A DNA stretch of 61,258 nt from a virus: positions 1 through 61,258 of the IMG/VR virus record IMGVR_UViG_3300034198_016947, one strand, 5' to 3'. The notes below the pieces were generated by a model. It was not told where the DNA came from and ran no database searches. It was given only the letters and a program-made list of their open reading frames with translations. The position numbers and the translations under genes are program-made. How positions within the stretch are numbered: the first letter of the stretch is position 1; each line of letters opens with the position of its first letter. Below, in pieces: positions 1-61,258 of the stretch.

Positions 1-87
1 GCTGAAGATGGTACCCTCCGTTTACGGTCTGCTGAAAATGTCCTCATAGAGCCTCAGAGTAATGACATCGGAGGTACAGGTCAGCAA
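1..87. repeat. 87-bp direct terminal repeat, left copy
   Basis: Bases 1-87 are identical to 61172-61258. The reading frame of the tail-fibre gene continues exactly across the join, which shows the molecule is circular or circularly permuted. The short length fits an assembler overlap better than a physical terminal repeat, but the sequence alone cannot decide. Confidence 0.95.
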
Positions 88-1341
88 GGTACTGTTTCCT
101 TAGGTACTTCTGCTCACAAAGACATCACCGTAGACGCTTACACATTGGCGTTCAAGATACGGTCAGCCCTCTCCCTCATTAATGCTGTTTCATCCACACC
201 CGTTAACCCTGACTTCCTCAAAATAGCCTACTCGTCAGTAACGGGAAGCGGGGACAGAACTCTGTCTCTGGATTTGCTCAACGCTGACAGGCAGTTGACA
301 GTCTCTGATAGCGGTAGGGTAGCAGTTACTGACGCCGCTGGCAGCAACGCCAACATCACGCAACTGACTGGACTGACGACAGCTTTGTCCGTCTCCCAGG
401 GTGGTACTGGTCAAACTACCACGACCTTAGCGACTAAGGCGCTTCTTGAAGGTGCCACCTCAGAGACGTATGCCGCTAACCAGAATCAGATTCTTGGTGT
501 CAACGCGGCTGGTACTGGTATCGAATGGAAGACGGCAGGTAGCGGGATAGTCGAGACCATTTCTGTTAGTGCTCCTCTTACCATCAATAACACCGTTCCT
601 GCTTTCCCTTCTCTCAGCTTACCCTCTGCTACCAGTAGTCAGAACGGCTACTTGACTTCTGCCGACTGGACTACGTTCAATAACAAGGCAGACGCCCTAC
701 CAGGAGGAGGCACAGCTGGTACCTTCCTCCGCGGCGATAACACCTGGTCAGTCATCAACACTGACAATGTCAGCGAGCTAGCTGGTGCTACTAATAAGTT
801 CTTTACTGATGGTCGCGCCCAATCAGCAGTCGTGGTACAAGTACTCAGTAGCATTGACACTACCCATAGCCCCAGTAGTAGTGCAGTTATTACTCAGCTT
901 GGTTTCAAAGAAAACACCATCGCACCAGGTACTACCTCCCAATACTGGAGAGGGGACAAGTCCTGGCGGACGCTGAATACTGACGTAGTACCGGAAGGGA
1001 CCGCTCAGTACTTTACTGCACAAAGAGTTAGAGACGCTGCTATCGTCCAGACGGTCTCATCTGGGGACACTACTCACAGTCCGTCCGCCGATGCTATCAA
1101 GACCTACGTCGACAATTCTGTTTCTGCCGGCATGTCAGCTACTGATTGGACGACGGGAACGAGCATTGAAATTACTCATGGCTTTGGTACTAGAGACGTA
1201 ATGGTAAGCATCTATGAGAAAGATGCCCCGTACGCTGAACTTTACGTTGACAAAGTAGAACGAACTGATACTACTAAAGTGACCCTTACAGCTAGCGTAG
1301 CTCCTCCAGCTACTGGCTGGCGGGTACTAGTGCGAAGGTAA
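1..1341 (+). CDS. Tail fibre protein, C-terminal part (gene starts at 61067)
   Basis: This is the 3' part of a gene whose TTG start is at 61067; joined across the circle it encodes about 481 residues. Seen: the fibre motif GGTGQTT, two copies of an FLRGDNTWS/YWRGDKSWR-type motif, and the phrase SADWTTFNNKA, all common in phage tail fibres and baseplate-attached shaft proteins. The C-terminus is a compact domain rich in aromatic and charged residues. It is the first of four consecutive fibre genes, which together probably form the receptor-binding apparatus. An ATG at 145 is internal, because the frame is open from base 1 and the far end of the window supplies the true 5' end. Confidence 0.85.
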   Translation, partial: AEDGTLRLRSAENVLIEPQSNDIGGTGQQGTVSLGTSAHKDITVDAYTLAFKIRSALSLINAVSSTPVNPDFLKIAYSSVTGSGDRTLSLDLLNADRQLTVSDSGRVAVTDAAGSNANITQLTGLTTALSVSQGGTGQTTTTLATKALLEGATSETYAANQNQILGVNAAGTGIEWKTAGSGIVETISVSAPLTINNTVPAFPSLSLPSATSSQNGYLTSADWTTFNNKADALPGGGTAGTFLRGDNTWSVINTDNVSELAGATNKFFTDGRAQSAVVVQVLSSIDTTHSPSSSAVITQLGFKENTIAPGTTSQYWRGDKSWRTLNTDVVPEGTAQYFTAQRVRDAAIVQTVSSGDTTHSPSADAIKTYVDNSVSAGMSATDWTTGTSIEITHGFGTRDVMVSIYEKDAPYAELYVDKVERTDTTKVTLTASVAPPATGWRVLVRR

Positions 1342-1393
1342 TTATAGGACGAGAGTCCCGCAACAAGGGCAGCAACCCTAAAAGGAAGTAATC

Positions 1394-3508
1394 ATGAAGA
1401 TTTTTGGCTCCATCAAAGAACTAGTAGCGGCGGTCTTTAGAAAAGACGCTTTCGAGATTACTCTCCGCCCTAACCAATCCATCACATACACAGCAGCTAG
1501 GGATGTTCAACTCCCGCCTCAGAATGCAGATGTAGTACTGGTTAGCGCCTCCGGCAATCAGACTCTTACTGATAAGATAATTGATGGGGACCTAAATACC
1601 CTTCAAGACATTTCAGTCGAGAGCTTGAAAACAGTCCTTGCTGACGCTGATAAGGCCCTAGTAAGAGACGGTAGTGGTATGGTAACTTCGGCTAAGATTG
1701 CCAACGTCAATGTTGATGCAGCTGCAGCTATCGCCTACAGCAAACTGTCGCTGGCCAATAGCATCGTCAATACTGACATCGCTTCAGCTGCTGGCATTGT
1801 AGATACGAAATTAGCCACCATCTCAGCGGCAGGCAAAGTAGCCAACTCAGCTACTACCGCTACATCAGCAAATACAGCTTCTGCTATTGTAGCTAGGGAT
1901 GCTAGCGGTAACTTTTCTGCTGGTACAGTGACTGCTACCTCCTTCAGTGGGCCGCTGACAAGCTCTGCTATTAGTGGCGCTACCTCAGTCAGCTATGCCT
2001 CTACTACAGCAGCCGCTGGTAGCACTGTCACACCGATAGCAGACAGGCCGATTATCGTCCTTACTACGGCTCCTTCTACTACAATCAATGCTCTAGCCAA
2101 CTCAGCTGCCGGTAAGCAAGTTGTTCTCATCAATAACGGTCTTGGCGACTTGACCATCAATAACAACTCGGGTAGTCCGGCTTCGTCGGGCATCTTTACC
2201 GGAACGGGTACCGCGTTCACCTTCAAGTCGAATGCTGCCATTACGCTCACTTATAGTAGCGACCTTTCTCGGTGGGTACTCACTGGCGGGGCTGGAGGAG
2301 GTAGCGGCGAGGCTGTTGTTACTTCTGTCAACGGAGCCGCTTCGGGATATGCTGTAGGTACTCCAGTTTATTTCAGCAGCGGGTCAGTGTCTCCTGCTGA
2401 TGCTTCAGCAGCAAACACTGCAGAAGTGGTAGGACTCGTTCAAAGCGAACCAAGCAGTGGACTATATAAAGTTGTCACCTACGGACTGATAACCGGTGTA
2501 CCGGCTAGTGCATTTGACACTGGTAGCTATCCAGCTTCATTTGGTGAGGTAGTCTTCCTGTCACCGACGACAGGCAAGTTGACTATCTCTGAACCAAATA
2601 CTATTGGCGACGTCAGTATCCCACTTGGTGTTTACATCTCTACCGGTGCTATTTATGTAGCAGTGAAGAGAGGCGTAGTTATTGGTGGTACTAACGCACG
2701 TACTGAGCTGACATTAGCGTCCGCTTCGACTACGAATATCTTCAACGCTCAGACTCCTACCCTGTATCAAGCCGGTGAACTCACTGGCTGGGTCAAGTTG
2801 GGGAATAGCCAGAAGTTCTACTTCAGGGCTCCTTTCGCTCAGAACGGTGCAGAAACAAACTGGAATATTTCTCCTAGCTACGTCGGCGACACGCCGCCAG
2901 CTGGCTTCTCGCTGCAAATGTCGTCTGCCGGCGTCATCTCGATTACCTGTCCGTCGTTTGCTGGCGTTGGTCTGGTGAATTATGCGTTGAACGCCCCAGC
3001 AGTCGGAGCTACGTTCCCTCTGGAGATAAGTGCCCTTAGAATTACTCAGGACACTATAGCTGCTGCCCGCCTTCCAGTGGTAGTACCTGGCACTAGTGCT
3101 GGCGTAGTAGCTGCTGCTGGTTTACCTGGCAACACTACGGGCAGTGCGATTGCTGCAGGGTATGTAGGAGAGAGTGCTACCAATACCGGAAACAATTCAT
3201 CGGTTTCTACCGTTACCAATCTAAGTTCTCATGCACTTTCTGCTGGGATTTATTTATTAATCGGACAATGTTGGACAACAGCAGCAACGGCAGGTTGGCG
3301 AGCAGTTGTTTCTATCAGCACAACTAACGCCACCATTGATACTAATTACCGATTGCAGGCCACAATGTCTACGGCCACTAATCCTCAAAGTGTGACTATC
3401 AGTCGTGTAATTCAAACAACCGGACAGCCCGTTTATCTTGTTGGGTCAGGGCCAGATGGTTCAATAAACTTTGGTAATTACAACTTTATATACATTAGAA
3501 TTGCATAG
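1394..3508 (+). CDS. Tail fibre protein, 704 aa
   Basis: The start follows AAAGGAAGTAATC, a good ribosome-binding site. The N-terminal third is Ala/Ser/Thr rich and has the typical fibre phrases NQTLTDKIIDGD and AAIAYSKLSLANSIVNTDI, found in many phage tail fibres as triple-helical shaft segments. The middle contains a short beta-rich stretch (VGTPVYFSSGSVSPADAS) seen in fibre adhesin modules. The C-terminus is again beta-rich with no enzymatic motif. It probably forms part of the host-recognition fibre. No chaperone gene is recognised next to it. Confidence 0.8.
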   Translation: MKIFGSIKELVAAVFRKDAFEITLRPNQSITYTAARDVQLPPQNADVVLVSASGNQTLTDKIIDGDLNTLQDISVESLKTVLADADKALVRDGSGMVTSAKIANVNVDAAAAIAYSKLSLANSIVNTDIASAAGIVDTKLATISAAGKVANSATTATSANTASAIVARDASGNFSAGTVTATSFSGPLTSSAISGATSVSYASTTAAAGSTVTPIADRPIIVLTTAPSTTINALANSAAGKQVVLINNGLGDLTINNNSGSPASSGIFTGTGTAFTFKSNAAITLTYSSDLSRWVLTGGAGGGSGEAVVTSVNGAASGYAVGTPVYFSSGSVSPADASAANTAEVVGLVQSEPSSGLYKVVTYGLITGVPASAFDTGSYPASFGEVVFLSPTTGKLTISEPNTIGDVSIPLGVYISTGAIYVAVKRGVVIGGTNARTELTLASASTTNIFNAQTPTLYQAGELTGWVKLGNSQKFYFRAPFAQNGAETNWNISPSYVGDTPPAGFSLQMSSAGVISITCPSFAGVGLVNYALNAPAVGATFPLEISALRITQDTIAAARLPVVVPGTSAGVVAAAGLPGNTTGSAIAAGYVGESATNTGNNSSVSTVTNLSSHALSAGIYLLIGQCWTTAATAGWRAVVSISTTNATIDTNYRLQATMSTATNPQSVTISRVIQTTGQPVYLVGSGPDGSINFGNYNFIYIRIA

Positions 3509-3523
3509 GCTTACTAATGAAAA

Positions 3524-3541
3524 CCTCCGACCCATCGGAGG
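3524..3541 (+). promoter_or_regulatory. Perfect hairpin after fibre gene
   Basis: CCTCCGA and TCGGAGG form a 7-bp perfect stem with a CCCA loop just after the stop at 3508. No T-run follows, so it is either a weak terminator or an RNA 3'-end stabiliser. Confidence 0.55.
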
Positions 3542-3630
3542 GGACTAGTAGGCGTAAACGGGTCCTCGATAGTAGCTGGCGCGACTATCCAGGCCCCTTT
3601 CAAGAAATTAGATAACACACAAAGGGGAGT

Positions 3631-3680
3631 CTATACTCACAGCTAGAATTATGCTAGGTTAGTATAGGCTACCCGTCACA
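3631..3680 (+). promoter_or_regulatory. Intergenic hairpin element, GTTAGTATAGGCT family
   Basis: ATACTCAC (3633-3640) pairs imperfectly with GTTAGTAT (3658-3665). CTAG/CTAG pairs inside, and the tail AGGCTACCCGTCAC follows. The right arm and tail are nearly identical to the minus-strand element near 32.19 kb and related to those at 36.19 and 60.85 kb. Function is unknown; it may be an RNA-processing site, attenuator or regulatory site. Confidence 0.5.
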
Positions 3681-3693
3681 GGAGCGCAGCGAC

Positions 3694-4641
3694 ATGACTA
3701 CAGTAAGCACCCTCGGTACCTACGGAGACTCTTCAGGAAGTCCCCTGATGTTCCGGAATAAGCTAATCAACGGGGATATGCGAATTGACCAGCGAAATGC
3801 TGGGTCAGCGCAAACATTCACCGCAGCTGCCGCTCTTGCCTATTCGGTAGACCGGTGGTACGGGTATTGCACCGGAGCAAACGTAACTGGCCAGCGAGTG
3901 GCGGGAAGTGCAAATACTCAATATCGATATCAATTTACCGGAGCAGGAAGTGTTACTGCAATTGGTTTTGGACAGAGAATTGAGGCTGCTAACGCCTACT
4001 CCCTAGCCGGTCAAATCGCAACGCTATCTGTTGACCTTTCGAACTCTTTACTAACCACGGTGACCTGGACAGCATACTACGCTAATACAGCCGATACATT
4101 TGGCACGCTTGCCTCACCTACTAGAACACAAATTGCTACTGGTACCTTCACGGTATCTAGTACGCTCACGCGCTACACAACAAACATCAGCGTACCTAGC
4201 GCAGCAACCACTGGTATTGAAATTGTCTTTACTGTTGGTGCTCAGACTTCCGGTACTTGGGTGATTGGCAACGTACAGTTAGAGGCAGGAAGTACAGCTA
4301 CCCCTTTTGAGCAGCGTCCGATTGGTATGGAACTGGCACTGTGTCAGAGGTATTATTATCGCTTTGTTCCAACAAACGGAACTCATGTGTTTATAGATAC
4401 AATAGTTGGTACCGGTACTAATCCAATGGCAAATGTGTTTTATCCGGTAACAATGAGAACATTCCCTGGTTCTTCATCGATTATTGGAAGCCCTGTATTA
4501 AATGGATGCACTGGCTTAGCCATATCAGTACCTAATCCATATAATGCTGTTTTAAACGTGACTAGCAACACAGGCACATCGGGACGTTTATACGTTCTTT
4601 TTAATTCAACATCAGGATTCGACGTATCCGCCGAACTATAA
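3694..4641 (+). CDS. Receptor-binding tail fibre or tip protein, 315 aa
   Basis: Near the N-terminus is the phrase FRNKLINGDMRIDQRNAG, a known signature of phage tail-fibre and collar carbohydrate-binding modules (N-G-D-x-x-x-x-Q-R). A central jelly-roll-like region ends in VQLEAGSTATPFEQRP, the standard end of that module, followed by a variable C-terminal domain of about 100 residues. A ribosome-binding site (AGGAG) lies 9 bases before the ATG. The A/T-rich 3' part differs in base use from its neighbours, which suggests an exchanged host-range tip. Confidence 0.8.
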   Translation: MTTVSTLGTYGDSSGSPLMFRNKLINGDMRIDQRNAGSAQTFTAAAALAYSVDRWYGYCTGANVTGQRVAGSANTQYRYQFTGAGSVTAIGFGQRIEAANAYSLAGQIATLSVDLSNSLLTTVTWTAYYANTADTFGTLASPTRTQIATGTFTVSSTLTRYTTNISVPSAATTGIEIVFTVGAQTSGTWVIGNVQLEAGSTATPFEQRPIGMELALCQRYYYRFVPTNGTHVFIDTIVGTGTNPMANVFYPVTMRTFPGSSSIIGSPVLNGCTGLAISVPNPYNAVLNVTSNTGTSGRLYVLFNSTSGFDVSAEL

Positions 4642-4675
4642 TATACTTCTCACACTCTGAAAGGAGTTTTATAAA

Positions 4676-4738
4676 ATGTCTACAAGTGCTTTAGCAATCC
4701 CATCCTGGGCTTTCTTCATCAGCCAAAGGAGCAACTAA
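4676..4738 (+). CDS. 20-residue leader peptide before fibre gene
   Basis: A strong AAAGGAG precedes ATG and a 20-codon frame that ends one base before the next gene's ATG. The ribosome-binding site of the downstream fibre gene (GGAG) lies inside its last codons, so translation is probably coupled. The peptide has no recognisable domain. It starts MSTSA, much like MTSSA of the next gene, so it could be a remnant of a duplicated fibre start. Confidence 0.5.
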   Translation: MSTSALAIPSWAFFISQRSN

Positions 4739-4739
4739 G

Positions 4740-6605
4740 ATGACATCGAGTGCTTTCACACCAGCCGTCTTGACCGTCCCCTCTACCGGAGGGGGCACGG
4801 GACAGGGTGAACTAAATATAGTAACGAACTCCATCGCTGCCGCTGATACCACGGGGTGGACGGGTGCTGGACGCAGTACGGGAGGCGGACCTCTTTCTCC
4901 TACTATCGGTACCTACTTCACAGTAACAGCCGGCAACAGTGGAGAAGGCTCCCTCTCTGGCGCGTACGCCAGCCTGACGTTGCCTTCCAGCCTTCAGAAC
5001 AAGAAGCTGAAAGTAGAATTCTACTTCACTTCGTCTACGGACGTTTACTACGTTTCGGTGAGAAAAGCTGGTGTCAGGGTGCCTCTGTCTACAGATAGTG
5101 TTGGAGCTACTGCCTTACCAACCTCTACTACCGGCAAGTTTGTCGCTTACTTTGACACTGACAACAGTGGTAGCTGGACTGTCCATCTCACCCGTGTTAC
5201 TGGAAGTGGAAGCTCCCTCCAATTTACTAACGTGGTCGTAGGCCCAGGAATCCAACCCCAAGGTGCTGTGGTAGGTGAGTGGACTAGTTACACTCCTACG
5301 TTCTCTGGGTTTGGTACTGTTACTACTCAAAATTTTCTCTGGAGGAGAGTAGGAGACTCGATTCAAATCGAAGGTACCTTTCAGGCAGGAACTGTTGCTG
5401 CTACAGCAGCGTCTATTACTCTACCACTGTCATTTACCTACTCTAAGTTTCCTAATGCAAATGGCTGGGGTACCTCAGTAGGGCACTACAACAACAATCA
5501 AACAACTTCCGGTATAGTTCTGGCTGCAGCGGCTGGTGGTAATTTACTCAACTTTGCTGGGGCTGGAACAACAACAGTAACTGCAACAGGAACGACTGTA
5601 GCTGGTGCCAGTAGCGGTGTGGTGACACTTTTTGCTCAAGTTCCAATTGACCAATGGGCAGGCTCCGGTACCGTCCAACTCGCTCAGAATGATGTAGAGT
5701 ACGCGTACAATACTAGTGGACTTACTACAGCTGGTGGTTCTAATACTCTTGCGTTTGGCTACGGCCCGGCGGGAGCTGTGTTAGGGTCTATTGCATCTAC
5801 TACTCAGGCGACCAGCTATACCACCATGCGTGTCAGATTTCAGACACCTATACAGGCCGGGGATTCCATTGTTGTTGAATTTGATGGTGGTCAAAATCAG
5901 TGGATGCCAGCACCAAACCGGTCCCCTTGGATAATTAATAACGCAGCTGTATACGGAGTACAGGCTGTTCCTGTATTTGGAAGTTTGACCGATGTTGATG
6001 TTCTTTTTGGTAACTCCGGACAGCAGAGTTTAGGAGCAACGACTTACGGCTCAAGCGGCTCAGCCTGGTCAAATATATCTACATGGAAGTGGAGGGTAAG
6101 GAAGTCCTCAGCGGGTGCTGCTGTCGGCGTTGGCCTGGTGGCCAAGGATTCGGCTGGTCTCTTACCTGCTTACAACACCAACCTAGACGATGCTACAGCT
6201 ACTAGGCTGGGATTGAAACAGTATCTAGGAAGCGGTAGCTATGTAGGCGGAGCAGCACCAACTATTACACTAACAGCTGGTGGAGGTACACTATCTAGTT
6301 ACCGTTCAGTATGTGTGCCGTATCAGTGTCAAGATGGTACATGGAGACTAAAGTTTAATATTTACGGTAACCTATCATCCTTACCCAGAACGACTGTTCA
6401 ATACTCAATTACCGGAGTGGTGTTTATTTCGAGCACATCACAAGCAGTTGCTGGGTTTGTGTCGGGAACCACCGTACCACCACGAGCTGGGTGTGATAGC
6501 GGGGCAGCGACTGTTACGCTAGACTTCGCGTCAACAACGACTACCAGTGCCTCGGTTAGTGGTGATGTCGAACTGGCTTCCAAACCAACTTGGGCCTACA
6601 GCTAA
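4740..6605 (+). CDS. Tail fibre protein, 621 aa
   Basis: A Gly/Ser/Thr-rich beta protein. The N-terminal half holds a carbohydrate-binding-like sandwich (about residues 25-170) that ends at a proline/glycine boundary (GPGIQPQGAVVGEWTSYTP). GEWTSYTPTFSGFGT is a phrase common in fibre proteins that bind polysaccharide. A second sandwich follows, then a C-terminal domain. No lyase or hydrolase catalytic motif is evident. It is the last of the fibre block and abuts the following lipoprotein gene (TAA directly before GTG). Confidence 0.8.
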   Translation: MTSSAFTPAVLTVPSTGGGTGQGELNIVTNSIAAADTTGWTGAGRSTGGGPLSPTIGTYFTVTAGNSGEGSLSGAYASLTLPSSLQNKKLKVEFYFTSSTDVYYVSVRKAGVRVPLSTDSVGATALPTSTTGKFVAYFDTDNSGSWTVHLTRVTGSGSSLQFTNVVVGPGIQPQGAVVGEWTSYTPTFSGFGTVTTQNFLWRRVGDSIQIEGTFQAGTVAATAASITLPLSFTYSKFPNANGWGTSVGHYNNNQTTSGIVLAAAAGGNLLNFAGAGTTTVTATGTTVAGASSGVVTLFAQVPIDQWAGSGTVQLAQNDVEYAYNTSGLTTAGGSNTLAFGYGPAGAVLGSIASTTQATSYTTMRVRFQTPIQAGDSIVVEFDGGQNQWMPAPNRSPWIINNAAVYGVQAVPVFGSLTDVDVLFGNSGQQSLGATTYGSSGSAWSNISTWKWRVRKSSAGAAVGVGLVAKDSAGLLPAYNTNLDDATATRLGLKQYLGSGSYVGGAAPTITLTAGGGTLSSYRSVCVPYQCQDGTWRLKFNIYGNLSSLPRTTVQYSITGVVFISSTSQAVAGFVSGTTVPPRAGCDSGAATVTLDFASTTTTSASVSGDVELASKPTWAYS

Positions 6606-7460
6606 GTGAGAACTGCCTGGACATTGTTACTCTTCCTGCTCATATCAGCGGTCCTCGTGACCGCCTGTGGGCGGGATTCTCTTTCCTCCTCGGACAGGGA
6701 CCTCCTACAAGCGGAGTACAATACCAGACTGAACGAGCTACGTACTGCCTCCCTGGGACACACAGCCGGATGGCCATCAGATAATGAATGTGATGGGGCA
6801 TTATGGGCGGGGATTGCCCGTGCTGCTGGAGCAGACTGGGTAAATATCTCAGCTGCTGTGCAACCCGATGGTCGTCCTACCCGTCTCCCGTACGCTGACT
6901 GCGGGCCCGGCGACATGGGGTACAACGGAGGCTCAGCTACCACCATCAGCAACGACATGATAACTGGAATCATGTTGGGGCTATATGCCTCTAATGACTT
7001 CCCTACGACTAAGCGTCTTTGGGACTACGGGTACACCCATAGCTGGATAATGGGCGAACCTAACTGGTACGCGGCTAGAGTCCTTTTACGCCCGAACGGG
7101 ATTACCATGCTAGCCCGGCTTCTCTATTCTACCTCTTCGGGACGCTACGACTACGCTGCTAGATGGAGCGCGGTCATCTACGGTCCAGTCGTTGAGGATT
7201 TTGAAGGTCACTTGCTCCTTCTTGGTCGCTACCTTCAAGCGAAGCTAGGCGGACCCCAGTATGGAATGGAAACATCAGAGTATTTGATGGGTTACTATAA
7301 AGACAGCGATGCCTTAGCTCAGGCGGTTGCTGGGAAGTATTCAGCTGCAGCCCGCCTGTTGTTGGGTCCTTACAAGTCGCCGACTTACGTTCGGGGACAC
7401 GAAAGCTACCCACTCGTACATTGGCTAATGGCAGCTAAAATAGTCCTCGACAGTCAGTGA
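6606..7460 (+). CDS. Secreted lipoprotein of unknown function, 284 aa
   Basis: GTG start immediately after the preceding stop. A hydrophobic signal (about residues 5-20) ends in the lipobox LVTAC, so the mature protein is probably lipidated at Cys21 and held in the membrane. The remainder is Trp/Tyr-rich and helical, with no catalytic motif I recognise. It resembles whole-domain enzymes of the alpha/alpha toroid type only in composition. It lies between the fibres and the holin candidate, so a role in lysis, envelope remodelling or superinfection exclusion is possible but unproven. Confidence 0.75.
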   Translation: MRTAWTLLLFLLISAVLVTACGRDSLSSSDRDLLQAEYNTRLNELRTASLGHTAGWPSDNECDGALWAGIARAAGADWVNISAAVQPDGRPTRLPYADCGPGDMGYNGGSATTISNDMITGIMLGLYASNDFPTTKRLWDYGYTHSWIMGEPNWYAARVLLRPNGITMLARLLYSTSSGRYDYAARWSAVIYGPVVEDFEGHLLLLGRYLQAKLGGPQYGMETSEYLMGYYKDSDALAQAVAGKYSAAARLLLGPYKSPTYVRGHESYPLVHWLMAAKIVLDSQ

Positions 7461-7490
7461 CCGGAAAGCCAATACTAACAAGTAAGTATT
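7457..7490. promoter_or_regulatory. Dyad element ATACTAACAAGTAAGTAT
   Basis: An 18-bp dyad (7472-7489) with half-sites ATACTNAC and GTNAGTAT overlaps the stop of the lipoprotein gene. Read on the minus strand, the tail GGCTTTCCGGTCAC matches the family at 3.6, 32.2, 36.2 and 60.9 kb. Here the tail side faces against the direction of the genes, unlike the others. Confidence 0.5.
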
Positions 7491-7516
7491 GACTCTCCTT
7501 CTAGAATCATTAGATA

Positions 7517-7545
7517 TTGACATTAAGTACCAACCGCGGTATTGT
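7517..7545 (+). promoter_or_regulatory. Sigma-70 promoter
   Basis: TTGACA (7517-7522), 17-bp spacer, TATTGT (7540-7545), in the gap before the holin candidate. It probably starts the transcript for lysis and tail-adaptor genes. Confidence 0.75.
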
Positions 7546-7576
7546 AACGGTAGCCATTTAACGGAGCACCCTCACC

Positions 7577-7804
7577 ATGGCTCAAGGACGAGACCTACAA
7601 GAACATCTAGACGAGAGATTTGATAAAATCGACTCTCGTTTAGAGCGCGTTGAATCAAAACTCGACGACCATCTTGCTCGCCTAAGTCGTGCTGAGGCCT
7701 CTGTGGAGTGGCTGAAAGGTCACTCGCGGGTAGTAACAACCATCATTCTGGCCGCGGCTGGGTTCATCGCCTCGATGTGGGCGAATGGGCTTGGTCCGAA
7801 GTAA
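7577..7804 (+). CDS. Holin-like protein with coiled coil and C-terminal membrane segment
   Basis: 75 residues. The first 50 form a charged heptad-type coiled coil (LDERFDKIDSRLERVESKLDDH), followed by one membrane span (about residues 52-70, VVTTIILAAAGFIASMW). This is the layout of the XhlA/haemolysin-type phage holins. The start follows GGAGCACCCTCACC. Being first behind a sigma-70 promoter fits a lysis-timing role. A second membrane protein at 24032 is the alternative holin. Confidence 0.6.
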   Translation: MAQGRDLQEHLDERFDKIDSRLERVESKLDDHLARLSRAEASVEWLKGHSRVVTTIILAAAGFIASMWANGLGPK

Positions 7805-7820
7805 CTAGGAGATATTACAG

Positions 7821-8153
7821 ATGAAACTAGGCAAAGGTAAACTGGGCAAGCTGGCGATGCCAAAGCGCGACGAAGTCGACATGGCGGAACTCGAACTCGA
7901 AGTCGAGCCCTCAGAAGGCGGCAAAGCTGGCGAGATGATGGCAGAAGAAGGCGCTGAAGAAGTGGACCTCGGCGACGAAGAAGCAGCACCCAAAAGTGAC
8001 GCACTCGCTGACGTTGCTGACGAAGACCTACTCGCTGAAGTGAAAAAGCGCGGGCTGATGACAGCCTTGAGCGAAGAAGCTCCAGCTGAGAAAGCTCGTG
8101 ACAAGGCAGCTGGTGCCGTGGAACAAGAAGACGAAATGTCCGAGTACGCGTAA
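7821..8153 (+). CDS. Small acidic protein, possible virion or assembly factor
   Basis: 110 residues, very rich in Glu, Asp and Ala, with a basic first 15 residues and no cysteine. Start after AGGAGATATTACAG. No domain recognised. Acidic, probably disordered proteins next to adaptor genes are often assembly or chaperone-like factors in podoviruses, but that is inference. Confidence 0.65.
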   Translation: MKLGKGKLGKLAMPKRDEVDMAELELEVEPSEGGKAGEMMAEEGAEEVDLGDEEAAPKSDALADVADEDLLAEVKKRGLMTALSEEAPAEKARDKAAGAVEQEDEMSEYA

Positions 8154-8176
8154 CAACAGTCGCGTAGAGGTGCCCA

Positions 8177-9172
8177 GTGGCAAGACGTCTTTACACAGTA
8201 GCTGAAATAGCTCTGGCAGTGAGAGCCCGCATCGACGAGATGAATAGGGACTCCATCGATACGTCTCGTGACATTTTGCCTGCCTTGAATCGCGCTCTCG
8301 AGTACGCGACGGACATTTACGCCCGCTACTACCCGGACCCCTACATCGGCCACGTAGAGATACCCCTAACCTCTGGCGAGACGGAATACGAACTACCAGA
8401 AGACGTTTACGAAGACCGCTTGGTCAAAGTCGACGTCCGCTACGGTAGTACTTCCGCTTACCAAGACGTACAAAGAATCTCCTATCAAGACATTGCTCTT
8501 TATGAGAGCGATAACATCACCTCGACTCCTTTCTATTATGCCCTCACCGGACGGACAATCAAACTGGTCCCAGCCGGTACCGACCAGTATACTCTCCGCC
8601 TCTGGTATGTAAAGAGTCCCGAGCAGCTAGTTCTCCCTCAAGGTAGAATCACCCTCATAAATACCTCTGGTAGTAATAACTATCTCCTTGTAGAGGGAAT
8701 CGGCGACGAACTAACGACAGAGACTGACCAGCTAGCTAGCTACGTCAATGTCATCAACAGCCGTACGGGAGAAGTCCGCGGTACCCTGCAGGTAGCCTCC
8801 ATCGACGGGAACAAGATTCGTTTTCGTACTATTCCTTCCCGCGGAGTGGACGAACCTGTCCTCGGACGTACTGTGTCTGGGAGTCTAGCTGACGTCAATG
8901 CCCAACGGGACGATTACATCTGTCTCATTACTGGAACTTGTGTCCCGTATCTAGCTTCCCCTACAAGCAACTTCATCATACAGTTTGCTATCGCTGAACT
9001 ATCTCGCCAACTAGGTACCAACTCCACCGAGGAAGAGCAAGTCCTCGCGAAGTTTGAAGACCAGGTGAAGCGTACGTGGGCAGGCCGCGAGCCTACAGCC
9101 CGAGTTGCTAAGCGTAGTAGTGCCTTCGGTGTCCCCTTCCGTAGGTGGATACTGACACAGAAAGGCAACTAG
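8177..9172 (+). CDS. Head-to-tail adaptor (tail tubular A-like) protein
   Basis: 331 residues with a GTG start after AGAGGTGCCCA. The N-terminus is a helical hairpin (MARRLYTVAEIALAVRARI onward) followed by a beta-rich core and another C-terminal helix, the general form of podovirus adaptor/gatekeeper proteins that sit under the portal. The phrase IPLTSGETEYELPEDVYE is typical of this class. It is followed within one base by a conserved small gene and then by the giant nozzle-like gene, as in marine podoviruses. Assignment is by fold pattern and position. Confidence 0.6.
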   Translation: MARRLYTVAEIALAVRARIDEMNRDSIDTSRDILPALNRALEYATDIYARYYPDPYIGHVEIPLTSGETEYELPEDVYEDRLVKVDVRYGSTSAYQDVQRISYQDIALYESDNITSTPFYYALTGRTIKLVPAGTDQYTLRLWYVKSPEQLVLPQGRITLINTSGSNNYLLVEGIGDELTTETDQLASYVNVINSRTGEVRGTLQVASIDGNKIRFRTIPSRGVDEPVLGRTVSGSLADVNAQRDDYICLITGTCVPYLASPTSNFIIQFAIAELSRQLGTNSTEEEQVLAKFEDQVKRTWAGREPTARVAKRSSAFGVPFRRWILTQKGN

Positions 9173-9173
9173 T

Positions 9174-9422
9174 ATGGCCTCGGTCAAAGACCTCAAAGAC
9201 AGAATGCCGTGCAATAAGCCCCGTCGAGACGTAAAAGGCGGCAAGAAAAGCGTCGTCAAAGCGTGCGAGGGGGGCGAAGAAAAGCTCATCCGGTTCGGTG
9301 ACGCTAATATGGAAATCAAGAAAGACATACCCGAAAGACGCAAATCGTTCCGTGCCCGTCACAACTGTGACGAGAAGAAGGACAAGATGTCAGCCGGGTA
9401 CTGGTCCTGCAAAGCTTGGTAA
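9174..9422 (+). CDS. Conserved small basic phage protein (VKACEGG/IRFGD type)
   Basis: 82 residues. It carries PCNKPRR, VVKACEGGEEKLIRFGD, SFRARHNC and MSAGYWSCKAW, which I recognise as a small protein repeatedly found in marine and other podoviruses beside tail-adaptor genes. It is basic with four cysteines. Probably virion-associated or assembly-related; the biochemical function is not known to me. Confidence 0.75.
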   Translation: MASVKDLKDRMPCNKPRRDVKGGKKSVVKACEGGEEKLIRFGDANMEIKKDIPERRKSFRARHNCDEKKDKMSAGYWSCKAW

Positions 9423-9434
9423 GGAGAAAGTACT

Positions 9435-9569
9435 ATGCCTCTCAAGAAGGGCTCATCTGACAAAGTAGTCAGCTCTAACATCCGGAAATTAATGGAAGAA
9501 GGCATGCCCCAACGTCAGGCAGTGGCCGCTTCCCTGAACGCTGCTGGTAAGAGCAAGAAGAAAAAATAG
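9435..9569 (+). CDS. Conserved 44-residue phage protein
   Basis: ATG at 9435 after AAGGAGAAAGTACT. The protein starts MPLKKGSSDKVVSSNIRKLM and ends in a lysine run. The pattern LKKGSS...IRKLMEEGMPQRQAVAASLNAAGKS matches a tiny protein commonly annotated next to the IRFGD-type gene in marine podoviruses. Role unknown. Confidence 0.75.
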   Translation: MPLKKGSSDKVVSSNIRKLMEEGMPQRQAVAASLNAAGKSKKKK

Positions 9570-9581
9570 TGAGAGTGAAAG

Positions 9582-12500
9582 ATGCCTTTACAGTTTACCA
9601 CCATCGAAGAGCCCTCGTTCAGTCGGGGCATTGACGCCCGTTCTGCTGAGAATCAAATCAGAGACGGCTTCGTTCGTGACTTGGTAAATGCTGACATAGT
9701 CGAAGGACGTGTCAAGAAGAGAAAGGGCTATGCTCCTTTCGCCGGCAACATTCCTCTCCGAGTTACCCGCTACTATCAGAACGCTACCAATAAGGCTATC
9801 GTTTCTCTTGATAGCAGCATCGACCTCAGTAGGGTAGAGTCCCGTCCCATTCTCATCTACGGGAAGACGAGCACTGCAGCTGTCAGTGGCAATGACCCGT
9901 TTAGCAATGATACCAATCACTCGTGCTGGTTTACTAAATGGGAAACCAATCTCCGTAAAATATTCCTCAAAGGTGGGCTGCCTGAAAAGTCCATCACCGC
10001 CACACCGGCTGAACATTCCATCCCCTATCAGAGTATGTACGTGGGAGTCTCGGAGAATAATCCGAACTCCGCTACCGACGTTCTTACTGGAGAATTGCTG
10101 ACTACCTCGGTAACGATTCAACCCGACCGCACCATTCGAGTCGATTATGTGAACAGTCGTGACACTGACGTTCCAGTTTTCCTGTACTATTTAGACCGCA
10201 CTCCAATCTCGGGAGAGACCTTTACCAGTAGTGAGCTAACGGGCAGCAGTAGTTACGCGATATCAGCCGCTGCTCACGGACTATCTACCTCCAATATCAT
10301 GTACCAGCTGTACCAGGTCGACGGTAGCAGCAACTGGATACAGTGCAAGCCTGACGCTTTTTACGCCAAAGAGGACGGTAGTGTCAAGGTAGTTGTCAGT
10401 AGTAGTGCTAACAAGTACAAGCTCGTTCTCTCCTCTGTCCCGGATAGTCAAACCGACGAGGGAGGCGACGGCTTTACTTTGACCAATCAAGCCAACAGCT
10501 ACCTCTTCTATACCTGCTACGAGGAACTTACCTCGGGACCCGAGTTCGCCGCCGGCTACACTCGCTCAGCTGTCGAACCAGATACCGTTCAGTACGATGA
10601 CACCGACAAGACGACTACCTTCTCCTTTGACCCAGCGAGTGCGGTAAGTAACATCAGGTTCGTCTATGAATATGGTATCATCCGTACCAACGAAATCTAT
10701 CTCAGCTCAGCCGCCCCTTCGTCCGGCATAGGCGCGAGTACTCGGTCACCGAGCCCTGCTTTCAGTCTGATGGCCTCTGCTGACACCGCTCCTCAGATGA
10801 CGCTGTACGGTATCGGTCACGATATCGCTTACGGAGACCAAAAGAGACAATACCGCCGCGGGTGGGTGAATCACATTGACTCCTACCGCAGCCCGTCAAC
10901 AGCTCACATTGTAGCTGGACTGGGTGGCAACCTGTACGCGGAGCGCGAGCAGGAACTGGCTCCGACCAACTTTGTGATGCCGACCTACTACCCGGAATTG
11001 TTTGCTCGCGTTAGTGCGAAGACGATACTAGGTCCCGCTTTCTCCGGCAGTAACAACGACCGTACTAGAGGAGTCTACTCCTTTACAGGAGGAGGGGACG
11101 GTTTAGCAGAAGTGACTGGCGTTGCTTACAATGCGGCTAGCAACAAGGTCGTTTACACACTGAATGTTCCTGGGTTTGCCATTACATCAGCTACGACCCC
11201 AATTGACGCTAACGACTTTCTTACCGTCGACGGGATGTCATATAAGAGACATAACGGTACCTTCCAGATATCTGCCCCACCTACTGTGGTGGACGCCAAT
11301 ACGATTACCATCTCTGTCAGCAACCCTGACGTTGACAGTACCGACTACGATGATGCCAACACTTCTGGCTATGCTGGCGTTTTCACTGATAGATTTACTG
11401 CCTCTGCAAATTCTCCCTTACTAGTCGGAGACAGGCTACTGTCGTCATCGTGGGATGAGTCTACTACTCTCACCATTAGCAGCGTCAACGCAGCGGCCCC
11501 AACAGTCGTTTACCTATCGGGTTGCATCAAGAGACTGGAACTTGGTACCAACCTCGCCGTTACTGGTCAGCGGACGTCAGCTACCATACCGCTCAGAACT
11601 GTCAGTCGCGGGGCGAATAACGAGTCTGTCAACTACCTGATACCGGGAGATACGGTCTCTGTTAGTGGCGTAGCCGACCCGCTGCAAATCCTCTCAGTAG
11701 ATGCTACCAACAAGACGATTACCCTCGACAGGTCAATCACTTGGTCAGATACCATCTCGCTTCCTACTACTATCTCTGTAGCTGCTAGGTGGCTGCCGGT
11801 AGAAGCTCCCACCTCGTCCACCGACGGGGCTCTCATACCGACTACTTCAGTCCGCTACTTTACTTCCTCCGACTATGACAATCAAGCCTTTCTCCGGAGT
11901 GCGATGGTCCAGAATAACCTCTACCTGACAAATGGGAGTGATGAGGTTTATAAGTACGACGGCGAGAACAACTACCGTGCTGGTATCATCCCCTGGCAGC
12001 CGGGCCTCTTTCTCACGACGGAGACGGGAGCAGTGGGTGGAATACCACTAACAGGAGCGTCATTTAATGCCCTTATACAGCCTAACGGCGTGGAACTAGC
12101 CAAGGCAGACGCGCTCCAATTGCCAGTCGGAAGTATCTGCTACTATACGGACACTGCTAACACAACTCCAATATTGGTAACTGTAGCTACTAACACTGAC
12201 GCTGGTTCTTCTAAGCATCTTATAACTTTTAATGATTCGTTTAACCCATTACCTAGCGGTACTGGGGGAAAGCTTACTCTCACTTATACAGCTAGATACT
12301 GTTTCCGTCTCAATATCAAGGACGTCAATGGTGTCACTACTGCCAGTGCTGTGACTGGGGCTGAAGACTTTGTCGCTATAATTGCCCCCACAACGAACAC
12401 CGCTTACAAGATTCATCTAAGGCTAGTCGGACTACCGGCCTGGGACCAGTATGATTTTAGAAACAAAAATATTGAAGTTGAAATCTACCGCACATTGTGG

Positions 12501-14603
12501 ACGACCGGTAGTGTGGGAGAAGTGCCAAAGTTTTTCCGTCTCCCACAGACTAAGACGTGTTCTTTTACAGGAGCTGACGGCTATATCGACCTAGAAGATT
12601 CTTACGGCAATAATACCCTGACCGACTTGGATTTAGTTGTTAGCGTCCTGTCACCGAGCATAGTACCAGCTGGATGGGATGAGCCGCCGAGAGCTAAATA
12701 TACTACAACAGCCGGCAACAGGCTGGTACTAGCCAATCTCACCGACTGGCCAACGATGTCAATCAGTTACCTTCCTACAAGTTCGGTATCAAATACCAAC
12801 TTTAACGGTCAGGTATTCCACTTCTATAAAGACGCTGAGAATATTCCGACCACTGCTCCGGACATGGTCAACCACGTCGCTTATCAGCTACGGAGTAGTG
12901 GAGCTACGGCGGTTAGCTCAGTTACAACATCCTTGGACCAGTTTACCTTTACCACGATTCCGCCACGAGAAATAGTGGGAGGTGATTGGGTTTATATTTC
13001 CTTCGCCGCGACTAACGGACACCCGCCATCAATCAGCGGCTGGTGGCAGATAGCATCTGCTACTCCGTATACCGTGGGCAATCCGGTAATTTGTACCGTA
13101 AACTGTGTAGGAACACTGACTAACCCTACACCGACCCATCCAGTTACAGCCCTATTTGCCACCACAGCCAAAGTTATTCCCGTTAATGTCAATACCGACT
13201 ACAATATGGGAATGTTCAATGGTAATGGTCCAGTGTCTGTGCTGAATGTTATCCGCCGCCTCGGGATGGCTATCAACGCCACAATGAGAATGGTCAATGT
13301 TAGTCTGGACGATTACAAATCATTCAAGCCCTGGTTAGTTGCTAGGTCCGAAAGCGACACCGTCGGGCAATTGGTTGTCAAACAGCCACGGGCAGAAACA
13401 ACCGTGCCCGCTATGAAGGTATCGTCCGTCCCAGTACCAACATATCTCAACGGAAGTCAACTTACCGATAACATTCCAGCAGCCGCGGCTATTACCCGCT
13501 ACCCTAGCCGACTTGCGGTCAGCTATGACAACTATCCGGAAATATTCGACTCCCTGTGGGTGGTGGATACTGATTCGTCTGACAGTGTCATTGACGTGAA
13601 CTCTGCCGACGGGCAGGAGATAACCGGTGTGATACCGTTCTTCGGCGAGAGTGCATTTGGTGCCGCTCAGAAGGCTGGCGTCCTTGTCGTTTTCAAACAG
13701 AACAGTATCTATCTAGTCAATGTTGCTGCCAAAATAGCAGGACAGGAAGCTGTCCAACGTCTAGAGACTCAAGGCCTCGGATGTACTGCCCCCTACAGTA
13801 TAGCTCCTACCAAGAACGGCATCATGTTTGCCAACGAGAGTGGTATCTATGCCCTCCGCACAGACCAAAGAATTGAATACCTAGGCCGGTTTATGGAAAG
13901 GAATTGGCAAGAGAAGGTCGACCTCGGGGCACTGGCTATCGCCCAGGGCCACCACTACGGGGTAGGTAGACAATATAAGTTGTCGGTACCGATGGTCGCT
14001 GAGTCGTCGAGTACCTACGCCGAGAACAGTCAAGCTTACGTTTACAACCATACCGCGGAAGCTGACGGGGAACTTGGTGGCTGGACGAGGTACACCAACC
14101 ATCCAGTAACGGGGTGGGCGAATCTTTTCCAGGATGCCTTCCTGGCGACGGCAAATGGGTCTGTAATGAAAGTTCGCAACCTGGGAGGGGTAACGGACTA
14201 CCGCGATGGAAACGTCGCTATAGAGTCGATTCTAGCCGCCAGAGCGAATGCGTTCGGAAATACGGGAATTCGGAAGGCAGTAGCTAACCTCGTCGTCCAC
14301 TACCGGTCGGGGGCCAACTCCAAGTACACGAAAGTCTACACCTCTCCGGACCTCTTTGACGTCTACCAGGAGTCTACTCTCTTCAGGGTAGTCACCAAGT
14401 CAGTGCAAGACGGTCTCAGCTCTACCTCCGGCCAGGCCATTGTCAGCATCATGCATACCTTCCCTAGGAGGAGATGCATCTATATGAGTGTAACTATTAC
14501 GAATAATGGTATTGATGACAACGTAGAGATTGCTGGTATGAGCTATATTGTCGCTGGCTTGAGTAGCAGCGGCATCAAGCAAGCTGCTGAGACGACGGAT
14601 TAA
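9582..14603 (+). CDS. Giant tail nozzle/tubular B-like structural protein, 1673 aa
   Basis: Start after GAGAGTGAAAG. The N-terminus (FSRGIDARSAENQI ... GRVKKRKGYAPF) matches the opening of large podovirus tail proteins. A long series of beta domains follows. Around residues 1330-1440 a typical nozzle-protein region appears (VLVVFKQNSIYLVNV ... GLGCTAPYSI ... GIMFANESGIYAL), which resembles the beta-propeller repeats of tail tubular B proteins. At 1673 residues it is roughly twice the usual nozzle length, so the middle probably contains inserted beta domains. It is the largest gene in the genome. Confidence 0.7.
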   Translation: MPLQFTTIEEPSFSRGIDARSAENQIRDGFVRDLVNADIVEGRVKKRKGYAPFAGNIPLRVTRYYQNATNKAIVSLDSSIDLSRVESRPILIYGKTSTAAVSGNDPFSNDTNHSCWFTKWETNLRKIFLKGGLPEKSITATPAEHSIPYQSMYVGVSENNPNSATDVLTGELLTTSVTIQPDRTIRVDYVNSRDTDVPVFLYYLDRTPISGETFTSSELTGSSSYAISAAAHGLSTSNIMYQLYQVDGSSNWIQCKPDAFYAKEDGSVKVVVSSSANKYKLVLSSVPDSQTDEGGDGFTLTNQANSYLFYTCYEELTSGPEFAAGYTRSAVEPDTVQYDDTDKTTTFSFDPASAVSNIRFVYEYGIIRTNEIYLSSAAPSSGIGASTRSPSPAFSLMASADTAPQMTLYGIGHDIAYGDQKRQYRRGWVNHIDSYRSPSTAHIVAGLGGNLYAEREQELAPTNFVMPTYYPELFARVSAKTILGPAFSGSNNDRTRGVYSFTGGGDGLAEVTGVAYNAASNKVVYTLNVPGFAITSATTPIDANDFLTVDGMSYKRHNGTFQISAPPTVVDANTITISVSNPDVDSTDYDDANTSGYAGVFTDRFTASANSPLLVGDRLLSSSWDESTTLTISSVNAAAPTVVYLSGCIKRLELGTNLAVTGQRTSATIPLRTVSRGANNESVNYLIPGDTVSVSGVADPLQILSVDATNKTITLDRSITWSDTISLPTTISVAARWLPVEAPTSSTDGALIPTTSVRYFTSSDYDNQAFLRSAMVQNNLYLTNGSDEVYKYDGENNYRAGIIPWQPGLFLTTETGAVGGIPLTGASFNALIQPNGVELAKADALQLPVGSICYYTDTANTTPILVTVATNTDAGSSKHLITFNDSFNPLPSGTGGKLTLTYTARYCFRLNIKDVNGVTTASAVTGAEDFVAIIAPTTNTAYKIHLRLVGLPAWDQYDFRNKNIEVEIYRTLWTTGSVGEVPKFFRLPQTKTCSFTGADGYIDLEDSYGNNTLTDLDLVVSVLSPSIVPAGWDEPPRAKYTTTAGNRLVLANLTDWPTMSISYLPTSSVSNTNFNGQVFHFYKDAENIPTTAPDMVNHVAYQLRSSGATAVSSVTTSLDQFTFTTIPPREIVGGDWVYISFAATNGHPPSISGWWQIASATPYTVGNPVICTVNCVGTLTNPTPTHPVTALFATTAKVIPVNVNTDYNMGMFNGNGPVSVLNVIRRLGMAINATMRMVNVSLDDYKSFKPWLVARSESDTVGQLVVKQPRAETTVPAMKVSSVPVPTYLNGSQLTDNIPAAAAITRYPSRLAVSYDNYPEIFDSLWVVDTDSSDSVIDVNSADGQEITGVIPFFGESAFGAAQKAGVLVVFKQNSIYLVNVAAKIAGQEAVQRLETQGLGCTAPYSIAPTKNGIMFANESGIYALRTDQRIEYLGRFMERNWQEKVDLGALAIAQGHHYGVGRQYKLSVPMVAESSSTYAENSQAYVYNHTAEADGELGGWTRYTNHPVTGWANLFQDAFLATANGSVMKVRNLGGVTDYRDGNVAIESILAARANAFGNTGIRKAVANLVVHYRSGANSKYTKVYTSPDLFDVYQESTLFRVVTKSVQDGLSSTSGQAIVSIMHTFPRRRCIYMSVTITNNGIDDNVEIAGMSYIVAGLSSSGIKQAAETTD

Positions 14604-14615
14604 AGCAGCACACTG

Positions 14616-14643
14616 TTGACAAAAACGGAATCCTCGATACAAT
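14616..14643 (+). promoter_or_regulatory. Sigma-70 promoter
   Basis: TTGACA (14616-14621), 16-bp spacer, TACAAT (14638-14643), just after the nozzle gene stop. It begins the transcript of the internal virion protein operon with a long untranslated leader of about 270 bases. Confidence 0.75.
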
Positions 14644-14698
14644 AAGCACATGCTTCTCGTTATTCACTTTGCGGTCGGCGGGTCTACATATAGTACCT

Positions 14699-14811
14699 GT
14701 ACATGTAGCTACTAGTACAAGACGCAGCATGTACAAGCTGCAGCTAGTACAGGTCCGAACATGTACAAGTAGCAGCTAGTACTAGAAGGGGCCGAAAGGC
14801 ACTGAGGCCCC
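14699..14811 (+). repeat. Repeat-rich structured leader before internal virion genes
   Basis: The gap 14604-14921 holds two 23-bp direct repeats (14728-14750 and 14760-14782, two mismatches, core GCAGCTAGTAC). It also holds GTAGCTACTAGTACA (14705-14719), which recurs exactly at 47726-47740 upstream of the small terminase. A hairpin follows, GGGGCC (14788-14793) with GGCCCC (14806-14811), enclosing GCC-GAAA-GGC. A 5' leader with strong RNA structure is likely; no known riboswitch is recognised. Confidence 0.6.
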
Positions 14812-14921
14812 GGGTACCGTGCCAGCTAGTACACTACACTCACTGAAAGTACCGCTTTCTGTTACCTACCGCGAGTCAACTACCATTCCCCCTACTACCT
14901 CCTTGACTTCACTGGGATACT

Positions 14922-17195
14922 ATGCTAGAGTCCCTCTCAGTGGGAGAGACTACCTTGGCCAAAGTATTCGACATCATTGAGCAACAGAACAAAAAGACCA
15001 AGCCCGTCCAGCAACTGGCTGGGGACAGGGGTCTTCCTGCTGCTCCCACTACTGCTTCTAGTACAGGAGCCCTCGGCGGCACCCCCCAGCAACAGGCTAT
15101 GGCCGGTACTCCTGCTCAAAAGAAATCTGTATTCGAAGCTGTCACCAAAGTAGCTGCCCCTACTGGAGAAAGTGCGCTCGAACAGGCCCGCCTCCTCCGT
15201 GCTCCCGCTAAAGAAACCGAATCTGATATAGCCTCCAAGCAAAAAGTCCAGCAGATGATAGCCGGTATGGGGACGTTCGGTGCCAAGGCGGTCGAGCTTG
15301 TCGACCGTGCTATGGGAGCTGTAGCTGCTCCTGCTGAAGGGGCGACTACGCCTCCGACTGATGTGACCATTGACACTGTCCTTACCAGTATACCAGAAGC
15401 TAGCAGAACGGCAGTCGATGCCATCTTGAAACGACTACCAAATGAAACCGGCAGTACTCGCCTCGAGTCGTTGGCAGAACTGAATCGCATCCTCGGCAAA
15501 ACGCCAGGCGAACCTCTCGATGCTGCTGCTGTAGAAAAACTTTACAACCAAGACGTAGCGAAGACAGTATCTGCCGCTGCTGAGGGTAAGTTTGAAGCCG
15601 CCGCTACCGGAGAAGATAGGAAGCTGACTGTCGCTGACTTCAATGCTCTCGGTAGTTCAGCTGACGAAGTCGCTAGTATCCTCGGTCTCACACCAGACGA
15701 GGTGAGTAACCTCACTGTTTCCCAATTACAGTCCGCTTTAGCGAGTGCTGAGCTTGGTCTCGGTGCCGTCGAAGAAACGACAGCCGGTATGGCGTCGTCA
15801 CTACTGTCTTCGACCGAAAGGGCGGCACTCAAAGACTACCTCGTTCAGCTGGAAGAAAGAGGTCTCGCTGGCTCAGCTACTCAATATGACTCCCTCCTAC
15901 GCGATATCGACGCTGGTACTACTGTCTCTGTCGGAGGCAAGAATTACTCCATCGAAGAACTACTCGCTGACGGGGCATTCTCAGCTATAGCTGCCCAGTA
16001 TCTAGCCGACCCCACCAGCGACTGGGCGAAGAAGTTAGCAGAGAGTGAACCGGAATTCGTGAAGTATCTGAGCGCTAACTCAGACAACTTGAAGTCGCTC
16101 ATCACATCAGCTGGCCAGTCGGCCAAAGAGCTGGGCGAACTACAGAAAGCTACTGCCGCCAAGTTTGAAGGGCTCGACCCCGCTACCGTCAAAGCTCTCA
16201 CTGGCATCGACTTGGGCGAATTTGCTACCAAGGCAATTGATACTGCTGGGTTCTCGCCCGCTGTACAAGCTGTTATCAACGCACCGGCTGCTGCCAAGAA
16301 GACTGTCGGTAGCAATCTGGCCATTCTCAATAGCACTCTAGGCCCTGAGTACCTGAACAAATTGTCAGCCGCCGATGTGGCGAATCTAGGTCTCGACCGT
16401 CAAGACAGTCCAGGTGTCGCGTGGGCTGAGGCAATCAAGCGCATCCGAGCTACAAGGGCTGAACAGAATCCCGAGATGATGCTAGATGCTATCACCGACG
16501 GGACGATGGACATTGAAGATGTCAACGCGCAGCTGAGTGAAGACAACATTCGCCGCTCACTCGGCCTCCCAGTTAGTAGTTTGGGCCAGTTAGATACGGA
16601 TAAGGACGGTAAGTTGGGTCCTTCCGAACTGTCCGCTGGAGTAACTGCTCGTTATGGTGAGCCCACTTTTGACGACTACCGGAGTGGGAAGTATAAAGGT
16701 CCAGAGAAACTATCAACGATACCTCCTCAACTAACTACCGACCAACAGGTACTTTATGATGCAGGTAGGGATGGTACTATAACGGCGGAAGAAGTCGCCA
16801 ACATTTCCACTGACGCGCTCAAAGAGCTAGCTGCTTCCGGCGTTACACAGAAGGGACTTACCTTCTCATACACCCCGACGGCTAAGACTTTAATTGGTAT
16901 CATGGAAGACCGCATCAAAACGGAGACTGCTCCTTACCTCAAAGACTTCGATGCTGTAATGGGGGCTAGTGAGCCGGGTAGTAATTTGTTCAACTTGTGG
17001 GGGATTGTAGGCAAGGTAGACGAACTTATCGCTAAGCTAGGTAGTACGCCGAATATCTCCAAAGCAGCTAGGGCGCGTATCGATGAACGTATTGCTGACC
17101 TGAAGCGGAAGAAGGATGCGACTATGAAACAAATTTCGTCCGCAACTACTCCTACTGTTATTACTGCATATAATCCAGAAGGATATTACGTTTAA
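14922..17195 (+). CDS. Internal virion protein with EF-hand loops, 757 aa
   Basis: Ala/Glu/Leu-rich helical protein, first of five consecutive genes that by position and composition are the ejection (internal core) proteins. Residues 558-569 read DTDKDGKLGPSE, a perfect EF-hand calcium loop; a second loop, DAGRDGTITAEE, lies about 55 residues on and is degenerate at position 3. The start ATG lacks a strong ribosome-binding site (GGGATACT), so the true start could be slightly different. It ends with its TAA overlapping the next ATG. Confidence 0.65.
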   Translation: MLESLSVGETTLAKVFDIIEQQNKKTKPVQQLAGDRGLPAAPTTASSTGALGGTPQQQAMAGTPAQKKSVFEAVTKVAAPTGESALEQARLLRAPAKETESDIASKQKVQQMIAGMGTFGAKAVELVDRAMGAVAAPAEGATTPPTDVTIDTVLTSIPEASRTAVDAILKRLPNETGSTRLESLAELNRILGKTPGEPLDAAAVEKLYNQDVAKTVSAAAEGKFEAAATGEDRKLTVADFNALGSSADEVASILGLTPDEVSNLTVSQLQSALASAELGLGAVEETTAGMASSLLSSTERAALKDYLVQLEERGLAGSATQYDSLLRDIDAGTTVSVGGKNYSIEELLADGAFSAIAAQYLADPTSDWAKKLAESEPEFVKYLSANSDNLKSLITSAGQSAKELGELQKATAAKFEGLDPATVKALTGIDLGEFATKAIDTAGFSPAVQAVINAPAAAKKTVGSNLAILNSTLGPEYLNKLSAADVANLGLDRQDSPGVAWAEAIKRIRATRAEQNPEMMLDAITDGTMDIEDVNAQLSEDNIRRSLGLPVSSLGQLDTDKDGKLGPSELSAGVTARYGEPTFDDYRSGKYKGPEKLSTIPPQLTTDQQVLYDAGRDGTITAEEVANISTDALKELAASGVTQKGLTFSYTPTAKTLIGIMEDRIKTETAPYLKDFDAVMGASEPGSNLFNLWGIVGKVDELIAKLGSTPNISKAARARIDERIADLKRKKDATMKQISSATTPTVITAYNPEGYYV

Positions 17196-18100
17196 TGGCT
17201 ACACTTCTTGATACACTGAAAAAGAATCTAGGCAGCGTAGGTGCTCCTACTGCTCCCATTGCTGACGAGACTGGTACGGTCCAACGTCTCCTTTCAGCGA
17301 AGAAGGGTATCGTAGGCGGGACTCCTACCGCGCCCAAAGGCTTCTCAGTAGCTGAGGCAGCTGCTAGAGGTCAGGCCCAACAGCAGCTAGGAGAAGTTAG
17401 TCAAGCCGCTCAGTTACAGTCTACCGCCCTCCAACAAGCAGCTACCGCTGAGGAGACCCAACAGAAGGCACAAGAGGCTGAACTTGCTGGACAACAGGAA
17501 CAGAACCGTCTCCGTACTAGTATCGAGACTGAACGCACGCTGCAGGAACTCGAGCAGGGTAAAGAGAAACTGAACGAAATGCAGAGGAAGGCTTTGAACG
17601 AAAAGGTAACTGCCCTTCTCCGCCTACAAAATACCGACTACATCAATAACTTGCAAATGAACGCGGCTAAGGCTAGAATCTCTGAAGGTAATAACTTCGA
17701 GGCAGCTTTGGCCAAAGACATCTTCAACAATAACCGTACCTTACTAGAGTCCCGGCTAGGCAAGCAAGCAGCTAGGAACATCTCTGATAGGCAGTTCGAT
17801 AAAGAACTCGCTCAAATGGGTATGGATGAAGCTATCCGGATTGCCAAGTCGGAAGCTGACAACATGATGAAACAGGCTGGCATTCAGACTGGTGTCGAAT
17901 TGGCGAAGAGCGGTGTCAATATCTACGGCCAGCAGAAGGCCGGTGCTTTCAACGACCAATATAAAGCGTACGCAGAGTCAACGAGAGAGCAAGGCGGTAC
18001 TCCTGTCAGCTTTACTACCTGGCAACAGAGACAGGGACTCTCGAAAGCGAAAGGCAACCTACCAGCTGAAGGCTACGGTAGTGGATATGGGATAGCATAA
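17195..18100 (+). CDS. Internal virion protein, 301 aa
   Basis: Overlaps the preceding stop by one base (TAATG). A long glutamine/alanine-rich coiled coil covers about residues 55-150 (QQQLGEVSQAAQLQSTALQQ onward). The C-terminus is Gly-rich. No enzymatic motif. By place and composition it is probably an ejected core protein. Confidence 0.65.
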   Translation: MATLLDTLKKNLGSVGAPTAPIADETGTVQRLLSAKKGIVGGTPTAPKGFSVAEAAARGQAQQQLGEVSQAAQLQSTALQQAATAEETQQKAQEAELAGQQEQNRLRTSIETERTLQELEQGKEKLNEMQRKALNEKVTALLRLQNTDYINNLQMNAAKARISEGNNFEAALAKDIFNNNRTLLESRLGKQAARNISDRQFDKELAQMGMDEAIRIAKSEADNMMKQAGIQTGVELAKSGVNIYGQQKAGAFNDQYKAYAESTREQGGTPVSFTTWQQRQGLSKAKGNLPAEGYGSGYGIA

Positions 18101-18101
18101 C

Positions 18102-18962
18102 ATGGCAGAATCCGCGACACAACGAGGACTCGCAGCTATCGCTGGCAGTATGCCGGTGAGGAACAAGCTAGTTTCTGACCAACAGAAAGCAGCTAGGGCC
18201 CTACAACTCAGCCAAGCTGTAGCAGGTATGGCTCCTGGTGCGGCTCCCACAAAGGCAGCTGCTGCTGAAATGGGCGCGGCTGTTGCTACGACAGCAGGCC
18301 AGCAGGCTGTGGAAGCTGCCGGAAAGACGGTAGAAACCTCTGGCCAGTTGGCCAAGCTAGGGCTCGCTGAACAGTCTCAGATGGGAACCGAAAAGCTAGC
18401 CGCGGGCAGAGAGGGGGCTAGAAAAGAAGCCTTAGACCAAACTCAGAGACTGGCAAACCTAGACCAGAGAGTAAAGCAGGAACTCTTCGATAAAGAAATG
18501 CAATTCAAAGTGAACGAAGCCAATGAGGCCGAATTCAGCGAACGTCAATTAATGGACTATGCGGTACGGAATGCGCAGAAAGCCGAAGACTTCACCAACT
18601 GGAAACAGAAATCCCAGATGTTGCATAGTCGGAATCTGAAGATTCTCGAAGCGGTAGAGGCCCGCCTCACACAGGCTATCGAGCAAGGATACCTCGACAA
18701 AGAAAACAAACTGGACCAACAGCAAAGACGTGAACTGGCAGAGATAAAGCAGGCATTCTCCCGTCGAGTAGCTGAGGCTAAGGCCCGTGCATCGAACACC
18801 GCCTCCATGTGGGGAGCTGCTGGTAGCTTGTTGCAAGTCGGTGGCGCTGCTGCTATGCTAGTACCCGGCCTCCAGCCGGTGGGAATAGCCGCGACTCTAG
18901 CCGGTACAGCCGCAGCTGGTTATGGACAACGAGAAGCAGCACGACAAACAGGGGAGATATAA
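18102..18962 (+). CDS. Internal virion protein with C-terminal glycine-rich membrane-like segment
   Basis: 286 residues. Ala/Gln-rich helices, then a coiled coil (about residues 160-225), then a Gly/Ala hydrophobic stretch (SMWGAAGSLLQVGGAAAMLV) that could insert into membrane during DNA ejection. Starts one base after the previous stop. Analogous by position to small ejection proteins such as T7 gp14, with no clear sequence proof. Confidence 0.65.
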   Translation: MAESATQRGLAAIAGSMPVRNKLVSDQQKAARALQLSQAVAGMAPGAAPTKAAAAEMGAAVATTAGQQAVEAAGKTVETSGQLAKLGLAEQSQMGTEKLAAGREGARKEALDQTQRLANLDQRVKQELFDKEMQFKVNEANEAEFSERQLMDYAVRNAQKAEDFTNWKQKSQMLHSRNLKILEAVEARLTQAIEQGYLDKENKLDQQQRRELAEIKQAFSRRVAEAKARASNTASMWGAAGSLLQVGGAAAMLVPGLQPVGIAATLAGTAAAGYGQREAARQTGEI

Positions 18963-18967
18963 CCATT

Positions 18968-20461
18968 ATGGCAGATACCAGAAAAGAACAGCTCCTTCGT
19001 CAGCAACTTCGGGCCGACAAGGCTACTTTAGCTGAAACTCTACAGGGGAAAAATGAAGACGAGGCCGAACTTCAGAAGAAGAGGGACTTTGCTGCCAAGT
19101 TTGGGCTCTCTCCGGATGAGACCCGCCGCTATCTAACCGGAAGTCAGGCGACACCGTTTGAGACAATCAAGGAAGCAGCTGGGGTGGTAAAGCAACCTGA
19201 AGGAACCGAGAAGACGCTGGCCGCGAAAGTGACCGAGACGCCTTCTACAGTTCCGGTTGGGGGGGAAGGTACTAAGCCTTCCAAGCCAGAAGCTATCACT
19301 ACCTCTGTTGCTAGTCAACCTGAAACTAAGAAAGCCAAGACTCTAGCTGGTACCATCGCTGACGCTAGGGCTGGCAAAGGTGCAGGCAAGGCTAGTGACG
19401 ATAAAGTACAAAAGGATACCATCTCTACCTTAGACGATGTAGTAAAAGAAGTCGAAAAGGACTCGCGGTTTCAGAATGACCCAGTCCGTACTGACCTCAT
19501 CTCACTACGCGCTGACGCTTACAAGGCGTACAAAGAGAAAGCTAACCGCAACGAGTGGTTGGATTTAGCTGAGAAGGCACTGAACGCTATCGGTCAGTTC
19601 GCTGCTGCACGCTCCGCTACTGGCGGGTTTGTTGCCGGCTTTCCACAAAGTAAAACTGACTACGCTGGTCGTACGGAACAAGCCTTCCGCGAATATCAGA
19701 CTGAGCTTGGTACCATCGGCGAGCAAGCGAGGGCAGAAGAGCGCGCTGGAGAGAAGCTGGAAGCTGCTAAAGAGCGCGAGATAGCACGTCGCCAGAGAAC
19801 AATCTCTGAACGTCTAGCTGATGAACGTGCTGCTAGGGCAGAAGCTGCCGATAAAGAGCGGGCCCTCATTGCTGCCGGTGGCAAGGAATCTTTAGCTGCT
19901 GCTCGAAAAGAAACTCAAGATGTTAAGGATACCTTCGCCCGTATCGGTACAACAGTAAAGAATTTAGACGACGAGGAATCTCGGCTACAAAAAGAAATCA
20001 AGGCTGTTCAGGAATTTGCCCTCAGTAAGGATAAGGACAAATCATCCGCGGCTTTAGCCCTAGCTAGTAGCTTGGACCCCAACTTAGATACTGCCACTAT
20101 CGAAGCAGAAATTAGTAAGCGGTCGGGGTTTGATTTGCCGTGGTCTGATGCTGGTTTGTACACTAGGTCAGCTACTGCCCGACAACAAGTTTCGCGTGAT
20201 TTACTAGATGAATTGAAACAACAATTCGCTAATGTGACGGCGAAGAAGAAACGTCTACAGCAGGCTCAAGAGTCTGGTATCTTACCTCAAGCTGTCGCCC
20301 CCACTACAGCTGGAGCCCCAGCCCCAGCATCGACTGGACAAGCCGCCCCTGCTAGTGGTACAGTTACCATGAGACTGCCCGATGGACGAGTGGGTACCAT
20401 ACCTGCCGCTAATAAGGCAGCGTTCCTCAAGAGTAATCCTGGAGCGGTAGAAGTACAATAA
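18968..20461 (+). CDS. Internal virion protein, 497 aa
   Basis: Highly charged, Ala/Lys/Glu-rich, with long predicted coiled coils (about 230-330 and 330-440). The C-terminal segment contains RLPDGRVGTIPAANKAAF, a short module often found at the C-terminus of phage virion proteins. Its TAA overlaps the next ATG by one base (TAATG), indicating coupled translation. Confidence 0.65.
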   Translation: MADTRKEQLLRQQLRADKATLAETLQGKNEDEAELQKKRDFAAKFGLSPDETRRYLTGSQATPFETIKEAAGVVKQPEGTEKTLAAKVTETPSTVPVGGEGTKPSKPEAITTSVASQPETKKAKTLAGTIADARAGKGAGKASDDKVQKDTISTLDDVVKEVEKDSRFQNDPVRTDLISLRADAYKAYKEKANRNEWLDLAEKALNAIGQFAAARSATGGFVAGFPQSKTDYAGRTEQAFREYQTELGTIGEQARAEERAGEKLEAAKEREIARRQRTISERLADERAARAEAADKERALIAAGGKESLAAARKETQDVKDTFARIGTTVKNLDDEESRLQKEIKAVQEFALSKDKDKSSAALALASSLDPNLDTATIEAEISKRSGFDLPWSDAGLYTRSATARQQVSRDLLDELKQQFANVTAKKKRLQQAQESGILPQAVAPTTAGAPAPASTGQAAPASGTVTMRLPDGRVGTIPAANKAAFLKSNPGAVEVQ

Positions 20462-23400
20462 TGGCAGTTAAGGACCCATTTAGTGAATTCGGTGGTCAGG
20501 CAATAGAGCCTGCTCAGGTGGACCCATTTGCCGCTGCGGGTGGTCAGGAAATCGTATCGCCTACCCCAGTTACTAAGACCACTGAAGGGGACCCGTTTGC
20601 TGCCGCTGGAGGGAAGACCATTCCTCCAGAAACTATTACTCCCGAACTGAAGCGCTTCTACGAATTACAGTCTGAGAAAAGTAAGTACGGTTTCGGAGAC
20701 TTACTAGCTCCGTCAGCTGTTGCCGCTCGGGGTGGAGTCGTAGCTTCCAGGTCGGTACCTAAAGACGACGTTCGTGCGGTAGCTGCTGGTTATAAACTAA
20801 CGCCGGAACAAAGCCAACTACTTGTTACCTTGGCTCCCCTCTGGGTAGCTGCCCCTCCTGCAGAGGAAGCGTCGGTCCAAGATTGGGCACTGGCAGCATT
20901 AGGTCGCATCGGCTATACTGCCGCTGACATACCACAATTCATTGCCAAGAAAGCATTCTTCGACGATGAGAACTTCCGTAATGCACTCGATGATGTACGT
21001 GAACTGGGCGAAGGCCGTATGGGAGCTGCTGAATGGGCAGCTTACAACTTTGGTCCAGCCGCAGCGTCGGGTGCTATACGGAGCGCACTAGGCGCTGCCG
21101 TCAAGGAAGTGCCACGTAGCTTGCCTAAAGTAGCAGCAGCTGGTGTTATCGGCGGTGCTGCACAAGGGTTGGGTGCGTCTAGAGAGGGTGAAGAAGCAGT
21201 TACGGCAGCTCAAGGTGCCGCTTTGGGTGCCGGATTAGGCGTTGCCGCTGCCGGTATAGGGAAACTCTTCCTCAAGATGAGAGGCGAGAAGCGACCTAAA
21301 GTAGGCGACCCTACGACAGTAGACAAGATACCAGAGAGTACTGATGAACTTACTCTCGCTTATGAGAAGAATAACGAAGCTGACCTTACCAAGATAGGTA
21401 ACGAAGCTTATGCAGCTGCTAAGCCGACCGAGGACATCATTGAGTCTGCGGTGTTTGAGCGTCGTGCTGTTACTCCAGAGGAAGCTCGTGTCATTGTTGA
21501 CGAGATGAGTCCTGAAACAGTCACGTTAGCGCGAAGGGCGATTGCCGCTGAAAAGGGTAAGCCCGGACTGGAAGTATCCGCTCCTGAAATAGCCGACAAA
21601 TACGTTCGAGATACCTTCGACAACTATATCAAAGAAGTAGTTGAGCGTGACCCCACTCTCAAGACAAAGGTAGGATACGATGAAGTCAGGATGCAATACT
21701 ACCGGCGTCCTGCTACCAATGATGAAATCTTTGAAGCTATACAATCTAGAGGAGCAGACTATCTCCGCGACGACTGGCGTTCTACTAGGTGGTCAGAACT
21801 AGCCGAATCAGCTGCAGCCCAACGTGGTGTCCAGTTTAGAGGAGACGACGCTGTTGTTGGTAAGACTGTCGCCAACGCCGCTGGTGATAGGCAGTTCGGT
21901 TTCAAGGTCATCGACGAGAGAACGGGTAAAGATACTCTCAAAGATTTCTATGCAGCTAACACTAACAGTAACAAGCTGACGGTAGATAAAGATAGATTCT
22001 TTGCCGGAGAAGATGGCATCAAAGGCATCTACAAAACGGCCAAGAAAGCTAAGCAGTTAGTCAAGGATATGGTCTCTGACGAGGGGCTGATGTATAAAGC
22101 CCTCTCGACTAGGAACTTAGAACTCTTACCAGCTGAGTGGAGACCCACCGCTGAGAAGGTAATCAGGTTCTTTGACAGTGTCAAGGAGAGAGCCAATACG
22201 GTGAAGGGTGACGACATCCAGCCGTTGGCTATCCGTACCAGAGAGGACTTCGGTCTCCCGCAAAAGCTAGTACGTCCTACGGACTATGTACTCAAGATGA
22301 AGACTAAGTACGCGGAGTTGCAAGACACTATAGCTGGCCTGTCTGCCGATAACATCAAAGCTATCAGTAACAAAAATGTACCGAAGGGAATGGACCCGGC
22401 TGTAGCTGAATCAATCCGCGACTTCATGCGTGGTGTCGAGATAGTCCGTCCCACTACCAAAATACAAGATGCTGCTAGTTTAGTGAAAGCATACAAGGAA
22501 GTAACTCAAACTGGAGGAGCCGGCGTCAAACTTCATAGCGTAGCTTCTACTACTATGGAACGTACCGAAGCCATCCCAGACTTCCTTAGAGAAAAGAACA
22601 TCTTCCGTCTAATGGACCGCTACACCTCAGATACACTGAAGAATGTCTACCTCCGGCAGCCGCTGGAGAGGCTGATGAAATCGGCTACTCTCCTCGACAA
22701 GACGGGAGCTAAGGTAGAAGCTGCCTTCGTGAAACGGTATGTCGCTGATATGCTGGGGATGAGAGCATTCTCAATGGCTCGTCTCGGCCAGGAAGTAAGA
22801 ACAGCTTTCGTCAACACACTGGACACTGCCCTCTCGAAGGCAATCAAAGACCCCGTCCGTAGGGAGAAAGCCGTACGGATGGTAGCCAGCTTCCCAGAAG
22901 CTATGGCTTCGTTACAATATAACATCTACCCGAATGTACTAGGTCTCAATATCCGCGCTCACATTGCGCAGCTGACTCAGCCCCTTTTCAAGACGGCACC
23001 AGAACTAGGTGGTGAGTATGGATATCGCGCCGTTGCTAGGTCCTACCTGACGACGACTATGCAGATGATGCAGACTATCAAGGCTGGTGTGGGAGCCAAG
23101 TTTGGAGCGGGTACCCTGCCTCCCGATGTGTTTGCCAAGCTGAAGGCGCTCGGTCTAGAGCCGAAGTCATATACTAGAGAGAACCTAGATGCTATAGAGA
23201 AGGGCCTCGAGCTTACTCATGGCCTCTCGAAAGCTAACCGCGCTATGTCGGACTTCATCCTGAGAACGTACTCTAGTATGGATTCCCTCAACAGGGCAGC
23301 TACTCTCAACGTGTCTGAGAGGATAGTGAGGGACTTGAACAATAATGTCCCCGGTGCGGTGAAGGCAGTATCCAAGATGCCTCTAGCTGTAAAGAGGCAG

Positions 23401-24021
23401 ATTATAGAAGCTAAAGGTAACCCAGCTGCTCAGCTGAAAGCTATCGCTGTCCACCTCAACTCCGCGACTCAGTTCAACTACAGTAAGGCGGCCATCTCTG
23501 AACTAGGTACCATTGTTGGTCCCTTCCTTTCGACGTTCACCAAGTGGCCGCTTGCTACAGCGGGAGACATCGCTGCTGATATTAGGACTAAGGGTATTGG
23601 TAGAGGAAGTGTTCGAGTACTAGAGAAGTATGGTGCCGTGTATGCGATGGCTAGCTTAGCAGACAGTCTCCTCTATATGGCCGTGACTGGAGATGCTGAG
23701 GTGTGGCCAGACTGGAAGGAAGCCGGGCCCCGGTGGGCTAAGATACTAGGACGCAGTGGCTTTACTGGTATGACACCAATAGAGAGCTTGTCTCCCGTTG
23801 TGGGTATGGTTTTACCTACCGACAAGAAAGACTCTCTCGTCAAGAGTCCCGTTGTTGAGGCACTCTATAGTGACCTCCTTCAGCCCGTCATTGAGGGCGA
23901 CGAGGACAAAATGGAGAAGGGTTTCATCAAAGCAACGACTACCTTCGTGCCCGGAGGTTTCGTCTATACACTACTCAACAAGACAGCACCCGCTGTTTTC
24001 AATGATAGTACCGAATGGTAA
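20461..24021 (+). CDS. Large internal virion/ejection protein, 1186 aa
   Basis: Begins with three copies of a DPFxxxGGxxI repeat (residues 5-60), a linker seen at the N-terminus of many large phage ejection proteins. A Gly/Ala-rich hydrophobic region (about 200-275, AAAGVIGGAAQGLG and LGAGLGVAAAGIG) may cross a membrane. The rest is helical with no clear peptidase or transglycosylase motif. As the largest and last ejection gene it corresponds by position to T7 gp16. Confidence 0.7.
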   Translation: MAVKDPFSEFGGQAIEPAQVDPFAAAGGQEIVSPTPVTKTTEGDPFAAAGGKTIPPETITPELKRFYELQSEKSKYGFGDLLAPSAVAARGGVVASRSVPKDDVRAVAAGYKLTPEQSQLLVTLAPLWVAAPPAEEASVQDWALAALGRIGYTAADIPQFIAKKAFFDDENFRNALDDVRELGEGRMGAAEWAAYNFGPAAASGAIRSALGAAVKEVPRSLPKVAAAGVIGGAAQGLGASREGEEAVTAAQGAALGAGLGVAAAGIGKLFLKMRGEKRPKVGDPTTVDKIPESTDELTLAYEKNNEADLTKIGNEAYAAAKPTEDIIESAVFERRAVTPEEARVIVDEMSPETVTLARRAIAAEKGKPGLEVSAPEIADKYVRDTFDNYIKEVVERDPTLKTKVGYDEVRMQYYRRPATNDEIFEAIQSRGADYLRDDWRSTRWSELAESAAAQRGVQFRGDDAVVGKTVANAAGDRQFGFKVIDERTGKDTLKDFYAANTNSNKLTVDKDRFFAGEDGIKGIYKTAKKAKQLVKDMVSDEGLMYKALSTRNLELLPAEWRPTAEKVIRFFDSVKERANTVKGDDIQPLAIRTREDFGLPQKLVRPTDYVLKMKTKYAELQDTIAGLSADNIKAISNKNVPKGMDPAVAESIRDFMRGVEIVRPTTKIQDAASLVKAYKEVTQTGGAGVKLHSVASTTMERTEAIPDFLREKNIFRLMDRYTSDTLKNVYLRQPLERLMKSATLLDKTGAKVEAAFVKRYVADMLGMRAFSMARLGQEVRTAFVNTLDTALSKAIKDPVRREKAVRMVASFPEAMASLQYNIYPNVLGLNIRAHIAQLTQPLFKTAPELGGEYGYRAVARSYLTTTMQMMQTIKAGVGAKFGAGTLPPDVFAKLKALGLEPKSYTRENLDAIEKGLELTHGLSKANRAMSDFILRTYSSMDSLNRAATLNVSERIVRDLNNNVPGAVKAVSKMPLAVKRQIIEAKGNPAAQLKAIAVHLNSATQFNYSKAAISELGTIVGPFLSTFTKWPLATAGDIAADIRTKGIGRGSVRVLEKYGAVYAMASLADSLLYMAVTGDAEVWPDWKEAGPRWAKILGRSGFTGMTPIESLSPVVGMVLPTDKKDSLVKSPVVEALYSDLLQPVIEGDEDKMEKGFIKATTTFVPGGFVYTLLNKTAPAVFNDSTEW

Positions 24022-24031
24022 GGAGAATATC

Positions 24032-24274
24032 ATGCCACAAGTTTTATTGACAGTATTAGCTACACTTGGTAAAGTACTAATGTCTCTACTCGCTAGTCTA
24101 CTCACTGAGACCTTTCTCAAGAGGACGATACTAGCCGGCGTAGAAACACTCTCCAAAAAGACGGCAGCGGACTTTGACGACAAGTTAGCAGCAGCGATGC
24201 GCGAAGCTTGGTTTCCGTCCGAGTCTGCTCCGTCATCAGGAGAGAGCAGTCCAGCCCCAGAGGAGACGAAGTAA
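24032..24274 (+). CDS. Small membrane protein, alternative holin
   Basis: ATG after AAGGAGAATATC. 80 residues: one hydrophobic segment at residues 3-25 (VLLTVLATLGKVLMSLLASLL), then a basic, polar tail ending in Ser/Pro/Glu. It lies at the end of the late operon, where T7 keeps its holin. It could be a class III-like holin or a virion membrane protein. Confidence 0.6.
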   Translation: MPQVLLTVLATLGKVLMSLLASLLTETFLKRTILAGVETLSKKTAADFDDKLAAAMREAWFPSESAPSSGESSPAPEETK

Positions 24275-24555
24275 TGCTTTCAGAAAAGACCCGTCGCGAA
24301 GAGCAGCTATCAGTACTAGAGAGACTGAAGAAGAAAGGCGTCCCGTCGAAGACCAACGAGATGAACACCATGTTTGAACTTGGTGTGAATGAGGACGGTC
24401 GTATCGCTCAAGCAGACGTAGAAGAAGAAGAGACATCTCCAGAAGAGGACACCGTACCGTATGCTCCTGGTAAGAGGGGGCCCAAAAAAGCATTGACCCC
24501 TCTACCTGTTGGCGGGGGCCCTGCTCGTCCGAAGAAGAAAGTATCTCTAACTTAA
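24274..24555 (+). CDS. Hypothetical protein, last gene of plus arm
   Basis: 93 residues, start coupled to the preceding stop (TAATG). Basic at both ends with a central acidic stretch (VEEEETSPEEDTV). No domain recognised. Its stop lies in a palindrome shared with the opposing gene. Confidence 0.6.
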   Translation: MLSEKTRREEQLSVLERLKKKGVPSKTNEMNTMFELGVNEDGRIAQADVEEEETSPEEDTVPYAPGKRGPKKALTPLPVGGGPARPKKKVSLT

Positions 24556-24560
24556 GTTAG
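24547..24560. other. Convergent-stop palindrome CTAACTTAAGTTAG
   Basis: A perfect 14-bp palindrome. Both converging genes read through it as CTA-ACT-TAA and so end in Leu-Thr-stop, overlapping by 4 bases. No hairpin terminator with a T-run was found at this junction, so opposing transcripts may overlap. Confidence 0.85.
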
Positions 24561-24800
24561 TTCTTTATCTTTCAACAGCCGGAGCAGCCGCATCATATAG
24601 TTGCGGTTGTCTTCGGCTAGTTTCGTAGTATCAACTACAGCTTCGAGTAGACGGTCAAAGTCAGCCTCTAGGCGGGAAAGTCTTTCCTCTAGAGACTGAC
24701 TGTACGAGTCATGCGGGCGGGTAGGATGCAAGCGTCTAGAGCGTTCCGCCCTACGGTGGGCTAGACTCACTATGTTGCTTGGTTTCTCTATTCCGCTCAC
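24552..24800 (-). CDS. Small coiled-coil protein
   Basis: 82 residues, GTG start with a weak ribosome-binding site (AGAAGAAC). Basic N-terminus and a heptad-like helix in the second half (LEERLSRLEADFDRLLEAV). Last gene of the minus arm. Overlaps the upstream gene by 50 bases. No function assigned. Confidence 0.5.
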   Translation of the reverse strand: MSGIEKPSNIVSLAHRRAERSRRLHPTRPHDSYSQSLEERLSRLEADFDRLLEAVVDTTKLAEDNRNYMMRLLRLLKDKELT

Positions 24801-24921
24801 GTTCTTCTGCTTCCCTTAGCATCTGTGCTAGTAGCTGGGCACCCTTCTTCATGGACTGAAGCTTGGTGATTTCAGCGTCTACTTGTTGGTTCAGTACATC
24901 AAGTACCGTTTCGATGCTCAT
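24751..24921 (-). CDS. Small helical protein
   Basis: 56 residues, start at ATG within TATAATG; ribosome-binding site GAGGT. Begins MSIETVLDVLNQQVDAEITK, amphipathic helical, Glu/Arg-rich C-terminus. Function unknown. Confidence 0.5.
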   Translation of the reverse strand: MSIETVLDVLNQQVDAEITKLQSMKKGAQLLAQMLREAEERERNRETKQHSESSPP

Positions 24922-24935
24922 TATACCATACCTCA

Positions 24936-25331
24936 CTATGCTAGTAAATAAAGTCTTACCGCCCACTTGATGCTGGCAATATCACAGTCCTTTCTGAACG
25001 TCACCCAGAAGGAAGGAGAATGGCGTTCCCCTCCTGGGTGGACGAGGTGCATACTGCCTAGGTTGGCTACCTGCTGGAGGTCGGTGTTGTAAGCTACGAG
25101 AACAGGACTCTGGCCCCGTACCATAATGCTACCAGCTGCTACAACTTCTACGTGCTGGTTTCTCAGTACCTTGTCTTCGATGACGGTACCATCATCTTTG
25201 CGAATGCTTCCTACTGGTAGCTCGATGTAGTGATAGGACGGGCCGTACTTCGGGGTTCCGTCTTGCTGAAGACCCATCAAAGCTGGTACCCTGTTCCCCC
25301 TCACTAGGTTCAAGAATGCTGAATCTGTCAT
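24936..25331 (-). CDS. Hypothetical protein, 131 aa
   Basis: ATG at 25331 chosen because AAGGAG lies 7 bases upstream; an ATG 6 bases earlier is too close to it. Beta-rich, with the phrase RNQHVEVVAAGSIMVRG. No known domain. Ends just before the 24921 gene. Confidence 0.6.
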   Translation of the reverse strand: MTDSAFLNLVRGNRVPALMGLQQDGTPKYGPSYHYIELPVGSIRKDDGTVIEDKVLRNQHVEVVAAGSIMVRGQSPVLVAYNTDLQQVANLGSMHLVHPGGERHSPSFWVTFRKDCDIASIKWAVRLYLLA

Positions 25332-25437
25332 GGGCATACTCCTTAAAGAGAGCAACTATATTGCTCGTGGTTGGTTCATTACGTCTAATCCCGTAGCTGG
25401 TAACCTTGCCTCCGGGAAGTAGTAAGAGTCGTTTCAT
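25192..25437 (-). CDS. Possible small protein overlapping next gene
   Basis: Start overlaps the previous stop (ATGA). The first 40 residues (MKRLLLLPGGKVTSYGIRRN onward) look protein-like, then it overlaps the next gene by 140 bases in another frame. Either a long overlap or a shorter peptide. Confidence 0.35.
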   Translation of the reverse strand: MKRLLLLPGGKVTSYGIRRNEPTTSNIVALFKEYAHDRFSILEPSEGEQGTSFDGSSARRNPEVRPVLSLHRATSRKHSQR

Positions 25438-25769
25438 TCACTCTTTCCTTTCGTTTGCTTGGCCTGTCTCTTTATCTGAGCAGCTGCCTGTTCTAGTTCT
25501 CGCTTGGCCGACCCGCCTACGTTGGCAGCTTGCTTCTTCAACTTGGCTACTTCCTTCAACATCTGGTAGTCGCCGCCGCGTTTATAGCCGTCGTGGTAGG
25601 AGGCCCGCAGTACCATGGGAGCACTCATCACACGCTTCACTGTAGGTGCACCACACTCGTCGCAATCCCAGCGGTAGTCCCAATCTGCTGCGTGGTCACG
25701 GTCGACAAAGAGATTGGCCTCGATGAAGCAGCTCTCACACAGTGTGTCGATGGAAAGAATACCGCTCAT
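25434..25769 (-). CDS. Zinc-ribbon protein, FmdB-like
   Basis: 111 residues. Four cysteines in two CxxC pairs (CESC near residue 11, CDECG near 36) followed by KRVMSAP, the layout of small FmdB-type zinc ribbons in phages. The C-terminal half is a Lys/Gln-rich helix. Start overlaps the previous stop (ATGA). Probably binds zinc; target unknown. Confidence 0.6.
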   Translation of the reverse strand: MSGILSIDTLCESCFIEANLFVDRDHAADWDYRWDCDECGAPTVKRVMSAPMVLRASYHDGYKRGGDYQMLKEVAKLKKQAANVGGSAKRELEQAAAQIKRQAKQTKGKSE

Positions 25770-26041
25770 AGTCCAAGCTCCTTAGCTACTAAGTGTCTTA
25801 GTGAAATGAATCCATTATATACCGCGTCAGCTCCTCCGTTATTTGCCACGGCTTTGTCCCAAGCCTTAAGGAATTCTTCTTTGGTAATAGTTACAGGCAG
25901 CTGTTCAACTTTCCAATCGTCAGCGAGAATATCGTCTTCGTAAAATGTAGCGCCGGTTCCCTTTTGATACCAGTAACCTTGATTCGGTTGTGACTTACGC
26001 CTGAACCGTCTGCCACTCTTAATAGCTTCAATTAGGTTCAT
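25766..26041 (-). CDS. DUF2829-like small protein (possible Tad2-type)
   Basis: 91 residues. Starts MNLIEAIKSGRRFRRK and later has YEDDILADDWKVEQ, resembling the opening and the A-x-DW signature of DUF2829-like phage proteins, a family that includes the Thoeris inhibitor Tad2. The similarity is by eye and partial; the C-terminal extension (TITKEEFLKAWDKAVAN) is typical of a related phage family. Coupled start (ATGA). Confidence 0.45.
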   Translation of the reverse strand: MNLIEAIKSGRRFRRKSQPNQGYWYQKGTGATFYEDDILADDWKVEQLPVTITKEEFLKAWDKAVANNGGADAVYNGFISLRHLVAKELGL

Positions 26042-26313
26042 TTCTTCATCTCCTCATTAGCGTCTACTGTCTTACTCACGCTGAGTCCAAATCCCAATAC
26101 CTGAAACGTCACATGGGCTCCGCTACCATGCTTATCTGTGTACGGCCACCAGGCCCAGGACACACCTGTAGGAAAGTCTACTACCACGCTTCTATACACG
26201 GGATGTGGATTGTGACTAGTCGCTGCGCTCGGTAGTTGAAGAGAGATAAGCCAACCACATACTGAAAAGAGCGGTACAGGTCCCAAGGAGTAGAATCGAT
26301 ATATAGTATTCAC
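26038..26313 (-). CDS. Hypothetical protein, 91 aa
   Basis: GTG start overlapping the previous stop (GTGA). A hydrophobic N-terminal third (residues 8-28) might be a membrane segment. The rest has WAWWPYTDKHG and no known domain. Confidence 0.5.
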   Translation of the reverse strand: MNTIYRFYSLGPVPLFSVCGWLISLQLPSAATSHNPHPVYRSVVVDFPTGVSWAWWPYTDKHGSGAHVTFQVLGFGLSVSKTVDANEEMKK

Positions 26314-26672
26314 TTCTTCATTTCCTTCAGTCTGTTGTCGGTCAAGGTACCGAGTTCCTCACAGTGGAGGAGCATACCCAGACAGGCTCTTGCGTGGGCG
26401 AGGTGATGCAAACCGCTTTCAGAATCCGTATCTTCACCATCTTGCCACGCGAGTACGTGTCTAAGGCAGGCAGCCGTAAGGCGACTTGCTTCGAATCCAG
26501 CCGTATAATTGTATCTTCCATACTTCTTCTCTCCGAACATCAGTGCCTTAGCTTCTGCCTCTATAGCTACTCTAGCTATTAGGGACAAGTCCGGCTTACC
26601 GGTATCGTGTTTAGTTCCCTTCACCCAGAGGTGGGCTGGTCCGTCAGTAGCAGGTTTCTTTACTTCTTGCAT
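26310..26672 (-). CDS. dATP/dGTP diphosphohydrolase-like protein (DUF5664)
   Basis: 120 residues. KHDTGKPDLSLI, KKYGRYNYTAGFEASRL, ACLRHVLAWQDGED and ESGLHHLAHARACLGML follow the conserved pattern of the phage DUF5664/dATP-dGTP diphosphohydrolase N-terminal family, with clustered Glu, Asp and His metal ligands as in all-alpha NTP pyrophosphohydrolases. It probably adjusts nucleotide pools or removes unusual dNTPs. There is no accompanying PurZ, so there is no evidence of base Z. Confidence 0.7.
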   Translation of the reverse strand: MQEVKKPATDGPAHLWVKGTKHDTGKPDLSLIARVAIEAEAKALMFGEKKYGRYNYTAGFEASRLTAACLRHVLAWQDGEDTDSESGLHHLAHARACLGMLLHCEELGTLTDNRLKEMKK

Positions 26673-26681
26673 AGCGGTCTC

Positions 26682-27221
26682 CTATTTGGAAGGGTCAAAG
26701 AACAGTATCGCATCTAGGCTGTTGCCTAGGTAGACATCAGCTTCCTTTTCGGCAGAAACGAGATTTTCTTTAGGACTTTCTGTAAAAAGTTTCTTGGGTA
26801 CTAGGTAACCTTCAGTTGTATATCCTTTATTTCTTACCTGTATCCGGCGGAAGGAAGCTAACTGTGGTTCGAGGAAGGCAGCGAGTGCAGCTGAGTTAAA
26901 GAGGTAGAGTTCGTCATCAGTGGCAAACCAGTACGCGTAGTAGGCGGCATTGTGAGTAACGGACTGCCAAGGACCACCTGGTTTACCTTCTGGTTTCTCA
27001 GGTGTAGCGACCACTGACCACCGTTCGATGAACAAGTTCGGACTATTCTCATAGAAGTCTGTCTTCAGTTCGAGAATAGCTCGACTCCATTTGATTTGAA
27101 AGTCACCCTTCCTACCAGGCAATCTCTCAAGGGCATCGCTACCATACCGCTCTAGGAAAGCTTTCTCTGCTACTTTCCCTTTCTTCAGTTGGGCCGCCAT
27201 AGAGAATACTTTGCGACTCAT
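26682..27221 (-). CDS. PD-(D/E)XK nuclease, possible Holliday junction resolvase
   Basis: 179 residues; start at 27221, where AGGAG precedes ATG and the ATGA overlaps the helicase stop. KGKVAEKAFLERYGSDALERLPG is followed by KGDF and, 13 residues on, ELKTD, giving the E...GD...ExK pattern of PD-(D/E)XK enzymes. Similar small nuclease genes in phages act as Holliday-junction resolvases or endonucleases. It is co-transcribed with the XPD-like helicase. Confidence 0.5.
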   Translation of the reverse strand: MSRKVFSMAAQLKKGKVAEKAFLERYGSDALERLPGRKGDFQIKWSRAILELKTDFYENSPNLFIERWSVVATPEKPEGKPGGPWQSVTHNAAYYAYWFATDDELYLFNSAALAAFLEPQLASFRRIQVRNKGYTTEGYLVPKKLFTESPKENLVSAEKEADVYLGNSLDAILFFDPSK

Positions 27222-28657
27222 ACGGACACTCCTGCTACGATGCAATCTTTAAACCACTGAGGCAGTAAGTGCCCAGCTGAAGAATAGAGACGGTCGAATG
27301 TTTTGTCAAGGCAATAGGTGACACCGTAGTCGTTCTCATGTCGACAGACTCGACCTGCTGCTTGGACTGTAGTTTTGGCTGTCTCCCATAAATACCACTC
27401 TTCGTCTCTATCCGCCATCGCCTTGATAGCTGGGTCTCCTAGACTCTTCCATGGTATCTTGGTAATGACCTGCCACCGACCGAGGTCGTCGGGCAAGTTG
27501 ATTCCTTCGTACAGCCCGCATGCAATTAGGATACTACCCGGCGTGTTGATATACTCCTCATACTTCTCTCTTTTATTCCACTTATCGTGAAAGATGTAGC
27601 GACTTCTGGTAAGGTGAGACCGTAGCATCTCTGACATTTGGTAAGTGGCATGAACTAGACCACGCTCTCCCTCGTGCTGAGGAGCGAGTACGGTGTCAAT
27701 ATATTTGGCCATAGCTTCTGTCGACGAGACTAGATTAGCCCTTGCTACGGCAGCAACCGGGTCTAGAACGAACGGTCTATTGCTAGCTGGTATTGGACTA
27801 GGGCTGTGTATATAAGCGACACGGCGGTCTGTCAGGCCGAGAGATTCGATATCCTTGGGACCGATAGTAGCGGAAAGGAGTATCAGCTTCTCGACTGTAC
27901 CCTTCGGCCACATTCTGCCAGCGTGTTCCCTAGCGTGAAGGGGGGACATGACAATACAGTCCCTCTCTTCTGGCTGGCCACGGAGAGTACCTTTCCCATT
28001 GAACTCTCTCACGCTGCGGGTGATAGAATAGTCCGGTACGCTACTCTTCAGTTGCTGAAGTAGCTTGGCTACCTTGACTCCTTCCCGTTTCTTAGCCGGA
28101 AGTTTCTCCGCCCATTGCAGTATCTTGTCTACAGTATACGCAGACGATGGATACTTGTAGTCGTGTTGCCATAACACCACCTCGCCCATCGACTGTATCA
28201 TTGGTATCATCTGATGAGCTTCATCGACGATGAGCACCTTCCGGTAGAGGCGGTGAGCTAGGTAGGCGTGATAGGTGTAAACGCCAGGACCATTCCGGTA
28301 CTTGGCTTGCGCTACGTCGCGTCCGCATTGACACCCTTTACAGAAGTTCTTCATCCGTGCCTTCGTTGCTGGACACGGTCTCTTCCACTCCTCGCACCAA
28401 TAGCTGTCGAGGCGGCGGAGAGTCCTAGTATCCGGAAAGGTCTCTATCATCTGGTCGACGAGTATATTGGTTGGTACAATGTAGCTGGCGCTAGGTTGGG
28501 CATTTAATATTGTTTTTGCCATTCCGCTCTTGCCCGCGGCTGTGGGCGCAACTATGCAGAATACTTCATATTTTTCCCAGTTGGACTGCAGCAGTTGGAG
28601 GGTCTGCTCTTGAAAGTCTCTGATAGTCGGGTACGGGAAGTGAGAAAGAAAGTCCAT
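27218..28657 (-). CDS. XPD/DinG-type Fe-S DNA helicase
   Basis: 479 residues from the ATG at 28657 (ribosome-binding site GAGGT). Walker A APTAAGKS (37-44), then Cys88, Cys95, Cys106 and Cys109/Cys111 between motif I and DEAH (145-148), where XPD/DinG enzymes place a 4Fe-4S cluster. Motif III is LILLSATIG. The C-terminal motif VI region reads TTVQAAGRVCRHENDYG then LDKTF, matching the XPD/DinG phrase Q-x-x-GR-x-x-R-x-x-x-DxG. An SF2 5'-3' helicase for replication or recombination; no replicative hexameric helicase was seen, so it may carry more of the load. Confidence 0.85.
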   Translation of the reverse strand: MDFLSHFPYPTIRDFQEQTLQLLQSNWEKYEVFCIVAPTAAGKSGMAKTILNAQPSASYIVPTNILVDQMIETFPDTRTLRRLDSYWCEEWKRPCPATKARMKNFCKGCQCGRDVAQAKYRNGPGVYTYHAYLAHRLYRKVLIVDEAHQMIPMIQSMGEVVLWQHDYKYPSSAYTVDKILQWAEKLPAKKREGVKVAKLLQQLKSSVPDYSITRSVREFNGKGTLRGQPEERDCIVMSPLHAREHAGRMWPKGTVEKLILLSATIGPKDIESLGLTDRRVAYIHSPSPIPASNRPFVLDPVAAVARANLVSSTEAMAKYIDTVLAPQHEGERGLVHATYQMSEMLRSHLTRSRYIFHDKWNKREKYEEYINTPGSILIACGLYEGINLPDDLGRWQVITKIPWKSLGDPAIKAMADRDEEWYLWETAKTTVQAAGRVCRHENDYGVTYCLDKTFDRLYSSAGHLLPQWFKDCIVAGVSV

Positions 28658-28720
28658 AGCTACCTCAAAAAGATGCCTAGAAGCAAAGTTTCTGCACAAA
28701 AAAGTAAGCCTAGAAGTATA

Positions 28721-28903
28721 CTACCGGCGGGCCTTGTTCCGTACTGCGGTCAATGTGCGGACGTTCTCTAGGCGGATGAGGTCCAGGTCCTGCCTCATCA
28801 GTCGATTCTCGTGGATGAGTTCTTCCAGTTTGAGGTAGAGGAAGTAAGCGCCCAGCCCGCTGACTGTGGCAATGATGAGTAATAGGAGTTTGATATGCAT
28901 CAT
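28721..28903 (-). CDS. Small membrane protein with coiled coil
   Basis: 60 residues from ATG 28903 (a second ATG follows). One membrane span at residues 3-22 (HIKLLLLIIATVSGLGAYFL), then a charged helix (KLEELIHENRLMRQDLDLI). Layout like small phage membrane anchors or inner spanins; function unassigned. Confidence 0.55.
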   Translation of the reverse strand: MMHIKLLLLIIATVSGLGAYFLYLKLEELIHENRLMRQDLDLIRLENVRTLTAVRNKARR

Positions 28904-28904
28904 A

Positions 28905-29093
28905 TTAGTATCCGCCTTTATTATACCACCCGCTGCCATTCAAGATAAAGCCAGTACCCTTGCTGATGATGCGCTCGAAGTCCTGTCCACCACAAAGGGG
29001 ACAAGCTTCATCGGGACCGTGTTCAATATCAGACATCGTTCTGTCCACTACTTGTACTTGTTTGCATCCCTTGCATTCCCATGTGTACTTCAT
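28905..29093 (-). CDS. FmdB-like zinc ribbon protein
   Basis: 62 residues after GGAGAGAGA. CKGC and CPLCGG pairs (about residues 7-10 and 32-35) form a zinc ribbon. The tail GTGFILNGSGWYNKGGY is the usual ending of FmdB-type phage/bacterial zinc-ribbon proteins. Second zinc ribbon in this operon (see 25434). Confidence 0.7.
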   Translation of the reverse strand: MKYTWECKGCKQVQVVDRTMSDIEHGPDEACPLCGGQDFERIISKGTGFILNGSGWYNKGGY

Positions 29094-29247
29094 TCTCTCT
29101 CCTTGTAGTCGAACGCTTCGCTGCTACTGCTAGGTCTCGTCTCGCTCTCAGCACTTGTGTGAACATGTTAGCACAGTTATAACATCCCTGTAGAATGTAG
29201 CCGTTGCCATCATACTTGGGATGGTGGATACACCTCAGATTGGTCAT
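29029..29247 (-). CDS. Small Cys/His-rich protein
   Basis: 72 residues, start overlaps previous stop (ATGA). The first half has CIHHP and CYNC, a possible zinc site. The second half overlaps the next gene by 65 bases and looks less conserved. Confidence 0.5.
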   Translation of the reverse strand: MTNLRCIHHPKYDGNGYILQGCYNCANMFTQVLRARRDLAVAAKRSTTRRENEVHMGMQGMQTSTSSGQNDV

Positions 29248-29426
29248 TCTTCCACCTCAACTTCTTCTATACCTAATCCAGCGGTTACTTTAAAGGTTAT
29301 ACCAAGGTTATTTAGGCTCTGTTGACACGCCTCGTCCTGGGCTTTGATGTAGTCTTCTGCTTTTTGCCTCGTGGCAAAGGCGCGGATAATGATGCTATCA
29401 TCATTGGAGACAATGTATACGGTCAC
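29244..29426 (-). CDS. Hypothetical protein, 60 aa
   Basis: GTG start overlapping previous stop (GTGA). Alpha/beta composition (TVYIVSNDDSIIIRAFAT, then an acidic tail). No domain recognised. Confidence 0.5.
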   Translation of the reverse strand: MTVYIVSNDDSIIIRAFATRQKAEDYIKAQDEACQQSLNNLGITFKVTAGLGIEEVEVEE

Positions 29427-29734
29427 AGCTGTACTCCATGATGTTCGAGAATATCATAGAACCGTTTCTCTAAAAGACCAATCAAGTCCGTAGCATTCAT
29501 CGGACCATACTCATCAGTCGGCCAGTCGTCGGCCTTTTCAACAGCATCGACTATAACATCTAGCTGCTCTACCAATCGCTGGAGAGTACTATCACTATAG
29601 CCGTGCTTCCTAGCTGGACGGAAGACCTCTTGGCTGACATCCCATATAGCGGCCTGTAAGTTACCTGCGTTGATTGCCATGTCGAGTTCGACTGACTCTT
29701 CAGGTAGATTGAATTCTAGTATTGCTTTACTCAC
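29423..29734 (-). CDS. Conserved phage protein (ILEFNLPEE type)
   Basis: 103 residues, GTG start with AAGGAGG 6 bases upstream. It begins with AILEFNLPEE then NAGNLQAAIWDVSQEVFRPARKHG, a pattern I know from many phages as a small conserved protein of unknown function. Helical. Confidence 0.65.
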   Translation of the reverse strand: MSKAILEFNLPEESVELDMAINAGNLQAAIWDVSQEVFRPARKHGYSDSTLQRLVEQLDVIVDAVEKADDWPTDEYGPMNATDLIGLLEKRFYDILEHHGVQL

Positions 29735-29906
29735 CGCTTACCTCCTTACCGAAGAATTTAACCATACAGAAGTTTATAGTTTTTACACACTGTTCGTCAG
29801 ATGGGTTCTCATACGCGGCTATCTTGGTCTCGTACTCTTTCCTCTTTTCGGAATAGATATACGCCTGTATTAGTAGTAGTACAACCCATGTAAAATACAA
29901 TTTCAC
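29727..29906 (-). CDS. Small protein with N-terminal membrane anchor
   Basis: 59 residues; GTG start overlaps the lipoprotein stop (GTGA). One membrane span at residues 3-17 (LYFTWVVLLLIQAYI), then a charged periplasm-sized domain with two cysteines. With the preceding lipoprotein it has the parts of an inner/outer spanin pair, but it lies in the early arm and lacks a clear coiled coil. Confidence 0.5.
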   Translation of the reverse strand: MKLYFTWVVLLLIQAYIYSEKRKEYETKIAAYENPSDEQCVKTINFCMVKFFGKEVSGE

Positions 29907-30094
29907 TTGACTGCTCCCTTCTTACATGAACACTTGGCCGTTTCACTCTCATAGAAGTCTACATCATTCTTGCACAGCATCCTACACTCTTGCATCATCT
30001 TGTGATGGGATGATGGCCACCATTCTCTAGGAGCTGGATGGGCACAACTAGCGAGACCAATACCGATAACAGAAAGCATGATGATGTGTTCCAT
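29903..30094 (-). CDS. Small lipoprotein
   Basis: 63 residues. Signal MEHIIMLSVIGIGLASC ends in a good lipobox (LASC), so the mature chain starts at Cys17. Four further cysteines (CRMLC, CSC) could form disulphides in the periplasm. Possible outer-spanin, immunity or surface-exclusion role. Confidence 0.6.
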   Translation of the reverse strand: MEHIIMLSVIGIGLASCAHPAPREWWPSSHHKMMQECRMLCKNDVDFYESETAKCSCKKGAVK

Positions 30095-30095
30095 A

Positions 30096-30491
30096 TCATT
30101 TGTCCTCTTTTAGTTGGGCCAGTACCTCGGGCCCGATTTGTAATAGCATCTCTTCGAGGGCGTGTTCAAACGTCTGCGCGATTATTTCTTCGACCTCATC
30201 TCCCAGAACATTAGCAACACCGTTAACATAAAGTACAGCGTGTACCCACTCATGGAGTAGAGTAGTCCAGCATCGTCGGCTATCAAGGTCCTGGTCGATT
30301 TGGATTCGGCGATAAAAGCCGAGAGTCTCTCCGGCGACTCCTTCATTTACTTTTGTTACCTCGACGCGGAAGGGTACGCCCATTACCTGTATCTGTTCCG
30401 GCAGCTTCAATCCGCTTGGCAAGTTCGACCGCGACGTATCCGATTTCGATGGCGTCTTCTTTGTCACCTTTGGTGTAGCTGGGTCTGACAT
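30096..30491 (-). CDS. Zinc metalloprotease-like protein (HExxH)
   Basis: 131 residues with a GGAAG ribosome-binding site. A basic Ser/Thr/Pro tail (1-30), then a small alpha/beta domain. LLHEWVHAVL gives HExxH at residues 80-84 and a downstream acidic helix (EVEEIIAQTFEHALEE) could supply the third ligand. No signal peptide, so cytoplasmic. Resembles the zincin-like small phage proteins of unknown substrate. Its first 50 codons overlap the RuvC-like gene in another frame. Confidence 0.6.
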   Translation of the reverse strand: MSDPATPKVTKKTPSKSDTSRSNLPSGLKLPEQIQVMGVPFRVEVTKVNEGVAGETLGFYRRIQIDQDLDSRRCWTTLLHEWVHAVLYVNGVANVLGDEVEEIIAQTFEHALEEMLLQIGPEVLAQLKEDK

Positions 30492-30900
30492 AGTTCTTCC
30501 AAGATGCGGGGTGGATTCCTAGACAGTCGTCGGTAGTAGAGGCAGACAGGATGATACCGACAGCTTTGAGGAGACTGGCTTGAGCATTGGCGTTGAAGTT
30601 GCTAGTAGCTGGGATGTCCTCGTACACTAGCAGAGTGGGAGTAAAGTCATCACAGAGAGCACGCACTTCGTCAGCCAATGTCCTAGCCCGCTTCCATAAT
30701 GCCAGATGACTACCACCCGTGTCAATGGTGCCAGCGGTAGCTAGCTTTCCTTCGATGTAAACCGCCCACCCTGGACTACTACTAGCTGACCCTATCGAGG
30801 GGTCGATGACTAGCACTCCGCTATAGAGGAGGTCCTTCACCCGGGGAGCGACTTCTTGGTAGAGCTTAGTCTTTGGGCTTATGTCGGCTACCTGTTTCAT
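30343..30900 (-). CDS. RuvC-like Holliday junction resolvase
   Basis: 185 residues. RNase H-fold pattern: VLVIDPSIGSASSSPGWAV (Asp33), then LLVYEDIP (Glu94), then LGIHPASWK and TKGDKEDAIEIG (Lys144/Lys147, Asp149), the RuvC order and spacing. It should cut four-way junctions during late replication or packaging. The C-terminal 49 codons overlap the HExxH gene. Start overlaps the previous stop (ATGA). Confidence 0.7.
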   Translation of the reverse strand: MKQVADISPKTKLYQEVAPRVKDLLYSGVLVIDPSIGSASSSPGWAVYIEGKLATAGTIDTGGSHLALWKRARTLADEVRALCDDFTPTLLVYEDIPATSNFNANAQASLLKAVGIILSASTTDDCLGIHPASWKNYVRPSYTKGDKEDAIEIGYVAVELAKRIEAAGTDTGNGRTLPRRGNKSK

Positions 30901-31250
30901 GACTTTGTCTTTCTTCCTGGTTTCTTCTTTTTTCTTCGAGGCTTGCTTCGTTTAGGAGGAGGAGCATCTCGCTCGTCGTTATAGGTAATCTCCAACGTAG
31001 CTTCGCTCGGACTACTTCTAATTTTCTCAAGGAGGTTTCTCGCTTCATCAGATAACTCTTTATGTTTCTTATAGTTCTCTACCCAGTTATCAGCTATAGG
31101 GTATCCTGTTATTCGGAGAAAAGCAACACAGTCATCGAGAATCTCCGGCCAAGAATCTCCGTGTGGTATGGTCATTGTGACAGGACCTGACCGTTCTTGG
31201 TATCCATCAATGCGAGGAAGGAAGGTAAACTTCAGCCTGTCAGTATTCAT
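30897..31250 (-). CDS. Hypothetical protein with basic tail
   Basis: 117 residues. Globular first 90, then a Pro/Lys/Arg tail (KRSKPRRKKKKPGRKTK) suitable for nucleic-acid binding. Coupled to the RuvC-like gene by ATGA, so it could be a partner. No domain recognised. Confidence 0.6.
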   Translation of the reverse strand: MNTDRLKFTFLPRIDGYQERSGPVTMTIPHGDSWPEILDDCVAFLRITGYPIADNWVENYKKHKELSDEARNLLEKIRSSPSEATLEITYNDERDAPPPKRSKPRRKKKKPGRKTKS

Positions 31251-31380
31251 AGTGGCTCCTATATTTACGGTAAAGCGTTGCTGCTAGGTAGAAGGGTAGC
31301 ATCATTGCTAACGATGCTACTATAACTGGGAACAAGATTGCTGCCATTACAATGTCAACGGCTGCCAGTTCGTTATGCAT
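31240..31380 (-). CDS. Small membrane protein
   Basis: 46 residues; ATG in the frame just inside the end of the 58-residue gene. One hydrophobic segment from residue 8 to about 34 (DIVMAAILFPVIVASLAMM onward), then a basic end. Too short for a function call. Confidence 0.45.
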   Translation of the reverse strand: MHNELAAVDIVMAAILFPVIVASLAMMLPFYLAATLYRKYRSHYEY

Positions 31381-31549
31381 GCCCACGGCTGTACCCCAAT
31401 TCTGCTAGTGTTTCTCTCGCTAACTCTACTGCCACATCGACCAGCTCGCTCGGCTTCGTGTCATAGTCAGACCGTGCGTAAACGAAACCAAGGCAAGCGA
31501 TGGTGGCGGCAAACAGTTTCTCATCGTAAGTAGCTGAAGGTGTTTTCAT
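31373..31549 (-). CDS. Hypothetical protein, 58 aa
   Basis: ATG overlaps previous stop (ATGA). Helical: YDEKLFAATIACLGFVYARS and ELVDVAVELARETLAELG. No known domain. Confidence 0.5.
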   Translation of the reverse strand: MKTPSATYDEKLFAATIACLGFVYARSDYDTKPSELVDVAVELARETLAELGYSRGHA

Positions 31550-32022
31550 TTCTTCTCCATTAGTGTTCGTACGAGTGAGGGCCAGTTTCTAGAAGCAAGG
31601 TAACTTGGTAGAATGTAGGGATTCATTATCGCTATTGCTTCTTCTCCAGTGTGGTCGAGGGCTAAAGCACAGTGACCGAGTTCGTGGTAAACGAGAGTCC
31701 GCCTCTCCCATTCATCAGACGCTTCCCAGAAGGGACGAGAGAGTACGACAGCAAATCCTGGTTGACAGTAGCCGGCTATGCCTGTCTTCACCTTATCACT
31801 GAGGATGATATCCTTGACGCGGGAGCATCCTTGGTCATAATAGTTGGCGTCTGCTACAAACTCTTCAACGTAGGGGAGAATCTCCGCGTCTACCTTTGGT
31901 GAGATTCTAGCTAGCGTACATGGCTTCACCGCTGGGTTGCTGTGGCGGGAAATCGTTGTCAGTCCAGCCGCGCAAGAGGAGGACAGTATAGCTGCCAGTA
32001 CTGTGGATAGTAGCTTACCCAT
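31546..32022 (-). CDS. Secreted zinc metalloprotease-like protein
   Basis: 158 residues. Signal-like N-terminus ending SSSC (Cys17), a weak lipobox, so export and perhaps lipidation. VYHELGHCALALDH gives HExxH (His113-Glu114-His117) with a further His124, the layout of small extracytoplasmic zincins of the type seen in bacterial lipoproteins (YHELGHC phrase). Five cysteines may form disulphides. Periplasmic substrate unknown. One of several envelope-directed enzymes in the minus arm. Confidence 0.65.
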   Translation of the reverse strand: MGKLLSTVLAAILSSSCAAGLTTISRHSNPAVKPCTLARISPKVDAEILPYVEEFVADANYYDQGCSRVKDIILSDKVKTGIAGYCQPGFAVVLSRPFWEASDEWERRTLVYHELGHCALALDHTGEEAIAIMNPYILPSYLASRNWPSLVRTLMEKK

Positions 32023-32077
32023 GGGTTATCACCATCACGGTAACAAGTACTGCTAGTAGGGCAATTGCATATATCAT
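32015..32077 (-). CDS. 20-residue membrane peptide (tentative)
   Basis: ATG after GGGAGTAAG. Wholly hydrophobic: MIYAIALLAVLVTVMVITHG. It could instead be the C-terminus of a 48-residue frame from ATG at 32161, which has AAAGGAG only 3 bases upstream. Confidence 0.35.
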   Translation of the reverse strand: MIYAIALLAVLVTVMVITHG

Positions 32078-32078
32078 C

Positions 32079-32159
32079 TTACTCCCTGCCTCCCATGATA
32101 AACATAATATAGAATACCAAAGCGCAGCCCAGAAACACACCAAGAACGAAGCCTCCCAC
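32079..32159 (-). CDS. 26-residue glycine-zipper membrane peptide (tentative)
   Basis: GTG with AAAGGAG 5 bases upstream. The peptide GGFVLGVFLGCALVFYIMFI followed by MGGRE is a single span with spaced glycines. The alternative 48-residue frame overlaps it; the better spacing favours this one. Confidence 0.35.
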   Translation of the reverse strand: MGGFVLGVFLGCALVFYIMFIMGGRE

Positions 32160-32189
32160 ATAAACTCCTTTCAGTCGTTTGGTGACCGG

Positions 32190-32233
32190 GTAGCCTATAC
32201 TAACCAAGACAAGTTCGACTTGGCTAAGTATAC
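32190..32233 (-). promoter_or_regulatory. Intergenic hairpin element, GTTAGTATAGGCT family
   Basis: Read on the minus strand: ATACTTAGCCAAG, 10-base loop, CTTGGTTAGTAT then AGGCTACCCGGTCAC. The stem CCAAG/CTTGG plus ATACT/AGTAT is strong. The right arm and tail match the plus-strand element at 3.65 kb almost base for base. Confidence 0.55.
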
Positions 32234-32250
32234 GCTCCCCTTCTAGTACA

Positions 32251-32443
32251 TTAGTCCGGTTTACCACAGTAGACGCGGTATGATAGTTTGTCTTTACGTA
32301 CTACCTTCTTAGCACAGGGAGACTTGGGGAATAGTTGAGTACACCTAGTGTGAGCGCGGTGGACTGTTTCCAAGTCGAGACGGTTGGCTTTCTCCCCGGG
32401 GGGGGAGGACGAGTAGAGTAGCGGCACACATTGCTATAAACAT
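32251..32443 (-). pseudogene. Small secreted protein split by an 8-C tract (frameshift)
   Basis: ATG at 32443 after GGGAG. The frame encodes a signal-like MFIAMCAATLLVLPP and then meets eight C's (32398-32405 on the plus strand as G's), after which it stops early. Removing one C restores a 63-residue frame ending VYCGKPD with a coherent Cys-containing domain (ETVHRAHTRCTQLFPKSPC). It may be a sequencing slip, phase variation or a real lesion. Confidence 0.5.
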
Positions 32444-32512
32444 TGCTAACTCCCGTTGGTCGTTATCAGTCCTCAAGCCGGCAGGGCTGTACATCTACCA
32501 GCAACAAGGTAC

Positions 32513-32540
32513 TCTTCGGCACAATTGGCCCAAACCTTTA
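32513..32540 (-). promoter_or_regulatory. Weak sigma-28-like promoter
   Basis: TAAAGGTT (32533-32540), 12-base spacer, GCCGAAGA (32513-32520). The upstream GTGC before the -35 is kept, as in the stronger copies. The -10 is poor. Confidence 0.35.
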
Positions 32541-32554
32541 GCACAAAATGATAA

Positions 32555-32722
32555 CTACTCAGTATCTTTGTCCTTCTCCATCTTGGTAACTGAGGTTATC
32601 TTTAGCATCAGTCCGGTAGTGAGGCCACGTTTATAGCCGCTCGTCCACCCAAGACGGTACATGTAAATGAGACCGATTGCTGTTACCGCTAACTGTAAAT
32701 AGAATGCTGTATTACTGCTCAC
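32555..32722 (-). CDS. Small membrane protein, 55 aa
   Basis: GTG overlapping the previous stop (GTGA). N-terminal membrane span about residues 7-22 (FYLQLAVTAIGLIYMY), then a basic tail. Function unknown. Confidence 0.5.
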   Translation of the reverse strand: MSSNTAFYLQLAVTAIGLIYMYRLGWTSGYKRGLTTGLMLKITSVTKMEKDKDTE

Positions 32723-32919
32723 GCTGGGTACTCCTCTACGCTATTCAGCCACTCCGGCTTTATTGAAAAACTATCACTCTCCCACATACAGTAGGGACTG
32801 TGGCACTGTCCTATATTCCACCATATAACATCAAGTTGTACCTTACCCGTCGATGGGTGGTACTCCATGTAAGTTACCTCAAAGGCTACGTCTTTCATTG
32901 CTTTGTGCTTGAGCAGCAT
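32719..32919 (-). CDS. Hypothetical protein, 66 aa
   Basis: ATG after AGGAGTGATAAC, directly behind the polymerase C-terminal gene. Beta-rich, KVQLDVIWWNIG and two cysteines. No known family. Confidence 0.55.
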   Translation of the reverse strand: MLLKHKAMKDVAFEVTYMEYHPSTGKVQLDVIWWNIGQCHSPYCMWESDSFSIKPEWLNSVEEYPA

Positions 32920-32923
32920 GTTA

Positions 32924-33403
32924 TCACTCCTCTAATTTTATGCCGGCCAATGTCTTTGATACGGCAGCCGAGCCTTTCAGTGGGCAGGTTCCACCTAGTT
33001 GGCGATTGAGTTCTTGATATGCGTCCTTCTCTAGTATCTTGACAGCGGCTGGTACTTCGGCATCGGGTACTTCAATGATGACCTCGTCGTGGAAGTCCAT
33101 TACGATTGGGTACCAGGTAATCTTAGCCTCGTCAAGTAGTCGTCGGGCTATCCTAGCGTACAGCTGGAGGATGTCGTGACCACTGGATTGCACACAGTTT
33201 GAGACTACGAAGGTCTTAGTTCCCTGAACTGTAAATCTACGTCTAGGCCCAGCGTTTAGAATATCGTACACGCGCACCGATTTCTTTTGGGATATAGGTT
33301 GATAGCTGCTGAAGAGTCCAGCCTTTGTGCCAAAGCGTAAGAGCCTGTGACTGAGATAGGTCGGTATATCGTTCAGTAAAATATTTGAAAGAGATGTCCT
33401 CAT
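32924..33403 (-). CDS. DNA polymerase I (family A), C-terminal part with split intein C-half
   Basis: 159 residues from ATG 33403 (GGAG 7 bases upstream). Residues 1-69 are the intein C-half: block F VRVYDILNAGPRRRF and block G FVVSN, cut before Cys70. The C-extein then reads CVQSSGHDILQLYARIA, continuing the Q-helix of family A polymerases, and holds motif C FHDEV with the catalytic Asp and Glu of HDE. By itself it cannot polymerise. The penultimate intein residue is Ser rather than the usual His; the terminal Asn and the +1 Cys are present. The first 161 bases overlap the end of the HNH gene in another frame. Confidence 0.85.
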   Translation of the reverse strand: MRTSLSNILLNDIPTYLSHRLLRFGTKAGLFSSYQPISQKKSVRVYDILNAGPRRRFTVQGTKTFVVSNCVQSSGHDILQLYARIARRLLDEAKITWYPIVMDFHDEVIIEVPDAEVPAAVKILEKDAYQELNRQLGGTCPLKGSAAVSKTLAGIKLEE

Positions 33404-33935
33404 TATTCCACTCCACTTTAATTGTGTCGCGTCTGTTAAACGCTTGCTCTTTTCTGGTAGCCCAGCGCAAGTTACCCGGTTGGTATCCGAGGTCATTATC
33501 TATACGGTCCAAGGTTTTACCATAAACATATCCCGGCAACTGCCGAACGTAGTCAATGAATGCCCGCGGGTTGTCCTTCCATTCAGGAGCCAACTTTATA
33601 CCTACAGCACCGTAGCTGTGATACCCGTTAACGCTGGCGTAAGTTGTTCTGTTTACAATTGATTTGTAGTGTTTAAAAAATTTACGGTCTGTCTCGTCCC
33701 GAAATGTAAATAGTCCGTTTCGTTTTTGGAAACACAACTTGCACCCTAGAATTTTCTGTCCACGTAAATTGGTCAATGCCTGTCGACTGGTACCATGTTC
33801 ACACTTAACGTCAACGTAAGTATGTCCTTTTCCATTTCTTCGCCAGTAAATGGGCGACACTACAACAAAGTCTCCAAAGACCTGACCAACTATTTCCGGG
33901 TGTTGTTTCGTAGACGCTTTCCAATTGTCCGACAT
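33243..33935 (-). CDS. HNH homing endonuclease nested in the split intein
   Basis: 230 residues from ATG 33935, where AAGGAGG lies 6 bases upstream. The C-terminal half contains GVKL-type HNH sequence: GYHSYGAVGIKLAPEW, KTLDRIDNDLGYQPGNLRWA, TRKEQAFNRRD, the pattern of phage HNH homing endonucleases. The N-terminus has a zinc-ribbon-like CEHGTS and CKLCF. The gene begins in the intein N-half and ends inside block F of the C-half, both in a shifted frame, so it is an independent gene occupying the place of the usual in-frame intein endonuclease domain. It probably cuts intein-free alleles of the polymerase gene. Confidence 0.85.
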   Translation of the reverse strand: MSDNWKASTKQHPEIVGQVFGDFVVVSPIYWRRNGKGHTYVDVKCEHGTSRQALTNLRGQKILGCKLCFQKRNGLFTFRDETDRKFFKHYKSIVNRTTYASVNGYHSYGAVGIKLAPEWKDNPRAFIDYVRQLPGYVYGKTLDRIDNDLGYQPGNLRWATRKEQAFNRRDTIKVEWNNEDISFKYFTERYTDLSQSQALTLWHKGWTLQQLSTYIPKEIGARVRYSKRWA

Positions 33936-36090
33936 ATCGGGCCTCCTTCTTACTAACATCATCAACAAATACATCGTGGTCTGGTGTCATGTCAATCCCA
34001 TTCAGTGACAGAACTTCTTTCTCTCCTTGAGAGATAACTCCAGAGTGACATACCCATTCGATACCATCCCATACCTTGTCAGTCAGTTGTATCTCTTCAA
34101 TCTTAACCAGTCCTCGTTGTGTGTGAACGAGAGTACCTTCAGCGAGACAGCGGTTGAGTAAGTCCTTAGTATACTTCTCGTCGACGCACATCGGACGACC
34201 GAAGGCGTTCTCAACATATCCGCCATTTCTCCGCCACTCGTTGAGCAGCCAGTCGGAGTAAGCGTTGACGCCGGACTTAGCTTCTTGCAATGCTAGATGC
34301 ATAGCTTCCACTTCGTCCAGTGGCATGTCGATACCTTCGAGGGAGAGAATCTTTTGTTTCTTCTTCACCCCGCTCCCGTAGTTATCACTGAGTATAAGTA
34401 GCTTGGCAATGGAACGTTCCTTCTTGCAGGCTTTCTTCGCTGCGTCAATAGTCTCGGGTGTAGGATTCAGTCTGTCATAACCCGCGGCTACAATCTTCTC
34501 GCCGAGGCCTGGCATCAACGCACCGTAGAAAAGGTAGATGTCATTCTTCTTAGCGTTAGGTCCGTAGAGGGCGAGCAAGTTATCATCTTGACTCAACTCT
34601 GCTGTGACTACCATCTCAAGTGCGTTCACATCACAATCAACAAAGCTATGTCCCGGCCTAGAGATGAAGCCGCTAAGAGTTCCTTTAGTCTTAGGCATCT
34701 GCTGTAGGTTGGGCTCCCTGCCGCTGAGTCTACCAGTAACAGTGCCTGGCATTCTAAATGAGGGGTGGATAGTGGGACGAGAGACAGTCCTCTCTAAGTA
34801 GTCGGTGAGGTAGCTGCTCTCCTTAAACCTCAGCGCACGGTCGATGAGGAGCTTGCCGACCTCGCCCATACTCTTTAATGCGTCCTCTCCTACAGCAGGC
34901 TGCCCGCTGTCGGTCGTAAGTTTCACTGGATACTTGAGGTGGTCGTAAAGGAGACCTCGTAACTGGTCTCCTGACTGAATGTTGAAGAGATAGTCGGCAT
35001 CTAGTCCCTGTTCGACAGCGTCCATTCTAGCCCGCCACTTCTCCCAGTTCTTGCTGACGGTCGGAGGTACACTGGTTGCCTCCTTCCACTTGAGCCAGTT
35101 CTTGCTTACTGTCTTCCCGTCTTTCAGAAACTGAGCGGGCTCTTTACGTTCCTTCTGTTTGAGGAAGCGTTCGGGTTCTGCTGCTGCCAGTTCCAGATAC
35201 TTGGCCTTCTCCCATTCGTAGATGTACTCTTCCACATCGGGATGGTTACGGAAGGCAGCTTCCAGCGTAGCGATGTCGGACTGTAGCTGGTGCTGGTGTC
35301 CCTCCCATTGAGTGCGGTTGGTCATGATGCCATGTATCTTTTGGTCAATGTGGACGAGGACATGCGGAAGGAAGTCCTCTTGGTGGTAAGAGAGTACGCG
35401 AGGGAAACGTTCGAGCAGAGGCTGAAAGAACTCGACCATCAATAGGTAGGTAGCTTCAGCATCCAGCACGCAGTACTGTCCTAGTATATTAGCAGGAGCC
35501 CTCCACATAGCTTCCTTCTGTGGGGAGCCGTTGTGTTTCTTATAGCCGTTGTCGACTAGCCAGTTGTCGAGGTCAGTCTCGTTGGTGTTACTCCACATGA
35601 GAACGTCAGTCATCGCATCTTTCAGCGACCACTTCTGTCCTTCCCAGCCTTCGTTTGCTAGCTGCATATACATCGCGTAGGTACAAGCATACCAGTGAGA
35701 GTGTTGATTGAAGTCCCGTCTCACCCACCCCCCGTCGAAGTAGACGTTGTGAGCGAGTAGACCCCGGTGTTTGGTAATGATGTCTTCTAGTAGGGCCCAT
35801 ACTTGAAAGCTGTAAGCGGTATCGCGGGTATCAAGGTAACAACTGCCATTGTCCCAAGCGAGGCCAACGCCTACGACATGAGTCTCGTCAGAAGACAGCG
35901 AGTAGTCGGAGCCCTTGGTTTCAAAGTCGATAGCAATCAAGCGGGAAGAAAGAGCAGACCGAAGAAGTTCCTCGGCCTGCCCTGAAGGGGGACACACTAT
36001 CTGAAAACCATCACCAGTTCTAGCTGGAGTGGGTTTCGGTTCTATGAGGATGAAGCGGGGATGGGTAGAGAGGGTCACGTTGTCTGCCAT
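33811..36090 (-). CDS. DNA polymerase I (family A), N-terminal part with split intein N-half
   Basis: 759 residues from ATG 36090 (GGGAG 6 bases upstream). Proofreading 3'-5' exonuclease: DFETKG (Asp55, Glu57), HNVYFDGGW, YCVLDAEATYLL. Polymerase motif A CDVNALEMVV, motif B RSIAKLLILSDNYGSG. Cys648 starts an intein: block A CLAEGTLVHTQRGLVKIEEI, block B GIDMTPDHDVFV. The last 45 or so residues read into the start of the HNH gene and are probably a frayed end. Splicing to the gene at 33403 would join LLNR to CVQSSGHD, giving a 737-residue enzyme. The insertion point is between motif B and the HDE motif, next to conserved Asn and Gln. Confidence 0.9.
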   Translation of the reverse strand: MADNVTLSTHPRFILIEPKPTPARTGDGFQIVCPPSGQAEELLRSALSSRLIAIDFETKGSDYSLSSDETHVVGVGLAWDNGSCYLDTRDTAYSFQVWALLEDIITKHRGLLAHNVYFDGGWVRRDFNQHSHWYACTYAMYMQLANEGWEGQKWSLKDAMTDVLMWSNTNETDLDNWLVDNGYKKHNGSPQKEAMWRAPANILGQYCVLDAEATYLLMVEFFQPLLERFPRVLSYHQEDFLPHVLVHIDQKIHGIMTNRTQWEGHQHQLQSDIATLEAAFRNHPDVEEYIYEWEKAKYLELAAAEPERFLKQKERKEPAQFLKDGKTVSKNWLKWKEATSVPPTVSKNWEKWRARMDAVEQGLDADYLFNIQSGDQLRGLLYDHLKYPVKLTTDSGQPAVGEDALKSMGEVGKLLIDRALRFKESSYLTDYLERTVSRPTIHPSFRMPGTVTGRLSGREPNLQQMPKTKGTLSGFISRPGHSFVDCDVNALEMVVTAELSQDDNLLALYGPNAKKNDIYLFYGALMPGLGEKIVAAGYDRLNPTPETIDAAKKACKKERSIAKLLILSDNYGSGVKKKQKILSLEGIDMPLDEVEAMHLALQEAKSGVNAYSDWLLNEWRRNGGYVENAFGRPMCVDEKYTKDLLNRCLAEGTLVHTQRGLVKIEEIQLTDKVWDGIEWVCHSGVISQGEKEVLSLNGIDMTPDHDVFVDDVSKKEARYVGQLESVYETTPGNSWSGLWRLCCSVAHLLAKKWKRTYLR

Positions 36091-36186
36091 GATAATCTCC
36101 CGCTGATAGTCGAAGGAAGGAAAGCGAGAGGGGCGCTACACCCCCTCTACTAGACGCTCATAGTCTAGCTACATGAGACCGTTCGT

Positions 36187-36227
36187 CTATACTAACAAGT
36201 GAGTATACACTCACTCGCTAGTACGGA
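36187..36227 (-). promoter_or_regulatory. 41-bp hairpin element, copy 1
   Basis: On the minus strand, TCCGTACTAGCGAGTGAG continues to a TATACTCAC..GTTAGTATAG end, 2 bases after the stop of the 99-residue gene. CTAGCGAGTGAG pairs with CTCACTTGTTAG in a 12-bp stem (two G-U pairs) around a 6-base loop. Identical to the plus-strand copy at 60833 in 40 of 41 bases. No T-run; it lies upstream of the polymerase gene. Confidence 0.8.
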
Positions 36228-36229
36228 TG

Positions 36230-36529
36230 TTAAGCGCGCTTTTGTGCTTCTTTAATGACCAGCTTGAACATCGGCTTACCGGCAGCAATCTCTTCAGCGG
36301 TGTTCTCATAGAGGTCAACGTACGCTGTCGTGCCTGCCTTGATGTCCGAGGTAATCTCGGTCACAACCGAAGCACGCGCCTTCGACTTCTCGCTCTTCGG
36401 TGCGAAGAGACCAGTGCTTAGCAGTGCTGGCACCTTCTCACGGGTACCCGCTGCAGGAGCAGAACCACCTTGACGGTTGCTGCCAGCAGAAGCGGACTTG
36501 TTGAAGCGGTTGTTTTGTTGGTAAGCCAT
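36230..36529 (-). CDS. Hypothetical protein, first gene behind a sigma-28-like promoter
   Basis: 99 residues, start at 36529 with GGAG 8 bases upstream. Gln/Asn/Ser-rich disordered first 30 residues, then a small beta domain (VVTEITSDIKAGTTAYVDLY, PMFKLVIKEAQKRA). Position before the DNA polymerase and composition would fit a small DNA-binding protein, but no SSB motif is evident. Confidence 0.55.
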   Translation of the reverse strand: MAYQQNNRFNKSASAGSNRQGGSAPAAGTREKVPALLSTGLFAPKSEKSKARASVVTEITSDIKAGTTAYVDLYENTAEEIAAGKPMFKLVIKEAQKRA

Positions 36530-36591
36530 AATAGAAACTCCTTTGAGACTAATTGTAGTTGGACACACCATGCATCCAACTTACATTTCAC

Positions 36592-36618
36592 TTATCGGAA
36601 TAATCAGAAAAAACTTTA
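36592..36618 (-). promoter_or_regulatory. Sigma-28-like promoter before polymerase operon
   Basis: Minus strand: TAAAGTTT (36611-36618), 11-base spacer, TCCGATAA (36592-36599). Best match of the set at the -35 and one base off at the -10. Lies 63 bases before the ATG at 36529. Confidence 0.65.
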
Positions 36619-36648
36619 GCACTAAAATGAACTACTCTAAAATTTCGA

Positions 36649-36969
36649 TTAGTTCAATTCGTCGCCCTTCTTCCTCTTCACTACCTTCAACTGCGGTTCG
36701 GTGCCTGCTTTGTTCGCTGCCTCGGTAGCCCTTGCATCAGCGACAGCGTCATCAATCACATTGACAATAACATCCCTAGCATGGTCGATTTGGTTGAGCG
36801 GTATCTGGTGTTCGATAATAGTAGACATCATCTCTACCAGGGTGGTGACTGTATGGTTGAGACCAAACATTCCAGTCGTAGTGTTCACCCAGTAGAGGAG
36901 TGCGGTACGGGAAGTTTCTTTCGTCTCTTCCAGCAGTTGTTTAGTGTCCTTTAATTTGTCGTTGGACAT
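36649..36969 (-). CDS. Hypothetical helical protein, 106 aa
   Basis: ATG 36969 after AAAGGTGG; overlaps the Cas4-like gene by 29 bases. Helical with LNHTVTTLVEMMSTIIEHQ and a basic end (LKVVKRKKGDE). No family recognised. Confidence 0.55.
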   Translation of the reverse strand: MSNDKLKDTKQLLEETKETSRTALLYWVNTTTGMFGLNHTVTTLVEMMSTIIEHQIPLNQIDHARDVIVNVIDDAVADARATEAANKAGTEPQLKVVKRKKGDELN

Positions 36970-37894
36970 TTTCAATCCACCTTTCCCACGAGTCTTCGTG
37001 CTTCTCACATTGTTCAAACAACGGACAGTAACTGCATTCGTCGTAGCTGGCTTTCTGTCCCGTTAACTTTACCGACTTCGGTCTCTGGCCGAGTACCTTC
37101 CGTTGGTGCATCTGAGCTACGTATTCATAGTATCGTTCGATGTCTGCAACATTCAGGACAGTAACCGTATAAGGGTGGTCGTTATCATCTGCACCTTCTG
37201 GTGGCTCAAGCCGATATAGCACTTGCCCTTTGTCGTCGAAGCTAAGTTCATAAATCGTCTCATGAGGTTTGACATGTTTGATTTCGCCCTTGTCATTGGT
37301 CTCAACTAGGTCTGGTTGAGAGCCGAACATCTTGCCCGCCCATTGGGGGACGGCATAATTGACATACTGGGTATACACCAAACGGTATGGAATACGCAAC
37401 TGCCAAGCGTAGTGAGCTGCTTGAACAACGTGTTTGACCTTGGGCTGGACTTCAAAGCTGACACTCTTGGCCGTCCACACAGAGCATACCGCCTTGTGTT
37501 CGATGCCTAGCACTGGCCGTCCCGCTTCATCACAGAGGACAACATCCGGTCTACCAGTAACGCGAGCACCACTCGACGTTGACCATGCGATTGGAATCTC
37601 TTCCTCGCACCGGATGCTGCCCTTCCATACTCTCTTCAGCTTGTCCACCCAGACGGTCTCGTTAGCCTTACCAAGCTCGAACATGATGAGGTTTGATTCA
37701 GATGGCGGTTCGACTTCGAGACCAAGCTGAGTCCTAACGTAAGCACGACGAGGGCAGCCTCCAATGATGTCGCCATTCTTCAGCATGGCACCGCTGTCTC
37801 CAGCGCGTAGGTTACCTATCTTGCTAGCTTCACCAGCCGCATGCTGCTGCCGGTCGTGAGCTAGTCCATTCTTCCATAGTTGTCTGAGGTTCAT
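36941..37894 (-). CDS. Cas4/RecB-like PD-(D/E)XK exonuclease with Fe-S cysteines
   Basis: 317 residues from ATG 37894 (AAGGAG 6 bases upstream). GGCPRRAYVRTQLG near residue 47 carries the first cysteine. VTGRPDVVLCDEAGR then LGIEHKAV is the D..ExK core. C-terminal CSYCPLFEQC supplies three more cysteines. This is the Cas4-type arrangement that builds a 4Fe-4S cluster around a RecB-family nuclease. Likely an end-processing exonuclease for phage recombination. Confidence 0.75.
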   Translation of the reverse strand: MNLRQLWKNGLAHDRQQHAAGEASKIGNLRAGDSGAMLKNGDIIGGCPRRAYVRTQLGLEVEPPSESNLIMFELGKANETVWVDKLKRVWKGSIRCEEEIPIAWSTSSGARVTGRPDVVLCDEAGRPVLGIEHKAVCSVWTAKSVSFEVQPKVKHVVQAAHYAWQLRIPYRLVYTQYVNYAVPQWAGKMFGSQPDLVETNDKGEIKHVKPHETIYELSFDDKGQVLYRLEPPEGADDNDHPYTVTVLNVADIERYYEYVAQMHQRKVLGQRPKSVKLTGQKASYDECSYCPLFEQCEKHEDSWERWIENVQRQIKGH

Positions 37895-37897
37895 CAC

Positions 37898-38140
37898 CTA
37901 CTCCTTAGGTCCTACCGTACATTGAAACCACCACACTCGTTCGTCTCTGTCAAGAAGGGTAACTGCTTCACTACCCGGGCGGTGTTGCCACCCGATAACT
38001 GACTGACCGTCGAAGTGATGACCGACTACCCACCATAACTGCTTAGTCACTGAGTGCTTGACTATCAGAGGAGGCGTTCGATGTCTCAGTAGTTCCAGCA
38101 GGGTGTAACTGGGATTGTCCACTTGCGTCTCCTGTGACAT
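37898..38140 (-). CDS. Hypothetical protein, Trp-rich
   Basis: 80 residues from ATG 38140; a GTG at 38122 has GGAG 6 bases upstream and may be the real start. LWWVVGHHFDGQSVIGWQH suggests a small SH3-like beta fold. Overlaps the upstream gene by 98 bases. Confidence 0.5.
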   Translation of the reverse strand: MSQETQVDNPSYTLLELLRHRTPPLIVKHSVTKQLWWVVGHHFDGQSVIGWQHRPGSEAVTLLDRDERVWWFQCTVGPKE

Positions 38141-38297
38141 CCTTGGCCATCTCCTCAGCTTTCTTGAGGACGTTATTAATGTAGTGGATGAGTGCCATCT
38201 TGGCTATCTTATCCACTGGGTGATTGACCGTGTTGGCGAATGCTAGTACACTGTCGCCGTCTTCGCCACTCATTGTAAAGTTTACTCGTACTCTCAT
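38043..38297 (-). CDS. Hypothetical protein, 84 aa
   Basis: Start overlaps previous stop (ATGA). RVRVNFTMSGEDGDSVLAFA then VDKIAKMALIHYINNVL, possibly a small ribbon-helix-helix-like DNA-binding domain, then a disordered Ser/Thr tail. Speculative. Confidence 0.5.
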   Translation of the reverse strand: MRVRVNFTMSGEDGDSVLAFANTVNHPVDKIAKMALIHYINNVLKKAEEMAKDVTGDASGQSQLHPAGTTETSNASSDSQALSD

Positions 38298-39010
38298 TTT
38301 GTCACCTCTACTTTCTTAATGAATTGCTCATGAATGTATTGGATAGTTGTTTGGTCTAAAAAGAATCCACCAATCTTGGCAGTGTTCAACGCGACACCTT
38401 CGTCTAGGAATGCGTTGCCCACCTTAGAAGAAACATCAACAAAGAATCCAGGAGCTAGCTTATCAAGTTGAGTAGCGTGGTGGAGAGTCTCGTTAGTGAA
38501 GTGCCAGTCAATAACAGGCTTAGCTACTGGTAGGAACTTATAGAGTTCATCCTTTATCATCTTGTCACTGAGAGACATCTGCTTACCGAGAACCTTAGAC
38601 ATGTCAGCGGTGAGTGGGCCTTGGTAAAAGACGCGAACTGGATGCCAGAGGAGAAATGCGTGTGGTGTGGAGTAGCGTTCATCGCAGTGAAGGAGTAATT
38701 GGAATGCCATGCTGGCAGCTACGCTGCGGACGAGGCAACGAAACCGTACGCCTTCAGCACGCAGTGCTTCCATCCGGTCGACGATGAGGTAACCAGCAAC
38801 AAGACTTCCACCCGGTGAGGAGATGACAACATCGACTGGGGCATCTTTATCTTTAGCTACTAGCTTATCGAACGTGGACAAAACTGGGCCGACAATCCCG
38901 CCAGTGATAGGGCCTTCGATGACGATGGTTCTCTCCGGTTGGAGGGTGGTCGAAGCTAGCGCCAGGTTGCTAGCTAAGAACGTCATAATTACAACTAAAA
39001 AGTTTCTCAT
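38294..39010 (-). CDS. ClpP/SppA-like serine protease with signal peptide
   Basis: 238 residues from ATG 39010 (overlaps the previous stop, ATGA). Signal peptide MRNFLVVIMTFLASNLALAS (cleavage after about residue 19). The crotonase/ClpP fold is shown by VVISSPGGSL (oxyanion glycines, 62-70), VRSVAASMAFQLL with nucleophile Ser100, and AFLLWHPVR with His123, in the order and spacing of ClpP. The third catalytic residue is probably an Asp in the C-terminal half. Unlike cytoplasmic ClpP it should act in the periplasm. Directly downstream of a secreted transglycosylase. Confidence 0.8.
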   Translation of the reverse strand: MRNFLVVIMTFLASNLALASTTLQPERTIVIEGPITGGIVGPVLSTFDKLVAKDKDAPVDVVISSPGGSLVAGYLIVDRMEALRAEGVRFRCLVRSVAASMAFQLLLHCDERYSTPHAFLLWHPVRVFYQGPLTADMSKVLGKQMSLSDKMIKDELYKFLPVAKPVIDWHFTNETLHHATQLDKLAPGFFVDVSSKVGNAFLDEGVALNTAKIGGFFLDQTTIQYIHEQFIKKVEVTK

Positions 39011-39648
39011 TGTTTGCACCTTCCAAGTAAGGAGTGAACGCGGAAGACGTACCGCGTGGTCTCTGGGGTTAGGGTACCAGTATTTGTAAGTCGAGTCAAC
39101 TGTTGATAGCCTCCATTGTAGAGCACTAGCGCATGAAACACATTACCTTCAGTCTGTTTCAGATAGTAATCAAGTAGACACGTTCCGTACTTGACATTGT
39201 CAGTGAGTCCTAGTAACCTTATGAGCAGAGCCGAATCGCTCTCCCCCAAAGTCGGTCGAAGGACTGGGCACTGACGCTCAGCTTCCTTCGCTCCGATGAG
39301 AGTCATCTGCATGAGGCCGACAGCTCCCGCCGGAGACTGGACTATCCTGTTCATATTACTTTCTACCATCGCTACTGCTACAGCCAGACGCAAGAAGTCT
39401 GGTTCCACCGTCGGAGAGTAATCGTAGATGGTACGGAAAACGCGACTGAGTTCCCTATCGGAGATGGGACTATCTGCTGTGATGGCTGTCGCACATTCAT
39501 ACCAGCGAGTGAGTTCGAGTGGGAACGCCATCGGCCTCAGTTCCACAACAGGAAGAGAGTTACTTCTTGAGGCGGTACTGACGAGTAACGGACTGATTAT
39601 TAGCAGCGCGCATAGCAATAGTGCGCTGTTTCTTTTTGCTGTATTCAT
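39007..39648 (-). CDS. Secreted lytic transglycosylase (SLT family)
   Basis: 213 residues. Signal peptide about residues 1-27 (ALLLCALLIISPLLVSTA). SLT pattern: VAMVESNMNR with catalytic Glu96, SPAGAVGLMQMT, then NVKYGTCLLDYYLK and ALVLYNGG. It should cleave peptidoglycan between MurNAc and GlcNAc in the periplasm. Unusual for lying in the early/replication arm, co-transcribed with the ClpP-like protease, not in a lysis cassette. Start may be ATG 39648 or GTG 39651. Confidence 0.8.
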   Translation of the reverse strand: MNTAKRNSALLLCALLIISPLLVSTASRSNSLPVVELRPMAFPLELTRWYECATAITADSPISDRELSRVFRTIYDYSPTVEPDFLRLAVAVAMVESNMNRIVQSPAGAVGLMQMTLIGAKEAERQCPVLRPTLGESDSALLIRLLGLTDNVKYGTCLLDYYLKQTEGNVFHALVLYNGGYQQLTRLTNTGTLTPETTRYVFRVHSLLGRCKQ

Positions 39649-39760
39649 CACGCATCATCCTTTCTAAATCGGACAGTAGAGGTTCTTGGGTCTGGGTAGT
39701 GGGGGTCGAGACCTCTTCGGTTGCTGGTGTGTCATCGTCTTTTACAAGGCGTAATGTCAT
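39560..39760 (-). CDS. Small basic protein
   Basis: 66 residues from ATG 39760 (AGGAG 8 bases upstream); a longer TTG-started frame is unlikely. Acidic Thr-rich middle (DDDTPATEEVSTPTTQTQEP), then a basic helix ending SVTRQYRLKK. Overlaps the transglycosylase by 89 bases. Confidence 0.5.
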   Translation of the reverse strand: MTLRLVKDDDTPATEEVSTPTTQTQEPLLSDLERMMRDEYSKKKQRTIAMRAANNQSVTRQYRLKK

Positions 39761-39855
39761 CTTAACGACTCCTTTAATGTACGTTGTTAGTCTGAAGGGG
39801 AGGGCCATCCTTAGCCTCTCTTGGGGTTGGACTCTACCGGGGAAGTGTGGTAGGT

Positions 39856-40074
39856 TCAATGCAGTTCAGACTGGGGAATATCAGAGTCAGCATCATCTTG
39901 GTGCTGGTTTCTGTCTTGATAATTAGTCACATAAATTCTTTCGAGGTCGAGGGCTATCGTACCTTTGGGGTCTAGGTCCCACCTCTCTACCGCATCACTG
40001 ACAGCTTCCCACCTCTCAACGCCAGCCTCAATAGCCTCATCAATCTCAATCAATAGGTTCTTGATGTAGCCCAT
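39856..40074 (-). CDS. Hypothetical acidic helical protein
   Basis: 72 residues. Two helices (IKNLLIEIDEAIEAGVERWE, AVSDAVERWDLDPKG) and an acidic tail. ATG follows GGAGAATGAT, one base after the previous stop. Confidence 0.55.
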   Translation of the reverse strand: MGYIKNLLIEIDEAIEAGVERWEAVSDAVERWDLDPKGTIALDLERIYVTNYQDRNQHQDDADSDIPQSELH

Positions 40075-40075
40075 A

Positions 40076-40198
40076 TCATTCTCCTTTGTCGCTGTTGATA
40101 ACAGTCGATACTAGATAGGTGAACACCATCAGCAGGCAAGCTGAAGTAACGATGCCAACGATTCGGATAATCTCAGTTGCTGTAGTGAAGAGTTCCAT
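40076..40198 (-). CDS. Small membrane protein, 40 aa
   Basis: ATG one base after the preceding stop. Central span about residues 12-32 (RIVGIVTSACLLMVFTYLV). Not linked to a known family. Confidence 0.5.
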   Translation of the reverse strand: MELFTTATEIIRIVGIVTSACLLMVFTYLVSTVINSDKGE

Positions 40199-40199
40199 T

Positions 40200-40286
40200 T
40201 TAGTTGTCCTTGTTGGTGAGAGAGAAGAGAATCAAAAGAGTAAAGAAGAACACTAGTCCACTAAGGAAAATGGTTTGTACTATCAT
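40200..40286 (-). CDS. 28-residue membrane peptide
   Basis: ATG overlaps the previous stop (ATGA). Hydrophobic MIVQTIFLSGLVFFFTLLIL then a short polar end. Tandem with a second small membrane protein. Confidence 0.45.
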   Translation of the reverse strand: MIVQTIFLSGLVFFFTLLILFSLTNKDN

Positions 40287-40576
40287 GTCTCTTGCTCCTT
40301 CTCTTTCTCGTCGGATATTTCTACGTTGCCCATCACCCACCGTCCACCTAAGTCACACTTCTTGCACCAAGTCTTGGCCATTCCAGTGTCCGCCCACTGA
40401 TGTTCGTTGTAAGCGCAGCGGGACTTCTTGTATACAGCCGGTGGGTTGTTGTCAATCCACGCCGACCAATCGGACTCTTCGTCTCGAGCACCGTACCATC
40501 TAGAGGTGGCAGTAATGGTGCCAAAGGTAATGGGCTCGGTTGTGGTATCTTGGTAGGTGACAATCCATTTGTTCAT
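40283..40576 (-). CDS. Hypothetical protein with possible zinc site
   Basis: 97 residues. C-terminal CAYNEHQW and AKTWCKKCD could bind zinc. The QWADTGMAKTWCKKCD phrase occurs in several small phage proteins of unknown function. Starts 4 bases after the stop of the 128-residue gene. Confidence 0.55.
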   Translation of the reverse strand: MNKWIVTYQDTTTEPITFGTITATSRWYGARDEESDWSAWIDNNPPAVYKKSRCAYNEHQWADTGMAKTWCKKCDLGGRWVMGNVEISDEKEKEQET

Positions 40577-40579
40577 CTC

Positions 40580-40966
40580 TTATAGTCCTTTCAAATATTC
40601 CGGCCAGTCAGCGCCGTCTAAGATGGCAGTTCGATGATGAGGATACTTCACTATAGCTACTGCGTACTGTCTTCTGTATGCCCTCTTCTGCAGGGGAATG
40701 AAAAACCTTCCCAGTTGGTGGACGACGGCACCAAGAAGGAGGTTGTCCAACCGCTGCAACCACCGAGGAAACTTATTGAAATGGTAGCCAGGGTAAATGA
40801 GAGAGTGTAGATTCCACCAGCCGAAGGTACAGTAAACGCGAACAGTTCCAAACTTCTCTTTAAACTGGGAGACATCGACGCGGTACTTGTCTCTGAGAGT
40901 AGTACCAATCTCTCTAGCTATAGTATCCAGTTCGGCCATGTTCTTGTTGCTGAAAAGATTGGTCAC
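40580..40966 (-). CDS. Conserved phage protein (KEKFGTVRVY type)
   Basis: 128 residues. It contains FKEKFGTVRVYCTFGWW, a phrase seen in many small phage and bacterial proteins of unknown function, and a hydrophobic LDNLLLGAVVHQLG stretch. Coupled to the upstream gene (ATGA). Confidence 0.55.
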   Translation of the reverse strand: MTNLFSNKNMAELDTIAREIGTTLRDKYRVDVSQFKEKFGTVRVYCTFGWWNLHSLIYPGYHFNKFPRWLQRLDNLLLGAVVHQLGRFFIPLQKRAYRRQYAVAIVKYPHHRTAILDGADWPEYLKGL

Positions 40967-41148
40967 AGTTCTACTCCGTTTATTCTCGTTTCAATCAGGG
41001 CCTTCTGTTCCATCTCAATCTCCATACAGGCAGCGTCAATGGAGGAGAGCAGCGAACGGAGAGTCTTGTAGTTGGGCACAGTAATCGTACGCTCATACTG
41101 TTGGTAACCATTGGAGTAGTCAGATACTTTATAGGTAATAGAAATCAT
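40963..41148 (-). CDS. Hypothetical protein, 61 aa
   Basis: ATG 41148 chosen for GGGAGG 6 bases upstream. Beta strand followed by helix (KVSDYSNGYQQYERTITV, LLSSIDAACMEIEMEQ). Starts one base past the UNG stop. Confidence 0.55.
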   Translation of the reverse strand: MISITYKVSDYSNGYQQYERTITVPNYKTLRSLLSSIDAACMEIEMEQKALIETRINGVEL

Positions 41149-41149
41149 C

Positions 41150-41881
41150 TTATACCTCCCACCAATTGATGGGCTCTTGGTTTCTAGCCAGCAGAGCCTT
41201 GTTAATTTCATCAAAACAGTTGCTACCTACGAAAGCCTTCGCGTACTTGCTACATCTCGTTGCTGAATACTTACAGGGGTGTGAGTAAGCAAGCATAGTC
41301 ACCGTATCGGCTGGAACACGATAAACCTTTAGCACTTTCTTGAAAAACTTTCTAGCCTCGGCACCGAACGCAACAAGTACGGGATTGGATTCCTTAATCC
41401 GCTGCGCCAATTCCTCAGCTACTAACTCTTCCCATCCCAGGTTGGCGTGAGACATGGGTTGTCCCTCTTCAACAGAGAGGCGGGTATTAGTCAAGAGGAC
41501 ACCTTGCCTAGCCCACCCTTCAAGTGTCGCCCACTGGTGAAATACTTCGGGCGTGATAGTATCAAGCGCAGTCCGGCTAGCTTCTAAGACGATGTTACCA
41601 AAGCTAGAATTGTACCTGTTACCTTGCCACTCTTCCGCTATCCCAAACGCTAGCCCGTTGGCTTTGCCGGCTGAAGGGTAGGGGTCTTGGCCCAAAATGA
41701 TAACGCGAGTACTTGACACTGGTGTCAACTCAAAAGCATATAAGCGACGGTCTCTAGCCGGCAACCCGGGTAGCTGCATCAGTTCAGAAAGCGATAGCTT
41801 CTCGTTGGTAAGCGTACTTCCCAAATGCTTCCCGCGCGTTTCTGATAATTGTGTCAGCTGCTGGTGAAGAGTCGAGTTCAT
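41150..41881 (-). CDS. ung: Uracil-DNA glycosylase
   Basis: 243 residues from ATG 41881 (GAGGA upstream). UNG family signatures in order: VIILGQDPYPSAGKANGLAF (catalytic Asp66; the usual H in GQDPYH is replaced by Pro69), SFGNIVLE, GVLLTNTRLSVEEGQPMSH, GWEELV, VAFGAEA and YSHPCKYSATR in place of HPSPLS. It removes uracil from DNA, which argues against a uracil-substituted phage genome. The first 98 bases overlap the preceding 84-residue gene. A sigma-28-like motif lies inside the gene at 41304-41331. Confidence 0.88.
   Translation of the reverse strand: MNSTLHQQLTQLSETRGKHLGSTLTNEKLSLSELMQLPGLPARDRRLYAFELTPVSSTRVIILGQDPYPSAGKANGLAFGIAEEWQGNRYNSSFGNIVLEASRTALDTITPEVFHQWATLEGWARQGVLLTNTRLSVEEGQPMSHANLGWEELVAEELAQRIKESNPVLVAFGAEARKFFKKVLKVYRVPADTVTMLAYSHPCKYSATRCSKYAKAFVGSNCFDEINKALLARNQEPINWWEV
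41304..41331 (-). promoter_or_regulatory. Sigma-28-like motif inside UNG gene
   Basis: GTGC then TAAAGGTT (41324-41331), 12-base spacer, GCCGATAC (41304-41311). Same extended upstream GTGC as the intergenic copies. It could be an internal promoter for downstream genes or coincidence. Confidence 0.35.
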
Positions 41882-42038
41882 ATAGTTCCTCGCATAAATT
41901 ATTATAACTGTCACGAGATAGGTCGCCAATGTAATTGAAGGGATGTCTCGGGTAGAAGTACCTCATCAATTCAGTGTGAGCTTGGACAGCATCGTCAAGT
42001 ACAAGGTGGATGGTGTCTGGTACTAACTTGACAGTCAT
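41784..42038 (-). CDS. Hypothetical protein, 84 aa
   Basis: Start overlaps the previous stop (ATGA). Helical, with YFYPRHPFNYIGDLSRDSYN and an acidic middle. Its last 98 bases overlap UNG in another frame. Confidence 0.55.
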   Translation of the reverse strand: MTVKLVPDTIHLVLDDAVQAHTELMRYFYPRHPFNYIGDLSRDSYNNLCEELYELDSSPAADTIIRNAREAFGKYAYQREAIAF

Positions 42039-42193
42039 TGTAATACCCCCATAGTTTCGTCTATGTAAACTAGATGTCCCAGTCCGTTCAAGTCTCGCGC
42101 TACCTCTGCCGCTTGGCTGGCCGTTAGGTTGCGGCTATATAATATCCACGGAAAGTCATCGACCTCTGTCGCAAGGTATACTGCGTAGTTCAT
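42035..42193 (-). CDS. Hypothetical protein, 52 aa
   Basis: Start overlaps previous stop (ATGA) and end overlaps next start. Contains FPWILYSRNLTASQAAEVAR and LGHLVYIDE, a small alpha/beta fold of the type seen in short phage early proteins. Confidence 0.5.
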   Translation of the reverse strand: MNYAVYLATEVDDFPWILYSRNLTASQAAEVARDLNGLGHLVYIDETMGVLQ

Positions 42194-42387
42194 TTGCTGG
42201 TTCCTTTCTCTTGGCGGCCACGTAGTTTCTTGATGAAAGCTGCAGCCAGTACTATGTCATTGGTATCTAGTGGGTTATGGATTCGGTCTAGTACTAGATT
42301 AGATAGCCATTCTTGTTGTTCGGGGGTAACGTAAAGTAATTTGTTCTTAGTAGACATTGTTGATTCACTCCATCGATAGTTGTTCAT
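42190..42387 (-). CDS. Hypothetical protein, 65 aa
   Basis: ATG overlapping the upstream stop by one base (TAATG); a second ATG 30 bases on has GGAGTG upstream. YVTPEQQEWLSNLVLDRI and a basic end. No known domain. Confidence 0.5.
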   Translation of the reverse strand: MNNYRWSESTMSTKNKLLYVTPEQQEWLSNLVLDRIHNPLDTNDIVLAAAFIKKLRGRQEKGTSK

Positions 42388-42878
42388 TACGCTTTCTTTA
42401 GTTGACGTACATTGTTAGCGCGAATAGTATCAGGAACTTTTATCTTTCTTCGTAGTATCTCAGAAATCCTGTCAGCTATCGGTTGCCACTCATCACTGTC
42501 TCCGTCACTGTGTACGGTAATGGCATCGCCCAATCGGTACTTCAATATCAAGAGGCATGCCATAACCGCATCATCATAGTAGTTGCGATTGGTCTTACAG
42601 AAGTTGCTAGAATCATTTTGGTTGTAGTGTTCACGTAGGATGAAGTCTTCGCAGTCATTGCCCCTACTGCCGTTCAGTTTAATACCACCGTACTCGCCCG
42701 GCTTACAGTGTGCAGAGTAGCTGGACATAAAGCTACTGCCCAATTGAGAACGATTCTCATCTGCTAGAACGCGTATTACTTTCTGACATTCCAGTATAGC
42801 TTTCTGGTAGGTGGCTTCGAGTTCCTTAGCCTTGCCACGAGGCGCTTCGTTAAATGACCAGTAGTGTGAATATCCCAT
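42387..42878 (-). CDS. Conserved phage protein (MGYSHYW type)
   Basis: 163 residues. Begins MGYSHYWSF, a strongly conserved start of a phage and bacterial family of unknown function; also HCKPGEYGGIKLNG, CEDF and CKTNRNYYDDAVMACLLIL, also typical. Probably an alpha/beta domain. Confidence 0.65.
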   Translation of the reverse strand: MGYSHYWSFNEAPRGKAKELEATYQKAILECQKVIRVLADENRSQLGSSFMSSYSAHCKPGEYGGIKLNGSRGNDCEDFILREHYNQNDSSNFCKTNRNYYDDAVMACLLILKYRLGDAITVHSDGDSDEWQPIADRISEILRRKIKVPDTIRANNVRQLKKA

Positions 42879-42931
42879 GTTCTAACTCCCTTAAGTCCAC
42901 GATGGGCCCCGCATTCAGGCAGGGCGCGGGT

Positions 42932-43084
42932 TTAATTTGCTAGCGACAGGGTCCGGCTGCGCTCCACCAGGACCTCATAGTCCAGGTCGGTTAGGATGCG
43001 GCTGAACTCCATCGCCTCCTGTGCGTCTGCATGCTTGGCGTATATGGTCCAGCGGCCGTCGATTAGGAAGAGAACATTATACAT
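42932..43084 (-). CDS. Hypothetical protein, 50 aa
   Basis: ATG with GGAGG 4 bases upstream. LFLIDGRWTIYAKHADAQEA then ILTDLDYEVLVERS: a small beta-alpha-beta unit. Unknown. Confidence 0.55.
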   Translation of the reverse strand: MYNVLFLIDGRWTIYAKHADAQEAMEFSRILTDLDYEVLVERSRTLSLAN

Positions 43085-43129
43085 AAAGCCTCCAAGTTGA
43101 TTGGTTGGTTCGAATCGCTTGCACCGAAG

Positions 43130-43157
43130 GGTCAGCCCCTGCGTGAGGGGCGTGACC
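43130..43157. promoter_or_regulatory. Strong intergenic hairpin beside a 9-G tract
   Basis: GGTCAGCCCCT pairs with AGGGGCGTGACC (11 bp, one bulged G, 5-base loop), followed at 43164-43172 by nine G's. Without a U-run it is not a standard terminator; it may separate the DUF932-like gene from those downstream. Confidence 0.55.
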
Positions 43158-43185
43158 GCTAACGGGGGGGGGATACTGGCTGCTG

Positions 43186-43908
43186 TTACGCAGCAGCAAG
43201 TTCAAGAATAGTAGCAAGCATTACAGTGTCTCGGTCCAGGTGCGCTGTAGAGTTCCTACGGGCAGCTAGGCGGTCTTGTTCATTCAGGAAGTTGTAAAGA
43301 CCATACGCGGTACTGACATCATCTTCAGCGCGTGCAATGTTTAGCGAAATCTTCAGCTTATGTTTTTTGTGTTCACTGAATGGGAGAGCTTCAATAATTC
43401 GGAATGGGTTGACTGGCGTCTGTGCCGCTGCATTCAGGATAGCCTGTGCTTCGATGACCTTGGACCATGCAGCTGCGATGCTGCGGGAGAGTTGCCTCAG
43501 TTGTTCTACTGAACTAAGGCGGTGGTCTATGCTCCATTTCATTTGCTCGCCCACTGCCACAGTCAGTCCGTTGCTACATACAAGGCGATAGAATCCGATG
43601 AGTACCTTCAGCGAGCCACCCGAGAAGGTGCGGTCCTGAATCTGAATCTGAGGGAAGACGACGTCCCTATTCACGGTTACAGGTGTATTGCTACGGAATG
43701 TGTGCCAGTATACCGCGCCGCCTCCGTATTGTTTGGCTGCCTTGGTATGAGACTTATCCTTGGCTTGAGTCTTGACTGTGAAGGAAACGCCAGGGGCCAC
43801 ATTCTCCAGTGTTAAAAGGGTTACATTAATTAGTTCCGATTGGTCCAAGGTAGCTAGAGTTGGTCGGTTGAGGCCTTGACGAGTTTTGAAGACGATTTTG
43901 TTTGACAT
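43186..43908 (-). CDS. DUF932-like phage protein
   Basis: 240 residues. GGGAVYWHTFRSNTPVTVN, then IGFYRLVCSNGLTVAVG is the conserved L-x-C-S-N-G-L of the DUF932/plasmid-like family. Role unproven; members occur in phage and plasmid early regions. Sits directly behind its own sigma-28-like promoter. Confidence 0.6.
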   Translation of the reverse strand: MSNKIVFKTRQGLNRPTLATLDQSELINVTLLTLENVAPGVSFTVKTQAKDKSHTKAAKQYGGGAVYWHTFRSNTPVTVNRDVVFPQIQIQDRTFSGGSLKVLIGFYRLVCSNGLTVAVGEQMKWSIDHRLSSVEQLRQLSRSIAAAWSKVIEAQAILNAAAQTPVNPFRIIEALPFSEHKKHKLKISLNIARAEDDVSTAYGLYNFLNEQDRLAARRNSTAHLDRDTVMLATILELAAA

Positions 43909-43939
43909 ATTAAATCCCCTTGTGTTTTGTTATATTTCC

Positions 43940-43967
43940 CTATCGGCACATTCTGGCGAAGACTTTA
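43940..43967 (-). promoter_or_regulatory. Sigma-28-like promoter before DUF932-like gene
   Basis: Minus strand: TAAAGTCT (43960-43967), 12-base spacer, GCCGATAG (43940-43947). Overlaps the stop of the 69-residue gene and lies about 35 bases before the ATG. Confidence 0.55.
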
Positions 43968-44174
43968 GCTCTTTTTTAATCCCAGTTGTTTAGCTAGCTT
44001 CCTGTTGTGCTCCAGGCGGTCCCGCTCCATCCGCTCTTTGTTGGTCAGGTTGCGCTGCTCAATTTCTTTTAGCTGGTCCAGCAACCCGTCAATTTTGTCA
44101 AGCCGATTTTCGATTCGCTGCATTGGAGTTAGTTCCGGCTCGCGCTTCTGAAACAGGTTTATCACGTTGCTCAT
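43965..44174 (-). CDS. Small coiled-coil protein
   Basis: 69 residues. N-terminal VINLFQKRE, then a continuous charged helix (RIENRLDKIDGLLDQLKEIE, RDRLEHNRKLAKQLG). Coupled to the upstream gene by ATGA. Function unknown. Confidence 0.55.
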   Translation of the reverse strand: MSNVINLFQKREPELTPMQRIENRLDKIDGLLDQLKEIEQRNLTNKERMERDRLEHNRKLAKQLGLKKS

Positions 44175-44332
44175 AACTCAGTCCCTCCGGCCAGCTCGGC
44201 CTCAAGTAGATGGATTTCCAATTCGTCCAGGGTCCTTCCCAATTCGGGGGCGTATGCCGCTCGTATCATTCCGTCCTGGCCTATCTTGCATTTGACCCGC
44301 CCATATTGCATAGAGTAGATAAGTTCGTGCAT
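44171..44332 (-). CDS. Hypothetical protein, 53 aa
   Basis: ATG one base past the stop of the 49-residue gene. MHELIYSMQYGRVKCKIG, then a helix (LGRTLDELEIHLLEAELAG). Overlaps the next start (ATGA). Confidence 0.5.
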   Translation of the reverse strand: MHELIYSMQYGRVKCKIGQDGMIRAAYAPELGRTLDELEIHLLEAELAGGTEL

Positions 44333-44333
44333 T

Positions 44334-44483
44334 TCAGTCTAGCCCCCACCAACGAATTGTTATTTGATATTTATATGTGCCATCTGCCAATTGGACCTGC
44401 TGAACTGGCCCCACCGTACGGTCCGGCGCCGATTGGTACTGGAGACGGTAAGCTTCAGCTTCCTCGAGAGTATCGAATATCAT
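44334..44483 (-). CDS. Hypothetical protein, 49 aa
   Basis: ATG overlaps the upstream stop (ATGA). MIFDTLEEAEAYRLQYQ, then VQLADGTYKYQITIRWWG: helix followed by beta hairpin. No known family. Confidence 0.5.
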   Translation of the reverse strand: MIFDTLEEAEAYRLQYQSAPDRTVGPVQQVQLADGTYKYQITIRWWGLD

Positions 44484-45193
44484 GAGGCCACCCCCATAGC
44501 TGAAGGGTCGAACTTGCGAGACTTCGCACCGTGGATGACAAGGCCTATGAGGGGACTGGAGCCAAAGGCTGCGGGTGCGTCCGATTCTGAGGCGTCCTGA
44601 TAACCTGCCTTAATTAGCTCTTCACGGCTAGAGAAGATACGGCTGTGCGGCAGGGATTGGTCGATTTGCTTATCTGCAATACCGCCTAGCGATTGGATAA
44701 GGCGGAAGTTGGATGGCACAAGGCCTGCTTTATCTGTATCCCGGACCAGGGGAATCATCTTGGTGTACGCGTAGAATTTTACGCCCGGGTAGGATTTTGC
44801 AACCTGAAACCAGCTTATTAGATATACGAGGGAGTAGAAATCTCCAGAGTCATGAATACGTACAGCACGGGCGCCCTTCTTTACAGCCTTAGATACTTCC
44901 GCCACCATCATAGGTACAAAGTCAGGCTGCATGGTGGCAAGGAAGGCACGGGCCCTGCGGAGGACACCGGTCCGGAATGCCTGCTGGCCTACAGTAGCGT
45001 AACAGTAAGACTTACAAGCGCCGGCCATCGGGCAGTGCAGGATAGGGATGAGGTTAAAAGAAACGATGCCATCCTTAGCTAGCTTAGTATTGCCGTCCGA
45101 GAGGCGGTAGTCTGGCTCCAAAGTATCTAGGTTTATCGAGTATTTGTCCATAATGAATGCTTTGGTATTGAGGTAGATGAGTGAGTCTTTCAT
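44480..45193 (-). CDS. GP88-like protein with CPxxxxCxxxCYA motif
   Basis: 237 residues. CPMAGACKSYCYATVG (about residues 54-69) matches the cysteine motif of the phage gene-product-88 family, and RAVRIHDSGDFYSLVYLISW is the next conserved block. The three cysteines could hold a metal or Fe-S cluster. Enzymatic role unknown. First gene after the 45.24-kb sigma-28-like promoter. Confidence 0.7.
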   Translation of the reverse strand: MKDSLIYLNTKAFIMDKYSINLDTLEPDYRLSDGNTKLAKDGIVSFNLIPILHCPMAGACKSYCYATVGQQAFRTGVLRRARAFLATMQPDFVPMMVAEVSKAVKKGARAVRIHDSGDFYSLVYLISWFQVAKSYPGVKFYAYTKMIPLVRDTDKAGLVPSNFRLIQSLGGIADKQIDQSLPHSRIFSSREELIKAGYQDASESDAPAAFGSSPLIGLVIHGAKSRKFDPSAMGVAS

Positions 45194-45230
45194 AAATCCC
45201 CCATTGTTCTGTATTCTGTCTTGTACCAGC

Positions 45231-45257
45231 TTATCGGCATTCTGTGAAAAAACTTGA
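45231..45257 (-). promoter_or_regulatory. Sigma-28-like promoter before GP88-like gene
   Basis: Minus strand: TCAAGTTT (45250-45257), 11-base spacer, GCCGATAA (45231-45238). The -10 is a perfect match to the FliA consensus. Lies immediately after the stop of the DUF4258-like gene, about 37 bases before the next ATG. Confidence 0.65.
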
Positions 45258-45258
45258 G

Positions 45259-45594
45259 TTAAGCGGAAATCCGCGCTTTGTTCAGAGTCTTATGTGAGTC
45301 AGTCACCCGGTTAAGCCAGCACGTTACAACGAGCCAGGTCTCAGGGTCTTTTGGAACTAGAACGAGCACGCGGTCCCATGTGTCGCACTGCGCTTGTCTT
45401 ACCACAAGCTTGCTAGGTATGCCCGCAACCAGCTCAACCTCGACCAGGTCTCCCTCATTTACAGTTAGGTAGCTCGGCAGATGGATGCCCTTCGAGTCAG
45501 CCCGCTCCATGGCGTGCTTTGTGGCTCTTAGTTTCCTAGACTTGCAGGTGACTTGTGCTAGCTCGGGGTGCGTTTGGATGTTGAGGCGTTTCAT
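45259..45594 (-). CDS. DUF4258-like small protein
   Basis: 111 residues. LRATKHAMERADSKGI resembles the HAxxR...RGI helix of DUF4258-type small proteins, followed by two beta strands (SKLVVRQ, WDRVLVLVPKD) and TCWLNR. Several such proteins are RNase-fold toxins or unknown phage factors. A partial second copy lies 290 bases upstream. Confidence 0.5.
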   Translation of the reverse strand: MKRLNIQTHPELAQVTCKSRKLRATKHAMERADSKGIHLPSYLTVNEGDLVEVELVAGIPSKLVVRQAQCDTWDRVLVLVPKDPETWLVVTCWLNRVTDSHKTLNKARISA

Positions 45595-45755
45595 GCGTGG
45601 CTCCCTTCTGAGACAAGGCGGATGATGCAGTCCTTGATGTTCTGAATTCGCTCCATAACTTCTACCGGATTGTGGCTGGTGCTGAGTTCGGTCCTAAGAA
45701 CTTGCAAGGCGCCGACCAGGTAATCAAGCTCGTTTTGTTCATTTAGGTTATGCAT
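45591..45755 (-). CDS. Hypothetical protein, 54 aa
   Basis: ATG 45755 chosen because AAGGAG lies 5 bases upstream; longer frames have no such site. Helical, LDYLVGALQVLRTEL and IQNIKDCIIRLVSE. Overlaps the next start (ATGA). Confidence 0.55.
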   Translation of the reverse strand: MHNLNEQNELDYLVGALQVLRTELSTSHNPVEVMERIQNIKDCIIRLVSEGSHA

Positions 45756-45883
45756 ATAAACTCCTTGTTGGGTTCTCGCCGCGTACACAAATAGTAATGC
45801 AGACGGCGTGCCAACTCTCAACGTGTTAAAATTACTCGGAAACTCAGAAACAGGGTGTGTAGAAGGATTAGGCAGAAAATCGG

Positions 45884-46045
45884 CTAAAAGGGGCAAATTG
45901 GGGAAAACCTCAACGAATTCAATTGCAATCCTTGGATACCCTTCGAGCGAGCGCGCTCCATAGCGTGATTGGTTGCGCGTAGCTTGCGGGATTTACAGGT
46001 CATGCTAGCTAGTTCAGGGTGAGTCTGTATGTTAAGGCGTTTCAT
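45884..46045 (-). CDS. Truncated paralog of the DUF4258-like gene
   Basis: ATG with GGAGG 5 bases upstream. The first 37 codons read MKRLNIQTHPELASMTCKSR onward, matching residues 1-37 of the gene at 45594 with about five changes, then diverge into an unrelated 16-residue tail and TAG. A duplication followed by 3' loss; the ribosome-binding site is intact, so a 53-residue product is possible. Confidence 0.75.
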   Translation of the reverse strand: MKRLNIQTHPELASMTCKSRKLRATNHAMERARSKGIQGLQLNSLRFSPICPF

Positions 46046-46068
46046 GGCGACCTCCGGTTAGTGTTTCC

Positions 46069-46084
46069 TCTAGGGGGTCCAGAG
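46069..46084 (-). promoter_or_regulatory. Hairpin between first two minus-arm genes
   Basis: On the minus strand GGGGTC-TCTG-GACCCC, a perfect 6-bp stem after the 45-residue gene; no U-run. Probably a processing or pause site. Confidence 0.45.
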
Positions 46085-46098
46085 ACCCCGGCAGTTTC

Positions 46099-46236
46099 TC
46101 AGCGGCTAGCCCGGCGAGCTTCGACCATCTTAGCCATGGAGCGATTGGAGCGAAGGTCGTTAACGATTAACGCGGTGAAACCGGAAACGATGATAACTGG
46201 AAAGACCGTTGCTAGAAGTAGTAGTGCTAGGCTCAT
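46099..46236 (-). CDS. Small membrane protein, first gene of minus arm
   Basis: 45 residues; AAAGGAG lies 6 bases before ATG 46236. One membrane span residues 2-25 (SLALLLLATVFPVIIVSGF), then a basic cytoplasmic tail (RSNRSMAKMVEARRASR). Being the first product of the early arm, it may alter the host envelope at the start of infection; not proven. Confidence 0.65.
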   Translation of the reverse strand: MSLALLLLATVFPVIIVSGFTALIVNDLRSNRSMAKMVEARRASR

Positions 46237-46282
46237 GGTTGACTCCTTTGTTGTTGTGTGTCGTTCGCTGCTTACAAAGTAC

Positions 46283-46309
46283 TTATCGGTATTTTTATAG
46301 AAACCTTTA
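46283..46309 (-). promoter_or_regulatory. Sigma-28-like promoter, start of minus arm
   Basis: Minus strand: TAAAGGTT (46302-46309), 11-base spacer, ACCGATAA (46283-46290), with GTGC just upstream of the -35. About 47 bases before ATG 46236. Likely the main early promoter of the minus arm. Confidence 0.65.
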
Positions 46310-46329
46310 GCACTATTTGATAAATCTTT

Positions 46330-46347
46330 ATAAACACTGATGTTTAT
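46330..46347. promoter_or_regulatory. Perfect dyad upstream of the early promoter
   Basis: ATAAACA-CTGA-TGTTTAT, a 7-bp perfect inverted repeat 21 bases upstream of the -35 at 46302. Position suits an operator or activator site. The rest of 46348-46600 has no gene I can support. Confidence 0.45.
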
Positions 46348-46607
46348 CTATGGTTGAGTAGCCTAGCCTCCCGGCGGAGGGGTAAAATGTCAAGCAAGCC
46401 AGGGAGATAGTCAGAGCTAGTAGGTTAAGTAGCTGAAATCGTTGACGGTCGACTAATCGTCGGTGGATGGTCAGTGTCACCCCTCTTCTTATACCAGCCA
46501 CAGGGGAGGATGAACTGACAATAGACAAGTGCCGCCGTACCCCCGCCCCAAAACCAGGAATATCCCACTCCACACACGGGGTTAGCACACTTTCAGCCCC
46601 CCAATCC

Positions 46608-46636
46608 TTGACACAACACCAACTACCTGTTATTGT
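46608..46636 (+). promoter_or_regulatory. Sigma-70 promoter, start of plus arm
   Basis: TTGACA (46608-46613), 17-bp spacer, TATTGT (46631-46636); the ATG of the HNH gene follows 19 bases later with AAGGAG in between. Divergent to the sigma-28-like promoter at 46283. Confidence 0.75.
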
Positions 46637-46654
46637 TAAAGTAAGGAGAACCCT

Positions 46655-47311
46655 ATGGCACCGAGACGTAGTAATCATAAAGACAAGAAATATAACCACC
46701 TTACGATGCTCTATCCCATCCGTTCTGGGGGTAGAGGTAAGGGTATGTATTGGCTCGCCCAATGCGATTGCGGCAGGTTGAAGGAAGTACGGGGTACAGA
46801 AGCTGCCAATGGCTACATCAAAACGTGCGGAGGGTGCGAACATCACAAGGCATTGCTTCAAAGTAACGCTATGGACACTGCCCTCAAAGCGACAGGTAAG
46901 TTTTCTCGCATCGCCGGCCTCAGAGCGCAGCTCCGTCGCTACATCAAGTCGGCCCTAGATAGACAAATCATTTGGTCCCTAAGTCCCGAAGAGTTCTTAC
47001 AAATTGTAGAACAGGACTGTACCTACTGTGGGGCGGCTCCTCGCGTCTACAAGGCGAAGCAATTCGGCCGCAAGGGTAGGACCGTCAAGGCGTTAATGAA
47101 CGGTATTGACAGGATAAACAGTAAGCTCGGCTACAGTATGGACAACGTAGTTCCATGCTGTAGTGTCTGTAATAGAATGAAGATGGCCACTGATACAAAG
47201 ACCTTCCTCGACCACTGCACTATAATTGCTAGAAGACGCTTGACGATAGAGGAAGAGTCTGCTAAGGTAAGTACGTTCACCGAAGAGGCGACAAGACTGT
47301 CTGTAAGGTGA
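46655..47311 (+). CDS. HNH endonuclease, free-standing
   Basis: 218 residues. N-terminal zinc finger (CDCG, CGGC about residues 37-63), then CTYCGAAP, NGIDRINSKLGYSMDNVVPC and CSVCNRMKMATD: the treble-clef HNH with two CxxC pairs. A helical linker with basic residues separates the two. Typical of phage homing endonucleases that sit near packaging genes; some cooperate with terminase. No intron or intein surrounds it. Confidence 0.8.
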   Translation: MAPRRSNHKDKKYNHLTMLYPIRSGGRGKGMYWLAQCDCGRLKEVRGTEAANGYIKTCGGCEHHKALLQSNAMDTALKATGKFSRIAGLRAQLRRYIKSALDRQIIWSLSPEEFLQIVEQDCTYCGAAPRVYKAKQFGRKGRTVKALMNGIDRINSKLGYSMDNVVPCCSVCNRMKMATDTKTFLDHCTIIARRRLTIEEESAKVSTFTEEATRLSVR

Positions 47312-47784
47312 CATCGGGTTCCTAGTGTTCCCACGAACCGAGTGAAGAACTCCTGTTGAGCCAGTAACAAACTGGTTGCCCCTCACTTGCAAGTGTTCTA
47401 CCTAAGAATTCGAGACAGCTATCTAGAGTGATGCGAAGAAACTGGTCGGGTGTGGTTCGGAGTACTTTCACCGCCCTCAACCGACTCAGGAGCAGTAACT
47501 GGTGACGGTTACTTCAAAAGTCGAGTGGCACCCCAGCCTTCCCATCACAACACCTAGCAACTAACTACGACGGGTCAGATTCTGGCCGGACCTGTCACGC
47601 TTCTGCATCTCGCGAAGACATACTTGTACTAACTGGTATATCTGAAGAGGTTCAGAAGGGGCTGAACTATCTAGTCTCCGTTTCAGGAGCTAGTAGTAAC
47701 AACGAGCACAGCTGCTACTGGACACGTAGCTACTAGTACAGTATAGTACTGGTAGGTAGGTACCATTCTGTCTCGAGGAGAACC
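47312..47784 (+). ncRNA. Structured non-coding region before small terminase
   Basis: No supportable gene in 473 bases, but it is rich in short perfect inverted repeats: CCAGT-AACAA-ACTGG, CACTTGCAAGTG, AGTAAC-N8-GTTACT, GTTCAG-AAGGGG-CTGAAC and AGTAC-AGTATA-GTACT. The 15-mer GTAGCTACTAGTACA (47726-47740) is shared with the leader at 14705. Could be a structured leader, small RNA or packaging-site region. Function unassigned. Confidence 0.4.
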
Positions 47785-48357
47785 ATGTCCCTGAACAACC
47801 TCAGTAAAGTCCTAGCCGCTGCCGCTCAGGACGTAGTCTTTGAACCGACCCCCGATATGCGCCGTGCGAAGGCTGCCTTTTGGGCGAGTCTTTCTGACCA
47901 TCCCCTAGGAGACGCTGACACCCTGTCACTCGCTGCATCAAAGCAGCTCGGGGCCGATTCTCGTCTCTCCCGCTGGTGGGTGGTACCCGGCTTCGTCGAC
48001 TGGTGGCAGAACAAGCAAGAGTTCAAGCAGAGGCTCGAGTACCTAGCCCAGCTGTCACTCGACAGCCTCGAAGAGGTACTCACGAGCCCAGATAGTAACG
48101 CCACGGCTCGCATCAACGCCGCTAAGCTGGTCCTCGATGCGGCCAATAAGATGCCGAGAAATAGTCAACCAGCTGATACCCTTGACCAGAAGCTGGCCAC
48201 CATGTCCCGTACTGAACTAGAAGCTTTCGTTCGGGCTAGAGTCAAGTACTTGACACCACCGGATGAAACTGCTAAAGTGGACGATACTGTAGGAGTATCC
48301 GTCAATGATGCTGAAACAAGGATTACAGGAAGTACTGGTGAAGGAAGCGCCGACTAG
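47785..48357 (+). CDS. Terminase small subunit (putative)
   Basis: 190 residues after GAGGAGAACC. Helical, with a central KLVLDAANKM helix and an acidic C-terminal tail. Small size, position at the head of the packaging/structural arm and the helix-rich layout fit a DNA-recognising small terminase, though no clear HTH signature is visible. It is separated from the large subunit by about 5 kb of fibre genes. Confidence 0.55.
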   Translation: MSLNNLSKVLAAAAQDVVFEPTPDMRRAKAAFWASLSDHPLGDADTLSLAASKQLGADSRLSRWWVVPGFVDWWQNKQEFKQRLEYLAQLSLDSLEEVLTSPDSNATARINAAKLVLDAANKMPRNSQPADTLDQKLATMSRTELEAFVRARVKYLTPPDETAKVDDTVGVSVNDAETRITGSTGEGSAD

Positions 48358-48937
48358 CTCGGGCTCTCTCACCAAAGACTTCAGTATACAGTCCGACGCA
48401 GTTCTCATCGTTGTATGGGTAGCAGCTACGTCGGGTATTATTGACATTTCTGTTTCTAGTATCCTAGATGACGGCAATAAAGAAAGTCTCCTCATCGAGT
48501 TCCCGGAGGTGAAGGCTCCTACCCCTACCCTCCTTCAAAAGCGCTCTGCTGCCTCTACTACCCGTCTCCGCCTTCGTGTCAGTTATACTGGCGCTTGCGA
48601 CTTTGAAATCTCCGCTCGTGCCATTTCTACTGGTAGTGGGGACACCCGCATCTTGGGAGCTACCTCCCTTCAAATGCTCCAGAAGAATGTCTCCACCCCG
48701 CACGTAGTCCTCATCCCGGTATCATCTAAAGACCGTAGCGCCATCGCTATCAAAAACAATTCCACGGCTGGTACCATCTACATCGGCGAGACTGTCGCGA
48801 AGGCGAACATAGCTAAGGGTTGGCCCATTGGACCCAAGGATGCCCTCGGCCTCGACGTGCAAGCGGGTGTAGAATTGTATGCGATTTCTGACGGACCAGT
48901 CTGCGACATACGCATCATTGAAAGTGGGGCCGAATAA
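48305..48937 (+). CDS. Hypothetical virion-associated protein, 210 aa
   Basis: Overlaps the small terminase by 53 bases; ATG ATG start at 48305/48308. Beta-rich from residue 30 (LTKDFSIQSDAVLIVVWVAA, TTRLRLRVSYTGAC). The next two genes have similar composition, suggesting a group of small surface or decoration proteins. Confidence 0.55.
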   Translation: MMLKQGLQEVLVKEAPTSSGSLTKDFSIQSDAVLIVVWVAATSGIIDISVSSILDDGNKESLLIEFPEVKAPTPTLLQKRSAASTTRLRLRVSYTGACDFEISARAISTGSGDTRILGATSLQMLQKNVSTPHVVLIPVSSKDRSAIAIKNNSTAGTIYIGETVAKANIAKGWPIGPKDALGLDVQAGVELYAISDGPVCDIRIIESGAE

Positions 48938-49524
48938 TGGCAACACTCTCCCCGTCAGGGTCAGCTGGCGCGATAGTCGAAATTACAAACAACGCGGTGT
49001 CTCCCGCGAACCTCTTTACAGTCGTTGCTATCACAGTCGTACCTGGCCAGAGGCCGATGTACGCCTTCCCAGATGGCTGTACTAACATTGGCTGGAAGGT
49101 ACGCGACCCCAATCAGCAAGTCCGCTTCTATTCAGACGTAGCCTCCAGTGGCTATTATAGTGGCAGCTCTTTCTACTCCGGGGCCGTCAACACTAAAGGT
49201 GTAGCTTTCGGTTGGGAGTCTGACTCTGCGGCTGTTATCGAACTCTCCTTCTGGGGTCCGAAAGGCCAGACTGAGTACGAAGCCGTCAGCAAAGCAGCCT
49301 CGGAAACCTTTACCCTTTCTCAAGAGAACATTGACCAAAAACGCATCACGTTGACTTTGACCCCCGATGTGAGTTATAATATCTCTGTAACGCCACGAGA
49401 GGGATGTGCTCAATTTATAGGGTCAGACTTCGTTGTGGCGGGCAAAGACATCTCGTGGGACGAGTTAGGACTTGATGGCCTCCTCGTTGTCGGCGACATA
49501 CTACAAGTCGACTACTTCTATTAA
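48937..49524 (+). CDS. Hypothetical virion-associated protein, 195 aa
   Basis: ATG overlaps the previous stop by one base (TAATG). Beta-rich, Tyr/Ser/Gly-rich (SSGYYSGSSFYSGAVNTKG). No enzymatic motif. Confidence 0.55.
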   Translation: MATLSPSGSAGAIVEITNNAVSPANLFTVVAITVVPGQRPMYAFPDGCTNIGWKVRDPNQQVRFYSDVASSGYYSGSSFYSGAVNTKGVAFGWESDSAAVIELSFWGPKGQTEYEAVSKAASETFTLSQENIDQKRITLTLTPDVSYNISVTPREGCAQFIGSDFVVAGKDISWDELGLDGLLVVGDILQVDYFY

Positions 49525-49539
49525 AAGTATCGGTGTCAG

Positions 49540-50385
49540 ATGCAAAACTTCCTCAATAGACTTTCCCGTCAACTGGGCGTCCTCGACTACCAGGGCGCTT
49601 GGAACGCTGCTACCAACAGTCCTTCCCTCTCTCACGCGGGAGGCAAGAAGGGACAATACTACATCACCTCTACAGCGGGTAAGGCCTTTCTCGAAGCTGA
49701 CGCTGGTGACTGGCTGATTCACAATGGTACCGAGTGGCAGAGACTGGATACGGCAGATAAGTCGTTTGTAGCGCCTGCTAGTACCGTCTACGAGGACAAC
49801 GCTCAAGTGTACGCAGACGGCGCTCAGCCCGCTGCTAGCCCCTACAAGCGAGAAGGTTGGTACTTCAAGAATACCTCTGCAGGTAGGAAAATCAATTGGT
49901 ACTTCTTTTCTGTTACTCAAGAGACTGTTCTCCTTGGGTGGAATAGTCCCTTCTGGGCGGTAGTGACGTTACATCAACTTACACTACCCTTCCTCACCCT
50001 ATACACGGTGAAAAAGAACGATGGACAAGATGCCGCCAGCTGGTACAGGTCTAGAATCTCGTATGTGGGTACTCCTACTAGCTTGCCTGGTACATACCTT
50101 CTGCATGTCGGCGCTGACCCTGGCGTGTTTACTGGTTTACCTCGTATACCGCTAACGAAGGAATCCTTCTCTGCCAGAGGGCCGCAAGCCGCTGATGAGG
50201 TCATCATGACCGCATTAGTGAGCAGTAACTCGTCGGATGCTGTAAATACGACCGAGTTTACCTGTAGTAGGGCCTCCTTCGCCGGCAACGATGTCTCTTT
50301 TAGAATCAAGTCCGATATGACAATAGAACGCGCTAAGCAACTGATAGAAGAATTAGAAGCTAGAGTAATCGCATTAGAGAGCTAG
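49540..50385 (+). CDS. Fibre-like structural protein with carbohydrate-binding N-terminus
   Basis: 281 residues. DYQGAWNAATNSP, GKKGQYYITSTAG and DAGDWLIHNGTEWQRLD match the short phage-tail phrase (GxWdAa..P...G.yY.....GDW...nG..W). The C-terminus ends in a helical coil (IERAKQLIEELEARVIALES) that may trimerise. Likely a side-fibre or receptor-binding accessory. Confidence 0.65.
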   Translation: MQNFLNRLSRQLGVLDYQGAWNAATNSPSLSHAGGKKGQYYITSTAGKAFLEADAGDWLIHNGTEWQRLDTADKSFVAPASTVYEDNAQVYADGAQPAASPYKREGWYFKNTSAGRKINWYFFSVTQETVLLGWNSPFWAVVTLHQLTLPFLTLYTVKKNDGQDAASWYRSRISYVGTPTSLPGTYLLHVGADPGVFTGLPRIPLTKESFSARGPQAADEVIMTALVSSNSSDAVNTTEFTCSRASFAGNDVSFRIKSDMTIERAKQLIEELEARVIALES

Positions 50386-50426
50386 CTGGGAATGGTTCCT
50401 AGCTAGAATATCAGAGGGTACACATT

Positions 50427-53102
50427 ATGGCACAGATTAGGAAAGGGTTTATTGCCTCAAACGCAATTGACGGCACTAAACTCAAGCTCCTCAACAACGA
50501 TGCTATCCGCGCTGCAAACGCTGATGGCACCGATGCCGAGTTGATGAAACTCGACGCATCGAACGTCCTCCAGTTCTTGAAACTGCCACAAGTAAGCTCG
50601 GACCCATCCGTAGCTAACGACCTGGCACGCAAGAGCTACGTCGACAACAAAGTCGACACAGCTAAAGGCGACGTTGACGCCGCTTTAGCATCCGAAACGG
50701 CAGCAAGGGAAGCTGCTGACAGTGGGTTGCAATCGGCTATTGACACTGAAGTCTCGGGCCGTCAAGCTGCAGTAAGTGCAGAAGCTTCGGCTCGTCAAAC
50801 TGCTGACGCTGGTCTCCAGTCCGCTATCGACACCGAGAAAGGCCGCATTGACGCAATCCTCACGGCAGCTACCGCTGACGCTGACTCGTTTGCTGAAATC
50901 GTCAACCTTATCAATTCTGTCGATACAGAAAATGATTCTGCTTTTGCTAGCTACGTTCTATCGAACGACGCTGCTCTAGCCTCTGAGACGTCCTCCCGCC
51001 AGTCGGCTGATAGCACCCTTCAGTCGAACATCGACAGCGAAGCTTCGGCTCGCGCTGCTGCTGTTTCTGCTGAGCAGTCGGCTCGTGAGAGTGCGGACAG
51101 TACTCTTCAATCCAACATCGACTCTGAAGCCGCTGCTCGCCAAAGTGCAGATAGCGACCTTCAAGACGGATTGGACCAAGAAGTTGCTGACCGCCAGGCT
51201 GCAGTCTCGGCTGAGCAATCAGCCCGTGAAACAGCTGACCAAGACCTCCAAGACCAAATCGATGCTCTTGACTCCAGCAGCAGTGCTGCTCTAGCGCAAG
51301 AAGTCTCGGACCGTCAAGCAGCTGTAAGCGCTGAGTCTGCAGCACGTGAAGCAGCTGACAGTGCCCTTCAGTCCTCCTTGGACCAAGAAGTTGCAGACCG
51401 TACAGCTGCTGTTAGCTCTGTACAAGCTGCCGTTGACCAAGAAGTAGCTGACCGCACCGCGGCAGTGTCGGCTGAATCTAGCGCTCGTCAAAGCGCAGAC
51501 GCCACCCTTCAAAGCAACATCGATACTGAGAAAGCTCGGATTGATGCCATCTTGACGGCGGCTACTGCTGATGCAGATTCTTTCGCTGAGATTGTCAACC
51601 TCATCAACAGTGTAGATACCGAGAACGACAACGCTTTCGCGTCCTACGTACTGTCCAATGACGCTGCTTTGGCTCAAGAAGTTTCTGACCGTCAAGCAGC
51701 CGTGTCTGCTGAACAGTCGGCTCGCGAAGCTGCTGACAGCGCTGAATCGGCTGCCCGCTCTGCTGCTGACCAAGATTTGCAAGACCAGATTGACGCTCTT
51801 GATAGTGGCAGCAACGCTGCTCTTACCCAAGAGATTGCTGACCGTACAGCCGCTGATGCTGAGCTGGCAAGTGACATAGCTGACGAAGCGTCCGCACGCC
51901 AGTCCGCTGACACGACGCTCCAAAGCAACATTGACAGTGAAGTATCTGCTCGTCAAGCTGCTGTCTCAGCAGAACAATCTGCTAGAGAAGCTGCTGACAG
52001 CGCTGAAACTTCAGCTCGTCAAGCCGCTGACAGTACCCTCCAGAGCAATATTGACTCTGAAGCTAGTGCTCGTCAAGCTGCTGATGCTTCGGAAACCGCA
52101 GCTCGCGAAGCAGCAGACAGCGCCCTCGACGTCCGCGTCGACGCACTAGAAGCTGTCACTCACCAAAAGGCCAAGTTCACGCTAACCTACATGGACATCA
52201 TGAGCGGTTATGTCGAGCTAGCCCACAACGCTATCGTTAATAGCGAGCTAGTCTTTGTTGGTTCACTCTACCTCCATGACGGAGACCACTACACTACTTC
52301 AGCCGGCATGTCGGGCACCCGCCTTACATGGACTGGTGATGTAGCTAATGGTGGAGCTAGCCAGTTGGTTGAAGGTGATACTGTTTACGTTCGTTACCAA
52401 GCTTCTACCGGCACCGGTGGTGGCGGAGGCGGCGGCGGTGGCGGTGGTGAGCCTTCATACAGCTTCCCAATGATAATTGGCGTCACGGATAATGGGGACG
52501 GTACCACCAACATCAACTGGAGTGGCGCTACGTTGCCAAACGCTGGTGTTGACCTAGTATACCTTGTTCCAGCCGTTGGCCCGGGAATGTATGATGATTC
52601 CGCGAAGGTCGGCCTTTCAATGGGCATGTCCAGCTCGGTCAGCATTACTACCCCAGCTTCGGGTACCTACGTTCTGAAGGTATATGACGCAATGGGTGCT
52701 ACTCAGGTTACCAGTGCTTCATTCCAAATCACCAATAACGCTTTGACTCAAGACGGATTAGGTGAAGGAGTGGGCTACATTTCTGGTACTCCAGTTACAG
52801 GTCTGACCCGTTTAACTGTTGGTACTGGCAGTGCTGTTGCGGACATCTTCTCGGAAACCACGTTCTTCGGCTACCATCTCTTTGGCGGTACCTTCAGCCA
52901 GACTGAAATCGACGAGTTCACCGCAACCGGCTCTATCGCTGGTGCAACCTCGTGGGTTGGCAACGGTAACCCAGAGCACACCTGGTCTGAGGTTCCATCG
53001 TCGGGTAACTACGGTGGCGCTATGCTGGGTGCTAAACAAGGTGAAGCTCGCGTGTTCTTCTGGCAAGGAAGACACATTCTTGCTCGCATCGTAACTCCCT
53101 AA
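50427..53102 (+). CDS. Long coiled-coil tail fibre/appendage protein, 891 aa
   Basis: N-terminal head-binding-like domain (1-75), then about 500 residues of Ala/Ser/Asp-rich coiled coil built from short repeats around SARQAADSTLQSNIDSE. A longer unit (AILTAATADADSFAEIVNLI onward) occurs twice, about 220 residues apart. A Gly11 linker (about residue 665-676) leads to a C-terminal beta domain. A trimeric spike or fibre of the coiled-coil adhesin sort; the C-terminal domain probably binds receptor. Confidence 0.8.
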   Translation: MAQIRKGFIASNAIDGTKLKLLNNDAIRAANADGTDAELMKLDASNVLQFLKLPQVSSDPSVANDLARKSYVDNKVDTAKGDVDAALASETAAREAADSGLQSAIDTEVSGRQAAVSAEASARQTADAGLQSAIDTEKGRIDAILTAATADADSFAEIVNLINSVDTENDSAFASYVLSNDAALASETSSRQSADSTLQSNIDSEASARAAAVSAEQSARESADSTLQSNIDSEAAARQSADSDLQDGLDQEVADRQAAVSAEQSARETADQDLQDQIDALDSSSSAALAQEVSDRQAAVSAESAAREAADSALQSSLDQEVADRTAAVSSVQAAVDQEVADRTAAVSAESSARQSADATLQSNIDTEKARIDAILTAATADADSFAEIVNLINSVDTENDNAFASYVLSNDAALAQEVSDRQAAVSAEQSAREAADSAESAARSAADQDLQDQIDALDSGSNAALTQEIADRTAADAELASDIADEASARQSADTTLQSNIDSEVSARQAAVSAEQSAREAADSAETSARQAADSTLQSNIDSEASARQAADASETAAREAADSALDVRVDALEAVTHQKAKFTLTYMDIMSGYVELAHNAIVNSELVFVGSLYLHDGDHYTTSAGMSGTRLTWTGDVANGGASQLVEGDTVYVRYQASTGTGGGGGGGGGGGEPSYSFPMIIGVTDNGDGTTNINWSGATLPNAGVDLVYLVPAVGPGMYDDSAKVGLSMGMSSSVSITTPASGTYVLKVYDAMGATQVTSASFQITNNALTQDGLGEGVGYISGTPVTGLTRLTVGTGSAVADIFSETTFFGYHLFGGTFSQTEIDEFTATGSIAGATSWVGNGNPEHTWSEVPSSGNYGGAMLGAKQGEARVFFWQGRHILARIVTP

Positions 53103-53130
53103 TGTAAGCAACGGCTAGTTAGTTAGCTGG

Positions 53131-53160
53131 GGGCTGGGTCTTCGGACCTGGCCCTTTTTT
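53131..53160 (+). terminator. Rho-independent terminator after long fibre
   Basis: GGGCTGGGTC-TTCG-GACCTGGCCC, a 10-bp stem with two G-U pairs and a UUCG tetraloop, then six T's. The wobbles fix its sense as plus strand. Confidence 0.9.
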
Positions 53161-53162
53161 AT

Positions 53163-53191
53163 TTGACAATTCTAGGTAGTTGCCCTATACT
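53163..53191 (+). promoter_or_regulatory. Sigma-70 promoter for packaging and head genes
   Basis: TTGACA (53163-53168), exact 17-bp spacer, TATACT (53186-53191), right after the terminator. The most consensus-like promoter in the genome; drives decoration, terminase and portal genes. Confidence 0.9.
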
Positions 53192-53224
53192 TCCTGCTGG
53201 ACGACGTTTACAGAGGAGACCGAC

Positions 53225-53602
53225 ATGAACGCCTGGAGTCCTAACTCAGCGAAATTACCGAACTTGGTGGCAGTAACAGCTAGCCAGACCAACGTTCCGG
53301 TGAGTAAGAAGTTCCCCATCACTGCTGGCGGAAGCAAGAATCTGGTTGTTTGTATTACTGTATCCGCCGTAACTGGTAGTCCAACCGTCAGTCTCAGGAC
53401 TAGTATCGGTACTGGCACTCCAGTAGTAGCCAAGACAGTTACTGTCAGTGGTGGGGCTAAAGACTACTACATTAAATTAAACAGTAACGTGGACACTACT
53501 GCAGATGTTCTTCCCCTGCTTAGTCTCGGTGAAGTGGTGGCCACTACCTCGGTAGGTCAGGCCATTACTATTACCAACGTACAAACCCTGCAAGAAGAAT
53601 GA
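53225..53602 (+). CDS. Small beta-rich virion protein, possible head decoration
   Basis: 125 residues from ATG 53225 (AGGAG upstream). Thr/Val/Ser-rich beta pattern (PITAGGSKNLVVCITVSAV, SVGQAITITNV). No signature. Composition and position, plus likeness to the protein at 60395, fit a capsid decoration or head-fibre protein. Confidence 0.5.
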   Translation: MNAWSPNSAKLPNLVAVTASQTNVPVSKKFPITAGGSKNLVVCITVSAVTGSPTVSLRTSIGTGTPVVAKTVTVSGGAKDYYIKLNSNVDTTADVLPLLSLGEVVATTSVGQAITITNVQTLQEE

Positions 53603-55050
53603 TACCGATGGCAAAACAGTCCGACAAACAACTACTTGCAGCGTTGGAGCGCCTCGAACGCCTCCAGCGTCAAGAGTCTTTTGACCCTGCGAAGCCCTCC
53701 AGTAAACCCACTCCTGCCCAGAAACAGGTCATTGACGACTTCGGCAAGATAAAAGTCCAGATAATTCGCGCCGGTACGCAGGGTGGCAAGTCTCAGACAT
53801 GCTCCCGCCTCCTCACATGGGTCCTCACAGACACACACCCAAACTGGAAAAGACCAGCCAGCTGGGGCAGTGAGCCCCTACTAGCTATTGTTTGCGGTCG
53901 TACTGGTAAACAAATTGAAGAATCCCTGCTACCGAAGATAAGGTCCTACCTAGAGCCCGGTAGTTACAAGGAAATACGTATCGGGAACATCATCCAAAGG
54001 ATGGAGTTCACCAACGGGAATCGCATCGTCTTCCAATCGCTAGAGAACCCCTCTATGGCTAGGGAGCGTATTCAGTCCTACGTTGCCCACATAGCGTGGA
54101 TAGACGAGCTTCCCCCTACCGTAGATGTCATGGACGAACTCCTACGCAGGATACAAGCTAGAGATGGCTACTTCCTTGCTTCTTTTACCCCACTTGTAAG
54201 AAATCTCAAGGTCCAAAAGTTCGTCGACGGACTAGTTGAGCCATCAGCTAGAACTTACCGCTTCAAGATGCTAGACAACCCCCTCTACTCAGACAGCCAG
54301 CGTCAAGCTGAAATACTAGCTTCGATGGCCCATCTACCAGAACACGTCCGCAATAGTCGACTTTTCGGTGACTGGATGAGTGACGATAATGCCGTCTACT
54401 ACTTCAACCACGAGACGATGGTAGAAATGCCAGAAGGTTATAGCCCAATGTGGCGGCATGTAGAGAGTGTGGACCCTGCTTCTGCTTCAGCCCTCGGTTA
54501 CACCCTGTGGGCGGAGCATCCGTATACAGGTATTTGGTACTGCATTAGGGCGGAATACATTAAAGGAATCTTTATTCCGACAGAAATTGTCAAAGCAGTA
54601 CAGAAAATGTCCTACGGTGTCAATATCGTTCGCCGAATTGCCGACAACGAGCCGTGGTTTGTACACCAAGCTGCTCAAATGGGCACCCAGTATACGTCCA
54701 TCTACAAGAAAATGGACCGTAAAATGGAACTCATCAAGAACTTTCAGGAAGCTCTCGGTGTAAAAATCAAGATAGCCCCGCACTGTGAGAGTCTCATTGA
54801 AGAAATCACAGGCGCTCGCTGGTCTGAGACGAGAGAGAACAAAATTGCCTCCGGTAGTGATATGCACCTCGGGGACAGTGCTCAGTACTTCGTCGACTGC
54901 ATCCCGAAAAGGGAAAGTGCTGCCCCGGTTGCTACCTCTTGGCATGCCCATCTCCGGCAAGCTGATGAGAAACGAAAGAAAAATGAAATGGAATTGATGG
55001 TAAGAGCGATTCAACGTAGAGGAGGTCGATATGCACGGCGTAGCTGGTAA
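53599..55050 (+). CDS. terL: Terminase large subunit
   Basis: 483 residues (ATG overlapping the previous stop, or ATG 53608). ATPase: Walker A GTQGGKS (59-65), Walker B IAWIDE, and an adenine-binding Q in TPAQKQ. Nuclease domain with acidic residues in ESVDPASASALG and GSDMHLGDSAQYFVD. DNA-packaging motor and headful/terminus cutter, docking on the portal encoded next. The C-terminus is Lys/Arg-rich. Confidence 0.9.
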   Translation: MIPMAKQSDKQLLAALERLERLQRQESFDPAKPSSKPTPAQKQVIDDFGKIKVQIIRAGTQGGKSQTCSRLLTWVLTDTHPNWKRPASWGSEPLLAIVCGRTGKQIEESLLPKIRSYLEPGSYKEIRIGNIIQRMEFTNGNRIVFQSLENPSMARERIQSYVAHIAWIDELPPTVDVMDELLRRIQARDGYFLASFTPLVRNLKVQKFVDGLVEPSARTYRFKMLDNPLYSDSQRQAEILASMAHLPEHVRNSRLFGDWMSDDNAVYYFNHETMVEMPEGYSPMWRHVESVDPASASALGYTLWAEHPYTGIWYCIRAEYIKGIFIPTEIVKAVQKMSYGVNIVRRIADNEPWFVHQAAQMGTQYTSIYKKMDRKMELIKNFQEALGVKIKIAPHCESLIEEITGARWSETRENKIASGSDMHLGDSAQYFVDCIPKRESAAPVATSWHAHLRQADEKRKKNEMELMVRAIQRRGGRYARRSW

Positions 55051-55309
55051 GAAACAAATCGGCATTTCAGTTATTGTACAAGATGTACCTCCAAAGGAAG
55101 CCACCTCTTGCTGTAAAAAGCCGTCCCCAGAAGACCAGGTACGGGAACGTATCGAAAGGATTGACTCCGGGGCAGGTAGTGAGGTAGACTTCCTCGTACT
55201 CAAACGTCTCCAAGAGGCTTTGAGGAAGAAGAAACCATGCACTCCTCGGATGAAAAATCTGATGGACATGATTGAACCGGTAATGAAGCGTTTTGGTTAC
55301 TACTTTTAG
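55031..55309 (+). CDS. Hypothetical protein between terminase and portal, 92 aa
   Basis: ATG after GAGGTCGAT inside the last codons of terL. Four cysteines, basic C-terminal helix (RMKNLMDMIEPVMKRFG). Small proteins here are common but not defined. Confidence 0.55.
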   Translation: MHGVAGKKQIGISVIVQDVPPKEATSCCKKPSPEDQVRERIERIDSGAGSEVDFLVLKRLQEALRKKKPCTPRMKNLMDMIEPVMKRFGYYF

Positions 55310-55324
55310 ACGGAGTTCGCATCA

Positions 55325-57373
55325 ATGACCATTAAAGTAGCAGCTTGGGACGATGGCCTAGCGACCCGCAACATCCTCAAGCGGTACAATGATGCTTCTC
55401 AACAGCGCCGTCCCTTCGAGCAGCGGTGGCTGAGGAACGAAACTGCCATCTATTCTACTGGAAATACAGGCGGTTTGAATATCAACGATTCCGCGCTGTA
55501 CGAAGCCTTCGGTTCGGGCCAACCAGGCGTCGACCAGTCGGGAGCGGATAGCAACAACGTCTACGTTTTCAAGAACCTCCGCTTCCTGCACGCTCAGATG
55601 AGTGCCAACCCGCCGTCCGTTGTGATGAGGCCGACATCTTCAGACCAAGACGACCACCGTCGGGCAGATGCCGCAGACCGTGTCGTTAGGTGGTCTATCC
55701 GCCACTATCAAATGCAGGAACAGTTCGACCAACTGACATTGCACGCATTGACCTACGGCAGCGGTTTCATGAAAACCGTCTGGGATTCTACTCGTGGGGA
55801 CATCATCGAGTGGAGTGAGAAGGACGGTACCGTCAAGCTGGAAGGTGACATAGCTGTTACCGTACCCTTTACCTGGAATATCTTCCTGGACCCTGACGCT
55901 AGGACGTGGAAAGACGTCAAATGGGTGATAGAACGGGTATATATGGACTATGAAGAGGCTTGCGCGAAGTGGCCTGAGAAGAAAGAAGACCTAGACGCAG
56001 CTCGTGTCAATAGGGACCAAGACATTTACAAGAATGCCGTCAATCAGTCTCAATTAGCCAACTCCCGCTACAATTCCGTTGAGTTGCTCGAGTACTGGGA
56101 GACCGGGTTACCTACCAACGGGTATCTGGGACGGTATTGTCTCACCACCGTACAGGGCAAAGTGATTGAACCCTGCCGTCCTAGTCCTTTCCGGTTCAAG
56201 AAGGCCGGTGCCAGCCGAAGAATCATCGACTCCGGCCTCCCTGACGATGTTATTGAGCAAAAACTGGACAAGATTCCAGAACAAGCTAGTCTCCCCTACC
56301 ACCCGTTGACGGACATCGACGTTCCGAACATCGTTTGGGGACGCAGCTCGGTAGAATACGTTGCCACTCTACAAGACAATCTCCTTCGCATTGATACTGC
56401 CGTGATGGACAACATCTACGCTCACGGTGTCGCTAGAATGGTCGTACCCGACAACAGCGAAGTGGCTCAGAATATGAGCAACAGCCCGTGGGATGTGGTC
56501 AAAATCTCAGGCAACCAACCTCCTTACTTCATGGAAGTACCCCAGCTGATGCCAGAAATGGTCTCGACTAGAATCAATATGATTCAGGGTATTAATGATG
56601 GTATGGGTGTGAATGATGCTATGTTCGGGGTACAAAAGCGCGAGACGTCTGGTACCTCGATGAACTACGCCACGAATCAAGGTAATATGATACGCCGGCG
56701 TATTTTCAATAAGTACGTGCTCGCCGTCGAAAGCGTATATAAATCGGTACTAGCCCTCATTATCAAACACTGGCCCGTCAGCCGTACGATATACGTCCTC
56801 GGCAAAGAGAACGCTCTAGAAGCTGTTGACTTGAAGGGTACCGACATTGATGGCGGCTATGACATAGTAGGCGAGTATGGTGTATCGTTGAGTCTCGACC
56901 CAATGAGCCGTCGTGAAGAAATCATGATGCTGCAGCCGCTGTTTGAGAAAGCCGGCGTGCCCACCCGTACCAGCCTCAAGCTGATGAAACTCAATGAACT
57001 CGAGGGTATGTACGACCGTTTGGCTCTAGCCGAAAACCGCCAGCGTGAAGTCTTTGACGAGATGATTGCTACAGGACGCTTCATCCCACCAGAGGACCTC
57101 CTCGACCATGAGAACATGATTTCGTGGGCGCTAGAATACTTTATGACGAGTGAGTTTCAGTTCCTCGAGCCTGAACTAAAGGAACTTTGTAAGCAACACA
57201 TTAGGGACCGTGTACAATTGGCAGCAGCTGAGAAGGCTTCTCTAGCTGGTGCTCCAGCTCCCGGTGAGGCAGCTCCGGGCGCACTACCTCCTGGTCCTAC
57301 TCCCGGTTTAGAGCCAGTGCCAGCTCCTGGTCCTGGCCTCCCAGCTGGTATCCCCCCTCTGGAGAACGCCTAA
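55325..57373 (+). CDS. Portal protein
   Basis: 682 residues. Typical portal features: helical N-terminus (NILKRYNDASQQRRPFEQRW), DPDARTWKD, NIVWGRSSVEYVATLQDNLLR, and a long helix near residues 560-640 (IMMLQPLFEKAGVPTRTSLK onward). The Pro/Ala/Gly-rich C-terminal tail is unstructured. Forms the dodecameric DNA-entry vertex. Its stop overlaps the next ATG by one base (TAATG). Confidence 0.85.
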   Translation: MTIKVAAWDDGLATRNILKRYNDASQQRRPFEQRWLRNETAIYSTGNTGGLNINDSALYEAFGSGQPGVDQSGADSNNVYVFKNLRFLHAQMSANPPSVVMRPTSSDQDDHRRADAADRVVRWSIRHYQMQEQFDQLTLHALTYGSGFMKTVWDSTRGDIIEWSEKDGTVKLEGDIAVTVPFTWNIFLDPDARTWKDVKWVIERVYMDYEEACAKWPEKKEDLDAARVNRDQDIYKNAVNQSQLANSRYNSVELLEYWETGLPTNGYLGRYCLTTVQGKVIEPCRPSPFRFKKAGASRRIIDSGLPDDVIEQKLDKIPEQASLPYHPLTDIDVPNIVWGRSSVEYVATLQDNLLRIDTAVMDNIYAHGVARMVVPDNSEVAQNMSNSPWDVVKISGNQPPYFMEVPQLMPEMVSTRINMIQGINDGMGVNDAMFGVQKRETSGTSMNYATNQGNMIRRRIFNKYVLAVESVYKSVLALIIKHWPVSRTIYVLGKENALEAVDLKGTDIDGGYDIVGEYGVSLSLDPMSRREEIMMLQPLFEKAGVPTRTSLKLMKLNELEGMYDRLALAENRQREVFDEMIATGRFIPPEDLLDHENMISWALEYFMTSEFQFLEPELKELCKQHIRDRVQLAAAEKASLAGAPAPGEAAPGALPPGPTPGLEPVPAPGPGLPAGIPPLENA

Positions 57374-57765
57374 TGGGTACAAAGATAACGGGGCGTATAG
57401 CTCATCATGAAATCCTCATGGGCAGGGACAAGGATGCTCCCCTGTCCCCGACACAGAAGAACAATCTCGACCGTCTCGTCGTCGCGCTGAACATCATCCG
57501 GCAAGCGTACGGGAAACCGATGGTAGTATCAAGCGGTTACCGCCCAGCCGCGTTCAATCTCAAGGCGGGAGGAGCGAAGAAATCCGCCCACCTTACGTGC
57601 GAAGCTTGCGACTTCAAAGACCCGGATGGAGCCCTAGCCGCTTGGTGTGAGAATAATATCAGCATCTTAGAGCAAGCTGGACTCTATATGGAGAACAGCG
57701 CGTTTACCCCTGGCTGGGTACACTTACAAACTAGGCCGACAAAAAACCGAATCTTTATACCGTAA
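57373..57765 (+). CDS. Peptidase M15 (D-Ala-D-Ala carboxypeptidase-like) endolysin
   Basis: 130 residues. VSSGYRP, KKSAHLTCEACDF (His73, Asp80) and WVHLQ (His117) give the HxxxxxxD...H zinc site of M15 peptidases. It has no signal peptide and so needs a holin. It is probably the endolysin, cutting peptide cross-links, but lies between portal and scaffold rather than beside the holin candidates. Confidence 0.75.
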   Translation: MGTKITGRIAHHEILMGRDKDAPLSPTQKNNLDRLVVALNIIRQAYGKPMVVSSGYRPAAFNLKAGGAKKSAHLTCEACDFKDPDGALAAWCENNISILEQAGLYMENSAFTPGWVHLQTRPTKNRIFIP

Positions 57766-57769
57766 GCTA

Positions 57770-57799
57770 TTGACTCTTGGTCGTTGTTACTGTTATACT
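57770..57799 (+). promoter_or_regulatory. Sigma-70 promoter for scaffold and capsid genes
   Basis: TTGACT (57770-57775), 18-bp spacer, TATACT (57794-57799). It shows that the frame's upstream TTG at 57770 is not the scaffold start. Confidence 0.7.
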
Positions 57800-57853
57800 T
57801 CGGTAACAATTAACCAGTCCGCATCCCTTTTAGGGACCGGCAGGAGAAAAACA

Positions 57854-58966
57854 GTGGCTATTACATCATCGAATTTGGCAGAAATCGCAGCTTCCCTTCG
57901 TGGGGGCACCGCTCCGGTTACGAGCGAAGTGGAAACATCATCAAGTCTCTCCATTGTGAGTGATGACGATGATGAATCCGCAGTAACCGCTGGAGAATCA
58001 ATCGTCGATAGCGACGAGTCGGAAGTATCAGCAAGTGACGATACCTCCGGTGACAAGGAGACTGGGTCCGCAGAACCCACTGCAAAGTCTTCTTCATCCA
58101 CCGGGAAAGAATCAATCACGGTAACTGATGACAAAGGCAAGCGCAAGGTTGAGATTGATTGGAATAATAAAGAACAACTCAAGAAGTATGTTCAGATGGC
58201 ACACGGTGCTCGCAAGTGGCAAGCCGAACGCGACCAAGCGCTAAGTGCTAAAAAGGAACTGGAAGGCAAGGTCTCCTCGCTTTCTAGTAACTGGGAAACC
58301 CTCGAAAGTGCATACCAAGCTAAAGGAGTAGCTGGGTTAGTTGACCTCTTAGAAGGTCGACAAGGAGCATTCGACGAGTGGGAGAAGTCCCGAATTGACC
58401 GCTACAACTTCCTGCAGAAGGCAAGTCCAGAACAGCGCGAGCTGCTGGCTGCTAAAGAGGCAGAAGCTAGCCGTCAGTCTGAACTGGAGCGCATCCGCCG
58501 CGAGAATGAAGAGTTCAGGAAGAGTATCTCTGCTGAACGCGAAGCCGCGGAAACTAAAGCTCTCGAAGGTACTGTTCACCCTGTTTTCGACCGTTACCGT
58601 TTCGCTGACAAGCTAGGTGACGCTGATACAGAGAACATGTTCGACGAGATGTTGTGGACGAGTGCTCTGAAACGTCTTGAACCATATGAGGAAAAAGGTA
58701 TTCCTCTGTCCCAAGACTTGGTTGAAAAGGAATTCAAAGCAGTAGCCGTTGCTCTCCGCAAGAGAATCAACGTCCAAGCTGAGAAGAAGGCTGCCAAGGC
58801 TGTGGAACAAAAGAAGCAGGAAGCTACAGAGAACGCTCAAGCCGCAGTAGCGAGTGGATACCGCAGCAGCGATATCAACAAGCAAGCGATGGACTTGGCG
58901 AAACAAGGTAACATCGGCGCTATATTTAAAAACTGGAATAAATTCAAAGGCTCCTTCGGGGGCTAA
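57854..58966 (+). CDS. Scaffolding protein (putative)
   Basis: 370 residues from GTG 57854 (GGAG 7 bases upstream). Acidic Ser/Asp/Glu N-terminal 110 residues, then coiled coils (about 115-165 and 210-240, RRENEEFRKSISAEREAAE). Directly precedes the capsid gene. Acidic, helical proteins here are the podovirus head-assembly scaffold. Confidence 0.7.
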   Translation: MAITSSNLAEIAASLRGGTAPVTSEVETSSSLSIVSDDDDESAVTAGESIVDSDESEVSASDDTSGDKETGSAEPTAKSSSSTGKESITVTDDKGKRKVEIDWNNKEQLKKYVQMAHGARKWQAERDQALSAKKELEGKVSSLSSNWETLESAYQAKGVAGLVDLLEGRQGAFDEWEKSRIDRYNFLQKASPEQRELLAAKEAEASRQSELERIRRENEEFRKSISAEREAAETKALEGTVHPVFDRYRFADKLGDADTENMFDEMLWTSALKRLEPYEEKGIPLSQDLVEKEFKAVAVALRKRINVQAEKKAAKAVEQKKQEATENAQAAVASGYRSSDINKQAMDLAKQGNIGAIFKNWNKFKGSFGG

Positions 58967-58991
58967 CAATTACTAGGAAAGAACAATTACC

Positions 58992-60329
58992 ATGGCTTAT
59001 TCAAACATTACAACCGCATCCAACGCACAGTTAGCTAACTTGCCGTTGGGCCTCCTCATCCAGATTGCGTTCTCAAACGGCGTCCGCAATCAGATTTCAA
59101 CTGACTTCCGCGACTACGAGATGGTCAAGAGAGCTAAAGTTGCTAACTCCCTGGCACGTGAACTCCGCTTCATGTTCCAAACCTCGCTTGGCACTTCGGC
59201 TATCCAGTACGCTAACCCAGGTACACTTGACCGTGCGTTCCCAGCTGCTCAGTACGTGAACACTCAAGAATACAGCGCCGTCCTCAAAGGACTGGACGCT
59301 ACTCTTGAACTCCAGTACGAAATCTTTGACCGCGCTCGTAAGAACCCAGAGAAGTATGCTGAGCCCCTACAACTCGAACTCGAAGCTAAAATGTCTGCCG
59401 CTAAGCGTCGTCTTGCTGCTGACCTTTACGGCGACGGTACGGGTGTTGTTGGTACGATTGCTTCGTCCAGCTACAGCTCACCAAACGCTACCATTACTCT
59501 TGACACCGCTGGCCGTGGCCATGTTGGTTTCTTTGAGTATGGTGACTACCTCGTTGCTAAAACCGCAGCTGGCGGCGATTCCGCTACTGCCGTTACTACC
59601 GTTTGGTCAGTAACGAGCAAAAACCGCGACACGAACCAAGTCGTCTTGGCTAAAGTTTCGGGCACGGACGCTGGCCCTTCAGCTGGTGAAGTTCTTTACC
59701 GCGTTGGCCAAGCTACTATCCCCAACCTCAGCAGCATTTCTGACTACGGTACAGCCACGGAAGTTATCGCCGGCCTTGAGTCGCTGGTTGCTAACGATGG
59801 TCGTTCCATCCACGGCATCACGATGAGCGGCGTTACTGGCGGTACCCAGTATGACGCTGGTGGCAACCCACTAGACGTTAAGCATATCCAAAAGCTGATG
59901 AGCAACGTGAAACTGGCAGTCGGTCAAGACCGTTACCGCTGGAAGATGCTCACCATGGCACCAGAAAGCCACGCAACGCTTATCGAAAGCCGCGAGACTG
60001 ACCGCCGCTTCCAAACCATCGAAGACAACAAACGTGGCGTGAAGTTCTTCGCGTACGTTCATGGTAACGATGTTCTGGAATGTACGGAATCTGAATTCGT
60101 TCCACAGAACAAAATCTACTGTCTGCCAGAAACCAAAGGCGGAGAGAAAGTGATTGAGTTCCACGGCAGCGACTTCGAGACTGTTAAAGGTCAAGACATG
60201 TCTGACTGGCACTTGAAAGTGAACGGCGGCTACCGTAACGCTATGGTCAGCTACCTACACGCAAGTGGCGTACTGATTTGTAAGCATCCGGCAGCCGTCG
60301 GAGTAATCAAGGGATTTACTAATACTTAA
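58992..60329 (+). CDS. Major capsid protein (HK97 fold)
   Basis: 445 residues after AGGAAAGAACAATTACC. N-terminal FRDYEMVKRAKVANSLAREL and NPGTLDRAFPAAQYV, then EYSAVLKGLDATLELQYEIF, the elongated E-loop region, and the A-domain near the C-terminus (HLKVNGGYRNAMVSYLH). Consistent with HK97-fold podovirus capsids. No protease gene is nearby. Confidence 0.85.
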   Translation: MAYSNITTASNAQLANLPLGLLIQIAFSNGVRNQISTDFRDYEMVKRAKVANSLARELRFMFQTSLGTSAIQYANPGTLDRAFPAAQYVNTQEYSAVLKGLDATLELQYEIFDRARKNPEKYAEPLQLELEAKMSAAKRRLAADLYGDGTGVVGTIASSSYSSPNATITLDTAGRGHVGFFEYGDYLVAKTAAGGDSATAVTTVWSVTSKNRDTNQVVLAKVSGTDAGPSAGEVLYRVGQATIPNLSSISDYGTATEVIAGLESLVANDGRSIHGITMSGVTGGTQYDAGGNPLDVKHIQKLMSNVKLAVGQDRYRWKMLTMAPESHATLIESRETDRRFQTIEDNKRGVKFFAYVHGNDVLECTESEFVPQNKIYCLPETKGGEKVIEFHGSDFETVKGQDMSDWHLKVNGGYRNAMVSYLHASGVLICKHPAAVGVIKGFTNT

Positions 60330-60345
60330 TTGTACTTAGGGAGCT

Positions 60346-60366
60346 GGGGCGGTATGTTGCCGCCCC
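60346..60366 (+). terminator. Hairpin after capsid gene (partial terminator)
   Basis: GGGGCGG-TATGTTG-CCGCCCC, 7-bp perfect stem, then GGTTTGTCCCTTTT. A weak T-run follows after 10 bases. It likely attenuates rather than stops transcription into the next gene. Confidence 0.6.
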
Positions 60367-60394
60367 GGTTTGTCCCTTTTAGAAAGGCAACAAC

Positions 60395-60829
60395 ATGAAA
60401 TCTCCTCTAAGAACCGTAGCTGGTCCTCTAGCCCTCGGTCGCACGAACAAGCGCGAAGCAGCTGTCTTGAACTTTGCTAAGCAACTATCGGCTGTTACCT
60501 GGGACTTTAGCAAAGACGGTGGAGCTGTTGGCGACATCTCGTTCGGCGCTGCTCTTCCAGCTGGTGCAATTGTTACCAACGTCTGGTCGGATGAAGAAAC
60601 TGCAGTAACTGGCGCTACTTCGGTGACGCTGAAAGCAGGCTCGACGGCTCTGACCGGCGCTCTTGACTTCACAGGCGTTGGCGATACTGGCATCCAATCC
60701 CGTGCACTGGCTGGCTCAGCTGCTGGCATCAAAGTCTCAGCTTCCAGCGAACTGAAGATTAGCATTGCTACCGCTGCGGCTACTGCTGGTAAAGTAACGT
60801 TCTATGTTGAATGGATGAAAAAACCCTAA
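60395..60829 (+). CDS. Putative head decoration protein, 144 aa
   Basis: ATG after AAAGGCAACAAC. The basic first 25 residues (KSPLRTVAGPLALGRTNKRE) then a beta/Ala-rich domain (GAIVTNVWSDEETAVTG). Placement directly behind the capsid and small beta-rich form suggest a capsid-surface protein. Confidence 0.6.
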   Translation: MKSPLRTVAGPLALGRTNKREAAVLNFAKQLSAVTWDFSKDGGAVGDISFGAALPAGAIVTNVWSDEETAVTGATSVTLKAGSTALTGALDFTGVGDTGIQSRALAGSAAGIKVSASSELKISIATAAATAGKVTFYVEWMKKP

Positions 60830-60832
60830 GCC

Positions 60833-60873
60833 TCCGTACTAGCGAGTGAGCGTATACTCACTTGTTAGTATAG
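60833..60873 (+). promoter_or_regulatory. 41-bp hairpin element, copy 2
   Basis: Starts 3 bases after the stop at 60829. TCCGTACTAGCGAGTGAG, then a TATACTCAC..GTTAGTATAG end; 12-bp stem (two G-U pairs) with 6-base loop. Identical to the minus-strand element at 36187-36227 except for one loop base. Confidence 0.8.
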
Positions 60874-60974
60874 GCTCACGGTCTCCCAGCTGGCGTCACC
60901 TGCCAGGGGCTATATGCTCGGGTGCTGAGTGGTGAGCGACTAGGCGGCTACCTAGTCCACTCCTTCGGGAGTCT

Positions 60975-61009
60975 AGCGGGGGCTGGCAGATGCTGGCCCC
61001 TGCTTTTTC
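60975..61009 (+). terminator. Rho-independent terminator before fibre block
   Basis: GGGGCTGGC-AGAT-GCTGGCCCC (9-bp stem, two G-U pairs) inside AGC...GCT, then TTTTTCTTT. Same design as the terminator at 53131. A further GACTAGG-N6-CCTAGTC hairpin lies just upstream (about 60938). Confidence 0.85.
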
Positions 61010-61010
61010 T

Positions 61011-61040
61011 TTGACACAATGGTACCCTCCATGCTATAGT
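61011..61040 (+). promoter_or_regulatory. Sigma-70 promoter for fibre block
   Basis: TTGACA (61011-61016), 18-bp spacer, TATAGT (61035-61040), 27 bases before the TTG start of the first fibre gene. Confidence 0.8.
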
Positions 61041-61066
61041 GCACTGGTATAACGGGGAGAACTACC

Positions 61067-61258
61067 TTGGCCGAGACCCGCTACCTCAAACTCAAACTAT
61101 CCGCTGACTTGACGGCTGATGCCAAGTCCAATTTACTTGCCATTGATGCCCTGGGTGCCTATACAGACCGAGCTGAAGATGGTACCCTCCGTTTACGGTC
61201 TGCTGAAAATGTCCTCATAGAGCCTCAGAGTAATGACATCGGAGGTACAGGTCAGCAA
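61067..61258 (+). CDS. Tail fibre protein, N-terminal part (continues at base 1)
   Basis: TTG start with GGGGAG 7 bases upstream. The first 35 codons (MAETRYLKLKLSADLTADAK onward) lead in frame into the sequence at base 1; codons 36-64 repeat bases 1-87. Joined length is about 481 residues. Confidence 0.8.
   Translation, partial: MAETRYLKLKLSADLTADAKSNLLAIDALGAYTDRAEDGTLRLRSAENVLIEPQSNDIGGTGQQ
61172..61258. repeat. 87-bp direct terminal repeat, right copy
   Basis: Identical to bases 1-87; see the left copy. The unit length without it is 61,171 bp. Confidence 0.95.

What the first reader, a model, noticed from the sequence alone, without database searches (positions are those of the whole stretch)
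32924..36090. DNA polymerase I fractured by a split intein with a free-standing HNH endonuclease gene inside
The family A polymerase is encoded in two genes. The first ends in an intein N-half (Cys648, blocks A and B). The second begins with an intein C-half (block F, terminal Asn) followed by Cys and the motif C half of the polymerase. Between them is an HNH gene with its own ribosome-binding site in another frame. Joining LLNR to CVQSSGHD restores the standard Q-helix and HDE motif, so replication would need protein trans-splicing. Such fractured genes with endonuclease inserts have been reported from metagenomes (Dassa and colleagues), where many carried a Vsr-like enzyme. Here it is an HNH enzyme, and the halves overlap it by about 125 and 161 bases.
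Basis: partly seen in the sequence, partly recalled or inferred. Interest (0 to 1): 0.92.

Follow-up and report, generated by a model that had tools for sequence, protein, structure and literature searches.

The report
Split-intein polymerase with overlapping HNH gene
This phage's DNA polymerase gene is broken in two by a split intein whose halves overlap a DNA-cutting HNH gene in other reading frames, and comparison with relatives suggests that such broken genes come from intact inteins that hide the same kind of HNH gene out of frame.

Summary
On the minus strand, a family A DNA polymerase is encoded in two pieces. The first ends in an intein N-half, the second begins with an intein C-half, and an HNH gene with its own ribosome-binding site lies between, overlapping them by 125 and 161 bases. 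An independent contig (L002, 66% identical) has the same arrangement, a close relative (L003) has the empty site (LNR|VVQSTGHD), and the family profile matches solved inteins. Synonymous change between window and L002 falls from at least 52% of codons to 10-15% inside both overlaps in all three frames, so all three genes look translated and constrained. Protein trans-splicing is the best explanation but was not tested.

This is a new case of the known 'fractured genes' (Dassa 2009). The wider pattern matters more: in 114 intein/HNH pairs of this family the HNH gene is never in the intein's frame. 92 are contiguous inteins held open across the HNH gene, including isolates such as Salmonella phage Ent1 and APSE-1; 22 are fractured, with at least three changes of state. 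The window looks like the split end state of an intein carrying an out-of-frame HNH gene. A 2025 preprint I could not read may overlap with this.

The parts
34150..36090 (-). Polymerase N-extein: 3'-5' exonuclease and polymerase motifs A and B, ending ...KDLLNR
   Evidence: Pfam DNA_pol_A_exo1 and DNA_pol_A 10-280
33943..34149 (-). Intein N-half core, Cys1 to beyond the TPDH block
   Evidence: alignment A3 and profile hits to solved inteins
33811..33942 (-). Tail of the N-half after the intein core, mostly overlapping the HNH gene, stop at 33811
   Evidence: conserved with L002, reduced synonymous change
33942..33948 (-). Shine-Dalgarno site AAGGAGG of the HNH gene
   Evidence: sequence; GGAGG conserved in L002 and L070
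33243..33935 (-). HNH endonuclease gene (ATG 33935), +1 frame relative to the N-half
   Evidence: phrog_374 1.3e-30; family alignment A5
33411..33414 (-). GGAG site upstream of the C-half start
   Evidence: sequence, comparable sites in L002 and L070
33284..33403 (-). Head of the C-half before the intein C block, start ATG 33403, overlapping the HNH gene
   Evidence: ATG conserved in L002; reduced synonymous change
33197..33283 (-). Intein C-half core, VRVYDILNAGPRRRFTVQGTKTFVVSN, terminal Asn 33199-33197
   Evidence: HMM hit, alignment A2
32924..33196 (-). Polymerase C-extein starting Cys+1, CVQSSGHD...FHDEV (motif C), stop at 32924
   Evidence: Pfam DNA_pol_A 298-375; empty site in L003

Best explanation
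Three genes are translated from one region: polymerase N-half plus intein N-half; an HNH endonuclease from an internal start inside the N-half; and intein C-half plus polymerase C-half from an internal start inside the HNH gene. The two intein halves find each other, fold into one splicing domain and splice in trans, joining LLNR to CVQSSGHD and restoring the polymerase. The HNH enzyme is a homing endonuclease that presumably cuts polymerase alleles lacking the element so that the cassette is copied in. The element derives from a contiguous intein whose HNH gene sat out of frame in its linker; once the linker frame broke, the two halves had to splice in trans. Shown here: three constrained overlapping frames, intein blocks, the empty site, contiguous relatives. 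Inferred: splicing activity, cleavage, homing, and the direction of change.
For: Intein blocks and a profile match to solved inteins. In contiguous relative L007, a confident splicing domain (pLDDT above 90) with a disordered linker; all 50 listed Foldseek hits are inteins, BIL or hedgehog autoprocessing domains, though the best E-value is only 0.007. C+1 is present in the split alleles, while empty alleles have V or Q. Same architecture in L002 and, at the same site, in L070. Synonymous codon change in the overlaps is 10-15% versus 52% or more outside; Fisher P 7e-9, 1e-5 and 7e-8 for the HNH, N and C frames. HNH starts across the family carry strong SD sites more often than background, P 7e-8. 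[quoted passage not shown] starred branches force at least three changes of the fractured state; intein and HNH similarities go together, Mantel rho 0.50 against a permutation maximum of 0.05.
Against: No expression, splicing or cleavage data. The residue before the terminal Asn is Ser rather than the usual His, as in other members of the family. HNH position 111, Arg in about 90% of the family, is Val here and Ala in L002, so the nuclease may be altered. The HNH model has no clear structural match in the PDB. The intein tree has few columns and weak support, and the window's nearest contiguous relatives are not firmly placed. Unrooted trees do not by themselves give the direction contiguous to split.
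Confidence: 0.83

Rival explanations
1. Genes in pieces without splicing: the two polymerase halves associate and work unspliced, and the intein halves are inert leftovers.
For: A phage ribonucleotide reductase split by a homing endonuclease works in two pieces (cited in PMC10448857). The penultimate Ser is not the usual His.
Against: Cys1, TxxH, terminal Asn and Cys+1 are all kept in window and L002; the C-intein just past the HNH stop is 100% identical in protein (15 of 15 residues) between them; Cys+1 is found in split alleles and not in the empty ones.
Confidence: 0.06
2. Programmed frameshifting makes one long N-intein/HNH/C-intein polypeptide that splices in cis like an ordinary intein.
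For: Each next ORF lies in the +1 frame of the one before (N to HNH to C).
Against: The N frame stays constrained for 41 codons past the HNH start up to its own stop, and the C frame from its own ATG; both internal starts have SD-like sites. Two +1 shifts would be needed.
Confidence: 0.05
3. The gene is dead: a decayed polymerase in a defective phage or a polymerase made dispensable.
For: Function has not been shown; HNH position 111 departs from the family.
Against: Both halves and the HNH gene are intact and conserved as protein in two contigs about 66% identical; HNH dN 0.19 with saturated dS, C-extein dN 0.27 with saturated dS. No other polymerase was seen among the larger genes checked.
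Confidence: 0.03
4. [quoted passage not shown]
For: Mini-inteins without HNH exist in the family. The window's HNH clade is not nested among contiguous members with good support.
Against: Contiguous out-of-frame cases are commoner (92 against 22) and include single fractured members within contiguous clades (L038, L064). Intein and HNH similarities go together.
Confidence: 0.3

Closest known systems
Fractured genes with split inteins and free-standing endonuclease genes (Dassa et al. 2009, Nucleic Acids Res. 37:2560; text not held, details from my own knowledge; cited in papers)
   Same: Conserved phage DNA enzyme broken by a split intein with a free-standing endonuclease gene between the halves
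   Different: HNH rather than the Vsr-like enzyme of about half of those loci; here the endonuclease gene overlaps both intein-bearing ORFs, and contiguous relatives with the same kind of HNH gene out of frame are at hand. Whether Dassa's loci show such overlaps could not be checked
NEQ068 split DNA polymerase intein of Nanoarchaeum equitans
   Same: Best sequence match among solved structures; also a split polymerase intein
   Different: Archaeal family B polymerase, no endonuclease gene between the halves (own knowledge)
[quoted passage not shown]
   Same: HNH gene hidden in another frame of an insertion
   Different: No splicing domain found there; here the element is an intein, and in the window the host frame is closed
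Actinobacteriophage inteins of non-canonical architecture (Gosselin et al., bioRxiv 2025, 10.1101/2025.01.02.630785)
   Same: May describe out-of-frame endonucleases in inteins; cited in PMC11855218 for overlapping frames
   Different: Could not be read, so overlap with the wider pattern is unknown
APSE-1 P45/P46, Sodalis phage SO-1 gp38/gp39, Salmonella phage Ent1 gp37
   Same: Same intein family in polymerase, HNH gene out of frame
   Different: Contiguous inteins, expected to splice in cis
Cyanophage CL131 dCTP deaminase intein with HNH_3 domain (PMC6293099)
   Same: Phage intein with an HNH endonuclease; excision shown in E. coli
   Different: HNH domain is in frame within the intein

Membership tests
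Fractured gene / naturally split intein | Conserved gene split into two ORFs, one ending in intein N blocks, the other beginning with intein C blocks | tested here: met
Fractured gene / naturally split intein | Free-standing endonuclease gene between the halves | tested here: met
   HNH ORF with own ATG and SD, phrog_374 1.3e-30
Fractured gene / naturally split intein | Intein-free homologue with exactly rejoined sequence | tested here: met
   L003 YLKDILNRVVQSTGHDI; L004 and L005 also empty at this site
Fractured gene / naturally split intein | Halves splice in trans | not testable with these tools
   needs co-expression of the halves
Class 1 intein | Cys/Ser1, TxxH, terminal Asn, Cys/Ser/Thr+1 | tested here: met
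   C1, TPDH, Asn, C+1
Class 1 intein | His before the terminal Asn (usual, not universal) | tested here: not met
   Ser in window and L002; also Ser in contiguous members such as L065 and L071
HNH homing endonuclease | HNH-type nuclease core | tested here: met
   PHROG HNH families 1e-30 to 1e-15, family alignment; no Pfam hit and no clear PDB fold match
HNH homing endonuclease | Cuts the empty allele and homes | not testable with these tools
   empty alleles exist
ShiLan-type out-of-frame HNH insertion | HNH gene in another frame of an insert that stays open in the host frame | tested here: not met
   HNH is out of frame but the intein N frame is closed in the window; open in 92 contiguous relatives
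Group I or II intron | Intron RNA structure | tested here: not met
   no Rfam intron match up to E 1

The most novel reading that the evidence does not exclude
A large family of phage inteins carries its HNH homing endonuclease as a separate gene in an overlapping frame of the intein linker, never fused in frame. Loss of the open linker frame, with a new start for the C-half, has turned such cis inteins into natural split inteins several times, giving a direct route to gene fracture. In the window clade the two overlap-encoded extensions may also act as a docking module for the halves.
Probability: 0.5. Interest if true: 0.8.

Novelty: new variant of a known kind. Interest (0 to 1): 0.62.

Why it matters
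How natural split inteins arise is an old question. This family offers intact, split, HNH-free and empty versions side by side in related phages, so each step can be tested. It also shows that homing endonuclease genes can ride inside inteins as overlapping genes, which annotation often misses (Ent1 lists the intein but no HNH gene; SO-1 calls it an intron), and it adds candidate split inteins for protein engineering.

Tried and rejected
Group I or II intron: no Rfam support. Single-sequence phmmer of the joined intein against the PDB found nothing useful; the family profile was needed. Close phage relatives by DNA: none. HNH fold search in the PDB: nothing convincing. I first took the head of the L070 C-half as overlap-free evidence that the extension is conserved as protein; closer reading showed HNH-like coding in another frame there too, so that argument was dropped. 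Too few free-standing HNH genes were in the fetched loci to count separate invasions. A hairpin around the C-half start has z -2.5 but was not pursued. Dassa 2009 and Gosselin 2025 are not held.

Full report
What is there. The window is an IMG/VR phage contig with terminase, portal, head and tail-fibre genes. On the minus strand a family A polymerase is read in two ORFs. The first (36090..33811) carries the exonuclease and polymerase motifs A and B and ends, from Cys648, in an intein N-half (CLAEGTLVHTQRGLVKIEEI...TPDHDVF). The second starts at ATG 33403 and carries an intein C-half (VRVYDILNAGPRRRFTVQGTKTFVVSN) followed by CVQSSGHD and motif C. Between them, in the +1 frame, lies an HNH gene (33935..33243) with AAGGAGG upstream. 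It overlaps the first ORF by 125 nt and the second by 161 nt.

Not an artefact. L002, another contig at 66% identity, has the same three ORFs; L003 (64%) has the uninterrupted gene, reading ILNR|VVQSTGHD. L004 and L005 lack the element here and carry a different in-frame intein elsewhere in the gene. Joining LLNR to CVQSSGHD matches the empty site residue for residue, with Cys in place of Val or Gln at +1, as splicing requires.

It is an intein. A 25-member profile finds the NEQ068 split polymerase intein (9e-5) and, more weakly, RecA inteins in the PDB, and TIGR01445 intein_Nterm. An AlphaFold model of the contiguous relative L007 has a confident splicing domain (about residues 1-85 and 235-263) and a disordered linker; all 50 Foldseek hits listed are inteins, BIL or hedgehog autoprocessing domains, though E-values are modest (best 0.007).

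All three frames are used. Between window and L002, synonymous codon differences among unchanged residues are 0.52 in the N-extein and the N-intein core, 0.57 in the HNH-only part and 0.67 in the C-extein, but 0.10-0.15 in both overlaps whichever frame is read (Fisher P 7e-9 HNH, 1e-5 N, 7e-8 C). The N frame is thus constrained past the HNH start to its own stop, and the C frame from its own start. That favours three separately started proteins over frameshifting. The HNH gene itself is under purifying selection (dN 0.19, dS saturated).

The wider family. Searching IMG/VR with the N and C alignments gave about 130 loci; isolates and bacterial contigs were added. Of 128 intein N/C pairs, 114 have an HNH gene between the blocks: +1 frame in 99, +2 in 15, in frame in none. 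In 92 of these the intein is contiguous, its frame open across the HNH gene. In a synonymous-codon shuffle that keeps the HNH protein, 76 contiguous cases would average 5.3 stops in the intein frame and have none; the third frame is as expected (7.1 against 7.1). In the 22 fractured cases the N frame has 10.7 stops against 10.2 expected. The contiguous group is defined by having no stops, so the telling point is the bimodality: summing the shuffle odds, only about 2 to 3 of 98 loci should be open by chance. The intein frame is held open where cis-splicing needs it and is free to close where it does not. HNH starts are preceded by strong SD sites more often than background ATGs (24 of 85; P 7e-8). 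Loci are related to each other, so these counts are not independent events.

From contiguous to split. On the HNH tree, starred branches force at least three changes of the fractured state: a 17-member clade (most of it at the motif A site of polA), the window clade (window, L002, L070), and single cases L038 and L064 that may be recent breaks or errors. The window's site (before the Q-helix) appears, from its flanking motif N-x|C-VQ, to be the one used by contiguous polA inteins such as L106, L122 and L084. Intein and HNH similarities go together (Mantel rho 0.50, permutation maximum 0.05). L147 shows another kind of decay: HNH frame with 8 stops, intein frame open. The direction contiguous-to-split is inferred; a rooted proof is lacking.

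Possible docking parts. The tail of the N-half (...SWSGLWRLCCSVAHLLAKKW...) and the head of the C-half (MRTSLSNILLNDIPTYLSHRLL...) are conserved with L002, and more weakly with L070 (head: 0 of 2000 shuffles as good; tail P 0.026). Both overlap HNH coding, in L070 as well, so a role in bringing the halves together is a guess.

Known or new. Fractured genes with split inteins and free endonuclease genes were described by Dassa et al. 2009 (cited in papers; text not held), so the window is a further case, with an overlapping HNH enzyme. An out-of-frame HNH in a phage gene was described for the ShiLan methylase insertion, where no splicing domain was found (PMC11855218). That paper cites a preprint on actinobacteriophage inteins of 'non-canonical architecture' that I could not read; it may already report out-of-frame HNH genes in inteins. 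Database records have shown the overlap without comment (APSE-1 P45/P46; SO-1 gp38/gp39 called an intron; Ent1 intein without its HNH gene). I therefore rate it a new variant of a known kind.

Noticed in passing
L004 5938-9135, L005 6001-9135: The polymerase of these relatives carries a different, contiguous intein of about 330 aa at NLQQ|C...SQ|CPKTRG in the motif A region, and none at the window's site.
   Followed up: partly
window 46655-47311 (+): Second free-standing endonuclease VII/HNH-like gene whose N-terminal domain matches the same family as the nested HNH.
   Followed up: no
window 38294-39019 (-): ClpP-like 'head maturation protease' family match close to the replication genes.
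   Followed up: no
window 31546-32022 (-): Small ORF with a HELGHCAL metallopeptidase-like motif, found downstream of the polymerase also in L002-L005.
   Followed up: no
L150 (NC_013600.1), L151 (NC_019539.1), L152 (NC_000935.1): Public records of the same intein family: SO-1 annotated as a type I intron, Ent1 as an intein without its out-of-frame HNH gene, APSE-1 with HNH P46 overlapping polymerase P45.
   Followed up: yes
L147 5001-5921: Arsenophonus contig where the HNH frame has decayed (8 stops) while the intein frame is still open.
   Followed up: partly
L070 5561-5850: HNH ORF ends early and an HNH-like C-terminal repeat continues in another frame over the head of the C-half; real frameshift or sequencing error unknown.
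   Followed up: partly
window HNH residue 111 (33605-33603): Val where about 90% of the family have Arg (YGGRGI motif); L002 has Ala.
   Followed up: no
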